In this document: one piece after another, positions 1-64,000 of the stretch
Numbering within the stretch: position 1 is the first letter of the stretch
Layout of the letters: the number at the start of each line of letters is the position of its first letter
Assembly: GCA_036172665.1 (NCBI GenBank)
Contig: CM069872.1
Location: 55,786,101 to 55,850,100, forward strand
DNA from: Prosopocoilus inquinatus
Lineage: Eukaryota > Arthropoda > Insecta > Coleoptera > Lucanidae
Direction: 5' to 3'
DNA: 64,000 bases
Made by a program: the position numbers and the translations under genes
The notes under the pieces: model-generated
Databases searched by the model: none
Told to the model about the DNA's origin: nothing
Seen by the model: the letters and a program-made list of their open reading frames with translations, nothing else

Positions 1-579
1 TTTTCCAAGTCGACCTACAGATGGCAGTAATTTGTTTTTTTTTTTTATTTTGGGAACAACGTGAAGATTTATTAAAACATACTATTTTAATTCACTCGAA
101 ACACAAAAACAAAGTAAAACAAACCACGAGCAACGAAGGAATTCCATGAAATGAACTCCACTCGATTCGATTTTATTTTCGTTTTACCCCTGTTTATTGA
201 TTTCTACCTTTTTTCGATTACTTTTTGTATCTCTTTTGTTTCTTTACTTCCGTCTTGACTCTTCTTCTTTTGTTTGTTTGCCTGTCTCATTTTTAACATT
301 CTCTTCATTTTTTATTTTGAATTTTCAAAGAAATTCAATCGAACGTAATATATTTTCTTACTTTCGAGAGACAGCAAAAAAAAAAAACAGTATCCTCTAT
401 CAATTCTGCTTTTGTTTTGTTTTTGTCACAAAAAAAGTCTAAACAATCAAAAACAAAAAAAAAAGGATTTTTAATGACCCAAAAACAGACGATCGAAGCG
501 GAAAAATCAAAATTTTTCGAAGAAATTATAAAATAATTGATTTTTGAAAAATTGTGAGTAATGAAAAAAAAACGAAAAA
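1..579. other. AT-rich intergenic stretch, no gene seen
   Basis: Low-complexity A/T runs and AAAC-rich sequence. Short open frames are Phe/Lys-rich artefacts of composition. Confidence 0.6.
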
Positions 580-1480
580 CTTTTTTGACGATCGAGAAAT
601 CCGCTACAAATTAAAAAAATGCTAACTAAAGCAAAAAAAAAAAGAAAACAAATGACCATCGTACACATTAAAGAAAAGAACTCAAAATCCGTTACAAATT
701 AAAAAAAAAATCCTGACTAAAGCAAAAAAAAAAAGAAACAAACGACGATCGTACATTACATATTAAAGAAAAGAACTCAAAAAGAATTGTAGATATAAAA
801 TCAAAAAAATAATAATAATAATAAAGGAACATTCGACAGTCGATTGATAATTCGAACTTCACAATAATCAACAAGCAAAAACAAATCACTATCGCAATAC
901 TTATTTACGAAACGAAAATTTCCGAAGAAAGCACGAGAAAAAAAACAAATGACGACTAAATTATTCGCGGAGGAAAAAGATAAATAAAAAAATTTTTGAT
1001 CAATTTCAGAACGTAAAGAAGAAAAAAATAAAACAAATGACGATCGCAATATTTACGAAAGGAAACGAGATAATTTGAGGAGACGAACAAAAATTAAAAA
1101 AAAATGAAAAGAAAAACAAATTATTAATTCAAAAGGGCGACGTCTTCTTTCAAACAGTAACGGCAACAGCGACAAAAAAAAAATCAGAAAGTGACGGAAA
1201 TATTTGAACATGGAAACAAATGACGATCGCAAGAAGAAATTCAGAAAGGGACGGAATCGTTTGAGGACGAATTTCAAACATAAAAAAAAAATTAAAAAAA
1301 TCAGAAAGTGACGGAAATATTTGAACATGGAAACAAATGACGATCGCAAGAAAAATAAATTTAGAAAGGGACGGAAACGTTTGAAGACGAATTTCAAACT
1401 TAAGAGAAAAAATCGTAAACAAGTGACGATCGCGCGTTACATTCGAAAAGAAACAAAACTCCAAACAAATTTTGAAAAAT
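580..1480. repeat. Purine-rich degenerate tandem repeat with GACGATCG core
   Basis: Repeated AAACAAATGACGATCG units in A/G-rich sequence. The clearest pair is offset by 117 bp (near 1204 and 1321). Related in motif to arrays at 14.1-16.5, 31.0-33.3 and 55.1-56.3 kb. Confidence 0.75.
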
Positions 1481-1920
1481 CTAACCGAAACGCTATGGTA
1501 TTAATCATAATTATTAATTTCAGTACATTTTTCTTATTATTATTAGATGTTATTAATATTATTAAGCGCCAATCTCGTGACAATAACGTCAAGATCGATT
1601 CTTTTCTCTAAAAAAACGCAACGGAACTTTGAAATTTGATGAGTTGGCAATACTGCTTCTGATTGCTGCTGTAAAATGTAAGGTTAGGTTGCTTAAAAAA
1701 AAATCCTGTCTTCTGTCATTTCACAGTTAATTCCAGAAAAATTTTATAAATTTGTCCACGCGAGTATGTTAATAAATTTTTATTATAAATCCTGTTTTTA
1801 ACTTTAACCTCCTATTTAAATTTGACAGAATAATTTGGGTAATTCCGGAGAATTACTGTACACATTGGGGAAAAGGAACTTTTGGTCGAGGTGATTGGCA
1901 ACACTGCCCTCACTTAAAAT
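1481..1920. other. No gene seen
   Basis: AT-rich, with an aggttaggtt motif at about 1680. Nothing coding. Confidence 0.5.
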
Positions 1921-2044
1921 CATTGGGCGCGTTTAGCGGCTGAGTTGCTTAATCAGCAAGCGTTTGTGATTGGCTCACATGAAGGTGATAGTCAATCACA
2001 AACGATTGCTGAGTAAGCAACTCAGTCGCTGAACGCGCCCATTG
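1921..2044. mobile_element. Palindromic MITE
   Basis: Two arms of about 52 bp (1921-1972, 1993-2044), reverse complements with a few mismatches, ends GGGCGCGTTYAGCGRCTGAG. Flanked by ATT on both sides, a possible 3-bp target duplication. No coding capacity. Confidence 0.85.
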
Positions 2045-2078
2045 ATGTCAATGCCTGAAATGCAATCTCGCACGAAAT

Positions 2079-2512
2079 CAGTGATGCCAACTTAGCCCTT
2101 TTGGGGCAAAACTTAGCTCTTTTCTGAGAAATTTAGCCCTGTAAATTTTCAAATAGCCCCCGAGGGCTGTCTTAGCCCCAAAATCAATTTTCTTTGAATT
2201 AATATTCGTTTCACTTTATTTTATTTACCGTATATTTTATATTTAAAAATTTATTTTCAGTTTTTTTACATGACATATGTATTTATATATTTTCGTTGGA
2301 TTTACGTTTTATTTACAGTATTTAAAACGTTTTGAAATAAACTATTAACTAGATGAGATTCGCAATAACATTTTATTTATTTTATTACCTAACAAACCAA
2401 TAAAAGTGTTTATTGTTAATTTAATGCCAACTTTTTAGCGCTAAGCCACTCAAATCTAGCCCTATTTTGGTTTGCGTCTGGCTCTTTTCTAAATGTAAAG
2501 TTGGCATCACTG
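2079..2512. mobile_element. Non-autonomous hAT-like element
   Basis: 434 bp with inverted ends CAGTGATGCCAACTTA and TAAAGTTGGCATCACTG. Flanked by an 8-bp target duplication CACGAAAT (2071-2078) and CACGAAAC (2513-2520). CAG ends and an 8-bp duplication fit the hAT superfamily. No transposase remains. Confidence 0.85.
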
Positions 2513-2520
2513 CACGAAAC

Positions 2521-3156
2521 TGATTTGTATAACACTTGCAACTAAAATGTAATTCATTATTATCATTACTATTTTATTATTCCGACATAAAAATGAATAA
2601 TAATAATAATAACTACGGATCGCCGCCGCCGCCTATTATTAAATAACGTAAGACAAATAAATATTAGGAGTCTGACATAACACATAACAAACAACAAACT
2701 GTTATCAATAGTTTGCTTTGATAACAAAGTTATGTCTGTTCTATGCAAAACAAAACACAACTTCCTGAGTCACACAGGTTCACGCCGCGGCCGGTCCTGT
2801 GCCTTCGCATTCACGTAAAATATGAACGACGTAAAATTAAAAAAAAGGAATTAAAACAAATCGAATCCTTCTTGCATTGTGTTGTCATTATTATTATCAA
2901 AGCGAAGCAGTTCGTAGTAAAGCGGACCACGACGTTTATCAACATTACGGTGAACTTTGACATGCAAACATTAAGTATGGGTCAAAATTCAACACGACAG
3001 TGAAAAATACTTTTAATGCGTTTTAAAAATCGCCCCCTCGGCTGCCCAAACCCCCCGCCGAATGTTCTTAGACATAATCTTCTCGCTCGAGCGAGCAAAA
3101 AGCAAAACTTCGCCGAGCAACAATAACATAAATAAATAAATAAATAAATAACATAC
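2521..3156. other. No gene seen; possible intron of a minus-strand neighbour
   Basis: AT-rich with short AAT and AAAT microsatellites (3128-3151). The 86-codon frame at 2743-3003 has Ile/Lys-rich composition and no recognisable motif. Confidence 0.4.
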
Positions 3157-3184
3157 CTGGTATGCCGCTGCTGATTTGCCCCAT
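3157..3184 (-). CDS. Possible first coding exon of an unidentified minus-strand gene
   Basis: On the minus strand an ATG (3184-3182) opens MGQISSGIP, followed by a G and a consensus gtatgt donor at 3156, inside a GC-rich 100-bp island of promoter-like composition (3030-3310). MGxxxS resembles an N-myristoylation signal. The rest would lie beyond position 1. The short length makes this uncertain; it may be a 5' UTR exon or chance. Confidence 0.3.
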
Positions 3185-4480
3185 GTCCGCACGTGCCTCC
3201 GAGGAACGAAACGAGACCCGCGGGCGATTTATTTTTAAGTTAGGTTAAAGCACTTAACCTCACAAACCATCGGAAACTCTTGCACTAGAGCGCGTCCCAG
3301 GGCGGTCGGAAGAAATTCATAAAAACGAAGGAAAACTTCTTTTTGTTGGAATCCACGCACACGTACACGACACTGAACCGCACAAAAACGTTAATTTTTT
3401 TTTATTGCTTTACATTGACAAACGGAAGGAATATTTTCGTCGGATTGTTAGGGGGTTTAGTTACTTTACGTTCGCGGAACGAATCCTGCCGGCTAGTTTG
3501 TATTTCAAAGGTTGGCAATCACGTGTTAATAATAATTATTATTTTTTTTTTGAATGAATGATGTGTTAAGTTTGACATGATTAAGAAATCCAACGCACTA
3601 AAATAATTAGAGCTAAGTGCTTCTTACGCTCACACTCACGCACACGGAGCTATCCCCTTGTTGGTTAGGTTACATTAATTATCAACCAGTACCCGTTTGA
3701 TTTGCGTTTGCAGACCATTAAATAAATTACTCCGCAACTTATTAACTGCACGCGTGCAATTACTTTAAAGAAATTAAAAAAAAAAAACACAAAATTTAAT
3801 TATAAATAATTAACAACGCGGTAGGGTGGTGTGACATCTGACGGTGATTTTGTGAACCGTTTGAAAATTTACTTAACCGCAGTGCCACCAGATGATCGAA
3901 TTACTGAATTCAATATTTAAGAAAGTTAAGCGATCTTCGTCTATAAATTAATTAAAGAAAGAAATTAATAAAAACTCAGCCGCTGCGGTGTTGCCGAATC
4001 CTTCCAATATATTATTTTACTGACGCGTGTTTACAAGAGCGTGTCTTGAAATTTACCTCGGCCGTAAACACACTACACGCGGAAGCGAATCTTTAAACGT
4101 ACCTCAGCCACAGCACAAGTTCTATTTTCTCTTGGACGTGGTTTGTTCGACACGTTAATTACGTTACAATTAAATAAATAGCAAGGAGCACTCACCTTAA
4201 CACCGTCGGTAATATTTTGATGATGATTATTAACATCACAAGCGTAATTTGTTCACAAATTAGAAGACCGCAAGAGCACACAGGAATTGACATGACACTT
4301 CAAATATCTTACCAACTTAATATCTTGATAATGTTTTACAGGGGATTTGTGTTTCATACCAACATAATGCCGCAAATGGTGTCTGTTTGATGTATGTACA
4401 GGTTTTTTATCTGCGTCTTGCCACATTTAGAAAAAAAAGATAAAGAAAACGTAATCCAAAAAGCCAAAGACGGAGCTTGT
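3185..4480. other. Possible promoter and flank, otherwise no gene
   Basis: GC-rich near 3185-3310 (CCGCGGGCG, GAGCGCGTCCCAGGGCGG), then AT-rich with scattered GGTTAGGTT motifs. No TATA or coding region identified with confidence. Confidence 0.35.
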
Positions 4481-4519
4481 GTTGTAGCTGAGGTACAGTT
4501 GAGAGCAAAAAGTAGCGGA

Positions 4520-4705
4520 CGTTTACAGTTTCCTGTAATGATTCCTCCTCAATATGGTACTCATTAAAAACGAATTCACAGATTTTTTTAACAAATTAAA
4601 CTTGTTAAATTTGAAAGCTTTTATTTTTTTTTAATGTTATCTGTGAAGTCGTCTTTAATCGACACCATTTTGAGAAAGAATAATTACTACAGGAAACTGT
4701 TTTTT
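4520..4705. repeat. Imperfect foldback sequence
   Basis: Outer arms ACAGTTTCCTGTAATGATTC and its approximate complement ending TACAGGAAACTGT (about 4526 and 4692), with poorly paired AT-rich interior. Probably a decayed MITE. Confidence 0.5.
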
Positions 4706-5580
4706 TTTGCATCCGACGGTACAATACAAGATTCACTGTCTCAAGTAGACCACCAAGTCACTACGTTCCTTTAAACACATTTTTCCCCATAAATTGTAAC
4801 ATTTTGCCTCCATTTGGTTTATAAACATCTCAAAAAAAAAAAAAAAAGGATAAGAACTCTTCCATACACGCTTTGAACTTGAGAAATTAGTTTTATGAAG
4901 CTATTTACGTTCGATAGGTTGGTACAATTTTCCTTAATGAATTCGAAAGGGCTTTAGTATTTGAATCTAAAATAAAGATTGACAGAATGCTTTTATAACA
5001 TAATCAATGAGGAATGATTAAATGTAGTGACATCTAGCGGCGGTATGATCAACTACTTGGGTTTTAGTTTCTTTTCACGACACTGGAATCCCAGACGAAT
5101 TTATTTAAATAAAATCTTTATCCCTTTCATAAAAAATAATTATGGTGTGTGAAAGGAAAGCAAACCTACGATAAAATCAAATATATTTTATACACAAGTT
5201 TAAATATAAATTACATTATTACATTAGGCATAAATTATTATTATTATTTTAATAAGAAAACTTGTGGGGGGGGGGCGCAACGAACGTAGTAATACTTTAT
5301 TCTTCTTGCTCGTCGGAAATTAAAAAAATTAAATTACAACAGATCAGTAAAAAGAAACTAAACAAAAAAAGTTACACGTACATTACACAGCTGCGCGTTG
5401 TAATTGTTAATCGCGTTTTCGTTTTGTTTTTTTTTTGTTTGCAACACCCCCGCACTGCTCCTCGTCCAAATAAATAAATTCACCAAAAAAAAAAAAATAC
5501 ATTCGAAGGAGGAGGGGGAGGGTTGGGCTAGCAGAGCGAGATGCAGTGCGGGAAACAACCAAAATAAACTAGCAGTTCAC
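4706..5580. other. No gene seen
   Basis: AT-rich with poly-A and poly-G runs (5264-5274). Confidence 0.5.
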
Positions 5581-5581
5581 A

Positions 5582-5695
5582 TATACAGGATGATTTTTTT
5601 GTTGTTGTTTGTTTTCTGAATTAACAACGCCTTGAAAAATCTCGTAAAATCGTAAAAATAGGTGGTGGTGGTGTGATGGATGATCACCCTGTATA
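5582..5695. mobile_element. Small TATACAGGRTGAT-ended element
   Basis: 114 bp with inverted ends TATACAGGATGAT and ATCACCCTGTATA, a common end type among insect short repeats. Directly followed by an (ATT)n run at 5702-5739. Confidence 0.6.
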
Positions 5696-5700
5696 ATACA

Positions 5701-5739
<39 letters not shown>

Positions 5740-6154
5740 ATTGGTGTACATCACAATACAAATATTCTGTTTTCTTATCTCTATGTAAATGCTAACGTGT
5801 GATGTTACAGTTATATAAATTAAATACTTCCTCGTAAACGTACAAATGTTTCCTTATAGTGTTTTACACATTAAGTTCTATTCTAAAATTAATATCCTTG
5901 GTAAGTCAAGGGGCCTTGCCGCTATTCACAATTCTAACAACGATTGGGTGTCATTTATTTATTTATTTATTTATCATCATAAGTAAATACGTCAGTCCTA
6001 TTATTTTTTAACATCAAACAATCAAGATTTGATGCTTCGTCTTGTAAGTCAATCATCATCATCATCAATGGATCGATTAATTATGTACTGATAAAATCGA
6101 ATGTAAAAAAATACAATTGCTAAGATACAAATCCAGTCGTTCGCGTGTGTGTTC

Positions 6155-6157
<3 letters not shown>

Positions 6158-6186
<29 letters not shown>
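6158..6186. repeat. (GT)n microsatellite
   Basis: About 14 GT units on the plus strand, (CA)n in a slit transcript if the 3' UTR extends this far. Confidence 0.9.
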
Positions 6187-6191
<5 letters not shown>

Positions 6192-6385
6192 ATTTTTTCT
6201 TTCGCAGAGAGAGTAACGCAAATTATAATTGTACTTTCGGTTTCTAGAAGTGTTGTGTGTGTGTGTTTTCGATCATCCCTTATCACCGCTGCTGCGCTTC
6301 AAAGACTACGATGATAACTAACGCGTATAATAATTTCTGCACACATAGAGAATTCGAAGTCGTTATTAAAAATTTAATAGAATAA

Positions 6386-6391
6386 TTTATT
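6386..6391 (-). promoter_or_regulatory. Possible poly(A) signal for slit
   Basis: AATAAA on the minus strand about 105 bp past the extension's TAA. Several other AATAAA copies lie further down (for example in the ttta repeats near 5945-5970), so which is used cannot be told. The interval 5740-6495 is the likely slit 3' UTR and flank. Confidence 0.3.
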
Positions 6392-6495
6392 TAGAACGTA
6401 TAAAAGTGAAGCATCTACGTTTCGATTTTTTATTTTTATATTTTATGCTTTTCTACGACACCGCATTAATTAAACTATCTTTAAAGTCTGCTTCG

Positions 6496-6927
6496 TTACC
6501 ACCAATGCATGAGTTCCATGTGCAGATACATCCTCTGTTTGATCCACACGACAATCAAGTAGGTGAAGGTGGTGATGGTGATGAAGTAGAGAAATGCGGA
6601 TAAGACACAGTAAGAGTCGTGCGGGGGGGCACTGCGAGACCTCAAGATTTTATGATCGTTGTTATTCAAGTCTGCGCTATCGTAGCTCTCAACAACGACA
6701 TCATCGTAGAAGTGAGCGTAGGTCTGGGGGTTGTTTGAAGTCGGTTGCTGCGAGCTGTCCGTGTCGTTTTCTAAGTAGAACGTAAGCTTGAAGGGTTCGC
6801 TGTCCATCGGGGGCTTAAGTATGTGTTGATTATTGAGATCAACGGTCATGGCAGCCTGCTGGGGGGGTTTGAGCACAGTCTCCTCCTGAGAGTGTGTGTT
6901 AGAATTGTGAGTAGCGGCGTTTATCAG
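6496..6927 (-). other. In-frame open extension after the slit stop, with a predicted transmembrane segment
   Basis: Exactly in the slit frame, 143 sense codons follow the TGA and end at TAA (6496-6498). The peptide has a polar, acidic N-part with two LKPP motifs, the patches FKLTFYLENDTD and YDDVVVESYDSADL, a basic RSRSAPP, then a hydrophobic stretch of about 23 residues (CVLSAFLYFITITTF and on, coded at about 6541-6609), and a 14-residue tail starting KQR. Codon third positions favour C (TTC, TAC, AAC, ATC, ACC), unlike the AT-rich flanks, so it looks translated. Possible routes are UGA-C readthrough, or splicing from 7093 to an acceptor at 6886 (branch-like ttctaac, then ctctcag), also in frame. 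No homologue is recognised. It could instead be a last exon of a different transcript. Confidence 0.6.
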
Positions 6928-7014
6928 TCAGTAGCACTTCTTCGTGCAAGCGCATTTGCGTACGATATCGATGTCTTTGGTGTAGCGAGTGCCATCGTTA
7001 CAGATTAATCGAAC
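6928..7014 (-). CDS. slit: slit terminal coding exon
   Basis: 87 bp: [20 protein letters not shown], then CACTKKCY and a TGA stop followed by CTG. This is the canonical Slit C-terminus. The same frame stays open for 143 codons beyond the stop. Confidence 0.96.
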   Translation of the reverse strand, partial: VRLICNDGTRYTKDIDIVRKCACTKKCY

Positions 7015-10000
7015 CTGAAAGCACAAAAAAAATTCAAAACGAATTGAAGTTTTCTTGATTCATGAGTTGGATGAACTCTCCCCTCCTCTAACCTTTCGTC
7101 TTTTACTTTTCCTGGCGTGGCAACAACTCGAGCCACAACCTCCGATGCACTTCGCCATCTTCAGTGGCTTCCTCGAGCGACAACCGTTCTCTGAGTAATA
7201 CTCTCGAACCTGTTCCTTACGACAGGTCGGAGCTAAAACAGAGCAGCAGGAATTCAAACCTCTTTAATTTATTTAATGGAAATAAAATGCTTGAAACGAA
7301 GATATACAAAAAAAAATAATGACAAATCTACCATCATGCTTAGTAATGAAAAGTTAGTACCCGTTTCATGGATTACTTACACTCTTCCTCACCTTGCTCA
7401 CAGTATTTTCCCCTAAACCCAGGTCTACACTTGCACATATATTCTCCACCACGCGTGGCTATACACTTACTCTCATGTTTGCAATGGTTATGGACGCAGG
7501 GGTCAGGGGGACTGCTCGGCTCTTCCACCATACCATCCATTTCGTCATCCTGCTCTTCGTCGTCCTTCTCGGGGTCCATCAAAGCACACCCCGGGGTGAC
7601 TTTATGCTGCGTGGCCGCGTTCCCAAAATCAACCTGCTTGTGATTAATCCACACTTCCTTCAAACACCCTGCAATTATTGCTCCGTTAATTACAAGCACA
7701 ATAATAATAATAATTAATTTTTGGGTAGTTCTTGCTCGTGAGAATTGCAGAGAATATGAAACAAATAAAAGAACTTTTTAAAACGAGCTAAAAGAGTAAT
7801 TTATTAACTTACTTAATAAATTACTCTTTTAGCTCGTTCTAAAAAGTTCTTTTATTTGTTTCATATTCTCAGTAATAATTAAATTGTCATGCCTCTAAAA
7901 CTGGTTAAATTTCGAAGATGCCACAACGTGAACGCCTGCTGGCCAGGCTCCGAGGGGATCCCCCCAAGAAACATCGGCGTGCTCAGCCGCAAGTAATCCT
8001 TGGGGCCTTCGTTCACAATCGAACGGGCCAACCCCCTATCCACACGCAAGGTGAAGTTCTTTTTTATTGCGAGCAGCTCGGCTACGTGATACTGTCCATC
8101 TGATACCATCTCGAAACTGCAAGTACGCACGTCTATAATAGGGCAGATAGATTTAAAAAGGGCCTTAAATTAGTACCTGTACATCGTAGAGACCGGTGAG
8201 TTTCCAACATCGTAACTAACCCTGATCCTTCCGTTAAACAACTCGACGGCCAAGTGTTCTTGATGGCCATCGTACATGAGCACCCCGTTTTCTTCAGTCG
8301 TTGCAAACACTATAGTGACATTCGCTTCCGGTTTGGTCACCAAGGGCTCCAGCTCTATGTACGATGTGTTATGCATGTAACTTAGGCTGGTTAGATATTC
8401 ACAACGTTTACCTAGGGGTAGAAAAATTTAATTTTTATTAAGCTTCCTGAACTGAAGGCCGGTTTTCATAATCGAACTAAACGAGACTTTAAAATTAATG
8501 TCACAGTCAGATGTCAAAACAAACGCTAAACCATAGTTATTTACACATTAGATTGTGACTTCTTTTTAATGAAAACGGGCCTGCATGAATAATGAATATA
8601 ATAATAATGGGCATACCGGAGTAACCAGGGGCGCACTTGCAGAGGTAATCGTTGGAACCGGATGGCTGGAAGCAAACCCCGTGCACACAATCGTGGTGCT
8701 GGCACGGTGAGGTTTGGGGGTACAACATGACGGCCATGGGGGTTATCTCGCAGAACTTTCCCGTGTACTCCCCGGTACACTTGCATTCGTAGTCGTTGTT
8801 TCGATCGATGCAGGTGGCCCCATTCTACGCGAAGCGCAATTTATAAGCGGTGAGTGACTTGAAGGGGGCCTCGAACATACCTGGCACATGTGGTTTTCGC
8901 AGTCGTCGATGTTGATGGTGCAGTTCTCCCCCTTGAAGCCGGGCAGGCATTCGCAGGTGTAGTAGCTGTCGTGGTCCACGCACCTCGCGTCATTCTTGCA
9001 GGGGTTGAAGGCGTCGGTGCAGAATTGAATTTTGGTTTCGCAGAATTCGCCTGGGGTTGATTATTCAACGAATTAAAAGTGATGGGTTCGTTTAAATGTC
9101 CCATTACAAAAATTAAAAGCAACAAATTGCGATGAAAGTAGAAAAAAATGTTTTCTTTAGTCATCCCCTCGGGTTTCAAAACCTAGGCGTACTCAACCTG
9201 TTGCCTGAAGAGGTTTCTTATGTTATTATTTATAATTGTATAGCCTGATAAGCCTCAACTTTAATATGAAAGGGGTTCCCACTCATTGGGAAAACCGGGA
9301 AAATTCAGGGAATTGAGAAGAGGATGATGACGCCATGCTACAGGGAAATTGATTAAAAAAAATGGAATTTCTTTTCTAAAATTGGAAAAAAAAACTGAAA
9401 ATTGCTTTAAATATAAGTATAATAATATAACGACTGTGCTAATTTGGTTGCCTACACTAAGACATCCTGTTTTTCGAAAAATTTCATTTTTGTTGCTTTT
9501 TAAACGAACAGACACGTTATTAAAATTAATAGCACATGTGGTTGCCTACACTCAAGGCGGTTAGGAATAAATCTTTGTCGAGAAACTATAAATAAGCTTT
9601 CACAATTATTGACTTAATAGATTTTTTTGACTGCAACCCAGTTATAGAATTGATTCCTTAATAGATTAATTAACTTTCTTCCGAATTTCTTAATGTCTAA
9701 ACAATTTTCCAATTCCTGCTGATTTCAAAAAAATAAAATAAAAGAAAACAGATGCACAAAATCCACTTTCATTTTTAAATATTTCATGTATATTATCGGA
9801 AAAGATTATTTATACATCTTTAAAGATCACACACAATTAATTTTGATAACATGAATAAAGTGCTAGTGCCTAAAAATAAATAAATTCGATTTGCTTGGGC
9901 AGGAGGACTTTATTGGCATAGGCAAACTAATGACTCGGCAGTATGTATGGTTGCCTACACCACAGGTGGTGAAAATAGTATACTCAACCCGCCTGAAAAG

Positions 10001-13000
10001 GTTTTTCATGTTCTTATTTATTATTATAACTGCTATAGCCTGATAAGCCACAGTAATAACGAGAATAGGGTTCGCACTCACAGGAAAAACCGGAGAAAGT
10101 TAGGGAATTGAGAAGAGATCCACGACGCCATGCCACAGCGAAACTAATTACAAAAAACTGTTCTCTAAAATTGGAAAAAAATTGACAATCGCTTTAAATA
10201 TTAAAGAAAAAATTAATCTAGGTGAATTGTGAAAGAGTTTAACACATTTTTAACAAAAAGAAAATAAAATTTTGGAATCTTCACTGTAGGCAACCGCATA
10301 ACGAGTGTGTTAGTTTGGTTGCCTACACTGAGACATCTTGCTTTCTAAAGAATCTCATTTTTTTATTATTTTTTGAACGAGCAGGCACGTTATTAAAATT
10401 AATTGCTTATATGGTTTCCTACATTCAAGGCGGCTACCAATAAATTTTCGTCGAAAACTATAATTTGTCAATCCTAATGCAATTTTAGGTCAAAAAGCGA
10501 TCGTAGGATGTCACTGTTTACGCTATTCATTATAAGAGTAACCTATCATGATTGATTTAATGGATTATGCAACTTTCCTCGCCTAGTTTTAAATGTTTAA
10601 ACAATTTTCCAATACTTTCCGATTGAAAAAAAAATAAAGAATTACAAAAACCGCTTTTATTTTTAAATATTCCATGTATATTAAGGGAGGAAATTATTTA
10701 AGGGTCATAAAAGATCACACACAATTAATTTTAATAACACGAAAGACATGCCAATGCCTAAAAATAAATAAATTAGATCCGTTTCGGCAGAAAGACTTCG
10801 TTTGCATAGGCAAACTGACTAACTCAGCTGCTTGTATGGTTGCCTAAACCACAGGCGCTAAGAATATTTTTTCCTGCCAAGAAACTCAAAAGACCTTCAG
10901 GATTCCTTTTGTTTTTTTTTAATGTTTAAACACAGGCGTGTTATTAAAGTTAATTGCTTAAGGTTTTTAAAGGCAATTCAACGATTCTCTCTCACGACAC
11001 ACGCTATAATAAAAAAAATTCAATAAACCACCAATTTCTTTGCCTTTTGATTATTTCTGTTTGGTTTCGAAATCAAGAAAAAATCGATTAAACGTGTAAA
11101 AATTAAACGCCCCAGTTTTTTTTTTTGATGGGGGAAAACTCCAGGAAAGAAAAAAAATGTATTTTAAATACTGACCCATATATCCTGCGGTGCATTTACA
11201 TTGGTACGCCTGGACTTGATCGATGCAAGTCGCATTGTTCTTGCAGTTATTATTCGCACAGTCATCGATGTTTGTCTCGCAGCGCAGCCCGGTGAATCCC
11301 GGCGAGCATTCGCAGCTGAAATGAGCGATCATCACGAGGGGGTTTAAAATCATTTTAGTACGACGTACCTAAACCTGCCCTCCTCGAGCACCTTGCAAAC
11401 CCCATTCCGACACGGATTCCCGTAGCAGGCGTCGATCATGAACTCGCAGTTCTTCCCGTGATAGCCGGGGGCGCACTTGCACTGGTACTCGCGTTCCGGA
11501 AGGGCAACGCACTTGCCCCCGTTCTTGCAGGGGAAGGTAAAGCAGGCGTCGCACTTGGCCAGGATCTCGTTGCTGATTTTTGCTGGAATTAGAAATTTGA
11601 TGATATAAATAAATAATGACGGTTCAATAAATACTTTTGCAGACGAAACTCGTAGAGGGGGTGGATAGGATCGACTTGTCTTTCATGTTGGAAGGTTCGG
11701 CGCAACGGGCGATGCCCGGCTCGATGTAATCGACTTTAACCCAGTCGCTCAACCAGCGTAAGTTGCAATCACAGTAGAGGGGGTTAGCCCCGAAAGCACT
11801 GTGGGCAGATTATTTTTTTATTATCATCATCATCATCAAGGTATTAAATGCAAGAGCCCAATGCATGAATCAGTCAAGATAGAAATTAGTTTTAAATTCA
11901 GTATCAATCAAACTGCACATAAATCTTTATTAACTAATCGTACAGCGGCGTATAACTGGTTGCCTAACCATTGGTTTTCGCTGAACGTTTCATAGTCTAA
12001 AATCTAATGGCGTTTTCGATTCATTTGTTTGTGGTTAAAACAAGCTGCAAATACTCTGAGTGTAATCAGTGGAGGCGAATCGAAAACGCTATAAATTGAG
12101 TCGACTGGTTTCTGCACTGTGCCCCCTTCCCTCAAGTATGTACATACATGTGAGTAATCGAGGTCAAGTTTGCGAACGTGCCTTCCGGAATCATCGAAAT
12201 CTGATTGCCGTGGAGGGACCTGAGGGGAAGAAAATTCTGTAACTATGTAAGAGTGTATCCGGTGAGGCTTACAGTATCCGGAGTGACTTTAGGCCGTACA
12301 GTGAGCTTTTCTGCATGCACTGGATTTTATTGTAGCTCATGATCAGAGTCGAGAGTTTCGAGAGGGTCGAGAAGGTGAAATTCGAAAGTACTCCGATCTG
12401 GTTGTTGCTTAAATCTCTGGAAACAATTTAGATTAGATTGGATGTGGTTGCAGTGGTGGTGGTGATGGTGGGGACGGGGGGAGGAGGATTTTCGATTCAT
12501 TACTCCACAGACAGCACTCTGAAGGTATCTCCATTCCTTGTTGTTAATTACGTTCAGAAAGAACAGAGGTAAATCTGTGTACTTTACGAACGCACCCCCG
12601 GAGAGTGTTCTAGAGCAAAAAGTCAATTAAAAACATTAATTAACTTACAATCTGGTTAATGATTTGAGATGGCCAAGTCGATCTGCCTGCACCGTTGTGA
12701 TTTCATTTACATCGAGGTATCTGTAAGCAAAAAAGAAATTATTTCGGGGTTCCTTTTGGTTTGGGTTGGTGAGGTCGTACAGTTCTGCTGTTTCTGGGGG
12801 AATCCCCCGCGGAATTTCCTTGAGCTTCGCCCGGGAACACCTCACGAGCGTGCCCGTGCACGTGCACATGGGGGGGCAGTAGTTTTCACCCAGGCATCCC
12901 TGGTCGTTTTCGCCTGAAATTATTTTATTATTCTTTTTATTATCGACGTCGTTTCGTACATTAACAACCAAGGCAATGTTGCAGTAATAGATTGAATAAT

Positions 13001-16000
13001 TAAAAATACAACGAACAGGAAATGAAAGAAAAAAAAGAGATAAAAATGAAGAAGTAGTATGCAAGGGGCGGTGGACTAACTCGTGCATTTAAATTCGTTC
13101 TGTGGCAGCTCCTTGATTAAAACGTCCCTGACTCGGATGGGCATGGCACATCGAGGGGCTGAACCGCTTAGGCCTTTCGCTTTCAACCATTCGGAGAACC
13201 AGGCCAGGTGACAGTTGCAGATGAACGGATTCTGCACCAGGTTCCTGTAATTTTGTTTCCTCCATTAATAATTACTTCGATTAGATTTCTTTATTAATAA
13301 TGATTTCGATTTGATTTTTCTATTAATAATGATTTCAAAAAATCCATGACTATATAAATTTTAAATAAAAATTCCAAAGAGAAGCCTCGAGGTCACGATA
13401 AAATAATGATGATTTCGATTCGGAATTACTCTTCGTACTTACAAAGTGTGAAGAGAAGTGAGATGATCAAACGATCCGGGCATGACGCAGGTAATCCTGT
13501 TAGCATTCAGCGAGAGTATCTTGAGATTGTGTAATCCGAGGAACATTTTGTTATGAACCTCGAGCAACTTGTTCTCCGACAGGAGCCTAAAAATGACGAA
13601 GTGATTAATTCGCCCGCAATCATCCCTCCCTCCCCCCTTCCGTAATTTCCATTTACAATTCTGATATATGCAAAGCGCCCTCGAACGAGTTCTCCTCGAT
13701 GCCGGTGATTTGGTTCCTTCTTAAATCCAATTTCAGCAGATTCGGGAGCCTGCCGAACAGGCCGTCCGAATTTATCCTGCCCAGTTCGTTGTCGTGGAGC
13801 AACCTGGAATCGAGATTGTGCGATATGAAAAGGGGGGTTGCGTGGGGGAGAGTCGCGGTCTTGCGTTTATTACTAACAATTCCGTCGTGTAGAGGGGGAT
13901 GTCCCGTGGAATCTCTTTCAGGCCACGTCCGGAACAATCGACGATCGTTCCGTCGCAAGCGCATCCTGCGGGACACGCGCTGTCTATGAGGCATTCCCCG
14001 GCGTAGCGCGTACGAAACTCTTCTTGGCCTACAATAAAAAATTATTTATCTATTACGAAACCGCCCCTCAAAAAAAAAAAAGAAAAACACTTCTAAAAGT
14101 TAGAACAGTTGAGGGGATGCTCCTTTTTTTGTAAATTAAAGAAATCTGTACAACAAAAAAAAAATAATTGATAACCCGAGTGTTCTGAAGATAGCCAGAG
14201 ACGAGCCCAAAACTGGTTTGTACATATGTAAGCCTCGTCAAAATAAACAATGGTGACGTAAGTGAACCAACAGAAACACGAAAAAAAATGAAGGAAAGCG
14301 ACACGAAAAGTGATTGGATATGAAGAAACAAACGACAGATAATCGATGCAATCAACAACCAAACGCAGACTTGTACGAACGGAAATCAAAAGAAAAACGA
14401 TCTTGTTCTGGAGGAGAGTGATTCAAAACACTGTCGGTAAACAAAAAAAAAGAAAAGAAAAGAAGAATTAAGTCATAACAGAAAAAAGAAATCGAAAGAG
14501 AACGGAAATAGGCGGTGACGAAACGAGGAACCACGAAAACAAAAGAGGATCGACGATTTTTTGTAGCAGAAAGTAATTGAAAATAAAAAAAAATACGCAC
14601 GAAACAGAATTGAAAAATGAAAGTCGACGAAACGCGGAACTACAGAAACAAAAGACGATCACCAAAATGTCGCCAGGCAGAAAATAAAATTAATTTCAAC
14701 GGAAAAACCAAAACAAACCGGACACAAATGCGCGGCGCGGCGACCAAACACAGAACTAGGAAAATAAATCGACGATCGACGTTTTCCTCCGGAGGAAAAT
14801 AACTGAAAATTAAAAAAAAAACCGTCGGGGAACAAACAAAAGACAAAACGTACGGAGTACAGAAACGGAAGACGGCAAAACGCGGAATTACAAAGATAAA
14901 AGACGATCACAGAAACGTCATCCAGTAGAAAATAATTGAAAAAGAAAAAAATCGAATTTGACAAATTTATTTCAACGAAAAAATCGAAACAGAACGGGAA
15001 ACAGAACGGAAAACTAACGGCGACGAAACACGAAACTACGAAAAACAAAAGATGGTCGACGATTTTTTCCGGCGGAAAATAACTGAAAAAAAAAAGAACT
15101 GTCGATGAACAAACAAAAAAATAAATAAATAAAAAAACTACGCACGATATAGAATTAACGAAAGAAAACGGAAACGGAAGACGGCGAAACGTGGAATTAA
15201 AACGACAAAAGACGATCACTAAAATAAAACGTCGTTCGGCAGAAAATAATTGAAAAAGAAAACTGAAAAGACCGAATTGAAGAATTAGTTTCAACCTCAA
15301 AATCGAAAGAAAACGGGGAAACAAACTGCACGGCGGCGAAACATGGAACTACAAAAACAAGAGACGACTGACGATTTCTTCCCCGGCGGAAAACAATTGA
15401 AATTAAAAAAAAAATGTAGGTAAACAAATAAAAGAAAAAATAAAAAAGAACGCACGAAACAGAATTGAAAAATTAACGAAAGAGAGCGGAAATAAAAGAC
15501 AAACGACGAAACGCGGAACTAAAAAACAAACAAAAGACGATCGCAAAAATGTCGTCCGGTAGAAAATAATTGAAAAAGAAAAATTCAAAAAAATCCTTTG
15601 AAAAATTAATTTCAACGAAAAAATCAAAGGAGAACGGGACACAAACGGCGACGAGACGTGGAACTACGAAAAACAAAAGAATATCAACGATTTCTTCTGG
15701 CGGAAAATAACTGAAAATAAAAAAAAAGCGGCCAATGAACAAACGAACGTAAAAATAAAGACACTATGCACGAAATATAATTGAAAAATTAACGAAAGAG
15801 AACGGAAACGAAAGCCGAAACGAAACGCGGAATTACCAAACAAACAAAAGACGATCGCCAACATTTCGTCCGGTAGAAAATAATTGAAAAAAAAACAAAT
15901 TAAAGAAAAAGAAACCACGAACGAAACGGAATTAAAAATTAACGAAAGGAAACGAAGACGAAAAAAAAGATGACGGAACACGGAAAAACAAAAACAAAAG

Positions 16001-19000
16001 ACGGTCGCGAAGATCTCGTCCGGCAGAAAATAACTGAAAACAAAAAAAAAAGTCAACAAAAAACGAAAGGAAAAAAAACTATGCACGAAACGAAATTAAA
16101 AAAAAATTAACGAAATACGACGAAACGCGGAACTGCGAAAACAAAAGACGATCACAAAAATGTCATCCGGCTGAAAATCATTGAAAAAAAACTACAGAAT
16201 ATTAATTTTAGCGGAAAAACCGAAAGAAAAGCGGAAATAAACGGCGACGAAACGCGGAACTACGAAAAACAAAAGAAGGTCGACGATTTCTTCCGGCGGA
16301 AAATAACTGAAATTAAGAGAGAAAAAAAACACTGTCGATGAACAAACAAAAGGGGAAAAAAACTGTGCACACGAAACGGAATTTAAAGTTTAAGGAAAGG
16401 AAACGGAAACGAAAGACGAGACGAAACGCGGAAATACAAAACACGATCGCCCGGCAGGTGTATAATCGCGCAGGACAGTCACCCCAAACGTTCTTGTCAT
16501 ATCCTCCTTATTTAATGCCAAAGAAAAAAAAACAGTTGTAACGCCTGGTCCATAGGCAAACCGTCTTGCAAAGCCTTTAAGCGGGTTGCATACACTCATG
16601 GTATTTATATTTATTCGATTTCGTAACAAATTCCTTATCTTTTTCCTGATCCTGACATTGTGAATCTCCTCAATTCCCCGAAAACTTAAGAAAATATATA
16701 ATTTTGTTCGTTTTTTAAATAATTTAAGTATAATAGCAGGACAGTTACTCTAAACATTCCTTTTATTTTGCATATTTATTATTGCCAAACAAAAAAAATC
16801 AGTTGTAACGCCTGGTCGATAGGCAAACCGCCTTGCAAGGACGTTAAGCGGGTTGCACACACTCATGGTATTTATATTTATTCGATTTCGTAACAAATTC
16901 CTAAACTTTTTCCTGATCCTGACATTGTGAACCTTCTCAATTTCCCGAAAACTTAAAAAATATATAATTTTGTTCGTTTTTTAAATAATCTAAGCATAAC
17001 AGCAGGAGAGTTACTCTGAAAATTCTTTTTATTTTGCTTATTTATTATTGCCAAAGAAAAAAAAACAGTTGTAACGCCTGGTCCATAGGCAAACCGTCTT
17101 GCAAGGTCGTTAAGCGGGTTGCATACACTCATGGTATTTACATTTATTCAATTTCGTAACAAATTCCTTAACATTTTTCTGATCCTGACATTGTGAATCT
17201 TCTCAGTTCCCGGAAACATAAAAAAAATTTAATTTTGTTCGTTTTTTAAATAATCTAAGCATAACAGCAGGAGAGTTACTCTAAACATTCTTTTTATTTT
17301 GCTTATTTATTATTGCCAAAGAAAAAAGAACAGTTGTAACACCTAGTGGATAGGCAAAACGCTTTACAATGTCGTTAAGCGGGTTGATTATGCTCAAGGT
17401 ATTTATAAATCCTTCTGACATTCTGTAACTATAATCTTTGTCCTCCCCCCTCTACCACAGATATTCAAAATCTTGACCTGTTGATTGTTTTGTAACTAAA
17501 CCAAAATTTAAATGGAATTAAAAAAAAAAATAACACCGTAGCCACCGATGCGAAATCAAGTGGAGGGGTGCTTACCCTTACATTTAAACTTTTCATCCTT
17601 GAGCGCCTCGATCCTCCTCCTCTGCATCCTCTTCGGCGTGTCGCACCTCGCCCCGGAAGTCTCGATGGGGTGATGGTGGAGGTACTCGGCGAGCCAGCGC
17701 AAGTTGCAGTCGCATATGAACGGGTTCCTCGCCAAATGCCTTGAACACACGCGAACCGACAATGAAACGAACGTGTTTATGTGACCTCCACCGAACAAAC
17801 TTTATTATCACTTACAAAGTTTGAATGCTGTGCAACGAGTCGAAACTTCCGTTCGCAAGGGACTGGATGTTATTGTCGTACAATGATCTGCGCAACAAAC
17901 AAACGGTTATGGCTTGAGGAGGAGGAGGAGAAGAAAGGATTTAGGTGTGTTCTGTTTAATGGGGGATGATAACTTACAGCAAACTTAGGCTGCGCAGGTT
18001 CTTGAACGTGTCCTTCCTGATGCACGTTATTTCGTTCGCGTTTAACAACCTACGAGATTTAAAGGACTATTTTGTTTTTCAATTTTCAAAAAAAAAAAGC
18101 TTACAGTAACTGCAACGATCCTAAATCGTGGAAAATGCCTGCGGGGAGATCCTTGATTTTATTACCGTAAAGTACCCTGCGAAAAGAATCCGGAAATATT
18201 ATAGTATATTCATTTAATCCTGTATCCCACGTGACCTACGACATACCAAACCGATTGAGTATCTAACCTAACAGTTCAATAAAATTCGTAGGGATCACTT
18301 AGGTTGATTTAGTTGGGTTGGGTTAACCTTGAGGCAGTCTGAACTTGATTTCTTCCTTTTGACATTTAATTTTTCTAAATTCTTTTTTTTTTTTAATTGG
18401 GACCATTTTCTATTCATGTCGACGTCAGATGGATTAGGTCGATAGGTTGATTAAGAGTCTTGTACTTAATTTTGCTAAAATTTATTTTTTTTTAAACTTT
18501 TCTCTTGAGTTGGGCTTATGTGGGTTGAGTTCAGTTGGGTTGGGGTCACCTTCAAAAGGTTTGGGATTCTCTTGTACTTAATTTTGTTAAAATTTATTTT
18601 TTTAAAACTTTTCTCTTGAGTTGGGCCTATTTGGGTTGAGTTCAGTTGGGTTGGGATCACCTTTAGAACCTTTGAGATTCTCTTGTACTTAATTTTATTT
18701 AAATTTATGAATTTTTTTAATTATTTTCTTAAGTTGGGCTTATTTTAGGTATAGTTCGGTTGGGGTCACCCTCAAAAGAGTTGGTTTAACTTAAATTTTT
18801 TTTTTCTTGGGTTGGCCATCCGTAAGTTGAATTCAATTGAACTGAATAGACCTTAAGACGAATTGGAGGACATGGAATTTTTATTTCTTTAGTTTAAAAA
18901 TACACATAGATTTTTGATTTTTTTTCGAGGGGAAGGTGGGGGGGATTAGGAAGACGTCGAGACTTGCATGAAAACTACGAACGAACGAGCGCCATCTCTT

Positions 19001-22000
19001 AATCGGCACCGGAAACTTCTTCTCTTCTTCATCGCAACTTGCGTTTATTCAGTTCTTCGTTAAGCAGAAACTGAACTCTGCTGACGGTAGCCGATGGTAG
19101 CGACACCTACCGGCGAAACTTTGAACAACAACAACAAAAATCTCGTTAATATTCTTTACCAGTTAACGGGAATTTACAAAACCGAACAAAAATTTGAAAA
19201 AAATGAAAAAGAAAAACGAAAGCAACGCGTAAATGACAATGTCGTTTTCGGCGAGAAATTAAAGGCGCCATCTGTCGGAGGAATATCGAATAACAATCTC
19301 ATTCGAGTCTCCTGCGTAGAATTTGCGCAGCCGAACAAAAATCTGAAAAGCGCAAGCAATTCGCGAACGAACCGCGTTTTCGGTGAGTGGATCGGTGAGA
19401 AGTTAATGGCGCCATCTGTTAGAATCTCATCTCGAATACCAATCTCGTTCGAATCGCTGGAACGTCTCTACCGTTTAGTGGAGTTTGCGCCGCAACTGAA
19501 CAAAAATTTTAAAAGCAACGCAAACGCGTATCGTTTTCGGTAAAGAAGTTACAAGACGGCGCCATCTACCGACGGTATCTCGAATAAAATTTCATTCAAA
19601 TTGCCAAGACATCGTCTCTCCTTACCCGAATTTGCGTCGCAACTAAACGAAAATCTGAAAATCGTATCGTTTTCGGTGGGAAGTCACAAGGCGACGCCAT
19701 CTATCCGCGGAATCTCAAATAAAAATCTCATTCAAACTGCTAGAATATCGTCTCCTTACCGATTAGTAGCACGAATTTGCGCCGCAACTGAACAAAAACC
19801 TGAAAGGCGAAAGCAACTCGCGAAACGAAAAGCGTTTCCGGCGAGAAGTTAAGAGCGCCATCAATTGGCAGAATCTTGAATTGTAATTTCGTCAACTAGA
19901 ACTTATCTGCTTATCGTTTAAAATTTGAGAAGCCAGAGCGACACGCGAATGACAAAACATTTTCGGTGGGAGTAGTAGAGAGAGAAGAAAAGTTAAAGAC
20001 CCCGCCATCTATCGGTGGGATCTCTAATCTCATTCAGATTGCCAGGACATCGGCTCGTTACCGATTCGTACAATCGGCGCAACCGGAACAAACATTTGAA
20101 AAGCAAAAACGTCGGCAAACGAAAATGTATTATTTTCGATGGAAAGCTAAAAACGCCATCTATGGTAGGGATTTAAAAGCAAATCGATCAACATTTGTCT
20201 ACACAGATCTGCTGCTAATTTTATTTATTGTTTTTTTTTTTTTTTTAATTTCGGAAGAGTACTTTGAAATTTCGGCGCTACAAACGAGCTTTGTCATTGG
20301 TCAAACGATCATTGTCATTGGTCAATTCCGATCAGCTACCAATGACAAAGCTAGATTTTAGCGCCAAAGTTTTTCTACGAAATAAAAAAAGGAAAAAACA
20401 GAGTAATTTCAAAGTTTTCCTCCGAAATAAGAAAAAAACAGAGTGTAGACAATTAGAGCATCAAAGAAAATGTCGTGTATTGTTGGTTGCCTAACTGTCA
20501 GGCAGAACTTGGGGTCACGTGGGATACAATCGATTATGAAGACACCACAGAAAAGAAAAGCAGTATTTGATTCGTTAGTTTTTTTTTTTTTTTTGGAGGG
20601 GGAGTACTCACAGTGAAGTCAGGGCTTTCAATCCTTGGAAGGCGTCGTAGGCAATCTTCGATATTTTGTTGTTGCTCAGGTCTCTGAAATCACGAGCTTT
20701 AATTCGCTGAGAGATTTCCTTTCCTGCGTTTTCTACTTACATTCTCCTGAGCCGCCTGTGCGCCGCGAATGCCCTCGGCGGTATCTCTGCGATTTCGTTC
20801 TGCTCTAAACGCCTGAGAGAGAAAGAAAAATCATTTTTAGCGCGCACGCGCGTGCGCTCCAAAGCGACAACGAAAGAAAAAATAAGTACTCACAATTCGG
20901 TGGTGCCCTCGGGTAAATGATCGGGCACTTTCGCCAGGGCCTTCCCCCGACAGTCGACGATTCCATCGGCGCACCTGCACGGATGGGGGCACTGCGGCTC
21001 GTTCAAGCATTCCCCAGTTAAGGCCCTATCGACTAACCCTATACAAAAAAAAACGAGCGCACTTTTCCAAAGAACTATCTATGTACACCCCTGCTTTTTA
21101 GTAATGTCTATCCTATTATTTTGACACATTTATCCAAAAAAATGCTATTATAAGAGGTACACTAATCTGCAATTAAAATTGCGCTTCTTACATGATAGAA
21201 GTGTGTCTCTATCTGCAGACAAACACACCTCATCTCCTTGTGCCACAATGCTCATATAAATGTCTTAAGGTGCGCACGGCTATATACGAATTTTATTGGA
21301 GAGACATTACTTTTAATGACGACTGTACTTCTTACCGGAGCACTTGAATTCCTGGTCGTGCAAGTCTGCGATGTTTTGCCCTTTGAGGTGGTTGGGCGAG
21401 TGGCATCGCGTGTACTGCGCCAAACGGGGGTAATGTCGTAAGTACCTCGCCAGCCAGGACAGTTGACAATCGCAATGGAGGAGGTTGTCGTTGAGGCGTA
21501 ACGTCCTGAGCCGGAACATGTTGTTGAACATGTCCTTGCCGATCCATGTCAGGTTGTTGTTGTTTAACGTCCTTGAAACAAAGGAAAAAGAAACAAATCA
21601 TTCATCCTTCACCAAAACAGAACGAACTTTTCTTTTTTGCTCTACGAATCAACAAATAAAGAAACGACTGCGACATCGCGCGGCTATTTAAAAAAAAAGA
21701 AAGGTAGATTGGATTAACCGTGCTCTCTATTACTTCAAGAAAACAGGATGAAGATCGAATTTGAACTATCTTTATTCTATGAATAAACGATAAAAAAAAA
21801 CGTCCGCGACATCGCGCGGCTAATTTTAATATTGCGGAGGGGCAAACCTGTAGGAAAAAAATCGGGTCGGGAAATGTTTCAATTGTTTCAAACTTTACTT
21901 TAAAATCTGTAAGTAATCCTCGGCGGCGAAACGCTAAATAATACGACACAAACTTGTTAGGATCAATCAAATTGACGTTAAAAATCAAATCGGACCTGAT

Positions 22001-25000
22001 CGAACGAGTGGTCTGGATTTGTCTTATGAACTAATTAATATAATTAACTAATATAAAGCTTCCTCAAGTCATGCACCGCGATGCGCGCAACGTGCTGCCG
22101 ATATTCTCTACAGATAGATAAAATAGTAAAGGAAAGTGCATACTTTACAGGTTAGGTTAGGTGGGTGGTTCGGGTAGGACCAAAGTCGTCCGACAGGTCC
22201 GCGGCGTTCTTGGAACTCTAGAGTTATCAGCGGCAAGTCCACTTGGCGATGCACGGCGTGGTCGGGCTTGCTACTGCAAAGGAGTGCTTGTCCAGGCCGA
22301 CCACGCGGAGCATCGTGAAGCGGACTTACTGCCTCAGCAATGGCCAGGGCCCCCGCGAGGCCAAAACCCGCCCGCGGGCCATATCATACTTTGGCGCCCT
22401 CTGACAGATGAGTTGGGACATACAAAAACAGTCAATTATCAAGATTGTTAAAAAAAATTAAAAGAAACAAAAAATGGAAAAAACAAAAATTTGAAACGGA
22501 AAATTTTTCAACTTTTTAACTTTTTTAAAACATTTCCTTCATTTTCTAAACATTTTCCTTCACTTTCTAAACATTTTCCTGCACTTTCTAAACATTTTCC
22601 TTCACTTTCTAAACATTCTCCTTCATTTTCTAAACATTTTCCTTCATTTTCTAACTACTAACTATTGCAAGTGAAAGAGAGAAAGAAATAGCGTGAAATA
22701 GCGCTGTAATTAACCGGGTTAAAACAAATGCCATCGGCATTTTGCGGGGGACACGGAGAGCCGATCGAATTCCAGATGAACTGTACGGATCGAATCCTCG
22801 GTGCTAATAGGTGCTTTCTTTTGGTTAAAAGTTTGAATCGTGTTTCGAATAGTTTGGACCTGAATTTCGTAGTTGTTGCAACGAAACACCTGATTTAAAT
22901 TTTATATTGACAGTTTATTTGTAAATTCAATCCAAACAAGTTTTAAAAATAGAGAGATTCCAAGGAAAGAATGTTTGTTTTTGAATCAAAACACGTTTGG
23001 ATCAAGATTTTGTGAGCGAAAGAAAGCACATAATAATAATAACTCTACACAGATCCACAAGACGATATAACATACACAACCTTCTCTAGCGGTGTCGGTA
23101 GCGACATTTATTGCAAGAAGATTGGCCCGTCTGTACGCGTTTTCGGCCTTTCCTCGTTATATTTGTATGTGGTCAAGTTGTCAAAGACAAAAAGCAACAA
23201 TTAAATAATGTATATAAAAAAAAATGACTGACAAAATACAAAAATTTAGGCTCAATCAATCGGAAGAAAATAACGTCGGAATATTTGTTGAAGTAAAGAA
23301 GGACAAATAAGAAGCGAGCATTTCAAACTGTGATCTGAGAATGTTTCCGCCGGTGGGAACATGCGACGTTGCCACACGTCTACATACGGTCGAACAGCAG
23401 CGTCCGCGAAAGCGCTGTTGCCGAAAGCGTTCCGAAAGATTTACGCCCAGCTTCACAAAAAAATATTCAATCACTGATTAATTTAACAGCATGTGATTAG
23501 TTGAGTGAAACAATTTAATTGGTTGTTTCAAATCTGACGTCCAATGACGTTCCTTAATCAGAGAATTAAATTAATCGCTGATTAATATTATTTTTGTGAA
23601 ACCCACACTTTTCCTTATATTTATTTCCTTTTTGGACGTTTTCATAATCACACTTTAAGGCAGCTTTGGGGCCGTTTTCATAATCAGACTTTAAATTTAA
23701 AGTTACTCTAACCTAAAAAAAAAATACATTTGTTTCCCTATACTTAAAGCGACTTTAAATTAAAGCTTCCCTAACGTCTGATTATGAAAACGGCCGTTGA
23801 TTTAAAGTCACTTTAAGAATAGGGAAACAAATGTATTTTTTTTTTTTTTTAGGTTAGAGTAACTTTAAATTTAAAGTCCTATTATGAAATCGGCTGTTTG
23901 TCTTACAAAGTTGCGTGGTGTTGCGTCACACGTAATGAAAACAGTTGCTACGTATATTTCAGTCGTGCTCTCGCATAATCCATTTACGGTCCGCCCGCCT
24001 CATGATGATCTATTTCAGTCATACTCTCGCATAATCCATTTACAAATCAGTCATCCTGTTCCTTCCGCTTGTCCTCGTCGGACACGCACGATCTGCGGGT
24101 TGATGGCCTTGGTTTGGTCCTGGTATTTTTTTATCAAACTCAAGTGGGCCGGACCTACTTGAAAAGTGAAATTCTGTGTGGTTGCTGTAGGTTTGCCTCC
24201 TACATTTTTAGTTCGAAAAGTAGCCGCAAGTTTACGAGAATACTTTGAAGGCCTCACTAAGACTTTCTTAATGATTGATTGAGGTATCCCCCGGGGGGGC
24301 AATGTGCGATTGTACCAAAGAGAGAGAGAGAGAGAGAGAAAGAGAAAAACAACTCCTCGCGTCCTCTTAGCTCTTTCTTAGAATGCGGATGTGCAAGAAA
24401 GAAATTATTTGAAAGCACGTAGTTCGAATAAGCTTAATCTGTATTATCTCCGGCCGACCTCCTGAGAATCGCCGAAGAGGTGAGGAGGTTAGAGGAATTA
24501 TAATAAATATCGCGGCGAAGTAATATTACAATAACATAAATCAAAGGGGCCGGTTTTTTTATGCCTTTTTTGAAATTTGTACGTGCCACACGATTAGTTT
24601 ATGGTAATGGTTACGAGCGATATCATCGCGGGGCCAGACCAAGACGGCGAAGAAGAAGAACTTGAACCAGAGAAAGAGAGTTCGCCGGGTTTCTTGAGGA
24701 GGGCGGGCGGGCAGGGTCAGGTATGATGTTGATGATCATGATGATGATCATCTCGGGGGGGTATGCTCAGCAGACAGCACCGACGTGATCTGATAGTGAA
24801 TGGCATGGCACTGATTCTCCTCCTCCTCCTCCTCCTACACATGCACTGGAAGTAAATGTCGTAGTAAAACCGCACACCACATAAATTAGCCGGAAGTCTG
24901 CGTTGTACTTACGTTAAGCGATGTTTTGTGTTCAACTAATGTCTCTGCTCAGATTACCAACTCGTTGTTTCTTGTTGTTGTTGTCCTTGCTGAATGGAAC

Positions 25001-28000
25001 TGATAAAGTTCGTCGCGTACACATCTTATTCGTGATGGCATTTTTAATGTGCCCATCTCTATTTGAATACACGCTTACGAAGAAGACCTTTGCGAAAACA
25101 AGTATATATCCTAATTATTTAGAATTTACATTTATTTAAAACCCCTCGAAAAAGAAAAAGAAAAAAAAAATGCACTCGAAGGGTTGGATGCACGTGAAAA
25201 TCAAAAAGGCGCAAGCCTATTAATTTTTTTGCACGAATTTGATTTTTTCTCGAGGACGTAACTCAAAAGGCGTTTCAAGACGAAACCTTTGCAAAAAAAC
25301 CACAGGGCTCTAACGTCATTGGTTCGGAAGATATTCGCATTTGTTCGAAGTAACGCAACGGCCATCACCTTTTTATTAAAAAAAGTTGAATAACGCAAAA
25401 ACGATTTGGATTAGACCCCATGTATGCTACAAAAAGTCACCTTAAAATCCGATCCGGAATCCGAAAACGCAAAAATATCTAGGGTGTTCCGTTTGAAATA
25501 ACGAAGTGACGTAACGTCCAGACCAAACGGACCACCCTGTATGCACCACACTAATTTAAAAATGTGCTTCGCGCGATGCCAAGCAACTTTCATTTGAGAC
25601 ATGTTTTTGTAAAATCAATAACTTGCGAGATATGAAGGAAGCCGCCTTAAGTGAGACACCCTGTATGTGTTATGAATCAATTAATTAATTAATTACGTTT
25701 CAAGGATGGCTGGTTCACGGCCGCCCAAAACCACGAGGAGACATTTAAAAAAAAGGAAGGCATGTTCGTTCGTGGATTCAGTGCTGCCAACTTAACACGA
25801 AAAGGATTCTTCTTGAAATTAATTCGCAATTCGACCAATTTGGACAAACCCGCGAAATTCATTGTTGTTTTTGAGGTTATATTAATTATGCCCTCAAAGC
25901 TTGCGCTTGCCTTAAACCTTAAAGAGTCGGTGGCAATTTCAATATCAGTTTGACCAACCTTGGGTGATTTTACATTCTACGCCTGCTACGTATATTGTGG
26001 GAGAACGGTTGAAATAAAAATCCATTTCGAATTTCGCGCGCGCCGACAAATTGTAATTGTGTCGACAAAATATGCACAGATGGCGCTGGCGTGCCACAAT
26101 TTCAAATTAATAGAATTTCACTACTATGTTGAGCGTGTAGAACAATTTTCTTAAAAATCAGCAAAGAAGAAACGTACGTCAGCTTTTCAGCATCTCTTTC
26201 GAGCATCTTTTTTAATTTTAATAAATTTTTATTCTCGGTGTTTTTTTATTCAATTTCTAAATTCTGCTAATGAAAAATAGATTTTTCACGAATTTGTAGA
26301 AATTCGTAGAAAAAAATCACGAAAAAGCCTCTAAACGCAGATGATGATTCACTAAAAATAATGAAATGCGGAAAATATACGTGAAAACTAACGTCATCTA
26401 TTGCACAGTCGAGGAATATTTATTCATTCCGCGACTCTACACTAGATGGCGCTGTCTTTCATAAATCTTACTGACGGTATAAATTCTGTCATTTCCAATT
26501 TTTGAAATCTTTCTTTCATTTGAATTTATTTTTTTTTGGATTATTGTGACGCTTCTTGATTAAATTGTTTTTTTTTTCCTTAAAGCAATTTCCTTTTAGC
26601 TTAGCTTCTTTTTGTCAAAAGTTTTTATTTATTTCTCAATCCGTTTCTTCTTAATTACAAATTTGTCTTAAACGTCTCGAACTTTTCTTTTTGTTTAGTT
26701 TAACAGAACCATTAGCAGCGCCATCTGCAGCGGTAAAAAAGAGAAGGATCAGCACCATCTTTAGGACAGTAGGAGAATGAACGTACACCTTCATTTTGGC
26801 TTCTCTTCCTGTCACTTTTTTAAATTTAATTTTTTTTTTTCCTTAAAAGTAATCGCACATACTTTTCATACTGTTTCAGTCGGTAATTAAGTAATCTGCG
26901 CATGCTGTCGGTCACGAAGAAACAGTTTTAATTTAAAAAAGTGACGGAATTACTTAAAAGAAAATTATTCCAAAAATCACTAAATTTGTTTGTCACTTGG
27001 TTTGAGGTTAGGCAGTTCGGCTGCGTTCAGAAATTGCGCCTACATATTCAAACCTCGCATCAACTGAATTTCTTGTTTTCGAAATCGCGACAATAGCTCT
27101 TTTAAAGCTACAAATGAGCAGCTAAAAATTAAAAGCTCGACTAATTAACCCATTTTGTAATGTTACGATGGCAGGAAATTAATTTCACCCGTCTTAACCT
27201 CAAAACACGCAACTGACGTATGATTGTCGCTTGGTTTGAGGTTAGGCGGCTGGGTTGCGTTCAGAAATTGCGACCAGGCGTTCAAGCCTCGCACCAATTG
27301 AATTTGTTGTTTTAAAAATCGCGACAACTGCTTTTTTACAGCTACAGACAAGCAGTTAAACATTAAAATCTCGATTAATTAATTCACTTTGTAGTATTAC
27401 GGTCGCAGGAAATTAATTTCACCCGTTTTAACCTCAAAACGCACTTCTGACGTTTGGCTGTCGCTTGGTTTGACGTTTGGCGGCTCGGCTGCGTTCAGAA
27501 ATTGCGACTAGGCTTTCAAGTCTCGCACCAATTGAACTTTTTGTTTTAGAAATAGCGACAATCGCTTTTTTAAAGCTACAGACGAGCAGTTAAACATTAA
27601 AAGCTCCACTAATTAGTTCATTTTGTAATATTACGGTCGCAGAAAATTAAATTCACCTATTTTAACCTCGAAATACGGACTTGACGTTTGATAGTCGCTT
27701 GGCTTAACGTCTGCGTTCAGAAATTGCGACCAGGCGTTCAAACCTTGCACCAACTGGATTTCTGTTTTAAAAATAGAGCGTCAACTGCTTTCTTAAAGCT
27801 ACAGGTGTGCAGTTAAACATTAAAAGCTCGATAAATGAACTCATTTTTTTAATATTACGGTGGCAAGAGATAAGATTCATCCGTCTTAACCTCAAAACAC
27901 ACACCTGACGTTTGGCTGTCGCTTGGTTTGACGTTTGGCGGGTCGGCTGCGTTCAGAAATTCTGACTACGTGTTCAAGGCTTGCGCCTCGCGTTTTCCAT

Positions 28001-31000
28001 TGGCTGCACTAGAGTGCACTGAGTGTTTTTCAGTTAAGCTTTATGTAATAAAACGAGATGAAGCGCACACCGGTGCAGCCTGCGGCAAACGCCATGAAAC
28101 ATTAAAAGCTCAACTAATTAACTCTTTTCGTAATGTTACGGTCGCAGGAAATTAATTTCAATCATCTTCAGGATATCAAATTCATCTGTCTTAACCTCAA
28201 AACGCACATCTGACGTTTGGCTGTCGCTTGGTTTGACGTTTGGCGGCTCGGGTGCGTTCAGAAATTGCTGCTGGGCGTTCAAGCTTTGCACGAAGCGAAT
28301 TTTTTGTTCTTAAAATTGGGATAACTGCTTTCTTTTAAGATACAGACGAGCAATTATCCCATGCATGAAAAGCTCAACTAATTAACCTAATTGTAATTGA
28401 AAAATGGAAAGGTACTCACAACTGCTCCAAGTCCTTGAGTAACCTCAACGCCTGATCGTCTATGCACGTGATTTGGTTGTTATCCAACTGCCTGAAAATT
28501 ATGCAATTATTAAAAATAAGTTAAGTCAGACGCAAGTACAGTCGCGAGCGTAGAAGACGGGGGCATCTCTTATAGCTGTCAGCTTTAAGTGTCAAGTTTC
28601 TTGTGCTGTGCTCGCGACTGTGCCTGTACATTATTATAAATACTATGTATTTCGAAATTAAAAGTTGAGAACTTACAGGTTTTTGATGGCGGAGATTCCT
28701 CTTAACGTCTTCCTTCCGATCACAGTGATTAAATTATGACTCAAATCTCTGTAACAAGCAGAGAAAAAATATTTGCAGCGGTTTTTCTTTAATTAAAGAA
28801 TGCGTAGTAGTAAGCAACAATAAGAGATACGTTCTTGCAACATCTCAGTATTAAGTAACAAGGAACAGAGGGTTGCAACTAAAAATTACTTTAAACGTAC
28901 GTGCGACTGAGGTCGGAACAGCGGCAATTGACGGTGTACGCAACACAACAGCGTCAACGCAACCTAAATTGGAGGAACGTTTAGCGGAATTTTTACAAGC
29001 GTTTTGGCATCGCTGAGAAGAAAACAAAGAAGTAAGTATAAAATAAAAACGTTGGACTTGACGTGACATAATAATTTTAATTTTTTATTCGCTTCGCTCG
29101 TGTGGTAATCTTCTCACTCGTGCAAAAAAAAGACGCACTTTATAAACTCGTTGCGCGAAATACTTATTTTTTGCGAGCTCTTGTAATTAAAGTGGAAAAA
29201 GCAGCAGATTATTATCGTCGGACAAAGTAAAAGTGATTTAGGCGTTTGTCGCGTAAAACGATTTTTTTCTTCTGGTTTCAATTAAGCAACGAAAAATAAT
29301 TAAAAATCTCATTAGGCGAGCTTAACCAGGAGCCCCGTAATATAATCGATTAATCATTCGGAGCGTAAATCAACATGCCGAAAAAATTACCATAACATTA
29401 ACATAAATCCATCTTATTTCATCCGGATTAGCATAATTACACATTGGAATCGACTTTTTCTCGGCGAGGCAGTAATTTATATAATTAAGTGATCGAATGC
29501 CTCTTTGAGTTATTCGTCTTTAATAATGGAGATAAAGAATGCAGGGCGGTTTTGAAGGAAGATAATGCACACAATTGATTTATTAAAAGAAAAGTATCAT
29601 TCTTGCTTGCTTTTATTTGCTCGTTTATTTACAGCAACAACGCTGAAAGGTACTTACAGACGAAACAAATTAGGCATCGAGGAGAACAAACTATCCGGAA
29701 TATGTCGGATGTAGTTTCCATTGAGGCGTCTGAAAAATGAAGAAGACATACAAGTTACACAATACAATGAAAAATTCACGCTGATACTTACAATCGTTCT
29801 AAGCTTACTACGTTTTTAAACGCGTCTCTCTCTACAGTGTGTATTTGGTTATCTGTCAACTGTCTGTAAAATAAAGTGTGTTTAACGATACGTACAAATC
29901 GTGTGCATTAGAGGAGAACGAACGGACAGGACAGGACAGGACAGGACGGGACATATCGTATCTGTCCTGCTTGCTGCATTTAAATAAATTTAGAATACTT
30001 TTAGGATATCTCGAAAAGAAAAGGAAAAAAAAACACAACGAACGAACACCATTTCGTCTCCGCGTCCCACAACTCGATAAAATATTTCGTTGATGCATCA
30101 CAATTTAATAATCACACCATGAGACTCAGAAATCATTAACAAGAAGAGCACTTTAAATAAAATTAAAAAAGAAAACCCAAAGAAAAGAGGCAGAATTAAA
30201 ATTATCAACTGCAAATTATAGGTAATATTCTTGATACTGTACAAATCTACGGCATTTATTTTGAAAAAACAGAGATTTTTGGGGTGGTAACCCTCCATGC
30301 GGAACAAAAAGACTTGCAGCATTTTCTTCCGGAAGACATTCATAGAATCACGCCACAAAAATTACGCAGGCAGTCGCGAGACACCCTATATTATAAATAT
30401 CTTGAACAAAAAGCTCAGAATTTGAACAAGAATAATTTTATATACACCAATCGACATTAAACATTGTGATTGACGAGCACAAAATTTCGACGATAATCTT
30501 CCAAGCTACGCGCGCGCGCGTGTGCGTGTTTTTTTTTTAAATACAGGGTGCTCTGCATGTGACCACCAAAACCCTCGGGGTTGTTTAAGCAGGACACGTT
30601 CCAAGCAAAACAAAACAAAAGACTTTTGAAAGGTACGGACCGTTGCAGAATAGTATTCGGAAGTTTAGCCTTCAATTGTGGGACACCCTATATTATGATG
30701 TAAATCAAATCAAAAAACTACAAAGCCCATAACTCAAAGTAAAAAAAAAAATGTGTCGATTTGATTGGGAATGTTTATGCAAGCAAAATTTGAAAAAAAA
30801 GAAATGCTAAATTCCACAATTCTGGAAAAAAATAAGCGTCGGTCTTCACAGATTACAAATTATTCTTCCTCTCGTTCTTACATCCGCGTAAGCCGTCGCC
30901 AGAAAGGGAAAACCAACTCTTTTTCTTCTAGAATTGAATCTACAATCTACAGTGTGATGAAGAATGATAGTTTGAGTTGGCAATACTGTTATTCGACGGT

Positions 31001-34000
31001 TTGCAACACTGCGACCGGATAGGTACGTTTCGTCGATTTGTTTGACGTTTGAACCAACATCAACAGATACAAACAAGTTTGTAGGTTATGTGAATTAGAA
31101 AATAACGAAGAGCAATTCCGACGAAAATGTGGCGTTGTAACGAAAAAAACCGTCTTAAACAAATGAATTTGAATTTGAAAGTCAAATGACACTCGCTTGT
31201 GATGTCGTCACGTGACGGCTGTCAGTTTTAAGCAGTGTCGCCAACGTGTAAAAACAGAAATCCCCCCAGTGCTGCCGAATAAATCAAGAAAATAAAAGTC
31301 GGTAAAAAAATACTTCAAGTTAAGAAAATACGGAAACAAAAGACGGTCGATTTAAGGCGCAGTTCTCTACGTTAATAGTAAATTAGAAAAAGAAAAAAAA
31401 AAGCAGTTTGCAGGTTATGTGAATAAAATAGTGAAAATAGGCAATTTCGATGAAAATATTGCCTTTGTAACGTAAAAAGCGTCTTAAAAACAAATGAATT
31501 ATTTGAATATGAAACGTCAAACGACAATCGCCGATTATGCTGTCACATGACGGCTGTCAGTTTTAAGCAGTGTCACCAACGTGTGTAAAAACAGAAATCC
31601 CTCAAGTGCTGTCGAATAAATCAAGAAAATAAAAGTCGGTAAAAAATACTTCAAGTTAAGAAAGTACGGAAACAAAAGACGGTCGATTTAAGGCGCAGTT
31701 CTGTAGGCTAATAGTAAATTAGAAAAAGAGAAACAAAAACAGTTTGCAGGTTATGTGAATAAAATAGTGAAAACAGGCAATTTTGATGAAAATATTGCCT
31801 TTGTAACGTAAAAAGCGTTTTAAAAACAAATGAATTATTTGAATATGATACGTCAAATGACAATCGCCGATTATGCTGTCACGTGATGGCTGTCAGTTTT
31901 AAGCAGTGTCACCAACGTGTAAAAACAGAAATCCCCCCAGTGCTGTCGAATAAATCAAGAAAATAAAAGTCGGTAAAAAATACTTCAAGTTAAGAAAGTA
32001 CGGAAACAAAAGACGGTCGATTTAAGGCGCAGTTCTGTAGGCTAATAGTAAATTAGAAAAAGAAAAAAAAAAGCAGTTTGCAGGTTATGTGAATAAAATA
32101 GTGAAAATAGGCAATTTTGATGAAAATATTGTCTTTGTAACGTAAAAAGCGTTTTAAAAACAAATGAATTATTTGAATATGATACGTCAAATGACAATCG
32201 CCGATTATGCTGTCACGTGATGGCTGTCAGTTTTAAACAGTGTCACCAACGTGTAAAAACAGAAATCCCCCCAGTGCTGCCGAATAAATCAAGAAAATAA
32301 AAGTCGGTAAAAAAATACTTCAAGTTAAGAAAATACGGAAACAAAAGACGGTCGATTTAAGGCGCAGTTCTCTAGGTTAATAGTAAATTAGAAAAAGAAA
32401 AAAAAGCAGTTTGCAGGTTATGTGAATAAAATATTTATTATATGACTTTTTATTTTATTTATTTATTATTTATTATATGAATTATTTGAAGATAAAACGT
32501 CAAATGACAGTCGCTGATTAAGCGGTCACGTGACGGCTGTCAGTCTTGAGCAGAGTCGCCAACGTGCAAGAACAAAAATCCCTCCAGTGCTGCCGAATAA
32601 ATAAAAAGAATGTAACAAAAATCACTAAAAATACTTTTAATTTAAAAAAAAACAGGGAATTTACAGCAGAATTCGATAATTAAAAAAGAAAAGAAAGAAC
32701 AGGGAAAAAGCAGACAAAAAACAAAAAAAAAGAACAAAACGTACAATAACTTCTAAATATAAACAAAATGCAATCGATCGTGGAGCACAATTAAAAAATA
32801 AAATAAAAATATAAGCACGTTAAGAAAGCAAAGAAACTTAAAGAGAATTGTTAATGAAATTAAAAAAATAAGAATAATAATAATAACAAAAGACAATCGA
32901 TTTTATACTGCAATTCAATGACTAAGTTAATCTAAAATTGGCAAGAGAAGAAAACAAATAAAGAACAAAATGTATAATATTTTCTAAACAGAAGAAAAAA
33001 AAAACAAAAGCAATATTGTAGGGCACAACTGAGACTGAGACGAAAATAGCAAAAAAAGGAAACAATTTCTAATGCCATTAAAAAATAATAATAGGAATAA
33101 CAAAAGACAATCGATTTTACACCACAATTCAGTGATTAATTCGATGTAAAACTGACAAAAGAAGAAAACAGGTAAGGAAGAAAATTTCTAAAAAGAAAAA
33201 AAAAACAACAAAACCAATATTCTAGGGCAAAAATTAAACGAAAATAAAAGAAAAGAAACAATTTTCGGACGGTGATAAAACAAAAAAAAACAAAAAAAAA
33301 CAAAAAAAAAAACAAAAAAAAACTAGACGATTGCCTTGCACTATTTGCAGACAATTTTAACAAAACAAAGAATTAAATAAATAAGAAATAAGAAATAAAA
33401 GAGAAGAGGACTATCGGCAAGGTGCAACAACAGATGGCGGCGTTGTTGTTCATTTTCTAATTTCAAAACTTGAAAACCCTCAATCATTTGGAAAAAAAGG
33501 GATTCATTCCCTTCGTTGTTGGCAGGTCGGCCGTCAAGCCGTCAAGAATCGATATTTATCCCATTTCTTTGATTTAAAAATATAATTAAGTATTGCCAAC
33601 TGAAACAGTCATTCTTGATCACCATTTTGTATATCACGTACGTACCATCGTTAAAATTAATAAAAACTGACTATACAGCGAAGTAAAACAGACAATTTTG
33701 ACGGTGTTTGTCAAATAATTGTCAACTTTTCAAATTTCATCGGTCTCATGGTGACGAAAGTTCATTTTGAAGCATGCTTCAATCGACAACTACTACGTTA
33801 CTGCAAATGATTGAAGCAAACTGTGAAGGTTGGCAACAGTTTCGATAGTCATGGAGGTTAAGCATATGGAGGACGCCATGCCGTATAATCTAATCTATAT
33901 TACTGAAAACCGGTCCGGCAGCTGGACTTTAGTATGGCAAATCGCCTGTTACTCCTCCAGTTACTTAACCTCCATGGTTTACGTTATGTGACCTACGTCC

Positions 34001-34282
34001 TCAGTGTTCCCAACCTACTCAAATTGCTTCAATCATTTGTACTCACGTAATATTTTGAGTGTAGTCGGTTTTTCTGATTTTTCAAACCAAAAACAGAAAG
34101 TAAAATCAAAACTACTAACCAAGTTGGGTTCATTAAAAGAAAAAAAAAAAAAAGGAATTTCGATTGTATTTTATATTTTAATTGAATTCATTTATTATCT
34201 ATGTACTTACAATATCCTGAGCTTTCCGAGATTCTGGAAGTCCGACTCGAACACCACGGTGATGTTGTTGCCCTGCAGGTCC
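6928..34282 (-). CDS. slit: Slit axon-guidance ligand, 31 exons, 5' end missing
   Basis: Secreted extracellular-matrix ligand of Robo receptors, known in insects as the midline repellent for axons and migrating cells. The spliced frame gives, numbering from the first residue in the window: LRR domain 1 (about 1-198, N-cap missing), LRR domain 2 (198-421, the Robo-binding domain in the family), LRR domain 3 (421-623), LRR domain 4 (623-818), six EGF repeats (about 820-1070), laminin-G (about 1075-1240), EGF7 (about 1280-1310) and a C-terminal cystine knot (about 1315-1386) ending CTKKCY. Domain order and length fit insect Slit of about 1500 residues. All 30 internal junctions have compatible phases; all introns are GT-AG except one that appears GC-AG. 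The exon with signal peptide and first LRR N-cap was not found. The CDS end is certain, the start is not in the window. Individual exons follow. Confidence 0.97.
7093..7232 (-). CDS. slit: slit exon: cystine knot, first part
   Basis: 140 bp. First part of the C-terminal cystine knot: [29 protein letters not shown], then a basic stretch ending KSKRRK. Leaves in phase 0 before gttaga, so it can join in frame either to 7014 or to an alternative acceptor at 6885. Confidence 0.95.
7381..7668 (-). CDS. slit: slit exon: end of laminin-G, acidic linker, EGF7
   Basis: 288 bp. [17 protein letters not shown] closes laminin-G, then an acidic linker ([13 protein letters not shown]) and EGF7 ([14 protein letters not shown] to GKYC). 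Leaves in phase 1 before gtaagt. Confidence 0.95.
7751..7869. repeat. Near-perfect 56-bp inverted repeat inside a slit intron
   Basis: Arms 7751-7806 and 7814-7869 are reverse complements with one mismatch in 56; the loop is 7 nt. The structure fills most of the 224-bp intron between the laminin-G exons and sits about 22 nt from its GC donor. Either strand would fold to a long hairpin. It may be a very young foldback element or an RNA hairpin with a function. Confidence 0.9.
7893..8116 (-). CDS. slit: slit exon: laminin-G, second half
   Basis: 224 bp. Encodes [37 protein letters not shown] and ends NLTSFRG. To keep the conserved FRG-C junction the donor must be GC (gcatga at 7892 downward), a GC-AG intron. 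A GT donor 8 nt inside the exon is not frame-compatible; one 12 nt inside would be, but deletes SFRG. Confidence 0.9.
8177..8411 (-). CDS. slit: slit exon: laminin-G, first half
   Basis: 235 bp. Starts with the last EGF6 cysteine ([11 protein letters not shown]), then laminin-G strands with [17 protein letters not shown] and [17 protein letters not shown]. Ends in a split Ser codon before gtacta. Confidence 0.95.
8617..8824 (-). CDS. slit: slit exon: EGF5, cleavage linker, EGF6
   Basis: 208 bp. Rest of EGF5, the linker [10 protein letters not shown] and most of EGF6 (HDCVHGVCF onward). In characterised Slits the N/C processing cut falls just before the TSPC motif; this linker matches the insect form (Gln-Thr) rather than the vertebrate Arg-Thr. 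Cleavage here is inferred by homology. Confidence 0.95.
8881..9050 (-). CDS. slit: slit exon: EGF4 and start of EGF5
   Basis: 170 bp. EGF4 ([18 protein letters not shown] onward) and the start of EGF5 ([11 protein letters not shown]). Leaves in phase 0 before gtatgt. Confidence 0.95.
9180..10870. repeat. Diverged tandem duplication in a slit intron
   Basis: Unit 1 about 9180-9970, unit 2 about 9976-10870. Shared landmarks include ATAGCCTGATAAGCC, GGGAATTGAGAAGAG, GATCACACACAATTAATTTT and several GGTTGCCTACAC motifs. Offset grows from about 800 to 889 bp, so one copy has gained or lost sequence. Confidence 0.8.
11176..11315 (-). CDS. slit: slit exon: end of EGF2 and EGF3
   Basis: 140 bp. Completes EGF2 ([12 protein letters not shown]) and encodes EGF3, a calcium-binding type with [16 protein letters not shown]. 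Leaves in phase 1 before gtcagt. A 2.1-kb intron with a diverged tandem duplication follows. Confidence 0.95.
11369..11582 (-). CDS. slit: slit exon: EGF1 and start of EGF2
   Basis: 214 bp. EGF1 ([15 protein letters not shown] onward) and the first half of EGF2 ([14 protein letters not shown] onward). Ends within a Ser codon before gtacgt. Confidence 0.95.
11635..11798 (-). CDS. slit: slit exon: LRR domain 4 C-cap
   Basis: 164 bp. C-cap with [17 protein letters not shown] and [18 protein letters not shown], ending SFVCK. Leaves in phase 1; the intron that follows is only 52 bp. Confidence 0.95.
12006..12095. mobile_element. Short foldback element in a slit intron
   Basis: Arms TGGCGTTTTCGATTC (12008-12022) and GAATCGAAAACGCTA (12077-12091). 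About 85 bp, no coding content. Confidence 0.6.
12148..12219 (-). CDS. slit: slit exon: LRR domain 4, repeat 4
   Basis: 72 bp, one LRR opening [15 protein letters not shown] and ending ITHI across the junction. Donor gtatgt; the intron upstream is 53 bp. Confidence 0.95.
12273..12416 (-). CDS. slit: slit exon: LRR domain 4, repeats 2-3
   Basis: 144 bp, two LRRs opening [15 protein letters not shown] and [15 protein letters not shown]. Phase 2 at both ends. Confidence 0.95.
12649..12720 (-). CDS. slit: slit exon: LRR domain 4, repeat 1
   Basis: 72 bp, one LRR opening [15 protein letters not shown]. Acceptor gcttacag after a T-rich run; donor gtaagt. Confidence 0.95.
12781..12913 (-). CDS. 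slit: slit exon: LRR domain 4 N-cap
   Basis: 133 bp. N-terminal cap of domain 4: [20 protein letters not shown], then [16 protein letters not shown]. The donor gtacga is weak. The 60-bp intron that follows is in frame and free of stops, so its retention would insert 20 residues. Confidence 0.94.
13081..13244 (-). CDS. slit: slit exon: LRR domain 3 C-cap
   Basis: 164 bp. C-terminal cap with [17 protein letters not shown] and [18 protein letters not shown]. Leaves in phase 1 before gttagt. Confidence 0.95.
13443..13586 (-). CDS. slit: slit exon: LRR domain 3, repeats 3-4
   Basis: 144 bp, exactly two 24-residue repeats, opening [15 protein letters not shown] and [15 protein letters not shown]. 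Bounded by tttag and gtaagt. Confidence 0.95.
13657..13803 (-). CDS. slit: slit exon: LRR domain 3, repeats 1-2
   Basis: 147 bp. Two LRRs in one exon, opening [20 protein letters not shown] and [15 protein letters not shown]. Phase 2 at both ends; donor gtaaat. Confidence 0.95.
13878..14028 (-). CDS. slit: slit exon: LRR domain 3 N-cap
   Basis: 151 bp. N-terminal cap of the third LRR domain: [20 protein letters not shown], then [18 protein letters not shown]. The 3.5-kb intron before it holds two different tandem arrays. Donor gttagta is weaker than consensus. Confidence 0.95.
14100..16470. repeat. Purine-rich satellite with about 315-bp two-part unit, in a slit intron
   Basis: Alternating subunits of about 150-170 bp, each with CGAAACGCGGAACTACRAAA, AACAAAAGACGATCG or GACGATTTCTTCC, and GGCRGAAAATAAYTGAAA. 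One marker recurs near 14795, 15070, 15385, 15700 and 16297, the alternate one near 14925, 15237, 15558, 15875 and 16168. Long Phe/Ser/Arg-rich open frames on the minus strand are by-products of its composition. Confidence 0.85.
16470..17415. repeat. 267-bp tandem repeat, about 3.5 copies, in a slit intron
   Basis: CAGTTGTAACGCCTGGT recurs at about 16532, 16800, 17067 and (diverged) 17332. Each unit carries TAGGCAAACCG and GCGGGTTGCATACACTCATG about 25 bp apart. Confidence 0.9.
17576..17739 (-). CDS. slit: slit exon: LRR domain 2 C-cap
   Basis: 164 bp. Encodes [20 protein letters not shown] followed by [20 protein letters not shown] and the terminal KFKC. Leaves in phase 1 before gtaagc. Confidence 0.96.
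17816..17887 (-). CDS. slit: slit exon: LRR domain 2, repeat 5
   Basis: 72 bp, one LRR opening [15 protein letters not shown]. Both splice sites and phases fit. Confidence 0.95.
17978..18049 (-). CDS. slit: slit exon: LRR domain 2, repeat 4
   Basis: 72 bp, one LRR opening [15 protein letters not shown], close to the Robo-binding repeats of Slit domain 2. The intron upstream is 55 bp. Confidence 0.95.
18105..18176 (-). CDS. slit: slit exon: LRR domain 2, repeat 3
   Basis: 72 bp, one LRR opening [15 protein letters not shown], very close to insect Slit. The 2.4-kb intron upstream carries the 145-bp and 112-bp tandem arrays. Confidence 0.95.
18290..18850. repeat. About 112-bp tandem repeat, in a slit intron
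   Basis: CTTGTACTTAATTTT recurs near 18459, 18571 and 18683, with GAGTTCAGTTGGGTTGGG in each unit; outer copies are degraded. Confidence 0.8.
18970..20180. repeat. About 145-bp tandem repeat carrying GCGCCATCT, in a slit intron
   Basis: GCGCCATCT or close variants at about 18989, 19265, 19409, 19559, 19694, 19855, 20002 and 20153, mostly 135-161 bp apart. Other shared parts are TTTTCGGYGAGAAGTTA and GCCGAACAAAAATCTGAAAA. Confidence 0.85.
20262..20380. mobile_element. Palindromic short element in a slit intron
   Basis: Arms around GGCGCTACAAACGAGCTTTG and CAAAGCTAGATTTTAGCGCC, with ATTGGTC repeated in the centre. Imperfect but clear fold. Confidence 0.6.
20612..20683 (-). CDS. slit: slit exon: LRR domain 2, repeat 2
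   Basis: 72 bp, one LRR opening [15 protein letters not shown]. Only 57 bp of intron separates it from the previous exon. Donor gtgagt. Confidence 0.95.
20741..20812 (-). CDS. slit: slit exon: LRR domain 2, repeat 1
   Basis: 72 bp, one LRR opening [15 protein letters not shown]. Clear splice sites. The final codon is completed as Ile by the next exon. Confidence 0.95.
20894..21038 (-). CDS. slit: slit exon: LRR domain 2 N-cap
   Basis: 145 bp. Encodes the N-terminal cap of the second LRR domain, with [14 protein letters not shown] and the following [11 protein letters not shown]. Enters phase 1 and leaves phase 2, which sets the frame for the 72-bp LRR exons. Confidence 0.96.
21336..21571 (-). 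CDS. slit: slit exon: LRR domain 1, last repeat and C-cap
   Basis: 236 bp. Encodes [15 protein letters not shown], then the cysteine-rich C-terminal cap with [14 protein letters not shown] and [16 protein letters not shown]. It leaves in phase 1, the usual phase after Slit LRR C-caps. Donor gtaagaa, acceptor ttcaag. Confidence 0.96.
21600..22140. other. Slit intron, no gene seen
   Basis: Two related segments with CGACATCGCGCGGCTA (about 21670 and 21808), a small duplicated unit, in otherwise AT-rich sequence. Confidence 0.5.
22140..22420. other. GC-rich island of unknown nature in a slit intron
   Basis: About 280 bp of GC-rich, non-repetitive sequence beginning GGTTAGGTTAGGTGGG and ending GCCCGCGGGCCATATC. 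A 96-codon frame crosses it on the plus strand (22161-22451) but resembles nothing I know. It may be an old retroelement fragment, a SINE, or a regulatory island. Confidence 0.35.
22520..22670. repeat. About 20-bp minisatellite
   Basis: Repeats of TTCTAAACATTTTCCTTCAC, six to seven copies. The same unit type recurs at 44.35-44.68 kb. Confidence 0.85.
22680..23660. other. Slit intron, no gene seen
   Basis: Unique AT-rich sequence; nothing coding recognised. Confidence 0.5.
23672..23899. mobile_element. Palindromic MITE, copy 1
   Basis: Foldback with GCCGTTTTCATAATCAGACT at the left and its complement repeated in the middle and at the right end; interior pairs through TTAAATTTAAAGT and TAACCTAAAAAAAA. 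A related copy lies at 36783-36912. The structure looks like two nested or head-to-head copies. Confidence 0.8.
23900..25200. other. Slit intron, no gene seen
   Basis: Contains a (GA)n run at 24318-24345 and a small TCATACTCTCGCATAATCCA duplication near 23970 and 24020. GC content rises at 24590-24830, a weak candidate for regulatory sequence. Confidence 0.4.
25240..25690. mobile_element. Fragments of CACCCTGTAT-ended dispersed repeat
   Basis: AGGGTGTTCCGTTTG, ACCACCCTGTATG and GACACCCTGTATG occur at 25482, 25538 and 25660. These ends are typical of insect short repeats; unit limits are unclear. Confidence 0.45.
25700..26960. other. Slit intron, no gene seen
   Basis: AT-rich. AGATGGCGCT occurs singly at about 26083 and 26444, GCGCCATCTG at 26717. 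Confidence 0.5.
26990..28390. repeat. About 235-bp tandem repeat, six copies, in a slit intron
   Basis: GCGTTCAGAAATT recurs near 27023, 27256, 27491, 27714, 27949 and 28255. Each unit has TTAACCTCAAAACRC and CTGACGTTTGGCTGTCGCTT. The array ends about 30 bp from a slit LRR exon. Confidence 0.9.
28420..28491 (-). CDS. slit: slit exon: LRR domain 1, repeat 5
   Basis: 72 bp, one LRR opening [15 protein letters not shown], with gtgagt donor. The 6.8-kb intron that follows begins directly with a 235-bp tandem array. Confidence 0.95.
28537..28632. mobile_element. Short inverted-repeat element in a slit intron
   Basis: Arms TACAGTCGCGAGC and GCTCGCGACTGTGCCTGTA enclose about 60 bp. It fills most of the intron between two LRR exons. 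Confidence 0.65.
28677..28748 (-). CDS. slit: slit exon: LRR domain 1, repeat 4
   Basis: 72 bp, one LRR opening [15 protein letters not shown]. Bounded by acag and gtaagt. The [11 protein letters not shown] core matches the corresponding repeat of insect Slit. Confidence 0.95.
28850..29640. promoter_or_regulatory. Unique intronic sequence, enhancer candidate
   Basis: Non-repetitive. At 29300-29460 there is a cluster of homeodomain-type sites (TAATCGATTAATCATTCG, GGATTAGCATAATTA). Function is a guess from composition and site density. Confidence 0.3.
29658..29729 (-). CDS. slit: slit exon: LRR domain 1, repeat 3
   Basis: 72 bp, one LRR opening [15 protein letters not shown]. Acceptor and gtaagt donor are clear and phases match both neighbours. 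The intron upstream is 62 bp. Confidence 0.95.
29792..29863 (-). CDS. slit: slit exon: LRR domain 1, repeat 2
   Basis: 72 bp with the same phase at both ends. Encodes [15 protein letters not shown] and the rest of one LRR. Donor gtaagt, acceptor tttacag. The preceding intron is about 4.3 kb and holds a 335-bp tandem array. Confidence 0.95.
29864..31030. other. Slit intron, no gene; short repeats
   Basis: Holds a GGACA run (29933-29953), a CACCCTATATT-type end at about 30380 and a possible element 30543-30694 with TACAGGGTG and CACCCTATA ends. Confidence 0.45.
31040..32690. repeat. About 335-bp tandem repeat, nearly five copies, in a slit intron
   Basis: GTGCTGYCGAATAAATC recurs near 31269, 31606, 31940, 32274 and 32587. 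Units share GGAAACAAAAGACGGTCGAT and GATGGCTGTCAGTTTTAA. The last copy is interrupted by a TTTATT-rich insertion near 32440. Confidence 0.92.
32691..33410. repeat. Purine-rich low-complexity continuation with ACAAAAGACAATCGATTTTA
   Basis: A/G-rich sequence; ACAAAAGACAATCGATTTTA occurs near 32887 and 33100, offset about 213 bp. Ends in a (CAAAAAAAA)n run at 33283-33320. Confidence 0.65.
33849..33977. mobile_element. MITE-like inverted-repeat element
   Basis: Ends CATGGAGGTTAAGCATATGG and CAGTTACTTAACCTCCATGG are inverted and about 130 bp apart. No coding content. Confidence 0.65.
34211..34282 (-). CDS. slit: slit exon: LRR domain 1, repeat 1
   Basis: 72 bp. Starts on the third base of a split codon after a gcag acceptor and ends after the second base of a Leu codon before gtaagt. 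Encodes one repeat opening [15 protein letters not shown]. This is the most 5' coding exon found; the upstream intron is at least 29.7 kb. Confidence 0.95.
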
Positions 34283-34289
34283 CTGCAAC

Positions 34290-34670
34290 AAACAAGGCCG
34301 GGGGGCGCGAATTAGAACAGAATTTGACATTCGGGGCACGCGCGCAATTAAAAAATAATTCTAAACAGATTCCGAGGCATTCCGTTCAATTAAAGCAATT
34401 TGACGGAACAATCGAATAAAGCGGAGGCCAGGCAGGCACGGTCACACCGTGGACCTTATGGTAAGGGGCGATAGGGGATTCGGTGCTTAACGCGTTGGTA
34501 CCTACGTATTCCGGGAGAGTACACGCCAGACAAGGCCCCCTATATTCAATTAAATCTCCAATCAAACGATTCTGTGTGTCATTGCGTTGTATGCGACAAA
34601 TAGTAATATTTTTTTTAAGACACTTTTAAAATATCCACGTATTTTACCAACGAATAAAAAATTTAGTTTG
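34290..34670. other. Start of presumed slit intron 1, no gene seen
   Basis: Moderately GC-rich at 34420-34550, otherwise unremarkable. No LRR N-cap coding region here. Confidence 0.4.
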
Positions 34671-34675
34671 CATAT

Positions 34676-36995
34676 ACAGGGTGTAACAAAAATACAGGCC
34701 ATTACTTCAGGGACGTACTCTACAGATCAAAATAATGAGAAAAAGTTGGTATAAACATGTATGGAATCTCTATTCTAGAGACATTTTAGAAACATAATTC
34801 CTGAACGCGTAGCGACGGTAAATAAAAACGCTCTTTTATACGAAAAGGTAAAAAACAAATGAAGAAAGGTTCGGAAATTCTACGTACGTAGAGGTGCGAT
34901 GTTTTTATAAAACCAGCGCAAATGAAATCGAAGCTGCTATATTGCACCTAATTTACGCACTCAATTAAGGATATTTTTTGCATAGCGAATGCAACATCTG
35001 ATATTAATTTAAGTAAAAAGGTTTTTTTTTTAACTTGAACCGGACAAAATTATTACTCAACTTTCAATGGACAAGAATCAGCTTCGAAATTCTATGTTTG
35101 AAGAAAGTTTCCAATTTCATATTATAATGAATCATAAACGAACCCTACAATACTGCACCTAATTTACGCACTCAATTAACGACATTTTTTGCATAGCAAA
35201 TGCGACATCCGATATTAATTTAATTTAACTTCTGAGTTTCAAGAAAGTTTCCGAGTTTCATATTATAACGATTCACAACGCGTGAGTCGAGCAGGGGAGG
35301 CCGAATTTCCTCGAATTCTGCACAAGACGCGCGGCCAAGAAGAATGAAATTGAAGTTACGGAAGCTGCAATATTGCCCTTAATTTCCGCACTCAATTAAG
35401 GAGATTTTTCGCATAGCAAATGCAACATCCGATATTCATTTAAGTAAAAAGATTTTTTTTTAACTTGAACCGGACAAAATTATGAAGGTGAAAACACTCA
35501 ACGTTCATTGGACAAGAATCAACTTCGATATTAATTTAATGAAATTCTGTGTTTGAAGAATGTTTCCAGTTTCATACTATAATGAATCACGAACGCACCT
35601 TACAGTATTGCACCTAATTTACGCACTCAATTAACGACATTTTTTGCATAGCAAATTCGACATCCGATATTAATCTAATTTAACTTCTGGGTTTCAAGAA
35701 AGTTTATGAGTTTCATTTTATAACGAATTATAACGCGTGTGTCGATTAGGGGAGGCCGAATTTCCTCGAATTCTGCACAAGACGCGCGGCCAAGAAGAAT
35801 CAAATTGAAGTTACGGAAGCTGCAATATTGCCCTTAACTTCCGCACTCAATTAAGGACATTTTTCGCATAGCAAATGCAACACCCGATATTCATTTAAGT
35901 ACAAAGTTTTTTTTTTTTAACTTGAACCGGACAAAATTATGAAGGTAAAAACACTTAACGTTCATTGGACAAGAATCAACTTCCATATTAATTTAATTGA
36001 AATTCTGTGTTTGGAGAAAGTTTCCAATTTTATATTATAGTGAATCATAAACGGAACCTACAATATTGTACCTAATTTACGCCCTCAATTAACGACATTT
36101 TTCGCATAGCAAATTCAACTTCGATATTAATTTAATTTAACTTCTGAGTTTGAAGAAAGTTTCCAGTTTCAAATTACAATGAATCATAAACGGAAGCTAC
36201 AATATTGCGTCTAATTTACGCACTCAATTAAGGATATTTTTTGCATAGCGAATGCAACATCCGATATTCCTCACTGGCGTGACAATCAAGGAGGAGAAAA
36301 GCGCGTAAAACTCTAGGAGTGGACGAAAAGTGGATCTTCTGGTTTCTTCGAGTGAAACCTCTTGACTTAACTACGCGTTATATTCGTCCTCGAAGTTTAT
36401 TTTTTTATTTTAATTTTTTTTTAATCAGTCAGTTTTTTCAGTTTGCAATAATTGAGAGGGTCGGGAGCCAAGGCGTCCAAGTCGATTTTTTTTCCAATAA
36501 CGCGGTTAGCACAGATATTGAAGCTAAGACAATGGTGGCAAAAACAATCAAGTATAAAGCACCCCTCTAGTCTGTCATTTATCGAAGGAAAATAATATTT
36601 CACTAATTCATGTTTAAAAAAAAAGTTTAGATTAAAGTATCTCTGAATTTGCATTTAGTGCTGGGACCCTTTGACATATGACGCCCCCAATTAGTTTCGC
36701 GAATGAAGATACAACTCTTCACGGTGTGTTTTCTTTGGTTTTCTATCGAAAAACCGATTTACTTACTTGTTTTTATTAATTTACGGCCGTATTCATAATC
36801 AGACTTTAAGGAAGCTTTAATTTAAAGTCACTTAAAGATAGGGAAACAAATGTATTTTTTTTTAGGTTAAAGTAACTTTAAATTTAAAGTCACATCATGA
36901 ACATGGCCGTTAATCAAAATTCTGAATTACAAGTTAAATTCTGAGATACAGGAGAGTTGACGGTCAGTCACTTATGTTACACCCTTTATATTACC
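34676..36995. mobile_element. Possible 2.3-kb non-autonomous element with internal tandem repeats
   Basis: ATACAGGGTGTAACAAAA at the left and TTATGTTACACCCTTTATAT at the right are inverted. Between them lie tandem units of about 212-233 bp (GCACTCAATTAA near 34955, 35167, 35387, 35620, 35847, 36080, 36217) with a 453-bp two-unit period, and a MITE at 36783-36912. No coding region. The terminal pairing is suggestive, not proof. Confidence 0.45.
36783..36912. mobile_element. Palindromic MITE, copy 2
   Basis: Same family as 23672-23899: ACGGCCGTATTCATAATCAG at one end, AACATGGCCGTT at the other, paired TTTAAATTTAAAGT tracts inside. Confidence 0.8.
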
Positions 36996-36999
36996 GTGG

Positions 37000-37880
37000 G
37001 AGAATAAGCGTATCATCGACTTCACAAATATTTATCAAGAAATATACCGAAACTGGTTTTACAAGACTAAAATAACGCAAAATATCATGTCACTTTTGTT
37101 TAATTAGGGATTACTTCGAATCACTTGAATTCGTGCATGTACTATCACGCTCAATAAAAACGGTAACTCAGCAATTATTATAAGGGTGGCGATATAGTCA
37201 AATGGTATCGTTTTAATTGAGCATGATAGTACATACATAAAATATACGTACAGTAAGTCTAAATTAAACATTCGAACGTTTCGTAGGTACCATAACCTCG
37301 TTTATTATTTAAAGCGAATAAAATCGAGCGGCGGAATTTACTACCTACCGCGCGGACTTGCAAATGAAAAGCTGCAAATGCTATAACTGCACGTTTGTAC
37401 TACATACATAAAAATACAGCGGCGCATATAAATAAACCCATTAAAAAAAAAAAGGGTCGGAATCGGGCATGGCGTGAGATAAACCCGCGTGATGGTGGAG
37501 GAATTTACATAAACATCGGGCGACACAAATGATTATTTGTCACGAGAGTCGAATTTCTACGACTTAATTTTTACAACATTTATTTGCCTAAAAGGATTTT
37601 TATCTGATGGAATTTAAAAAAAAAAAAGATTTACTCCGGTCCTTACTTACCACGACTTGCACTCGCTCGCATGTTAATCGCTTTTTGCTTTATTTTAATC
37701 AAATCGAATCTGATCTATGTAAGTACATCCGTTTGGATAAAAAAAAATAAATAAAATTAATCAGTTTGTTCTTCGAAGTTGAATTAATTGTAATCAACCC
37801 CCGGATAAATATATTTTAATGCCTAGTGTTCGTATTGCCACTTTTGAAAAATTATTGCTTTTACTTTACAATATGAAAAA
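37000..37880. other. No gene seen
   Basis: AT-rich. A short palindromic pair around ACTATCACGCTCAATAAAA (37140) and AATTGAGCATGATAGT (37215) suggests another small foldback. Confidence 0.45.
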
Positions 37881-39530
37881 GTGCACTTCTAAAGAGGTTC
37901 GGGTCCACAGAGGTACCAAAATCGTCAGCGTCTCGCCAAAACACATTTAATGAGCGAGCGCGTTAATTGTTTTGAATGAGTTACGATCTACTGACGTAGC
38001 ATTGTAAGTAAGTTTAATCAACTTGGATTTAATTTGTCAGCATGGAATTTCCTCCAAATTATTTAATCGCTCATTTATCATTATTTGTCCAAAAATTTTC
38101 TAGATCGCGATTTTCCGTTGATATTCTCGGCAAAATTAGTTTTATCTTCTAAATTAAATCAAAAATATAGAATCAAAGAGCGCCATCTCTTGGCTTAAAG
38201 TGCAAACAATATTAATCGAATTTTTAAACGTATTTCGTCCCTAACGTGATTGAATGTTAACACGATTTCGCGCTAATATTTTAGAGTTATACGAAATTTA
38301 ACACGATATGACAAAGTGCATTTTTAAAAGTTCGGATCCAAATCGCCAGCGTCTCGTCAGAACATATTTAATGAGCGAGCGCGTTAATTGTTTTGAATGA
38401 AATACGATTTGTTGGCATTGTGTATAAGTTCAATCGACTTGAGTTGTATTTGTCAGCATAGAATTCCCTCCAAATTATTTACTCGCTCATTTATCTTCAT
38501 TTGTACAAAAATGAAAGGATAAACCATACTAATCGAACTTTAAAACGTATTTAATCGCCGACGTAATTGAATATCAACGCGATTTCGAGTTAATTTACTC
38601 CGCGAGAGTAGTTTTTTCTTTCTCTAAATTAATTCGAAAATGTAGAATCGAAGAGCGCCATCTCTCGGCCAAAAGGACAAACTATGTTAATCGAAATTTA
38701 AAACGCATTTCATCGCTAACGTGATTGCGAAAGTACATGGTTTTCTTTTTCTAAATTAAATCGAAAATATAGTATGCACCAGAAAGCGCCATCTCTTGGC
38801 CAAAAGGACAAACTGTATTAATCGAATTTTAAAACGTATTTCATCGCTGACGTTCCCATCTCGTCTTTAAATTTCACCTTAAAAAATGGATTTTTTTATA
38901 AACTAATATAAATTTTCCAAGAAACCCAAAAATGACGTTCAAGGAAGACGTCATGGTCACCATTTAAAACGCCATCTTCTGACCAAAGGAAAAATTATTT
39001 TAGTCGGAATTTGAAAAAAGTGTTTCGTCCTTTCAATTTCGAATCTTAAAAGCTTTTAAGAAAAATCATTAATTTTTTAGCAACTGATCAATTTCAAAGA
39101 AAACTAATGGAGATTAAAAACCGGCATCATCATCGTTAGAGCGCCATCTATTGACCAAAGTAGAAAGTTATTTCAGTCGAACTTTACAACGTGTTTGTTT
39201 CATCACCGACGTTCTCATCTTATCTCTTAACTGCATTTAATAACTAATTATTTTCAAACACTGAATGATATTCAAGGAAGACGTCGTGACCACGATTTAG
39301 AACGCCATCTTCTGTCCAAAAGAAAAATGATTTTCGTCGAAAATTGAAAAAAATATGTCATCTTTCAATTTCGAATCTTAAGAAAGCTTTTAAAAAAATC
39401 ATTAATTTTTTAGCAACTGATCAATTTCAAAGAAAACTAACGGAGATTAAAAACCGGCACCACCATCATCATCATCAGCATCTTTAGAGCGCCATCTGTC
39501 GACCAAAATAGAAAACTATTTCCATCGAAT
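37880..39530. repeat. Dispersed repeat complex with GAGCGCCATCT motifs
   Basis: Two copies of a unit with AATGAGCGAGCGCGTTAATT and CATTGTAAGTAAGTT type sequence (about 37950, 38375), then GCGCCATCT or AACGCCATCTTCTG at about 38182, 38655, 38788, 38970, 39142, 39303 and 39488. Confidence 0.7.
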
Positions 39531-39982
39531 TTTAAAACTTTATTTGGATTTATTTAATTAATTATTTTCAAAAGAAAACAAAGAAGAAGTTTTAAAGTAG
39601 GAAGAGATGAAATAGAACAATAGAAAATAGAAAAAGAAAAATTTATTCGACTCCAAGTCAACAAACCATTGAGCTTCGCTGACCCCCAACCGACCCCTGC
39701 AAATCCATCGATCCTTTTTACGTTTTCATCGACGTCTTGGGGGTTGATATCCGACATCGTTGGGAAAACTAAATTATTAAATAATCAAAATTAATTGTTT
39801 TTAAGTTAATTCAGTAATTTTTTATACCTACCTGTTACTAAAAGTGAAAATTATAAATTAAAAATAAAAAAAAATGGTGATTTTCGTACGTCTGTGTCTT
39901 AAACATATAAAAAAAATAGGAAATTATGTAACATAGACACAGAGGATCGTTTTTTGAATAAAAAAAAAATCTACCGCCTTCA

Positions 39983-40030
39983 GTGTAGGCAACCGTACAA
40001 ACAGCGGAGTTCATCGGTTTGCCTATGCTC
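39983..40030. repeat. TAGGCAACC hairpin motif
   Basis: GTGTAGGCAACC and GGTTTGCCTATGC form an inverted pair about 20 bp apart. Similar pairs at 9919-9960, 10285-10329, 10806-10850, 54399-54442 and in each unit of the 16.5-kb array. Confidence 0.6.
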
Positions 40031-40039
40031 CTGGAAAGC

Positions 40040-42160
40040 GAAGCATCTTAAGCCCGACTTTCTTTTCACTGAAAGCCATCGATTTTCTCGCAATCATTAA
40101 ATCAGACCTTGTATATTATGATTGGTAATCGGATTTTTATCTTTTTTATGCAATTCGTTTTGACCAGATGCGCCGTTGCGTTCAGATTTAGCACACCAAT
40201 GGGTGGTCATAACATCATAAAAGTAGATTAAAAACTTTTTCTTTTTTTTTTTTTTAGACGGGTAGCTGAACCGCTTATACTTCTATGATGACATCAAAAT
40301 TGTTGTTGTTCCGATCCTTAGTTATAATCTGAGACCGGCAGAAAAATATCACGCCTGCGCATTAGTGCTGCTAGCGCGTGACAGCGGCGTTGGGGAAACA
40401 GCGTTTATCAAATTGTTTTCGTCATGCGTGTTTCTTCTGCGTATAAAATCTAATAACTGACGTGGTTAGTGTATTGCGGCGGAGTGGTTAACAATCACTT
40501 GAATCACTCTTTTAGGCCATATATGTAATTTATTATTCTTTACATTTCTGTTCGTGCCGGAAGTTGGAAGTGACGCCTGTGGTTACGGCGGACTGATAAC
40601 GCGCTCTGCGCTTGCGTTAAGTTAACCTTGACATTTTCCTGCATGTCTCTAGTTATAACGAAACGCTTAATTTTAAAACGTGATGCCTTGCGATTTATAA
40701 TAAACGGTGACGTCTTGCTTCTTCTGCATATCAGGATGACGTAAGAAGCTTTTAAAGCGAGCAGACATAGTTTAAAATAAACGAACACGTTTCAGACGCA
40801 AAAATCCGCCGTCAGTTAATTCCAGAGCCGCGCGCTCCTCGCAGTAGTAAAAGTAATAATACGAGGATTATTTATAGTCCGGCGTCTGCAATTAGACGGA
40901 ATTGGTAATTACCGTTATTAACTAAACGTAGAAGAGTATTTACGATCGTTTTAAAGTTCCTAAAGCAAACGCAGAGCCTGAATTCAATTAACGGCCGAAA
41001 TTAACTTTGTCGCCTGGTTGCCTGTTTTTGTAGCAGTTCGTTAATTTAAATTTAAGCTTGATTAATCTACACAAAGCGCGCGCGTCCTTCTTTTTTTTTA
41101 AAAAAAAGAAAAGCAAGAAAAAAAACTGCCAGTCAGCGTGTGTGTAATTATAATTAAATAATCCAATTTAAACTTGATTCCAAAAGCAAAAAATTAAATG
41201 CTTGCTTCGAAATTCCAATTTTTTTTTTCATCTTAATCTAAGCAACTTCGAGGTTATGTAACGTTATTGACAGCGCACGAAAAAAAATGTACTTACTGTA
41301 TACCAGACGCGCAAGCGCACGCTCTTTCTCTTTATACATACATACAATCGTAAGTACTGCCTGCATTCCTTTTGCTTGTGATTTACAGACTTCTTTCTTT
41401 TAAAAACATGCCTTCTTCTTCTTCTTCTTCTTTTTCCTCCTCCTTCAGTAAATCGAACTTTGTTTACGAAAGAATGTGAAATACTCCGGCGATAAATCCG
41501 AAGTCGTAAAATTAGATTACCTGGATGAAATTCGGGGATCTTTAAAAAAATTATTCTCTGTTTAAATAAACCGCCGCCGTGCGCACAAAGGGAGAAAGCG
41601 AAATGTTTATCGGAACGCGAGAAACTTATGTTAACGGTAAACGGTAACAAAGAGTAAATTCTGTATTCGGGGCAAACAAAAAACAAAGAGGAGAGAATTT
41701 AGTGTAACGGCTCGAATTTATTTCGTTTGGATTGTTCGTCGTCGTTCATTAGTGGTGGGCGGGTGTTTCTCTCTCTATTTTTCTTTTCTTTCTCTTTAAA
41801 TTTAAATTTATTTATTGATAACCGAAAAGACGCCAGTATCTTGTTCTGAAATTATCTGGTTTACAAATGAACCAGTCAGAAATTAAGTAATCGCGTAATT
41901 CTTTGATTGTTATCATCATCCATCGTTTCGGGGGCAATTATTTTTTTGTGTTTCATCATTTAGGTAATCAAGTAGGCATTTGAATAATTTCGACGTACAT
42001 AAAATCAATACATTATTAACATCCCCCCCCCCTCCCACCCGTCTGTTTTACTTTCCCTTTCGAATTATCGAAGAATTTATTTTTGTTTTTAATTCGAATC
42101 TCGCGTTGCTACGTTTGAAAACTTAATACATTCTGAATTCGTTTTTACTTTCGGATTTAC
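40040..42160. promoter_or_regulatory. Unique intronic sequence, enhancer candidate at 40800-41080
   Basis: Largely non-repetitive. 40800-41080 is GC-balanced with several TAATT/ATTA homeodomain-type cores (GGAATTGGTAATTACCG). The 140-codon minus frame at 41264-41686 includes a simple (GAA)n region and is not credible as a gene. Confidence 0.3.
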
Positions 42161-42169
42161 ACAAAATTT

Positions 42170-43760
42170 AACACGACAGGGATCCAAAGATGTACAAAAA
42201 TCGTCAACGTCTCGTCAAAAAAAAAAAAAAAAAGATTTAACGAACGAGGGCGTTAATTGTTTTGAATGAAATACGATCTGCTCGCGTAGCATTGTAAGCA
42301 AGTTCAATCGACTTGGATTTTTTCATTTGTCAGCATGGAATTCCCTCCAAATCATTCGGTCGCTCAGCGTATCGTCCAAAAACGAAAGTTGCCTTGATCG
42401 ACCTTCAAGAACGCGATTTTGCGATTTTGACATTCTCGACGAAAGTAGTTTTTTTTTTCTAAATTAAATCGAAAACATATATAGAATCGAAAAACGCCAT
42501 CTCTTGGCCAAAAAAAAAAGGATTAAAACATTAGTTTTGTGTACGTTCCATTGACCAAAAAGAACTTTGATCTGAGCGAGCTAAGTAGCCGTCGACAATT
42601 CGCCGCGGATATCGTCTAACAGGAATCGTCGACGTCTGCTTAGCTCATGCAGATCAAAGTTCTTCTCGGTCAATGAAAAGTACGCAAAATTTTTACGTTT
42701 TAATAGGCGAAATTCCACGCTGACAAATGAAATTCAAGTCGTTGAAACTTACTTACAATGTCACACCACCAAATCGTATTTTACACAATTTTTAAACAAT
42801 TAACGGGCTCGCTCATTTAATGTGTTTCCGACGAGACACTCACTGACTATTTTGATACATCGATCGTCGGACGGAGTGATTAATTTCATATCAAAATTAA
42901 ATTTCCCGCCCAACTCAGTCTTAAAATGATTGACTTTTAATATTTTTAAATATATTAATAAATAAATTTTAATTTAATATTAATAGATTTAAGGATGATT
43001 AAGTTCACTTAGAATGAAGATTAAAATTAAAGCTGAAGTTAAAATTAGTAATGGATTAGAATTAGATCTGAAACAACTAACGCGTTCGCTCATTAAATGT
43101 GTTTTCGACAGGACACTGATTTCGGTACGTCGATCTTTGGACGGAGTGATTAATTTCATCCAGAGCGCCATCTCTTGACCAAAAAGCGGAAGCTATTTTA
43201 ATCTGATTTTAAACAACCCGATGTCGCATTCACAGCAATAACTGTTTTGGCTTCCTCTCTTTTAATTAATTTCAAGGAAATTGAAAGTTAAAGCCGAATA
43301 AAATTAAAAGCGTCACCCTAATCGTTCGGAACGCCATCTCTTTTCCACAGGAGGATACTATATGAATCGGATATTACACGAACGCGTTCTCATCAAAGGC
43401 TTTCCCGCCTAACTGTCTTTTAAAAAATATTTAAAGCGAGTTGGTTTTAAGATGTTTATGTTCGGATAAGAAGAAACTGTTCGTTAGTTATTCGAATTCC
43501 ATGCTGACAAATGAAATCCAAGTCGTTTGAACTTACTTACAACGGGCTCGCTCATTAAATGTGTTTCCGACGAGACACTCACCGACTATTTTGATACGTC
43601 GATTTTCAGACGGAGTGATTAATTTCATTTCAAAATGAAATCGGGAATTTAAAATCAAGATGCGTCGTGACGTCGTCATCCAGAGCACCATCTCTTGACT
43701 AAAAATGGAAGTTGTCTCAATCTGATTTTAAAGAACGGGATGTCGCATTCACAGCAATAA
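42170..43760. repeat. Dispersed repeat complex, second copy set
   Basis: Same units as 37.9-39.5 kb in both orientations: CTGACAAATGAAATYCAAGT, AACGGGCTCGCTCATTAAAT, GACGAGACACTCACYGACTA and GCGCCATCTCTTG at about 42495, 43165, 43330 and 43685. Confidence 0.7.
42532..42700. mobile_element. Foldback element within the repeat complex
   Basis: Arms GAACTTTGATCTG with AGCTAAGTAGCCGTCGAC and GTCGACGTCTGCTTAGCT with CAGATCAAAGTTC pair over about 75 bp around GCCGCGGATATCGTCTA. Relatives at 44085-44210, 47950-48075 and 63030-63180. Confidence 0.7.
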
Positions 43761-43798
43761 CTGCCATTTGCATTTATTTGAAGGAAATTGAATGTTAA

Positions 43799-43935
43799 TG
43801 CCCGTTTGCACCACTTTCACTTAAAACTTTAAGTCCCACTTAAATGGTTAAGTGACACTTTTTCCATAATAGAAAGTGTCACTTAACCACTTAAGTAGGA
43901 CTTAAATTTTAAGTGAAAGTGGTGCAAACGGGCAT
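43799..43935. mobile_element. Palindromic MITE with CCCGTTTGCACCA ends
   Basis: 137 bp, ends GCCCGTTTGCACCACTTTCA and TGAAAGTGGTGCAAACGGGC, arms pairing nearly to the centre. No coding content. Confidence 0.9.
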
Positions 43936-44339
43936 CAAAGTCATAATCTAAGTGGTGCTTAAAGTTAAGTTAACCTTAAATGTTCGGTGCGACTGGCCCT
44001 GACTTATTTACATTTGAGGACGATCAAGTTAAATTAGAAGAATTAAGAATAAAATTAAATTTAAAGTTAAAATTTGATGAAAATCAGATTTTATCTGCGA
44101 GCTAAGCGGGCGTCGGTGATTCATGCTAGACAAATTAAGACCTCGTCGTTGGCAGAACTTGTGAAATGCTAACTAAACTATTTTGTCAATTATGCCTGCC
44201 CGAAGACACGCGTGTTAAATGTGTAAATTCAAAAGTAAAAAAAGAACAAAACAAATTTAGATGATAATTTTTCAAACGTCGGATTTTCGATCAAAGATGG
44301 TGGCGCAATGATCGAAGATAAACCTCTGTTGTCGCAGTC

Positions 44340-44685
44340 GATTTCTCGGACTTTCTTTTAAACATTTTCCTTCACATTTTCCCTTTCTCTTCTTGGAACA
44401 TTTTTTTAGAAACATTTTCCTTTATATTTTTCTAACATTTTTCTACACTTTTCTCAAACATTTTCCTTCACGTTTCTCAAAACATTTTCCATCATCTTAT
44501 CGAACTTTTTGAACATTTTTCTACACTTTTTTTTAAACATTTTCCTCCACGTTTCTCAAAACATTTTCCATCATCTTATCGAACATTTTCCTTCACTTTG
44601 TTTTTAAATTTCGCTTCACTTTTTTTTTAAATTTCCCTTCACTATTTTTAACATTTCCCTTCACTTTTTTCAAATATCTAGCTGC
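44340..44685. repeat. Minisatellite of ACATTTTCCTTCAC units
   Basis: Degenerate 18-25-bp units, same type as 22520-22670. Confidence 0.8.
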
Positions 44686-44889
44686 CGCGAGTCCCCAAAT
44701 AGCACGCAGCGCTGTCTTCATGTGCCTTCGAGTTCCACGAGTTCTCTGTTCAACTACTTCAACTTCCACGAGTTCTCTGTTCAAGAACTTTAAATTTCAA
44801 GAATTCTCTGTGTTGGTTGCTCTGGTTGGAAATGAGAGGAGTCTTTAATAAAGGGGATAACGACTCTTTGCAGTATGCAAAAACATTAA

Positions 44890-45230
44890 ACAGTTTAGAG
44901 CTTATTTAATCGACTCCCAAAAGACCCCAAGAGGTCCTTTGTTCTTTGAAAATAGAAGAAAGGGGGTTTTAAGGGAGGTGCTGACTCCCTATAATATAGG
45001 TATAAAGAGATCAAATAGAATAATATAGAAAATAGACCTTGTTTAATCGACTTCCATCCGACCACTAATAGTTCATCGACCCCCAAAAGACTCCAAGAGG
45101 TTATTTGACCTCCAACCGCCCTTAATCGACTTCCAGCCGACCATTGATAGTTCACCGATCCCCAAAAGACTCCGAGAGGTTAATTAACCTCCAACCACCT
45201 CCTCCAATGGTTCATCGACACTTTTCAAAT
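44890..45230. repeat. About 80-bp degenerate tandem repeat
   Basis: CCCCAAAAGACTCCAAGAGG and TTAATCGACTTCCAGCCGAC type segments recur two to three times. Confidence 0.65.
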
Positions 45231-46280
45231 TTTCTTTCTTCTTGAAATTTTCAAAACGTAATTAAATAAATTCGTTCGTCCAGTTCTTTAGGTTATTAAA
45301 AGCGATCGTTCGGGGCTTTACAGGAACTCAATTATAACTTCGTTTATCACACTGCGTCGCGCCGGCCGGCGGCGGCGGCGTCGTTCCGATTAATTAAAGA
45401 AAACTTCTTCTACGTCGAAATCCCTGATCTTGATCCGCGATAAAGCGAATAACTTATTTGAATAACGCATTCGTAATATGCAATGCAGCGGAAATAATTG
45501 CCGGAGAATGCAAATGCTCCGGCATAAGCGTAAGGTAAAGTCAAGTTCCACCATGGCGATGACGACGACCAAAGAAGAAGAAGACGAGGAGGAAGAGGGA
45601 GTACTCTCAGGGAAATAAATAAATACACATATTTAAGAGACCACCGTGATATATTTTCGCGGTGGGGTGGTCCATGATGGTACAACATACCCATACACCT
45701 TTCGCTTGCTTGCACGTCGCGTATACTGTTACAAAGAAATCAGATTTCAAAGAATCATTGTCTCTAAGTTAGAATGAAACTGGTAGTCTCTAATTAATCA
45801 CTCACCGGCACTTCGAAACCGTAACAACAATTTATTAACTCTCTCTCTTAGTCTCTCTCTTTGCCTTGTTGTGAATTGTCCTGTGCTGTATAAGAAAAAA
45901 AAATTGTAACGTTTTTAGAATTTGTAATTTCGCTGCGCGTGTTCCGCGCTTGTTAATTGATTAATGTTACCCTGCAGAAATTATGCGGATCAATGTCTGC
46001 CCCTGAAACGGTACTACGTATTTCTTCCCCGGGGCAGCAGAGTGGTCTACACAACAAAAGAAGAGGGGGGGGGGGTTCGTTACAATGGAACACGACGCCG
46101 GTACACGAATGCATTTTTAAATGGCGTGCATCTCAGGAACTCGAACGGTTCGCTGCTTGCATCCAAATTAATGGCGTGTATCCGGGTGGAATCTGCAAAG
46201 TTGCTAATAATTTACTAATTACCCTTGCTAAGCACTAAAGTCATTAATTCTATATCAAACCCGATCATTACCAGCTAAAC
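45231..46280. other. Unique intronic sequence, no credible gene
   Basis: GC-rich at 45360-45390 (GGCGGCGGCG) and 45470-45720. Two overlapping open frames at 45957-46238 lack recognisable features. Confidence 0.4.
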
Positions 46281-47108
46281 GTCCAAATGTACATAGATCA
46301 TAATATTATTATTATTATTATCATCACCAAACTTAGGACATTTGTATGGATATTCACGGTCACTTCGTGTCTTGAATGCAACGTGCACGCTCGCCGCCAG
46401 GTCATGAGCGCCGGGATACTAATGCGATGAATATGCGGGAATAAACGCAAAGTACGCGATCGGAATACCGCCTACCTAACGTGCCGCTTATGAGAATGAC
46501 ATTTAGTTACATACTTTCATCCCATCACACTTAATAAGTCGACTTGTAATACGAAATCGGCAAAAGATTAAAAAAATAATAATAATCAGAAACAAACGCG
46601 GACTGGCGTAATGCAAAAGCACGTCTGTGCCGGGGAAAAGGCCTTGATCTTAACGAATCAGATTAAGGTCCAGTTTTACAATTGCAGCACAAAGGTCCAA
46701 ATGTACATAGATCATAATATTATTATTATTATTATCATCACCAAACTTAGGACATTTGTATGGATATTCACGGTCACTTCGTGTCTTGAATGCAACGCGC
46801 ACGCTCGCCGCCAGGTCATGAGCGCCGGGATACTAATGCGATGAATATGCGGGAATAAACGCAAAGTACGCGATCGGAATACCGCCTACCTAACGTGCCG
46901 CTTATGAGAATGACATTTAGTTCCATACTTTCATCCCATCACACTTAATAAGTCGACTTGTAATACGAAATCAGCAAAAGATTAAAAAAATAATAATAAT
47001 CATAAACAAACGCGGACTGGCGTAATGCAAAAGCACGTGTGTGCCGGGGAAAAGGCCTTGATCTTAACGAATCAGATTAAGGTCCAGTTTTAAAATTGCA
47101 GCACAAAA
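46281..47108. repeat. Recent 414-bp tandem duplication
   Basis: 46281-46694 and 46695-47108 differ at only about six positions. The unit is GC-balanced and otherwise single-copy here. A true duplication or a merged-allele assembly artefact are both possible. Confidence 0.92.
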
Positions 47109-47109
47109 G

Positions 47110-47940
47110 TTTAAACCCTTAGCAACAATTATTTCAATTCAATTGTTGTGAAGGATTTATGCTTCGGCTCAAAGTTAAACCGTCATTGTAAAATTGAGCC
47201 TAAGATACAAGCAACACGTCACAATGTCTTTAAATACTTGAACGCATCTTGCAGAGCAACACTTGTCAGTGATAAAATCCCTCAATTAAAAAAAAAGAAA
47301 ACCTCCCCTAGCGTAAGTGACAAAATCATGATGTGGTAAGTTAATTTATTATTTCTGATAAATACATTTTATATTGTAGTTTGCTCTAACTATGCCCCCG
47401 TTCCACAATAACTATTTCGATGGTACACTTCCTCTGTTCTGTAACAGATGGCGCTCCCTTCTATCTATGTACAAGGTTGATGAAACTGGCATTGCATCTA
47501 GCAAGCTGCCTCGTTCCCATTTTAATGTTTGTTAGTTTAATCCTTACCCTCCCGCAAAAGCAACTCGTGACGTCACATGAAACTAGTGACGTAAATAGAG
47601 CGAGTTTTAATTTTAATTAAAAAAAGAAATGGATCTTATTAATCATATAATGCAAAAACCTCATTAATATTCTCAAAGAAATTTATCACGTGACGTGACG
47701 TAACGAGTTACGTACCCAAACCTTTCTTTCTGGATCAAGACAACCTTCTAATACACGGTCCAGCTCTACCAACCTTGACCTATCCTTTTATTTACAAAGC
47801 TGTTTTAAAAACCTTCTCATTCGCGATATTGTCAAGTTTGAAATATTATACTCTAAAGTTACTCTACTTCTAAATTCGTTTTTTTTTTTACTTTTGGTTT
47901 TATACAAAATTCAACACGCGTACTCTCGGTTATAAGAAAA
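47110..47940. other. No gene seen
   Basis: AT-rich, one AGATGGCGCT at about 47447 and clustered GTGACGT motifs at 47560-47710. Confidence 0.45.
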
Positions 47941-47949
47941 AAATATATA

Positions 47950-48075
47950 TATAATAAATTGACAAAATTGTCTAGTTAGCATTTCACAAGTACGATCGTC
48001 GACTCAGGCTTTTACACGCCGCGGATATTGTCTAGCATGAATTGCCGACGTCTGCTTCCTTGCAGATCTCTTGTT
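47950..48075. mobile_element. Dispersed repeat, copy of the 42.6-kb family
   Basis: ATTGACAAAATTGTCTAGTT, GCCGCGGATATTGTCTAGCA and GCCGACGTCTGCTT appear in family order. Confidence 0.65.
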
Positions 48076-49480
48076 GTAAGGGAAATCAGCTCTTTTTCAT
48101 TATTTCTTAAGTCCAGCAAGGATCATCTTCGTTCCTGGAATGACGTTTTTTGATCCGACAAGTATACGTCTCAAAACTCGCCGCCCTTGACCTCATTTGC
48201 GTCCGTATAAACAAAACGTCGTTTAGGACCGAAGTGTCTTCCAAATAAACCCCTGGCAAATTAGAGCCGACTTTACGTTTTCCATCAGCCTCTATCGTGT
48301 GATATTGTGAGAAGGAATGTTTTGCTATTGTCAGGATCACCCATTTGAGTTTTCACAGGACGTAATTTATCACTCTGACAGCTTCAAAATCCAAAAATAA
48401 TAATAAGTCCTTTTCGTTTTTTTTTTTTTAATATAGGTAAAATTAACGTTTTAAATGAGGGGATTCCATGCTAACAAATGAAATGCAAGTCGTTTGAACT
48501 TAACGCTGTAGCAACAAGTCTGCTCAGTTTGCAGTGGGGTCCTCTGTACGGCGATATTTCGGTCCCAATTGGGGGGCCTCCTGAGCAGAAGAGTAGCTCG
48601 AGAAACTCTACCGCAATCCGAAGGACTTGCGCGATTTTAAACCGGCAATCAAAACAATTAACGCGCTCGCTCATTAATTATGTCTCGACGAGACGCTGAC
48701 AGTTTTGATACATCGATGTTTGGAGCCGAACTTTTAGAAAATGCATTTTGTCACATCCTGTGCGTACAGTTTAAAAATTTGTAAATCAACGGTGGTCAAT
48801 CTTTCGAGATAAAGCCGAGTCGTGAAGGGATGTTCCAAGGCTTGCTACGATTTTTTGAATATGAATACATTATATTTATATTTTTAAATGGTTAGAACCT
48901 AGTCGTCTGCGATATCAGAAAAAGTTGTATATTTTCGATTTTCTTTACAAGAGAGCGTACGTCGCGGACCGTCGACAATTGCCAACAACTAATTCAGGGC
49001 CGTTAGAACGACCATAGACGGACGAACCTGTAGCCCGACTACGCTTGGGTTAACTACACGCTTATTATTTTATATATGAGGTTCAATAAAGAAAATATTT
49101 AATAACCGAGCAACGTACAGTGCAAATCATGCTTGGAACTTTCGCGATGATTAATTATTTCAGTTTTAAGAGCGTTTTCATCTGCGATATCAAAAGGAAA
49201 GGTGGTAAAAGATAGTTAAATTAAAGCGAATAAGTTCACGAAATCACGCGTTTACGTGCGGTGTCAATTTCTTATCCGATTCCGGTCTCCGTAACGAGCT
49301 CGCCGGCAATAACATCCAGCGAGAGCAGCGCCGCCCGGTGGAGAGATCGGATTTCAGATAAGAGGACGAGTCAGTTTTATCCAATTACTTTAAAAGAATT
49401 TCAGCGTTTAACTTATCGGAATCGCGCCGGAGAGTAATTCTCCTCCTCGCCAGGCCAACCAACGTTTTCTCTCACCTCAA
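48076..49480. other. Mixed unique and dispersed repeat sequence, no gene
   Basis: 48465-48725 repeats the AACAAATGAAATGCAAGTCG and GACGAGACGCTGACAG units of the 42-43-kb complex. The rest is unique. Confidence 0.5.
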
Positions 49481-49489
49481 CACCAATTT

Positions 49490-50390
49490 CTCTTCCAGTG
49501 AAAAGAAAAGAAATGATAACGAGGCTTGATTAAGGTATCATCAAGACGAAAAAGAAGGAAGAAATTAGAGGAAAGGCAAGAAAATCGCAAATTATCACCG
49601 AACCTCACAATGAGAGTATTTAGATGAATTCTTTTTTTTTTTTTTGAGGTTAGGAAGAAAATAAAACAAATCGCGCTAATGAAGTTTGCAAGAGAGAGGG
49701 AGAAAAAATCGCAATTTATTATCGAGTGAGAGTAGATAAAGTGATAAAAATCACGAAGCAAGAAACATCATAATTATAGTATTTGGTTGAATTCCTTTTT
49801 TTTTTTGAGGTTATAAAGAAAATAAGACAAATCGCGCAAATGATGTTTACAAGAGAGAGACAAGAAAATCGCAATTGATTATCAAGTGGGGGGAGGCATA
49901 GTGATAAAAACCACGAAGCAAGGAACCTTACAATGATAGTATTTGGATGAATTCCTTTTTTTTGAGGTTATGAAGAAAATAAGACAAATTGCGCGAATGA
50001 AGTTTACAAGAAAGAGAAGAAAATCGCAATTTATTATCGAGTGGGGGGGGGGGAGGTATACTGATAAAAACCACGAAGCAAGGAACCTCACAATGATAGT
50101 ATTTGGATGAATTCCTTTTTTTTTGAGGTTATGAAGAAAATAAGACAAATTGCGCGAATGAAGTTTACAAGAAAGAGAAGAAAATCGCAATTTATTATCG
50201 AGTGGGGGGGGGAGGTATACTGATAAAAACCACGAAGCAAGGAACCCCACAATGATAGTATTTGGATGAATTCCTTTTTTTGAGGTTATGAAGAAAATAA
50301 GACAAATTGCGCGAATGAAGTTTACAAGAAAGAGAAGAAAATCACTCATAATGATAGTATTGGGACGATTTCGTTCTTTTTTAGGTTATG
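49490..50390. repeat. About 160-bp tandem repeat, five to six copies
   Basis: GAATTCCTTTTTT or variants near 49626, 49788, 49949, 50108 and 50271. Units share TGAGGTTATGAAGAAAATAA and ACAAATYGCGCGAATGAAGT. Confidence 0.9.
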
Positions 50391-50985
50391 AAGAAAATCA
50401 ACGATCATTTCGAATCGAAGGACCATAAAAAAAAAGTTGCAAAATTAATTTTCCGCCTGCATTATAAAGTCCGGCCCCGCTAATTAATAAATTAATAATT
50501 GTAAATTTATCAAATGACAGGCGGCGGGATGTCGTAAATCACGCGGACCTATTAATATTCCAAAACGCATTTGATCGTCCGTCGTCGGTTACATACGCAC
50601 GAGCGACGAAAGGGACGGGGGAATCCTGCAGGTATAACGGCATGTGCCAGCGCGGGCTTGTTTTGTTTATTACTATTGGTATTCTGCTGATGCACTGGCG
50701 CAGAGTTGGCCGAAGACAAATATTTATATAATTTCGCGGAGCACATTAACATTGTGCGCTGTGGAATACTGATGGATGATGATCCACATCTGGTAGAAAC
50801 ACCCGGTGAGAGTATTTCGTATGCCAAACACTTTGGAAGCACCTTTTCATTACAGACCAGCTATTTAAGGACGCCTGTATATGAAAGAAACAGAGAAAAT
50901 CTTGTGTCAAGGACGATCAACAGCGTTTTCGAATGACTGCTGTAGAACAAGCACTATCAGGGTATCTCCATCTTCTTTTAACCTC
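50391..50985. other. Unique sequence with a weak plus-strand exon candidate
   Basis: A plus-strand frame 50706-50936 (76 codons) has ordinary amino-acid composition; within it 50704-50805 is bounded by gcag and gtgagagt. No homology recognised; the acceptor lacks a pyrimidine tract. Confidence 0.25.
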
Positions 50986-50989
50986 GTGT

Positions 50990-53720
50990 AATAAGAGAGG
51001 ATGCAGATACTCTCAGAAAGAACACAGTGGAAAAGGCTATAAGTCAACTTATCACTATCTTCATTTAAACGGTTTGACGTAACGTAACCTCAAAATATCG
51101 ATACGGATGAATAAAAATAATGTACAAGGAAAAATTAGTCAGAGGGAATGAAGATATTCTCAGAGTGCTCTAAAGCAGTCGGTAGAACAAAATTAAAAAG
51201 TATATTCAGTCAGTTTTAACGGTTTGACGTATCTTCCTAACCTCAAAATTGAGACAGTTGAATAAAAATAATGTACAAGAAAGAACCCGTGAGAGGAGCT
51301 GGAGATATTGTCACAGAGCTCTAAAGCAGCCAGTATAAAAAGCTGTAAGTCAGATTAAAATGCATATTCAGTCAGTTTAAACGGTTTGGCGCAACTTCTT
51401 AACCTCAAAATATTGACAGTTGAATAAAAAGAATGTACGAAGAAAAAAATCGTGAGAGAGGATGGAGATATTCTCAGAGACCTCTAAGGCAGTCGACAGA
51501 AAAGGCTACAAGTCAGATTAAAATGCATATTCAGTCAGTTTAAACGGTTTGGCGTAACTTCTTAACCTCAACATATTGACAGTTGAATAAAAAGAACACA
51601 CAACAAAAAAATCATGATAGAGGATGGAGATATTCTCAGAGTTCTCTAAGGCAGTCGGCAGAAAACGCTATAAGTCAGATTAAAATGCATATTCAGACAG
51701 TTTGAACGGTTTGGCGTAACTTCTTAACCTCAAAATATTGACAATTGAATAAAAAGAATGCAGAGAGAAAAAATTCGTGCTAGAGGATGGAGATATTCTC
51801 GGAGCTCTCTAAGGCAGACGGTAGAAAAGGCTATAAGTCAGATTAAAATGCATATTCAGCCAGTTTAAACGGTTTGGGGCAACTTCCTAACCTCAAAATA
51901 TTGACAGTTGAATAAAAAGAATGTACAAAGAAAAAAATCGTGAGAGAGGATGGAGATATTCTCAGAGAGCTCTAAGGCAGTCGGCAGAAAAGGCTACAAG
52001 TCAGATTAAAATGCATATTCAGTCACTTTAAATGGTTTGGCGTAACTTCTTAACCTCAAAATATTGACAGTTGAATAGAAAGAATGTAGAAAGAAAAATT
52101 CCTGATAGAGGAAGGAGATACTCTCGGAGCTCTCTAAGGCAGTCAGCAGAAAAGGCTATAAGTCACATTAAAATGCATATTCAGTCAGTTTGAACGGTTT
52201 GACGTAACTACTTAACCTCAAAATATTGACAGCGGAATGAAAAGAATGTACAAAGAAAAAACTCGTGAGAGAGGATGGAGATATTCTCCGGGCTCTCTAA
52301 GGCAGTCGGCAGAAAAGGCTATAAGTCCGATTAAAACGTATATTCAGTCAGTTTAAACGGTTTGGCGTAACTTCTTAACCTCAAAATATTGACGGCTCAA
52401 TAAAAAGAATGTACAAAGAAAAAAATCGTGATAGAGGATGGAGATATTCTCGGAGCTCTCTAAGGCAGCCGGCAGAAAATGCTATAAGTCATATTAAAAT
52501 GCATATTCAGTCAGTTTGAACGGTCTGGCGTAACTTCTTAACCTCAAAATATTGACAGTTGAATAAAAAGAATGTACAAAGTAAAAAATCGTGATAGAGG
52601 AAGGAAATATTCTCGGAGGGCTCTAAGGCAGTCGTCAGAAAAGGCTATAAGTTAGATTAGAATGTATATTCAGTCAGTTTAAACGGTTTGGCGTAACTTC
52701 TTAACCTCAAAATATTGACAGCTCAATAAAAAGAATGTACAAAGAAAATAATCGTGATAGCTAATGGAGATATTCTCGGAGCTCTCTAAGGCAGTCGGCA
52801 GAAAAGGTTATAAGTCAGATTAAAATGCATATTCAGTAAGTTTAAACGGTCTGGCGTAGCTTCTTAACCTCAAAATATTGACAATTGAATAAAAAGAATG
52901 TAGAAAGAAAAAAATCGTGATAGAGGAAGGAGATATTCTCGGAGAGCTCTAAGGCAGTCGTCAGAAAAGGCTATAAGTCAGATTAAAATGCATATTCAGA
53001 CAGTTTGAACGGTTTGGCGTAACTTCTTAACCTCAAAATATTGACAATTGAATAAAAAGAATGTACAAAGTAAAAAATCGTGATAGAGGAAGGAAATATT
53101 CTCGGAGGGCTCTAAGGCAGTCGTCAGAAAAGGCTATAAGTTAGATTAGAATGTATATTCAGTCAGTTTAAACGGTTTGGCGTAACTTCTTAACCTCAAA
53201 ATATTGACAATTGAATAAAAAGAATGTAGAGAGAAAAAATTCGTGCTAGAGGATGGAGATATTCTCGGAGCTCTCTAAGGCAGACGGTAGAAAAGGCTAT
53301 AAGTCAGATTAAAATGCATATTCAGTAAGTTTAGACGGTCTGGCGTAGCTTCTTAACCCCAAAATATTGACAGCTCAATAAAAAGAATGTAGAAAGAAAA
53401 AAATCGTGATAGAGGAAGGAGATATTCTCGGAGAGTTCTAAGGCAGTCGTCAGAAAAGGCTATAAGTTAGATTAGAATGTATATTCAGTCGGTTTAAACG
53501 GTTTGGCGTAACTTCTTAACCTCAAAATATTGACAGTTGAATAAAAAGAACATACAACAAAAAAATCATGATAGAGGATGGAGATATTCTCAGGGAGCTC
53601 TAAGGTAGTCGTCAGATAAGGCTATAAGTCAGATTAAAATGCGTATTCAGTCAGTTTGAACGGTATGACGTAACTTCTTAACCTCAAAAATATTGACAGT
53701 TGAACAAAAATAATACAAGC
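50990..53720. repeat. 163-bp tandem repeat, about 17 copies
   Basis: TTAACCTCAAAAT recurs every 151-168 bp from about 51087 to 53681. Units share GGATGGAGATATTCTC, CTCTAAGGCAGTCG and AAACGGTTTGGCGTAACTTC. Adjacent copies are about 90 percent alike, with groups of more similar units suggesting block duplication. Confidence 0.95.
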
Positions 53721-54285
53721 GCACGAAAAAAGAAATCGCCAGTGATCTTCAATATTAGCGAACTTCATTAAATCTCAATTAAGTCGTCACATAAAACGTT
53801 TAACGGAGTTGCATGAAACTGTGTTGGTCGTCCCCCCATTCCCATAAAAAGTTCATTAACCCAAGGGTGCCATAAAAAAGCCCGAGCTGAAGCCCAGTAG
53901 CGGTTCGCTCGCTCTCTCTCTCTTTCTTCGTCGCATGCGATATTAAGCAGTGCGCTGGGGGGGTTTTAAAAAATTAATAAGGAGAAACTTTGCCGCCCAG
54001 GAATCGTTATCCGGCTTATAAACGACGCGAGCGGCTCGCGAGAGGAATGTGGGGAGGACTTGTTACGTGCGAGAGAGGATTACTGTGACACAGAGCTTGA
54101 TTTACAAGCTCCTGACCACCATCATGTCAGGCTGACGCTCGCTGTATGTTTTCTTTAATTTATAATTGCCGTTGGTAGTATTCACTGCCACGGAGATAAA
54201 TACCTACGCCGCCGCTGCTAAAAAGCGCGTTTATCATGTTGACAGTCGTGACCCCCCCCCCCCTAAAAAAAAGAAAAATACGCAA
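53721..54285. other. Unique, GC-balanced sequence
   Basis: 53880-54130 is GC-rich and non-repetitive apart from a CT run at 53910-53927. Possible regulatory island; nothing coding. Confidence 0.35.
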
Positions 54286-54289
54286 GAAA

Positions 54290-54940
54290 ATCATACAGCG
54301 CTTTCAGAAATAGGCGAGGGTCACGTGACCATTTGCGAGTACGTATCAGTGATAGGACGCCCTTGTGCGAAAAAAATAACTGGAAACTGGAGTCATACTG
54401 GGCAACCACACAAACGACTGTGTTCATTGGGTTGCCTATACTACTCTCCTGTTTTTTAAGTCTAAACACTATCTTTTTTCTGGATAGGCGGTAAAAGAAC
54501 GCGGTTCTCCCATTTGCCAGTTATTTCTGTACTTTTTTAAAAAATTTATTCATCAGAAGAAAAACCAGTTAGTAATATGAAATATTTTTTTCGTCTGTTG
54601 GTTATGCAACAAGTTATACCCAATCTGCATAAATCCGCCATTAAAATCAATAAATCAAAATAAAAAAAAAAAAAATTAAATAAAATTAATTACTTATAAC
54701 GTTTAAGTGTAATTCAATAATTAATTAAATAATACAAGCGTCTTTTTTATTTAACATTTCGCAACTGTGACAGTTTATAAAAATTTCTTAACAAACGAAA
54801 CATTCTCACAGCCCTTATTGCAGGCAACCAACCGACCAAACAAACTGCCGCGTTTCTTAAAGAAAAATACAGCGCCTTCAGTAGCGGCCGAGAGTCACGT
54901 GACCTTCTTGTGAGTGCGTGCCAGCGAGGCTGCCCCCGTA
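54290..54940. repeat. Paired CAGCGCYTTCAG / GTCACGTGACC segments
   Basis: Two related segments near 54295-54360 and 54868-54935 each contain the perfect palindrome GTCACGTGAC, followed by GAGTRCGT. A TAGGCAACC-type hairpin sits at 54399-54442. Confidence 0.6.
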
Positions 54941-55129
54941 CGACCTACTCATCGCGGCGATAAAAATGCATGAATTACAAACAAATGAATTGAAGTGAAC
55001 CTGAATGCGTCATATAGGCAGACGTTGAAACAAAAGGAGATCGATGCCTCCGCCTTCATCAAATTCAAAGTTGAATTTCTAAAAAAATCAAAGGGTCAGT
55101 TTATTTAAAAATAATAATAATAACACTAA

Positions 55130-56340
55130 TTCTTTAGGAAGAGGAGATGACATAAACAGTGAAATGCAGGCGGATTGAATGGATGCAAAACAAAAGAAAA
55201 TCGACGATTTTTGAACAAAAGCATCCAAAATTGCGATGATATTGAAACAAAAGAAGATCGACGCTCTTCTTCAACGAGGAACTGTTTGGAACTCGAAGAA
55301 AATTAAATCGACAAGAGAAACAAAAGTGAACTGAAACAAACAATGGAAATGCATAACGGAAAACAAGAGAAGATCGACGGTCAAAGTGTCCAAAATGCAT
55401 GGATAATGAAACAGCAGAAGATCGACATTTCTCTAGCGATTAATTATTTTATTTGGAACTCGAAGGAAATCAAATCGACAATGAGAAACAAAAGAGAACT
55501 GAAATCAACAATGAAAATGCAGAGCAGAAGACAAGAGAAGATCAATCATAAAAGTGTCCAAAATATGCAAATAATGAAACAGCAGAACAGAAGATCGAAA
55601 AAGCGACGAATTTTCTGGAGTTCGAAGGAATGAAAAGAAATTCAAGTCGACAGACAAGGAGAAACAAAGGGGAGCAGAAACAAACAATGAGAATGCAGAA
55701 CAGAAAAGAAGAAAAGATCAACCATCAAAGTGTCCAAAATGCGTAGATAATGAAACAGCAGAACATCGACGTTTCCCCAGCGACGAATAACTTGGAACTC
55801 GAAGGAATGAAAAGAAAAGCAAATCGACAAGGAGAAACAAAAGAGAGCCGAAACAAACAATGAAACGCAAGACCGGAAAACGAGAGAAGGTGGACGATTT
55901 TTGAACAAAATGTTCAATACGCGCAGATAGTGAAACAATGGAAGATCGACACTTCTCCAGCGACGAATCACTTGGAATTCGAAGAAATAAGAAAATCAAA
56001 GCGACCAGAAGAAACAAAAGAGAACTGAAACAATGGAACGCAGAACGGAAAACAAGAGAAGATCGACGATTTTTAGACAAAATGTCCGAAATGTGCTTCA
56101 CCCGCGACGAATTATATGGAATTTAAAGAAATAAAAAAATCAAATAATCGACGAGAAGAAACAAAAAAGAGCTGAAATAAACAGTGAAATGCGCAGTTAA
56201 ATGAAGTAGAAACAAAAGAAGATCGGACGATTTTTTTAACAAAAATATACAAAACGTGTAGATAACGAAATAAAAGAAAGAACTGAATTAAAAAAATAAA
56301 GAATTAAATCGACGAGAACAAACAAGAAAGAACCGAAACA
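55130..56340. repeat. Purine-rich tandem repeat with AGAAGATCGACG core
   Basis: Units with AAACAAAAGAAGATCGACGA, GTCCAAAATGCRTAGATAAT and TTGGAACTCGAAG recur at roughly 130-190 bp. Open frames on both strands are composition artefacts. Related in motif to the 0.6, 14 and 31-kb arrays. Confidence 0.85.
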
Positions 56341-57270
56341 AACAATGAAATGCAGGATTAAATGAACAACAAAAAAAAAACTGGAGAAGGACGAATACAT
56401 CGTTGCTCTTTTGTTTCTGACGTTTTATTGTTTTTAACTCTCACATATTATGTCTTTTGATTTCATCGAGCTGCGAGTTGTGAGGGGTTGAGAATTTTTC
56501 AATAACCTCAACCGTCAACTTCAAATTTAAAAAAAAAAAAACAAATTGACAATTTGACCTTAATTTCACCTTGGCGCCCTATTCTTGAAACATTTCTGCG
56601 TACAATAATAAATTGTTTCACTCTGTAGTTGGCTACTGTGAGTTCGTCTTTCTCTCGAAAATGTATATGTATAATAATAAAACAAAAAAAAAAACTGAAT
56701 CAATTTAGTTTGTAATGCAAATGCGGTTCCTCCTGAATCGACGTAAGATTTGTATTTGTCCGGGTGGGGGGGGGGGCTCCTCTTGGAGGTTCCAAGGCCG
56801 AAGTGCGGTAGTTTATCGGCCCCGTCGAAGTTAAGGGGTTCCCTCGCCGCCACAATGCTGTAATCAGAGAGTTCCCCATTCGCTCGCGCCAAATAAGTCC
56901 TCGGAGCGGATTACGCGAAAATTCACGGACAAAGCCCGAATCAATGACACAATACTCATAGATTTCGCACACCCACACGTACACTTGAAGTTCGCTCTTC
57001 TGGAAAAGAGAAGTACAGGGGATTACTTTGAGTGGAGGGTGGAAAAACTCGATTTTCTAAGAAGTACGCAATGTAACGCGCGATATATCAGGTATATGAC
57101 GTAATTACACCGAAAAATAATGCACATGAATGTTGTACAGCTTGTACCAGAGATGCATCGGGCGGTATTCGCATAAAACAAGGTACGTTGATGCAAATAC
57201 TTTTTAAATTAGAGTTTTCTTCGAAGTATTTGGTGTTATGTAAGTGGCCAACGGCAGTTCACATACACGT
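56341..57270. promoter_or_regulatory. Unique GC-balanced island at 56730-56990
   Basis: Non-repetitive with two overlapping open frames on the minus strand (to 56892 and 56984) and neither recognisable. Could be an untranslated slit exon, an enhancer or chance. Confidence 0.3.
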
Positions 57271-57279
57271 GTATGGTTT

Positions 57280-58285
57280 GTTTGTTAATGAAACCACTTA
57301 TACATCTGTTAATCACTGTTTATCGCCTGTACATCTGGTAACTACTCGTATTTAATAACAATTGTACATCTGTTGACCACTTATTATCTGTTAACCACTT
57401 GTACATCTGGTAATTACTCATATTTAATAACAATTGTACATCTGTTGACCACTTATTATCTGTTGACCACTTGTACATCTTTTAATCGCATATATATATA
57501 TCTGTTAATCACTTGTGCACCTGATAGTCACTCGTATATCCGTTAACAACTTGTATATCTGTTAATCACTTGTACATTTGTCAACCATTTGCATAAATGG
57601 TAACAACTTGTACATCTGCTAATCACTTGTAATATCTGTTAACCTCTTGTATATCCGTTAACAACTTGTACATCTGTTAATCACTTGTACATCTGTTTAT
57701 CGCTTGTACAACTGGTAACTACTTATGTCTGTTAACCGCTTGTATATCCGTTAACAACTTGTACATCTGTTAATCACTTGTATATCGCTTTACCGCTTGT
57801 ACAACTGGTAACTACTTATGTCTGTTAACAGCTTGTATATCTGTTAGCCACTTGTATATCCATTGACAACTTGTACATCTGTTAATCACTTGTACATCTG
57901 TTTATCGCTTGTACAACTATATCTGTTAGCCACTTGTATATCCGTTAACAACTTGTACATCTGTTAATCACTTGTATATCGCTTTACCGCTTGTACAACT
58001 GGTGACTACTTATGTCTGTTAACCGCTTGTACATCTGTTAGCCACTTGTATATCCATTAACAACTTGTACATCTGTTAATCACTTGTACATCTGTTTATC
58101 GCTTGTGCAACTATATCTGTTAGCCACTTGTATATCCGTTAACAACTTGTACATCTGTTAATCACTTGTATATCGCTTTATCGCTTGTACAACTGGTGAC
58201 TACTTATGTCTGTTAACTGCTTGTACATCTGTTAGCCACTTGTACATCCGTTAACCACTTGTAAATCCGCTATCCATTGTATAAT
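57280..58285. repeat. About 20-bp minisatellite, roughly 1 kb
   Basis: Variants of CACTTGTACATCTGTTAAT, with longer blocks such as CTGTTAGCCACTTGTATATC repeating at about 120-240 bp, so single units have been amplified in groups. Confidence 0.93.
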
Positions 58286-58289
58286 CACA

Positions 58290-59270
58290 ATGCTTGAAGT
58301 ATTAAGATGTATTACCTTTTCTACATATCATCCATTAAATACTGGTACTTCGTAGAAAAACGAGCTGTACTATTATACAAATACATTTTCGTATTTTTAG
58401 AAACGAGGAGGGAGGAAGGAAAACACGGGGTGAGAGTGAAATAAAATCTCTGCTGCCGCGTTCGAAATAAATCTTCGCGCCGGGATTTCATCCAGCACCA
58501 ACAGCAGCAGGATTCCGGCCGTTGTTATCCTGCGGCGTGTCGGTCCTGGCGCCGGATGTGCTGTTCATAATCACTTTATCTCTCGTTAATTGCAGTGTTC
58601 CGGCTGTCATACGGCGCGGTGGGGCCGACGAGGGAGTTTGTTACACGACGGCCGGCGTATGCCAATTACAATTATAATCGTCCACTAAATGCTCGCCGCG
58701 GATTGTGATCGAAAATTGCATTTGCGCCGCACGCTATTTTATTTAATAACCTCCTCACTTTTCGTGAAGACGTATGTACGTCTTTGAACCGCGACGGATT
58801 CGAAAGAAGGGAAGAAACCAGATGACGTCATTGTTTAATTGAGATGGGCGTAGTTGATTAATTAACACAATTAGAAAAATTATACATATAAGACAGCTGC
58901 GATTTCTTAATGAGCTGCAATTTGATTAAACGATGGCTGACAAGTGTCTTGCCGGGATACGTTAATACACATTTATGAAAAGGCATTTAGAAAAAACCTT
59001 CACTGTTTTACCTAACGTACTTAACTAACCATCCGCGTTCTGTATATACGAGGTATTTACATAAATTTCTCTGGTACTTCTAATGATACTTTTTTTTTCT
59101 GTTTCAATGATACTCGGTCTTATTGAACCTTTAATCCCCGTTGTCATTTAATGCACCAATTTAATATACACCTTGGCAGTTTCGATTTATTTTACGAGCC
59201 CCGGCTTGCGTCGGTAAATTTCGATGCATTCGTTTAAATGCCCTATAAATATCGGCGGGCGTCGTGGATT
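58290..59270. promoter_or_regulatory. Unique intronic sequence, strong enhancer candidate at 58440-58760
   Basis: 58440-58760 is GC-balanced, free of repeats, and dense in homeodomain-type cores (CTCGTTAATTGCAG, CCAATTACAATTATAATCG). It contrasts sharply with the satellite on its left. Function is inferred from composition only. Confidence 0.35.
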
Positions 59271-62200
59271 TATCGTATTATCAATAAATAAAATATTGTT
59301 GGTCGGTGGGTGGATCGCAGCATAAACAAGCCGGCTGGAGTGCCCACGAAGGTACTTTGGTCACGTCTTTGTGCTCTACATGCAAACAGAATACATATTA
59401 CTTCGTCCGCACGCAAAAAGACACATAAACATAGCTTAAAGATTAATATATTTAAAGTACACGTTGCCTTGTTCGCTTGTCGCACAAAATTTATTTACCT
59501 GCCCGTCCGCTTTCTGTGTTCGCCTAACTATCCGCTCTTACAAAAAAAAAAAAAAACAAATAATAACAGGTAATTAACGAATTTAATTGAAATAAACTGT
59601 TTAAGTGGCGGTCTTAATGTTGCACTTTCTGTTGAGCATATGAGAAGCTGACAGTGCAATTCCCACGTCGCTCGCGGTGAAGCTTTGAATCCAACCTACC
59701 AACTTGACTTCTCAGTTTAGGTTTGTTTACAATAAAGTTTTCTTGCTGGTCTTACACAACTTAAACACCTGGTTTATAATTTATAACCGCAATCCGGGAA
59801 ATTCCGGACATTCCTAGAGAGCATACGATTGATTGATTGACAGTCAAGATTACTTTTTGTTGCGGCTGCGATCGTCTTACCTTGATTAAAACGGTTTTAA
59901 TTAAAAATACACACACGCACACGTATGTAATGTTTTTTTTTTTTTTTTATTAAACTGAACAAAGTGGAGAGTACCTCTTCAGTGTACAGGCTGGTCGAGT
60001 CCGGGCTCGCTTCTGATCGACAGGTTCAATAACGACCCGGTGCACGTGTAATCGCTAATTCGTTTAGCATCAGTTAAACAAACGTGCACCTGATATTCGA
60101 TTATTTTTACGGACGAATGGAGCGGACATATCCGCGTGGGAAAACGAGTGCATCGGCAATTATTTGCGCCAATCATCATCATCGATTCGTGCACGTTGAA
60201 AACGCTCGGCTCCGTTCGCGCAGAATTAATTTCTGAAAGCGCAGAAACAAATTCGGTCGCGAGTTCAGTTCAAAATCGACGAGGCGGTTACAGACGGAAA
60301 TTAATCGTCAGACTATTTTGGTTTTGCAAAATACTTCTACAGTGTAAGATCGCCTCCTGACTGACTCCTCCAAGCAAACATTGGTCTACATTCGCACGTC
60401 GTATAGGTCACATCGGTTACATAATAACACCTGCCAGTAAAGCAAAACGAGTCATCGGCATTTTTTTAAGACCAACGCCTGACACAAAGCTTACGTAAAC
60501 TGGAAATTAGGTCAATCAAGCCTGTGGGCGGTGCTCATCATGATTTTTGCATCACGTGAGAGGGCCTTCTCAAGTTGCGAGAGCTCTACACCATGAAACA
60601 TTAAAAAAATGTAACCACCTTGTCATGTTAATGATGGATGAGTTAAGGAAATAACTGTTTTTAGTATCAGCAACTTCATCTACTAATGGGTTCGATAGCT
60701 CGTCAACAGCCTCTTCCCTTTGATTAAATAAAATTAATATTAAAATTTGTACGCTTTAACGAAGCCCCTCCCCCCCCTCCCCCGCCGGTCATATACATAT
60801 TTATTCATTGACGTGTAAGTGTACATACAACAAAGAGGATTTCAATTTTTAATTTATGCACACCCAAGGTAATCAATTAACATTTTTACGTTGTCTTTTG
60901 AATAAACATCATCTAAGAGAGGGCCGCCGCCATTGTGTTTGTTCTGGACATCGCCTGCGGCCCTGCATCTTACAAAACAAACAATTATAACATCCCGTTT
61001 GGTGTTGTCGGGGCCAATTTCGCCGCACTCCCTGTGATTTATCATTCGTGAATAAGGACCAAATAATTAATCTTCTAATGCCGCCGTGTTTATCGTATTA
61101 TTAAATTTTAATTGAATTAGCCACGGCCGGTCGGACAACGGCCGCCGAAGCTCGAATAATTTAGATTTAATCTGATTCATCATCACGATGATCAGGGCAC
61201 GGCTTCAGGTCAATTTTTTTTTGTATTATCCTAACTCTAACGGGGTCTAAAACACTAGTGACCACCCCCCTTTGTGGGCGTTGGTAATATTTTAAGAGCG
61301 TTTATAATTTGAAATTCCCTAGCTCGAACGGAGAGATGGGGCATGGGTCGAACTTCGACGGTATTTTGTTTATGGGCGCCAGAGATAATAAAATTGTCCA
61401 ACAGGAATTGTCGTCAATGCTTAACTCTAAACCATAAACAATACATATAAAATAGCGACAACTTACTATCGCTTTTTGACCTAACATTGCAGTAGGATAG
61501 ACAAATTGAAGCGGGATTTGCTCCTAATGAGTCCCCCATGCAAGGCGGCCATGCTTGCTGTCAAAGCATAATGAAAGATTTTTTTTCATAAACAATACGA
61601 TGAGAATAAAAGAACGAATATGTTAAACATGAAACTGAAACAACGCGTCGCACATTCGCATAACTTATCTGTGTGTCTGCGTTCACAGGCTTCTAATTCA
61701 GAAGAATTGTACCGGCGTCGCAGAGTGATTTCAAAACTAGACAAAACCGTACTCGAGTTATATTCCAATGGGCGATGATAACTCCCAAAAACAGGAAGCA
61801 ACACAAGACAATGACAGGGTTCAAGATGGCCGCCACGTGCGGAATTGGGCAATCGTAAATTCTACTTGAAATACGCTCGACTGTCACTTACAAATGTGCA
61901 GTAAATAGAATTGAGAAGCAATGGATGGCGTTGGCTTCACAAAATAGAACATGTGATCTGTTAACTAGGTTGAAAAGCAACCGTAATACTTTTTTGAATT
62001 ACCTGAAAGCGATATGGAGAGTTACAAGAAAAGTTAGGTTAGTTTCACGCGGAATTCCCTATCTCAGGTGGTGATGTGGGTGGCGGGTCGATCTTTGGCG
62101 ATAATTTATCCAACAGAAATCCTCGTCAAGTCGCATATTATCACGAAAGGGAAGATACTCAGGCCTCCACCATGTGACGAACCAGGAATAATGGTTTACC

Positions 62201-62740
62201 GATAAACAAATTAACGATGAAAACGATTGTTCTTTCGGTTTTTGCTTTACGACTCCGATTACATTTAAAGATGGGATTAAATTAAATTAGAATTAAAATT
62301 AGTAAGTATTAAGTCTTATCGAGTGAGCAAAATTGGTCCATCACGTGAAGTATGAAAATAACTAATCACGTGTTTATGCCGTAGATTTCGTCATTCGTTT
62401 GCTTGGCAAAATCGAACGTAAAAATAATTAAATTTTTGATATTACCGTCAATGCTCTGTGGCTCTTCATCCGAGGCCAAACAATCATCGCAATTACCGCG
62501 ACGTACTGAACCGAACTCATTACTACTAACTGACCGATTGAGAGCCTCTTTACCGAACGATAATGAATTGATAGTGTTCCTGAATTATAATGAATTGAAC
62601 TACAAATTCCCCTATTTATACCACGCGTGCCGGATGCTACAAAGTGCGTTTTTAAAAAAATCCGGTTCAAAGATCGATGTATCAGAATTGTCGAAACATA
62701 TTTAATTAGCGAGCACGTCATTTGTTTTGAATGAAATACG
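59271..62740. other. Mostly unique intronic sequence, no gene recognised
   Basis: Poly-T at 59935-59950; GC-balanced patches at 59960-60300 and 61080-61160. All open frames are under 100 codons and lack recognisable domains. No LRR N-cap exon was found. Confidence 0.45.
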
Positions 62741-62744
62741 ATCT

Positions 62745-62877
62745 TTAGAAGAGAAGCGTTGAGTCACTATAAAATTTTGTAGGTTAAGATTTCAAACACT
62801 TTTTCCGAAACATGCACAATAAACGGATTTGGAGACTTAAGCTACAAAATTTTATAGTGACTCCAGGCGTCTCTTAC
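62745..62877. mobile_element. Foldback element
   Basis: Arms GAGTCACTATAAAATTTTGT and ACAAAATTTTATAGTGACTC are perfectly inverted, with weaker pairing outside (AGAAGCGTT / GGCGTCTCT). It interrupts a copy of the 42-kb repeat complex. Confidence 0.75.
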
Positions 62878-62959
62878 GTTGAAATTTCGATAAATTAAAT
62901 TTTTTTATCTAGTCACTAATCTTATGGATAATCCTTTGACTTTGGAAATCTGCTGGTGT

Positions 62960-63185
62960 AGTACAGTTCAAGTTCAAACGACTTGGTTTTCATTTGTCAG
63001 CACGGAATTCCCCTTATTAAAGCGTTAACATTGTATAAGTTCCATTGAGCGAAATGAACCTTGACCTGCGAGCTAAGCAGGCGTCGGCAAATCATGCCAA
63101 ACAATATCCGCGGCGGCTAAGCCTGAGTCGCTGACCGTACTTATGAAATGCTAACTAAACAGTTTTGTCAATTAAACCTAAAATT
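62960..63185. mobile_element. Dispersed repeat, copy of the 42.6-kb family
   Basis: GACTTGGTTTTCATTTGTCA, GAGCTAAGCAGGCGTCGGCA, ATATCCGCGGCGGCTAAGCC and AAATGCTAACTAAACAGTTT in the family order. Confidence 0.65.
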
Positions 63186-64000
63186 ACGCATGCATGGATA
63201 GTTTAAAAAGGAAATTTGCAAATCAATTGATTATTAGGCAGTGATCATTCATTCGGGCAATTAGCCAGTGATTAGTAGTAATGGCGTTAATAAGTTCGGT
63301 TCAATACGTCGCAGTGAATTAATGAAGGCCTCGGATGAAGAGCCAGAAGGACTGGTACCATGGTAATACAAAAACTGCTGATTATTTTACGTGCGGCAAT
63401 GTTATGCAAAGTGAATTTTACTTGCGACAAACACTAAGTGCCCGGTAAAATCTTCGACGATGACTTTTACGTTTTCACGCGTACGTGAATTTTATCTGCG
63501 TTTCCATTCACACACTCGTTCGTTTTTATTTCCTGGAAATTTTACGCTCCGCCGAGCTTCATCCCGATTCTTATCCCATAATCCGATTCGCAAGTGGCTC
63601 GGTCTCCTATCCCTCCATCTCTTGTAACTCTGCAGGGTCCGTCGAGTCCAATTCGCCTCCGCTCCTCCGAGCAGGGAAGATGATGCCCTCGGACATCAGC
63701 AGGACCGTTTTTATTAATCGCGTTTGCAAGATTTCCACGACCAGAGAGAGAGTCTTGGATTTTTTTTTCTTCTTAATTCGCGCTCGCTTTCGCTTTCGCC
63801 ACATTTTAAACAGGAAATTATTCCGGAAGGTTTTTATTTAGGCAATGTTGTTTTGACGATTTTAACGGCCATTTAACACGACGCAATGGGGGATGGGGGG
63901 GAGGGGTTAGCTTTCGTTCATTTTATTGCTCCTCCATTTTCATTAATGAATCCTCCAATTAAAGTCGAAATAAGAGCGTGCAAAATTGCATAGTTGTTTA
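63186..64000. other. Unique sequence, no gene recognised
   Basis: GC-balanced at 63540-63720, where both strands are open (118 codons plus, 65 minus) with no recognisable motif. Confidence 0.4.

Follow-up and report, generated by a model that had tools for sequence, protein, structure and literature searches.

Slit proteins, insect slit and vertebrate SLIT1-3 alike, are secreted ligands of Robo receptors, and we know of no Slit that carries a membrane anchor. The slit gene described here raises the question of whether such a Slit may exist in nature. In the window, as we call the whole 64-kb stretch of DNA that was analysed, the slit stop codon is followed by an open, coding-like frame with a predicted membrane helix, whereas the known Slits are secreted. 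Does this frame code for a protein, and is that protein joined to Slit? If so, how does the cell pass the stop codon that lies between them?

The main texts and listings that we searched report neither a natural membrane-anchored Slit nor readthrough of slit. The words slit and sli are absent from the main texts of four studies (PMC5100048, PMC3840789, PMC4528330 and PMC8417969), and the word slit from a fifth (PMC7826183). slit may nevertheless already stand on some list of readthrough candidates. PMC6590984 was tried as a source on membrane-bound Slit and set aside; the phrase does not occur in its text.

The slit gene and its stop codon

The minus strand of the window holds an arthropod-type slit gene. 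On a partial exon map, LRRNT, LRR, EGF and Laminin_G domains lie in separate exons arranged in Slit order, with these Pfam matches:

slit exon, minus strand: LRRNT, E 1.6e-9
slit exon, minus strand: LRR_8, E 2.4e-7
slit exon, minus strand: EGF, E 4.3e-12
slit exons, minus strand: Laminin_G twice, E 2e-9 and 5.1e-9

A search with one LRR exon matched 49 sequences, headed by human Slit2 (2v9s, 2.2e-14) and then fly Slit (1w8a, 5.2e-11); the remainder are mostly other LRR proteins. With insect slit and vertebrate SLIT1-3 the gene shares LRRNT, LRR, EGF and laminin G domains and a cysteine-rich C-terminus, which here ends in CTKKCY. The last four slit exons join into an uninterrupted frame that is closed by a TGA:

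7093..7232, minus strand: next-to-last slit exon, coding for the first half of the cysteine-rich terminus, with a phase 0 donor
7092, minus strand: first intron base of that donor (AAAG/GTTAGA), phase 0
6931..7014, minus strand: last ordinary slit exon, second half of the cysteine-rich (cystine knot) terminus, 28 residues, phase 0 after 7093-7232
6928..6930, minus strand: first stop codon, TGA, with C as the next base (TAC TGA CTG)

The C-terminus so assembled, spliced in frame, is rich in cysteines and ends in CTKKCY. We call it a cystine knot from its cysteines and its position; Pfam gave no Cys_knot match on this terminus, only Sclerostin at E 0.24. Because fly Slit presumably ends at the same place, the TGA at 6928-6930 looks ancestral and not like a sequencing error. 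A C-terminal cysteine knot has also been described in cricket Slit, and the available part of that paper mentions no anchor (PMC6040699).

An open frame beyond the stop

The first-pass annotation had claimed that the slit frame stays open for 143 codons past the TGA. It does: 143 sense codons follow (6927-6499), at the coordinates that had been given and on the minus strand, before a second stop is reached.

6496..6498, minus strand: TAA, the second stop, at which the coding signature breaks off
6429..6434, minus strand: first AATAAA beyond the second stop, 62 nt away

How unusual is such an opening? On the minus strand between 22500 and 60000, which is mostly intron, stop-to-stop gaps of at least 143 codons number 2 of 2119. 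When the region is shuffled 5000 times by a first-order Markov model, 0.2% of the shuffles leave the frame open. Neither AATAAA nor ATTAAA occurs between the two stops. Since the signals that were found lie past the second one, a slit mRNA ending at any of them would include the extension. Coding on the opposite strand was rejected, because the three reverse frames there contain 3, 12 and 13 stops and the best reverse codon score (-0.02, in the frame with 12 stops) falls below the 0.05 of the extension.

Codon use between the two stops

The third codon positions of the extension are as rich in GC as those of the slit exons. By codon position the extension has 46/34/67% GC; the slit exons have 48/42/67%, and the next 432 nt downstream have 33/27/38%. 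A stricter comparison keeps the peptide fixed, redraws its codons from the extension's own base composition and scores the result against slit codon use. The score of the extension is +10.2 and that of the null -22.5 (sd 8.0); not one of 5000 redraws with the same peptide comes as high, and the other two frames score -24 and -49.

In frame 0 the cumulative codon evidence, taken with stops ignored, climbs as far as codon 141, where it stands at 32.2 bits, and falls thereafter, so that the coding signal ends at the second stop. The other frames reach 3.1 bits (codon 30, frame 1) and 4.8 bits (codon 27, frame 2). One of 2966 overlapping windows from 22500-60000, both strands included, matches the full codon score of the extension.

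The ends of the slit exons used for training were set by eye and take in some intronic edge codons, for example in exons 7888-8121 and 12768-12908. When each exon is trimmed by four codons at either end, 687 codons remain and the main results are unchanged: the synonymous score is +9.9 against -23.3 (sd 8.2; 0 of 5000), and the cumulative maxima are 34.8 bits in frame 0 and 5.0 and 6.3 bits in the others. By codon use in this single genome, there is a coding signature in frame between the first stop and the second.

The signature is not spread evenly, and the extension falls into two parts:

6886..6927, minus strand: first 14 codons past the stop (LINAATHNSNTHSQ), open, with codon use that is not slit-like, ending in the acceptor-like CACACACTCTCAG
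6499..6885, minus strand: codons 15-143 (EETVLKPP...MHWW), bearing the coding signature; the tail's synonymous score is best from codon 14

Coding sequence would score as low as the first 14 codons, or lower, with probabilities of 0.011, 0.041 and 0.038 under three backgrounds when training includes the rest of the extension. The case against them grows somewhat with trimmed slit exons as the only training (0.002, 0.008 and 0.011). Scores this low occur in 1.8% of the 619 overlapping windows held out from slit and in none of 116 windows from elsewhere in the extension. By codon use alone, the coding signal is best taken to start at codon 14, with codons 13-21 and 39 nearly as good. The earlier claim of coding-like codon use in contrast to the flanks is accordingly sound for the extension overall, on the synonymous test and on third-position GC (67% versus 38%), but it fails for the 14 codons next to the TGA, which are without the slit signature.

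A predicted membrane helix at the end of the extension

What would the extension encode? Residues 1-106 are hydrophilic and acidic (6 basic residues, 15 acidic). The features of the predicted peptide are:

6760..6768, minus strand: lone N-glycosylation sequon, NDT, residues 54-56 of the extension
6541..6609, minus strand: predicted membrane-spanning helix CVLSAFLYFITITTFTYLIVVWI, residues 107-129, from hydropathy, dG and AlphaFold2
6499..6540, minus strand: 14-residue tail KQRMYLHMELMHWW, basic beside the helix (KQR)

The best 19-residue Kyte-Doolittle mean is 1.99, equalled by 76 of 20000 shuffled peptides. The estimated insertion energy of the helix is a dG of -2.34, and none of 1000 shuffles is as low; among the controls, glycophorin A gives -2.08 and three soluble pieces of Slit give +4.4 to +5.2. 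From the single sequence, AlphaFold2 predicts one helix at residues 104-142, with block-mean pLDDT of 96-98 over 111-140. Up to residue 100 its confidence is low (block means 44-53), and for the whole extension the mean pLDDT is 61.9 and the pTM 0.31. A terminal hydrophobic run followed by a KQR tail had been picked out in the first-pass annotation, which also proposed a transmembrane prediction; all three measures bear out the run, and the prediction returned a single strong helix at residues 107-129. As modelled, the extension has the pattern of a type I membrane protein, a single hydrophobic helix with a basic flank on what would be the cytosolic side. Such an anchor fits because Slit enters the secretory pathway.

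No known family accounts for the peptide. Pfam gave none above its cut-off; Flp_C (E 0.022) scores 14.6 bits where 25 are required and was taken as chance. NCBIfam returned 0 families, and a comparison with PDB sequences found no match up to E 10. Viral and prokaryote contigs scanned with the extension gave no true relative; two bacterial contig matches were rejected as chance similarities of 12-13 residues around DLNNNDHK.

Possible readthrough of the stop codon

We put the probability that a membrane anchor is encoded here and joined to Slit, by either of the two routes considered below, at roughly 0.75. Between the two, readthrough and alternative splicing, our own rough weighing makes readthrough of TGA-C a tentative first choice, hardly ahead of splicing.

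From the open frame, its codon use and the predicted helix we infer the following course of translation, topology and function. A fraction of ribosomes would pass the TGA-C and translate the 143 codons as a C-terminal extension of Slit. The product would be the whole secreted protein with its cysteine-rich C-terminus intact, followed by a disordered acidic stalk of about 106 residues that could be glycosylated once, one membrane helix and, on the cytosolic side, a short tail. In this way a Slit anchored as a type I membrane protein would be made beside the secreted form.

Readthrough is supported because the frame is open from the stop itself and the coding signal ends at the second stop, because the stop context is TGA-C, and because the cysteine-rich terminus stays whole, unlike that of the splice isoform. 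It is weakened by the poor codon use of the first 14 codons and by the strong in-phase acceptor that lies where the signal begins. TGA-C is to our knowledge the leakiest stop context, and the slit stop, judged by its sequence, appears to be of this leaky type. TGA with a following C is commoner among ancient insect readthrough candidates than in a comparison group, according to the available part of PMC5100048. The sections available of that study and of PMC4528330 describe abundant readthrough as a pancrustacean trait, found in insects and crustaceans, and those of PMC7826183 describe it in bumblebees too; that it is abundant here we assume from the arthropod-like sequence of Slit.

The extension resembles those already described in insects. 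As far as the available parts of PMC5100048, PMC3840789 and PMC4528330 go, these likewise have TGA-C and an in-frame second ORF. Ours is mostly disordered and, like most of them, between 8 and 300 residues long (PMC4528330), and eight Drosophila readthrough extensions are listed with predicted transmembrane segments in the sections available of PMC3840789. There are also two differences: the insect extensions are backed by evolutionary or ribosome evidence, whereas ours is known from the sequence of one genome, and slit here, unlike them, has a candidate splice acceptor just past its stop.

Two special mechanisms were rejected. An RNA structure that stimulates readthrough has nothing to speak for it in the 100 nt past the stop, which fold much as shuffles do (z 0.92; 163 shuffles out of 200 are no less well folded). 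Selenocysteine at the TGA was discarded because Rfam over the window, with 0 of 4227 families at the gathering score, gave no SECIS match; the library used presumably includes the SECIS families.

Possible splicing around the stop codon

Secreted and membrane isoforms of one protein can arise through the choice of an alternative 3' exon or splice site, and in these isoforms, as would be the case here, a changed C-terminus adds a membrane helix. Could splicing reach the extension without any readthrough? This possibility was absent from the first-pass annotation, and we consider it a possible route on much the same tentative footing. It depends on a single site:

6885..6887, minus strand: candidate alternative 3' acceptor CTCTCAG/GAG, AG at 6887-6886, first exon base 6885, phase 0

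The donor after 7093 would join 6885 instead of 7014, dropping the last 28 codons and the stop. The isoform would be a Slit with a truncated cysteine-rich terminus and the same stalk, helix and tail. The site lies 42 nt beyond the stop. Its phase, 0, agrees with that of the donor at 7092, and joining 7093 to 6885 leaves the frame open to the same TAA. A matrix based on 14 slit acceptors gives the site 7.81, above the median of 5.46 for held-out slit acceptors (range -1.6 to 10.4); few other AGs do as well, 37 of 2967 on the minus strand and 31 of 3263 on the plus strand. No AG occurs between the TGA and the candidate acceptor. The codon signal, best from codon 14, is missing in exactly those 14 codons that precede it, although 14 codons are a small sample.

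The cost to the protein would be considerable. The isoform would lose four cysteines (IC, KCAC, KKC) and the ordinary knot probably could not form; in this the predicted junction is unlike those of the known membrane isoforms, for it would cut the terminal cystine knot. Splicing would also make coincidences of the frame match and of the open stretch before the acceptor, together about 1 in 6 by our estimate. Three branch-point-like CTRAY motifs (CTGAC, CTGAT and CTAAC, at 6902-6931) lie upstream of the candidate acceptor and carry little weight: one of 14 slit introns has CTRAY at the same distance, and the branch-point argument was dropped as weak. CTGAC, the first of them, shares bases with the stop codon, and what reads as a TGA-C context might just as well be a branch point.

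A result from mosquitoes also speaks against splicing: of the in-frame second ORFs there, 220 scored high, and 187 were retained as readthrough once exclusions of various sorts, splicing included, had been applied (PMC5100048). The curation described in that study assigns to alternative splicing those cases with a predicted 3' splice site and a non-coding score from the stop to that site, using PhyloCSF and MaxEnt, the latter with a threshold of 4. That rule would tend to file a case like ours as alternative splicing, judged here by the slit-acceptor matrix and codon use in their place. Of the membrane-tethered Slit by readthrough that the first-pass annotation proposed, the codon scores and the helix uphold an extension that continues the slit frame, looks like coding sequence and would anchor Slit in a membrane; readthrough as the route to it stays tentative, given an in-phase acceptor 42 nt on and coding evidence that starts there.

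Less likely readings, with no extension joined to Slit

A non-functional open frame, arisen by chance or left as a relic in a GC-richer 3' UTR, is unlikely. Chance is rare here but not nil, with two gaps of 2119 as long and one window of 2966 reaching the full codon score, and the lack of a Pfam family above its cut-off (Flp_C staying at 14.6 bits against 25) also fits. It would not account for a synonymous score unmatched in 5000 redraws, for a signal that halts at the second stop, or for a single strong helix sited at the C-terminus with a basic flank.

Less probable still is a separate 117-residue tail-anchored protein, unjoined to Slit and made from a downstream or separate transcript: an in-frame ATG is present at codon 27 (MTVDLNN...) and the bulk of the coding signal lies past it (from codon 27 on, the tail scores 12.3 bits), but the tail score is about 2.3 to 2.5 bits higher when codons 15-26 are included (14.6 or 14.8 versus 12.3), which weakly favours coding before the ATG, and both the sharing of the slit frame (1 in 3) and the openness back to the stop would be due to chance.

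What an anchored Slit might do

Flies have been given an anchored Slit by design. In the artificial Drosophila alleles slit-CD8 and slit-GPI, as in the protein predicted here, the whole of Slit is anchored at its C-terminus. According to the available part of the study (PMC7648596), anchoring altered midline repulsion: slit-CD8 kept some repulsion, and slit-GPI looked like a loss of slit for as long as Tolkin was present. The authors read this as increased cleavage, favouring a model in which tethering raises the conversion of full-length Slit to Slit-N by Tolkin.

We rate it slightly better than an even chance that the ordinary slit gene, by readthrough or by splicing, provides here a natural tethered Slit that serves as a contact-range source, from which cleavage frees Slit-N while Slit-C stays anchored. 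Tethering would keep full-length Slit on the cell that produces it. If a Tolkin-like protease cuts it as in flies, Slit-N would be freed and Slit-C would remain in the membrane; by analogy with the fly alleles, a natural anchored Slit may thus be held at the cell when whole and leave Slit-C there when cut. If this is true, evolution has built what fly geneticists engineered as slit-CD8, and the slit gene has a switch of its own between a diffusing and a contact-bound signal. The short-range roles of Slit would then be directly testable by removing the anchor alone.

One further slit intron, 7892-7669, deserves mention. It has an apparent GC donor (AGAG/GCATGA, 7891-7893), a junction demanded by the protein frame. 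Within it, at 7744-7876, lies a 64-nt inverted repeat, 95% complementary with a 5-nt loop, that resembles a short fold-back element.
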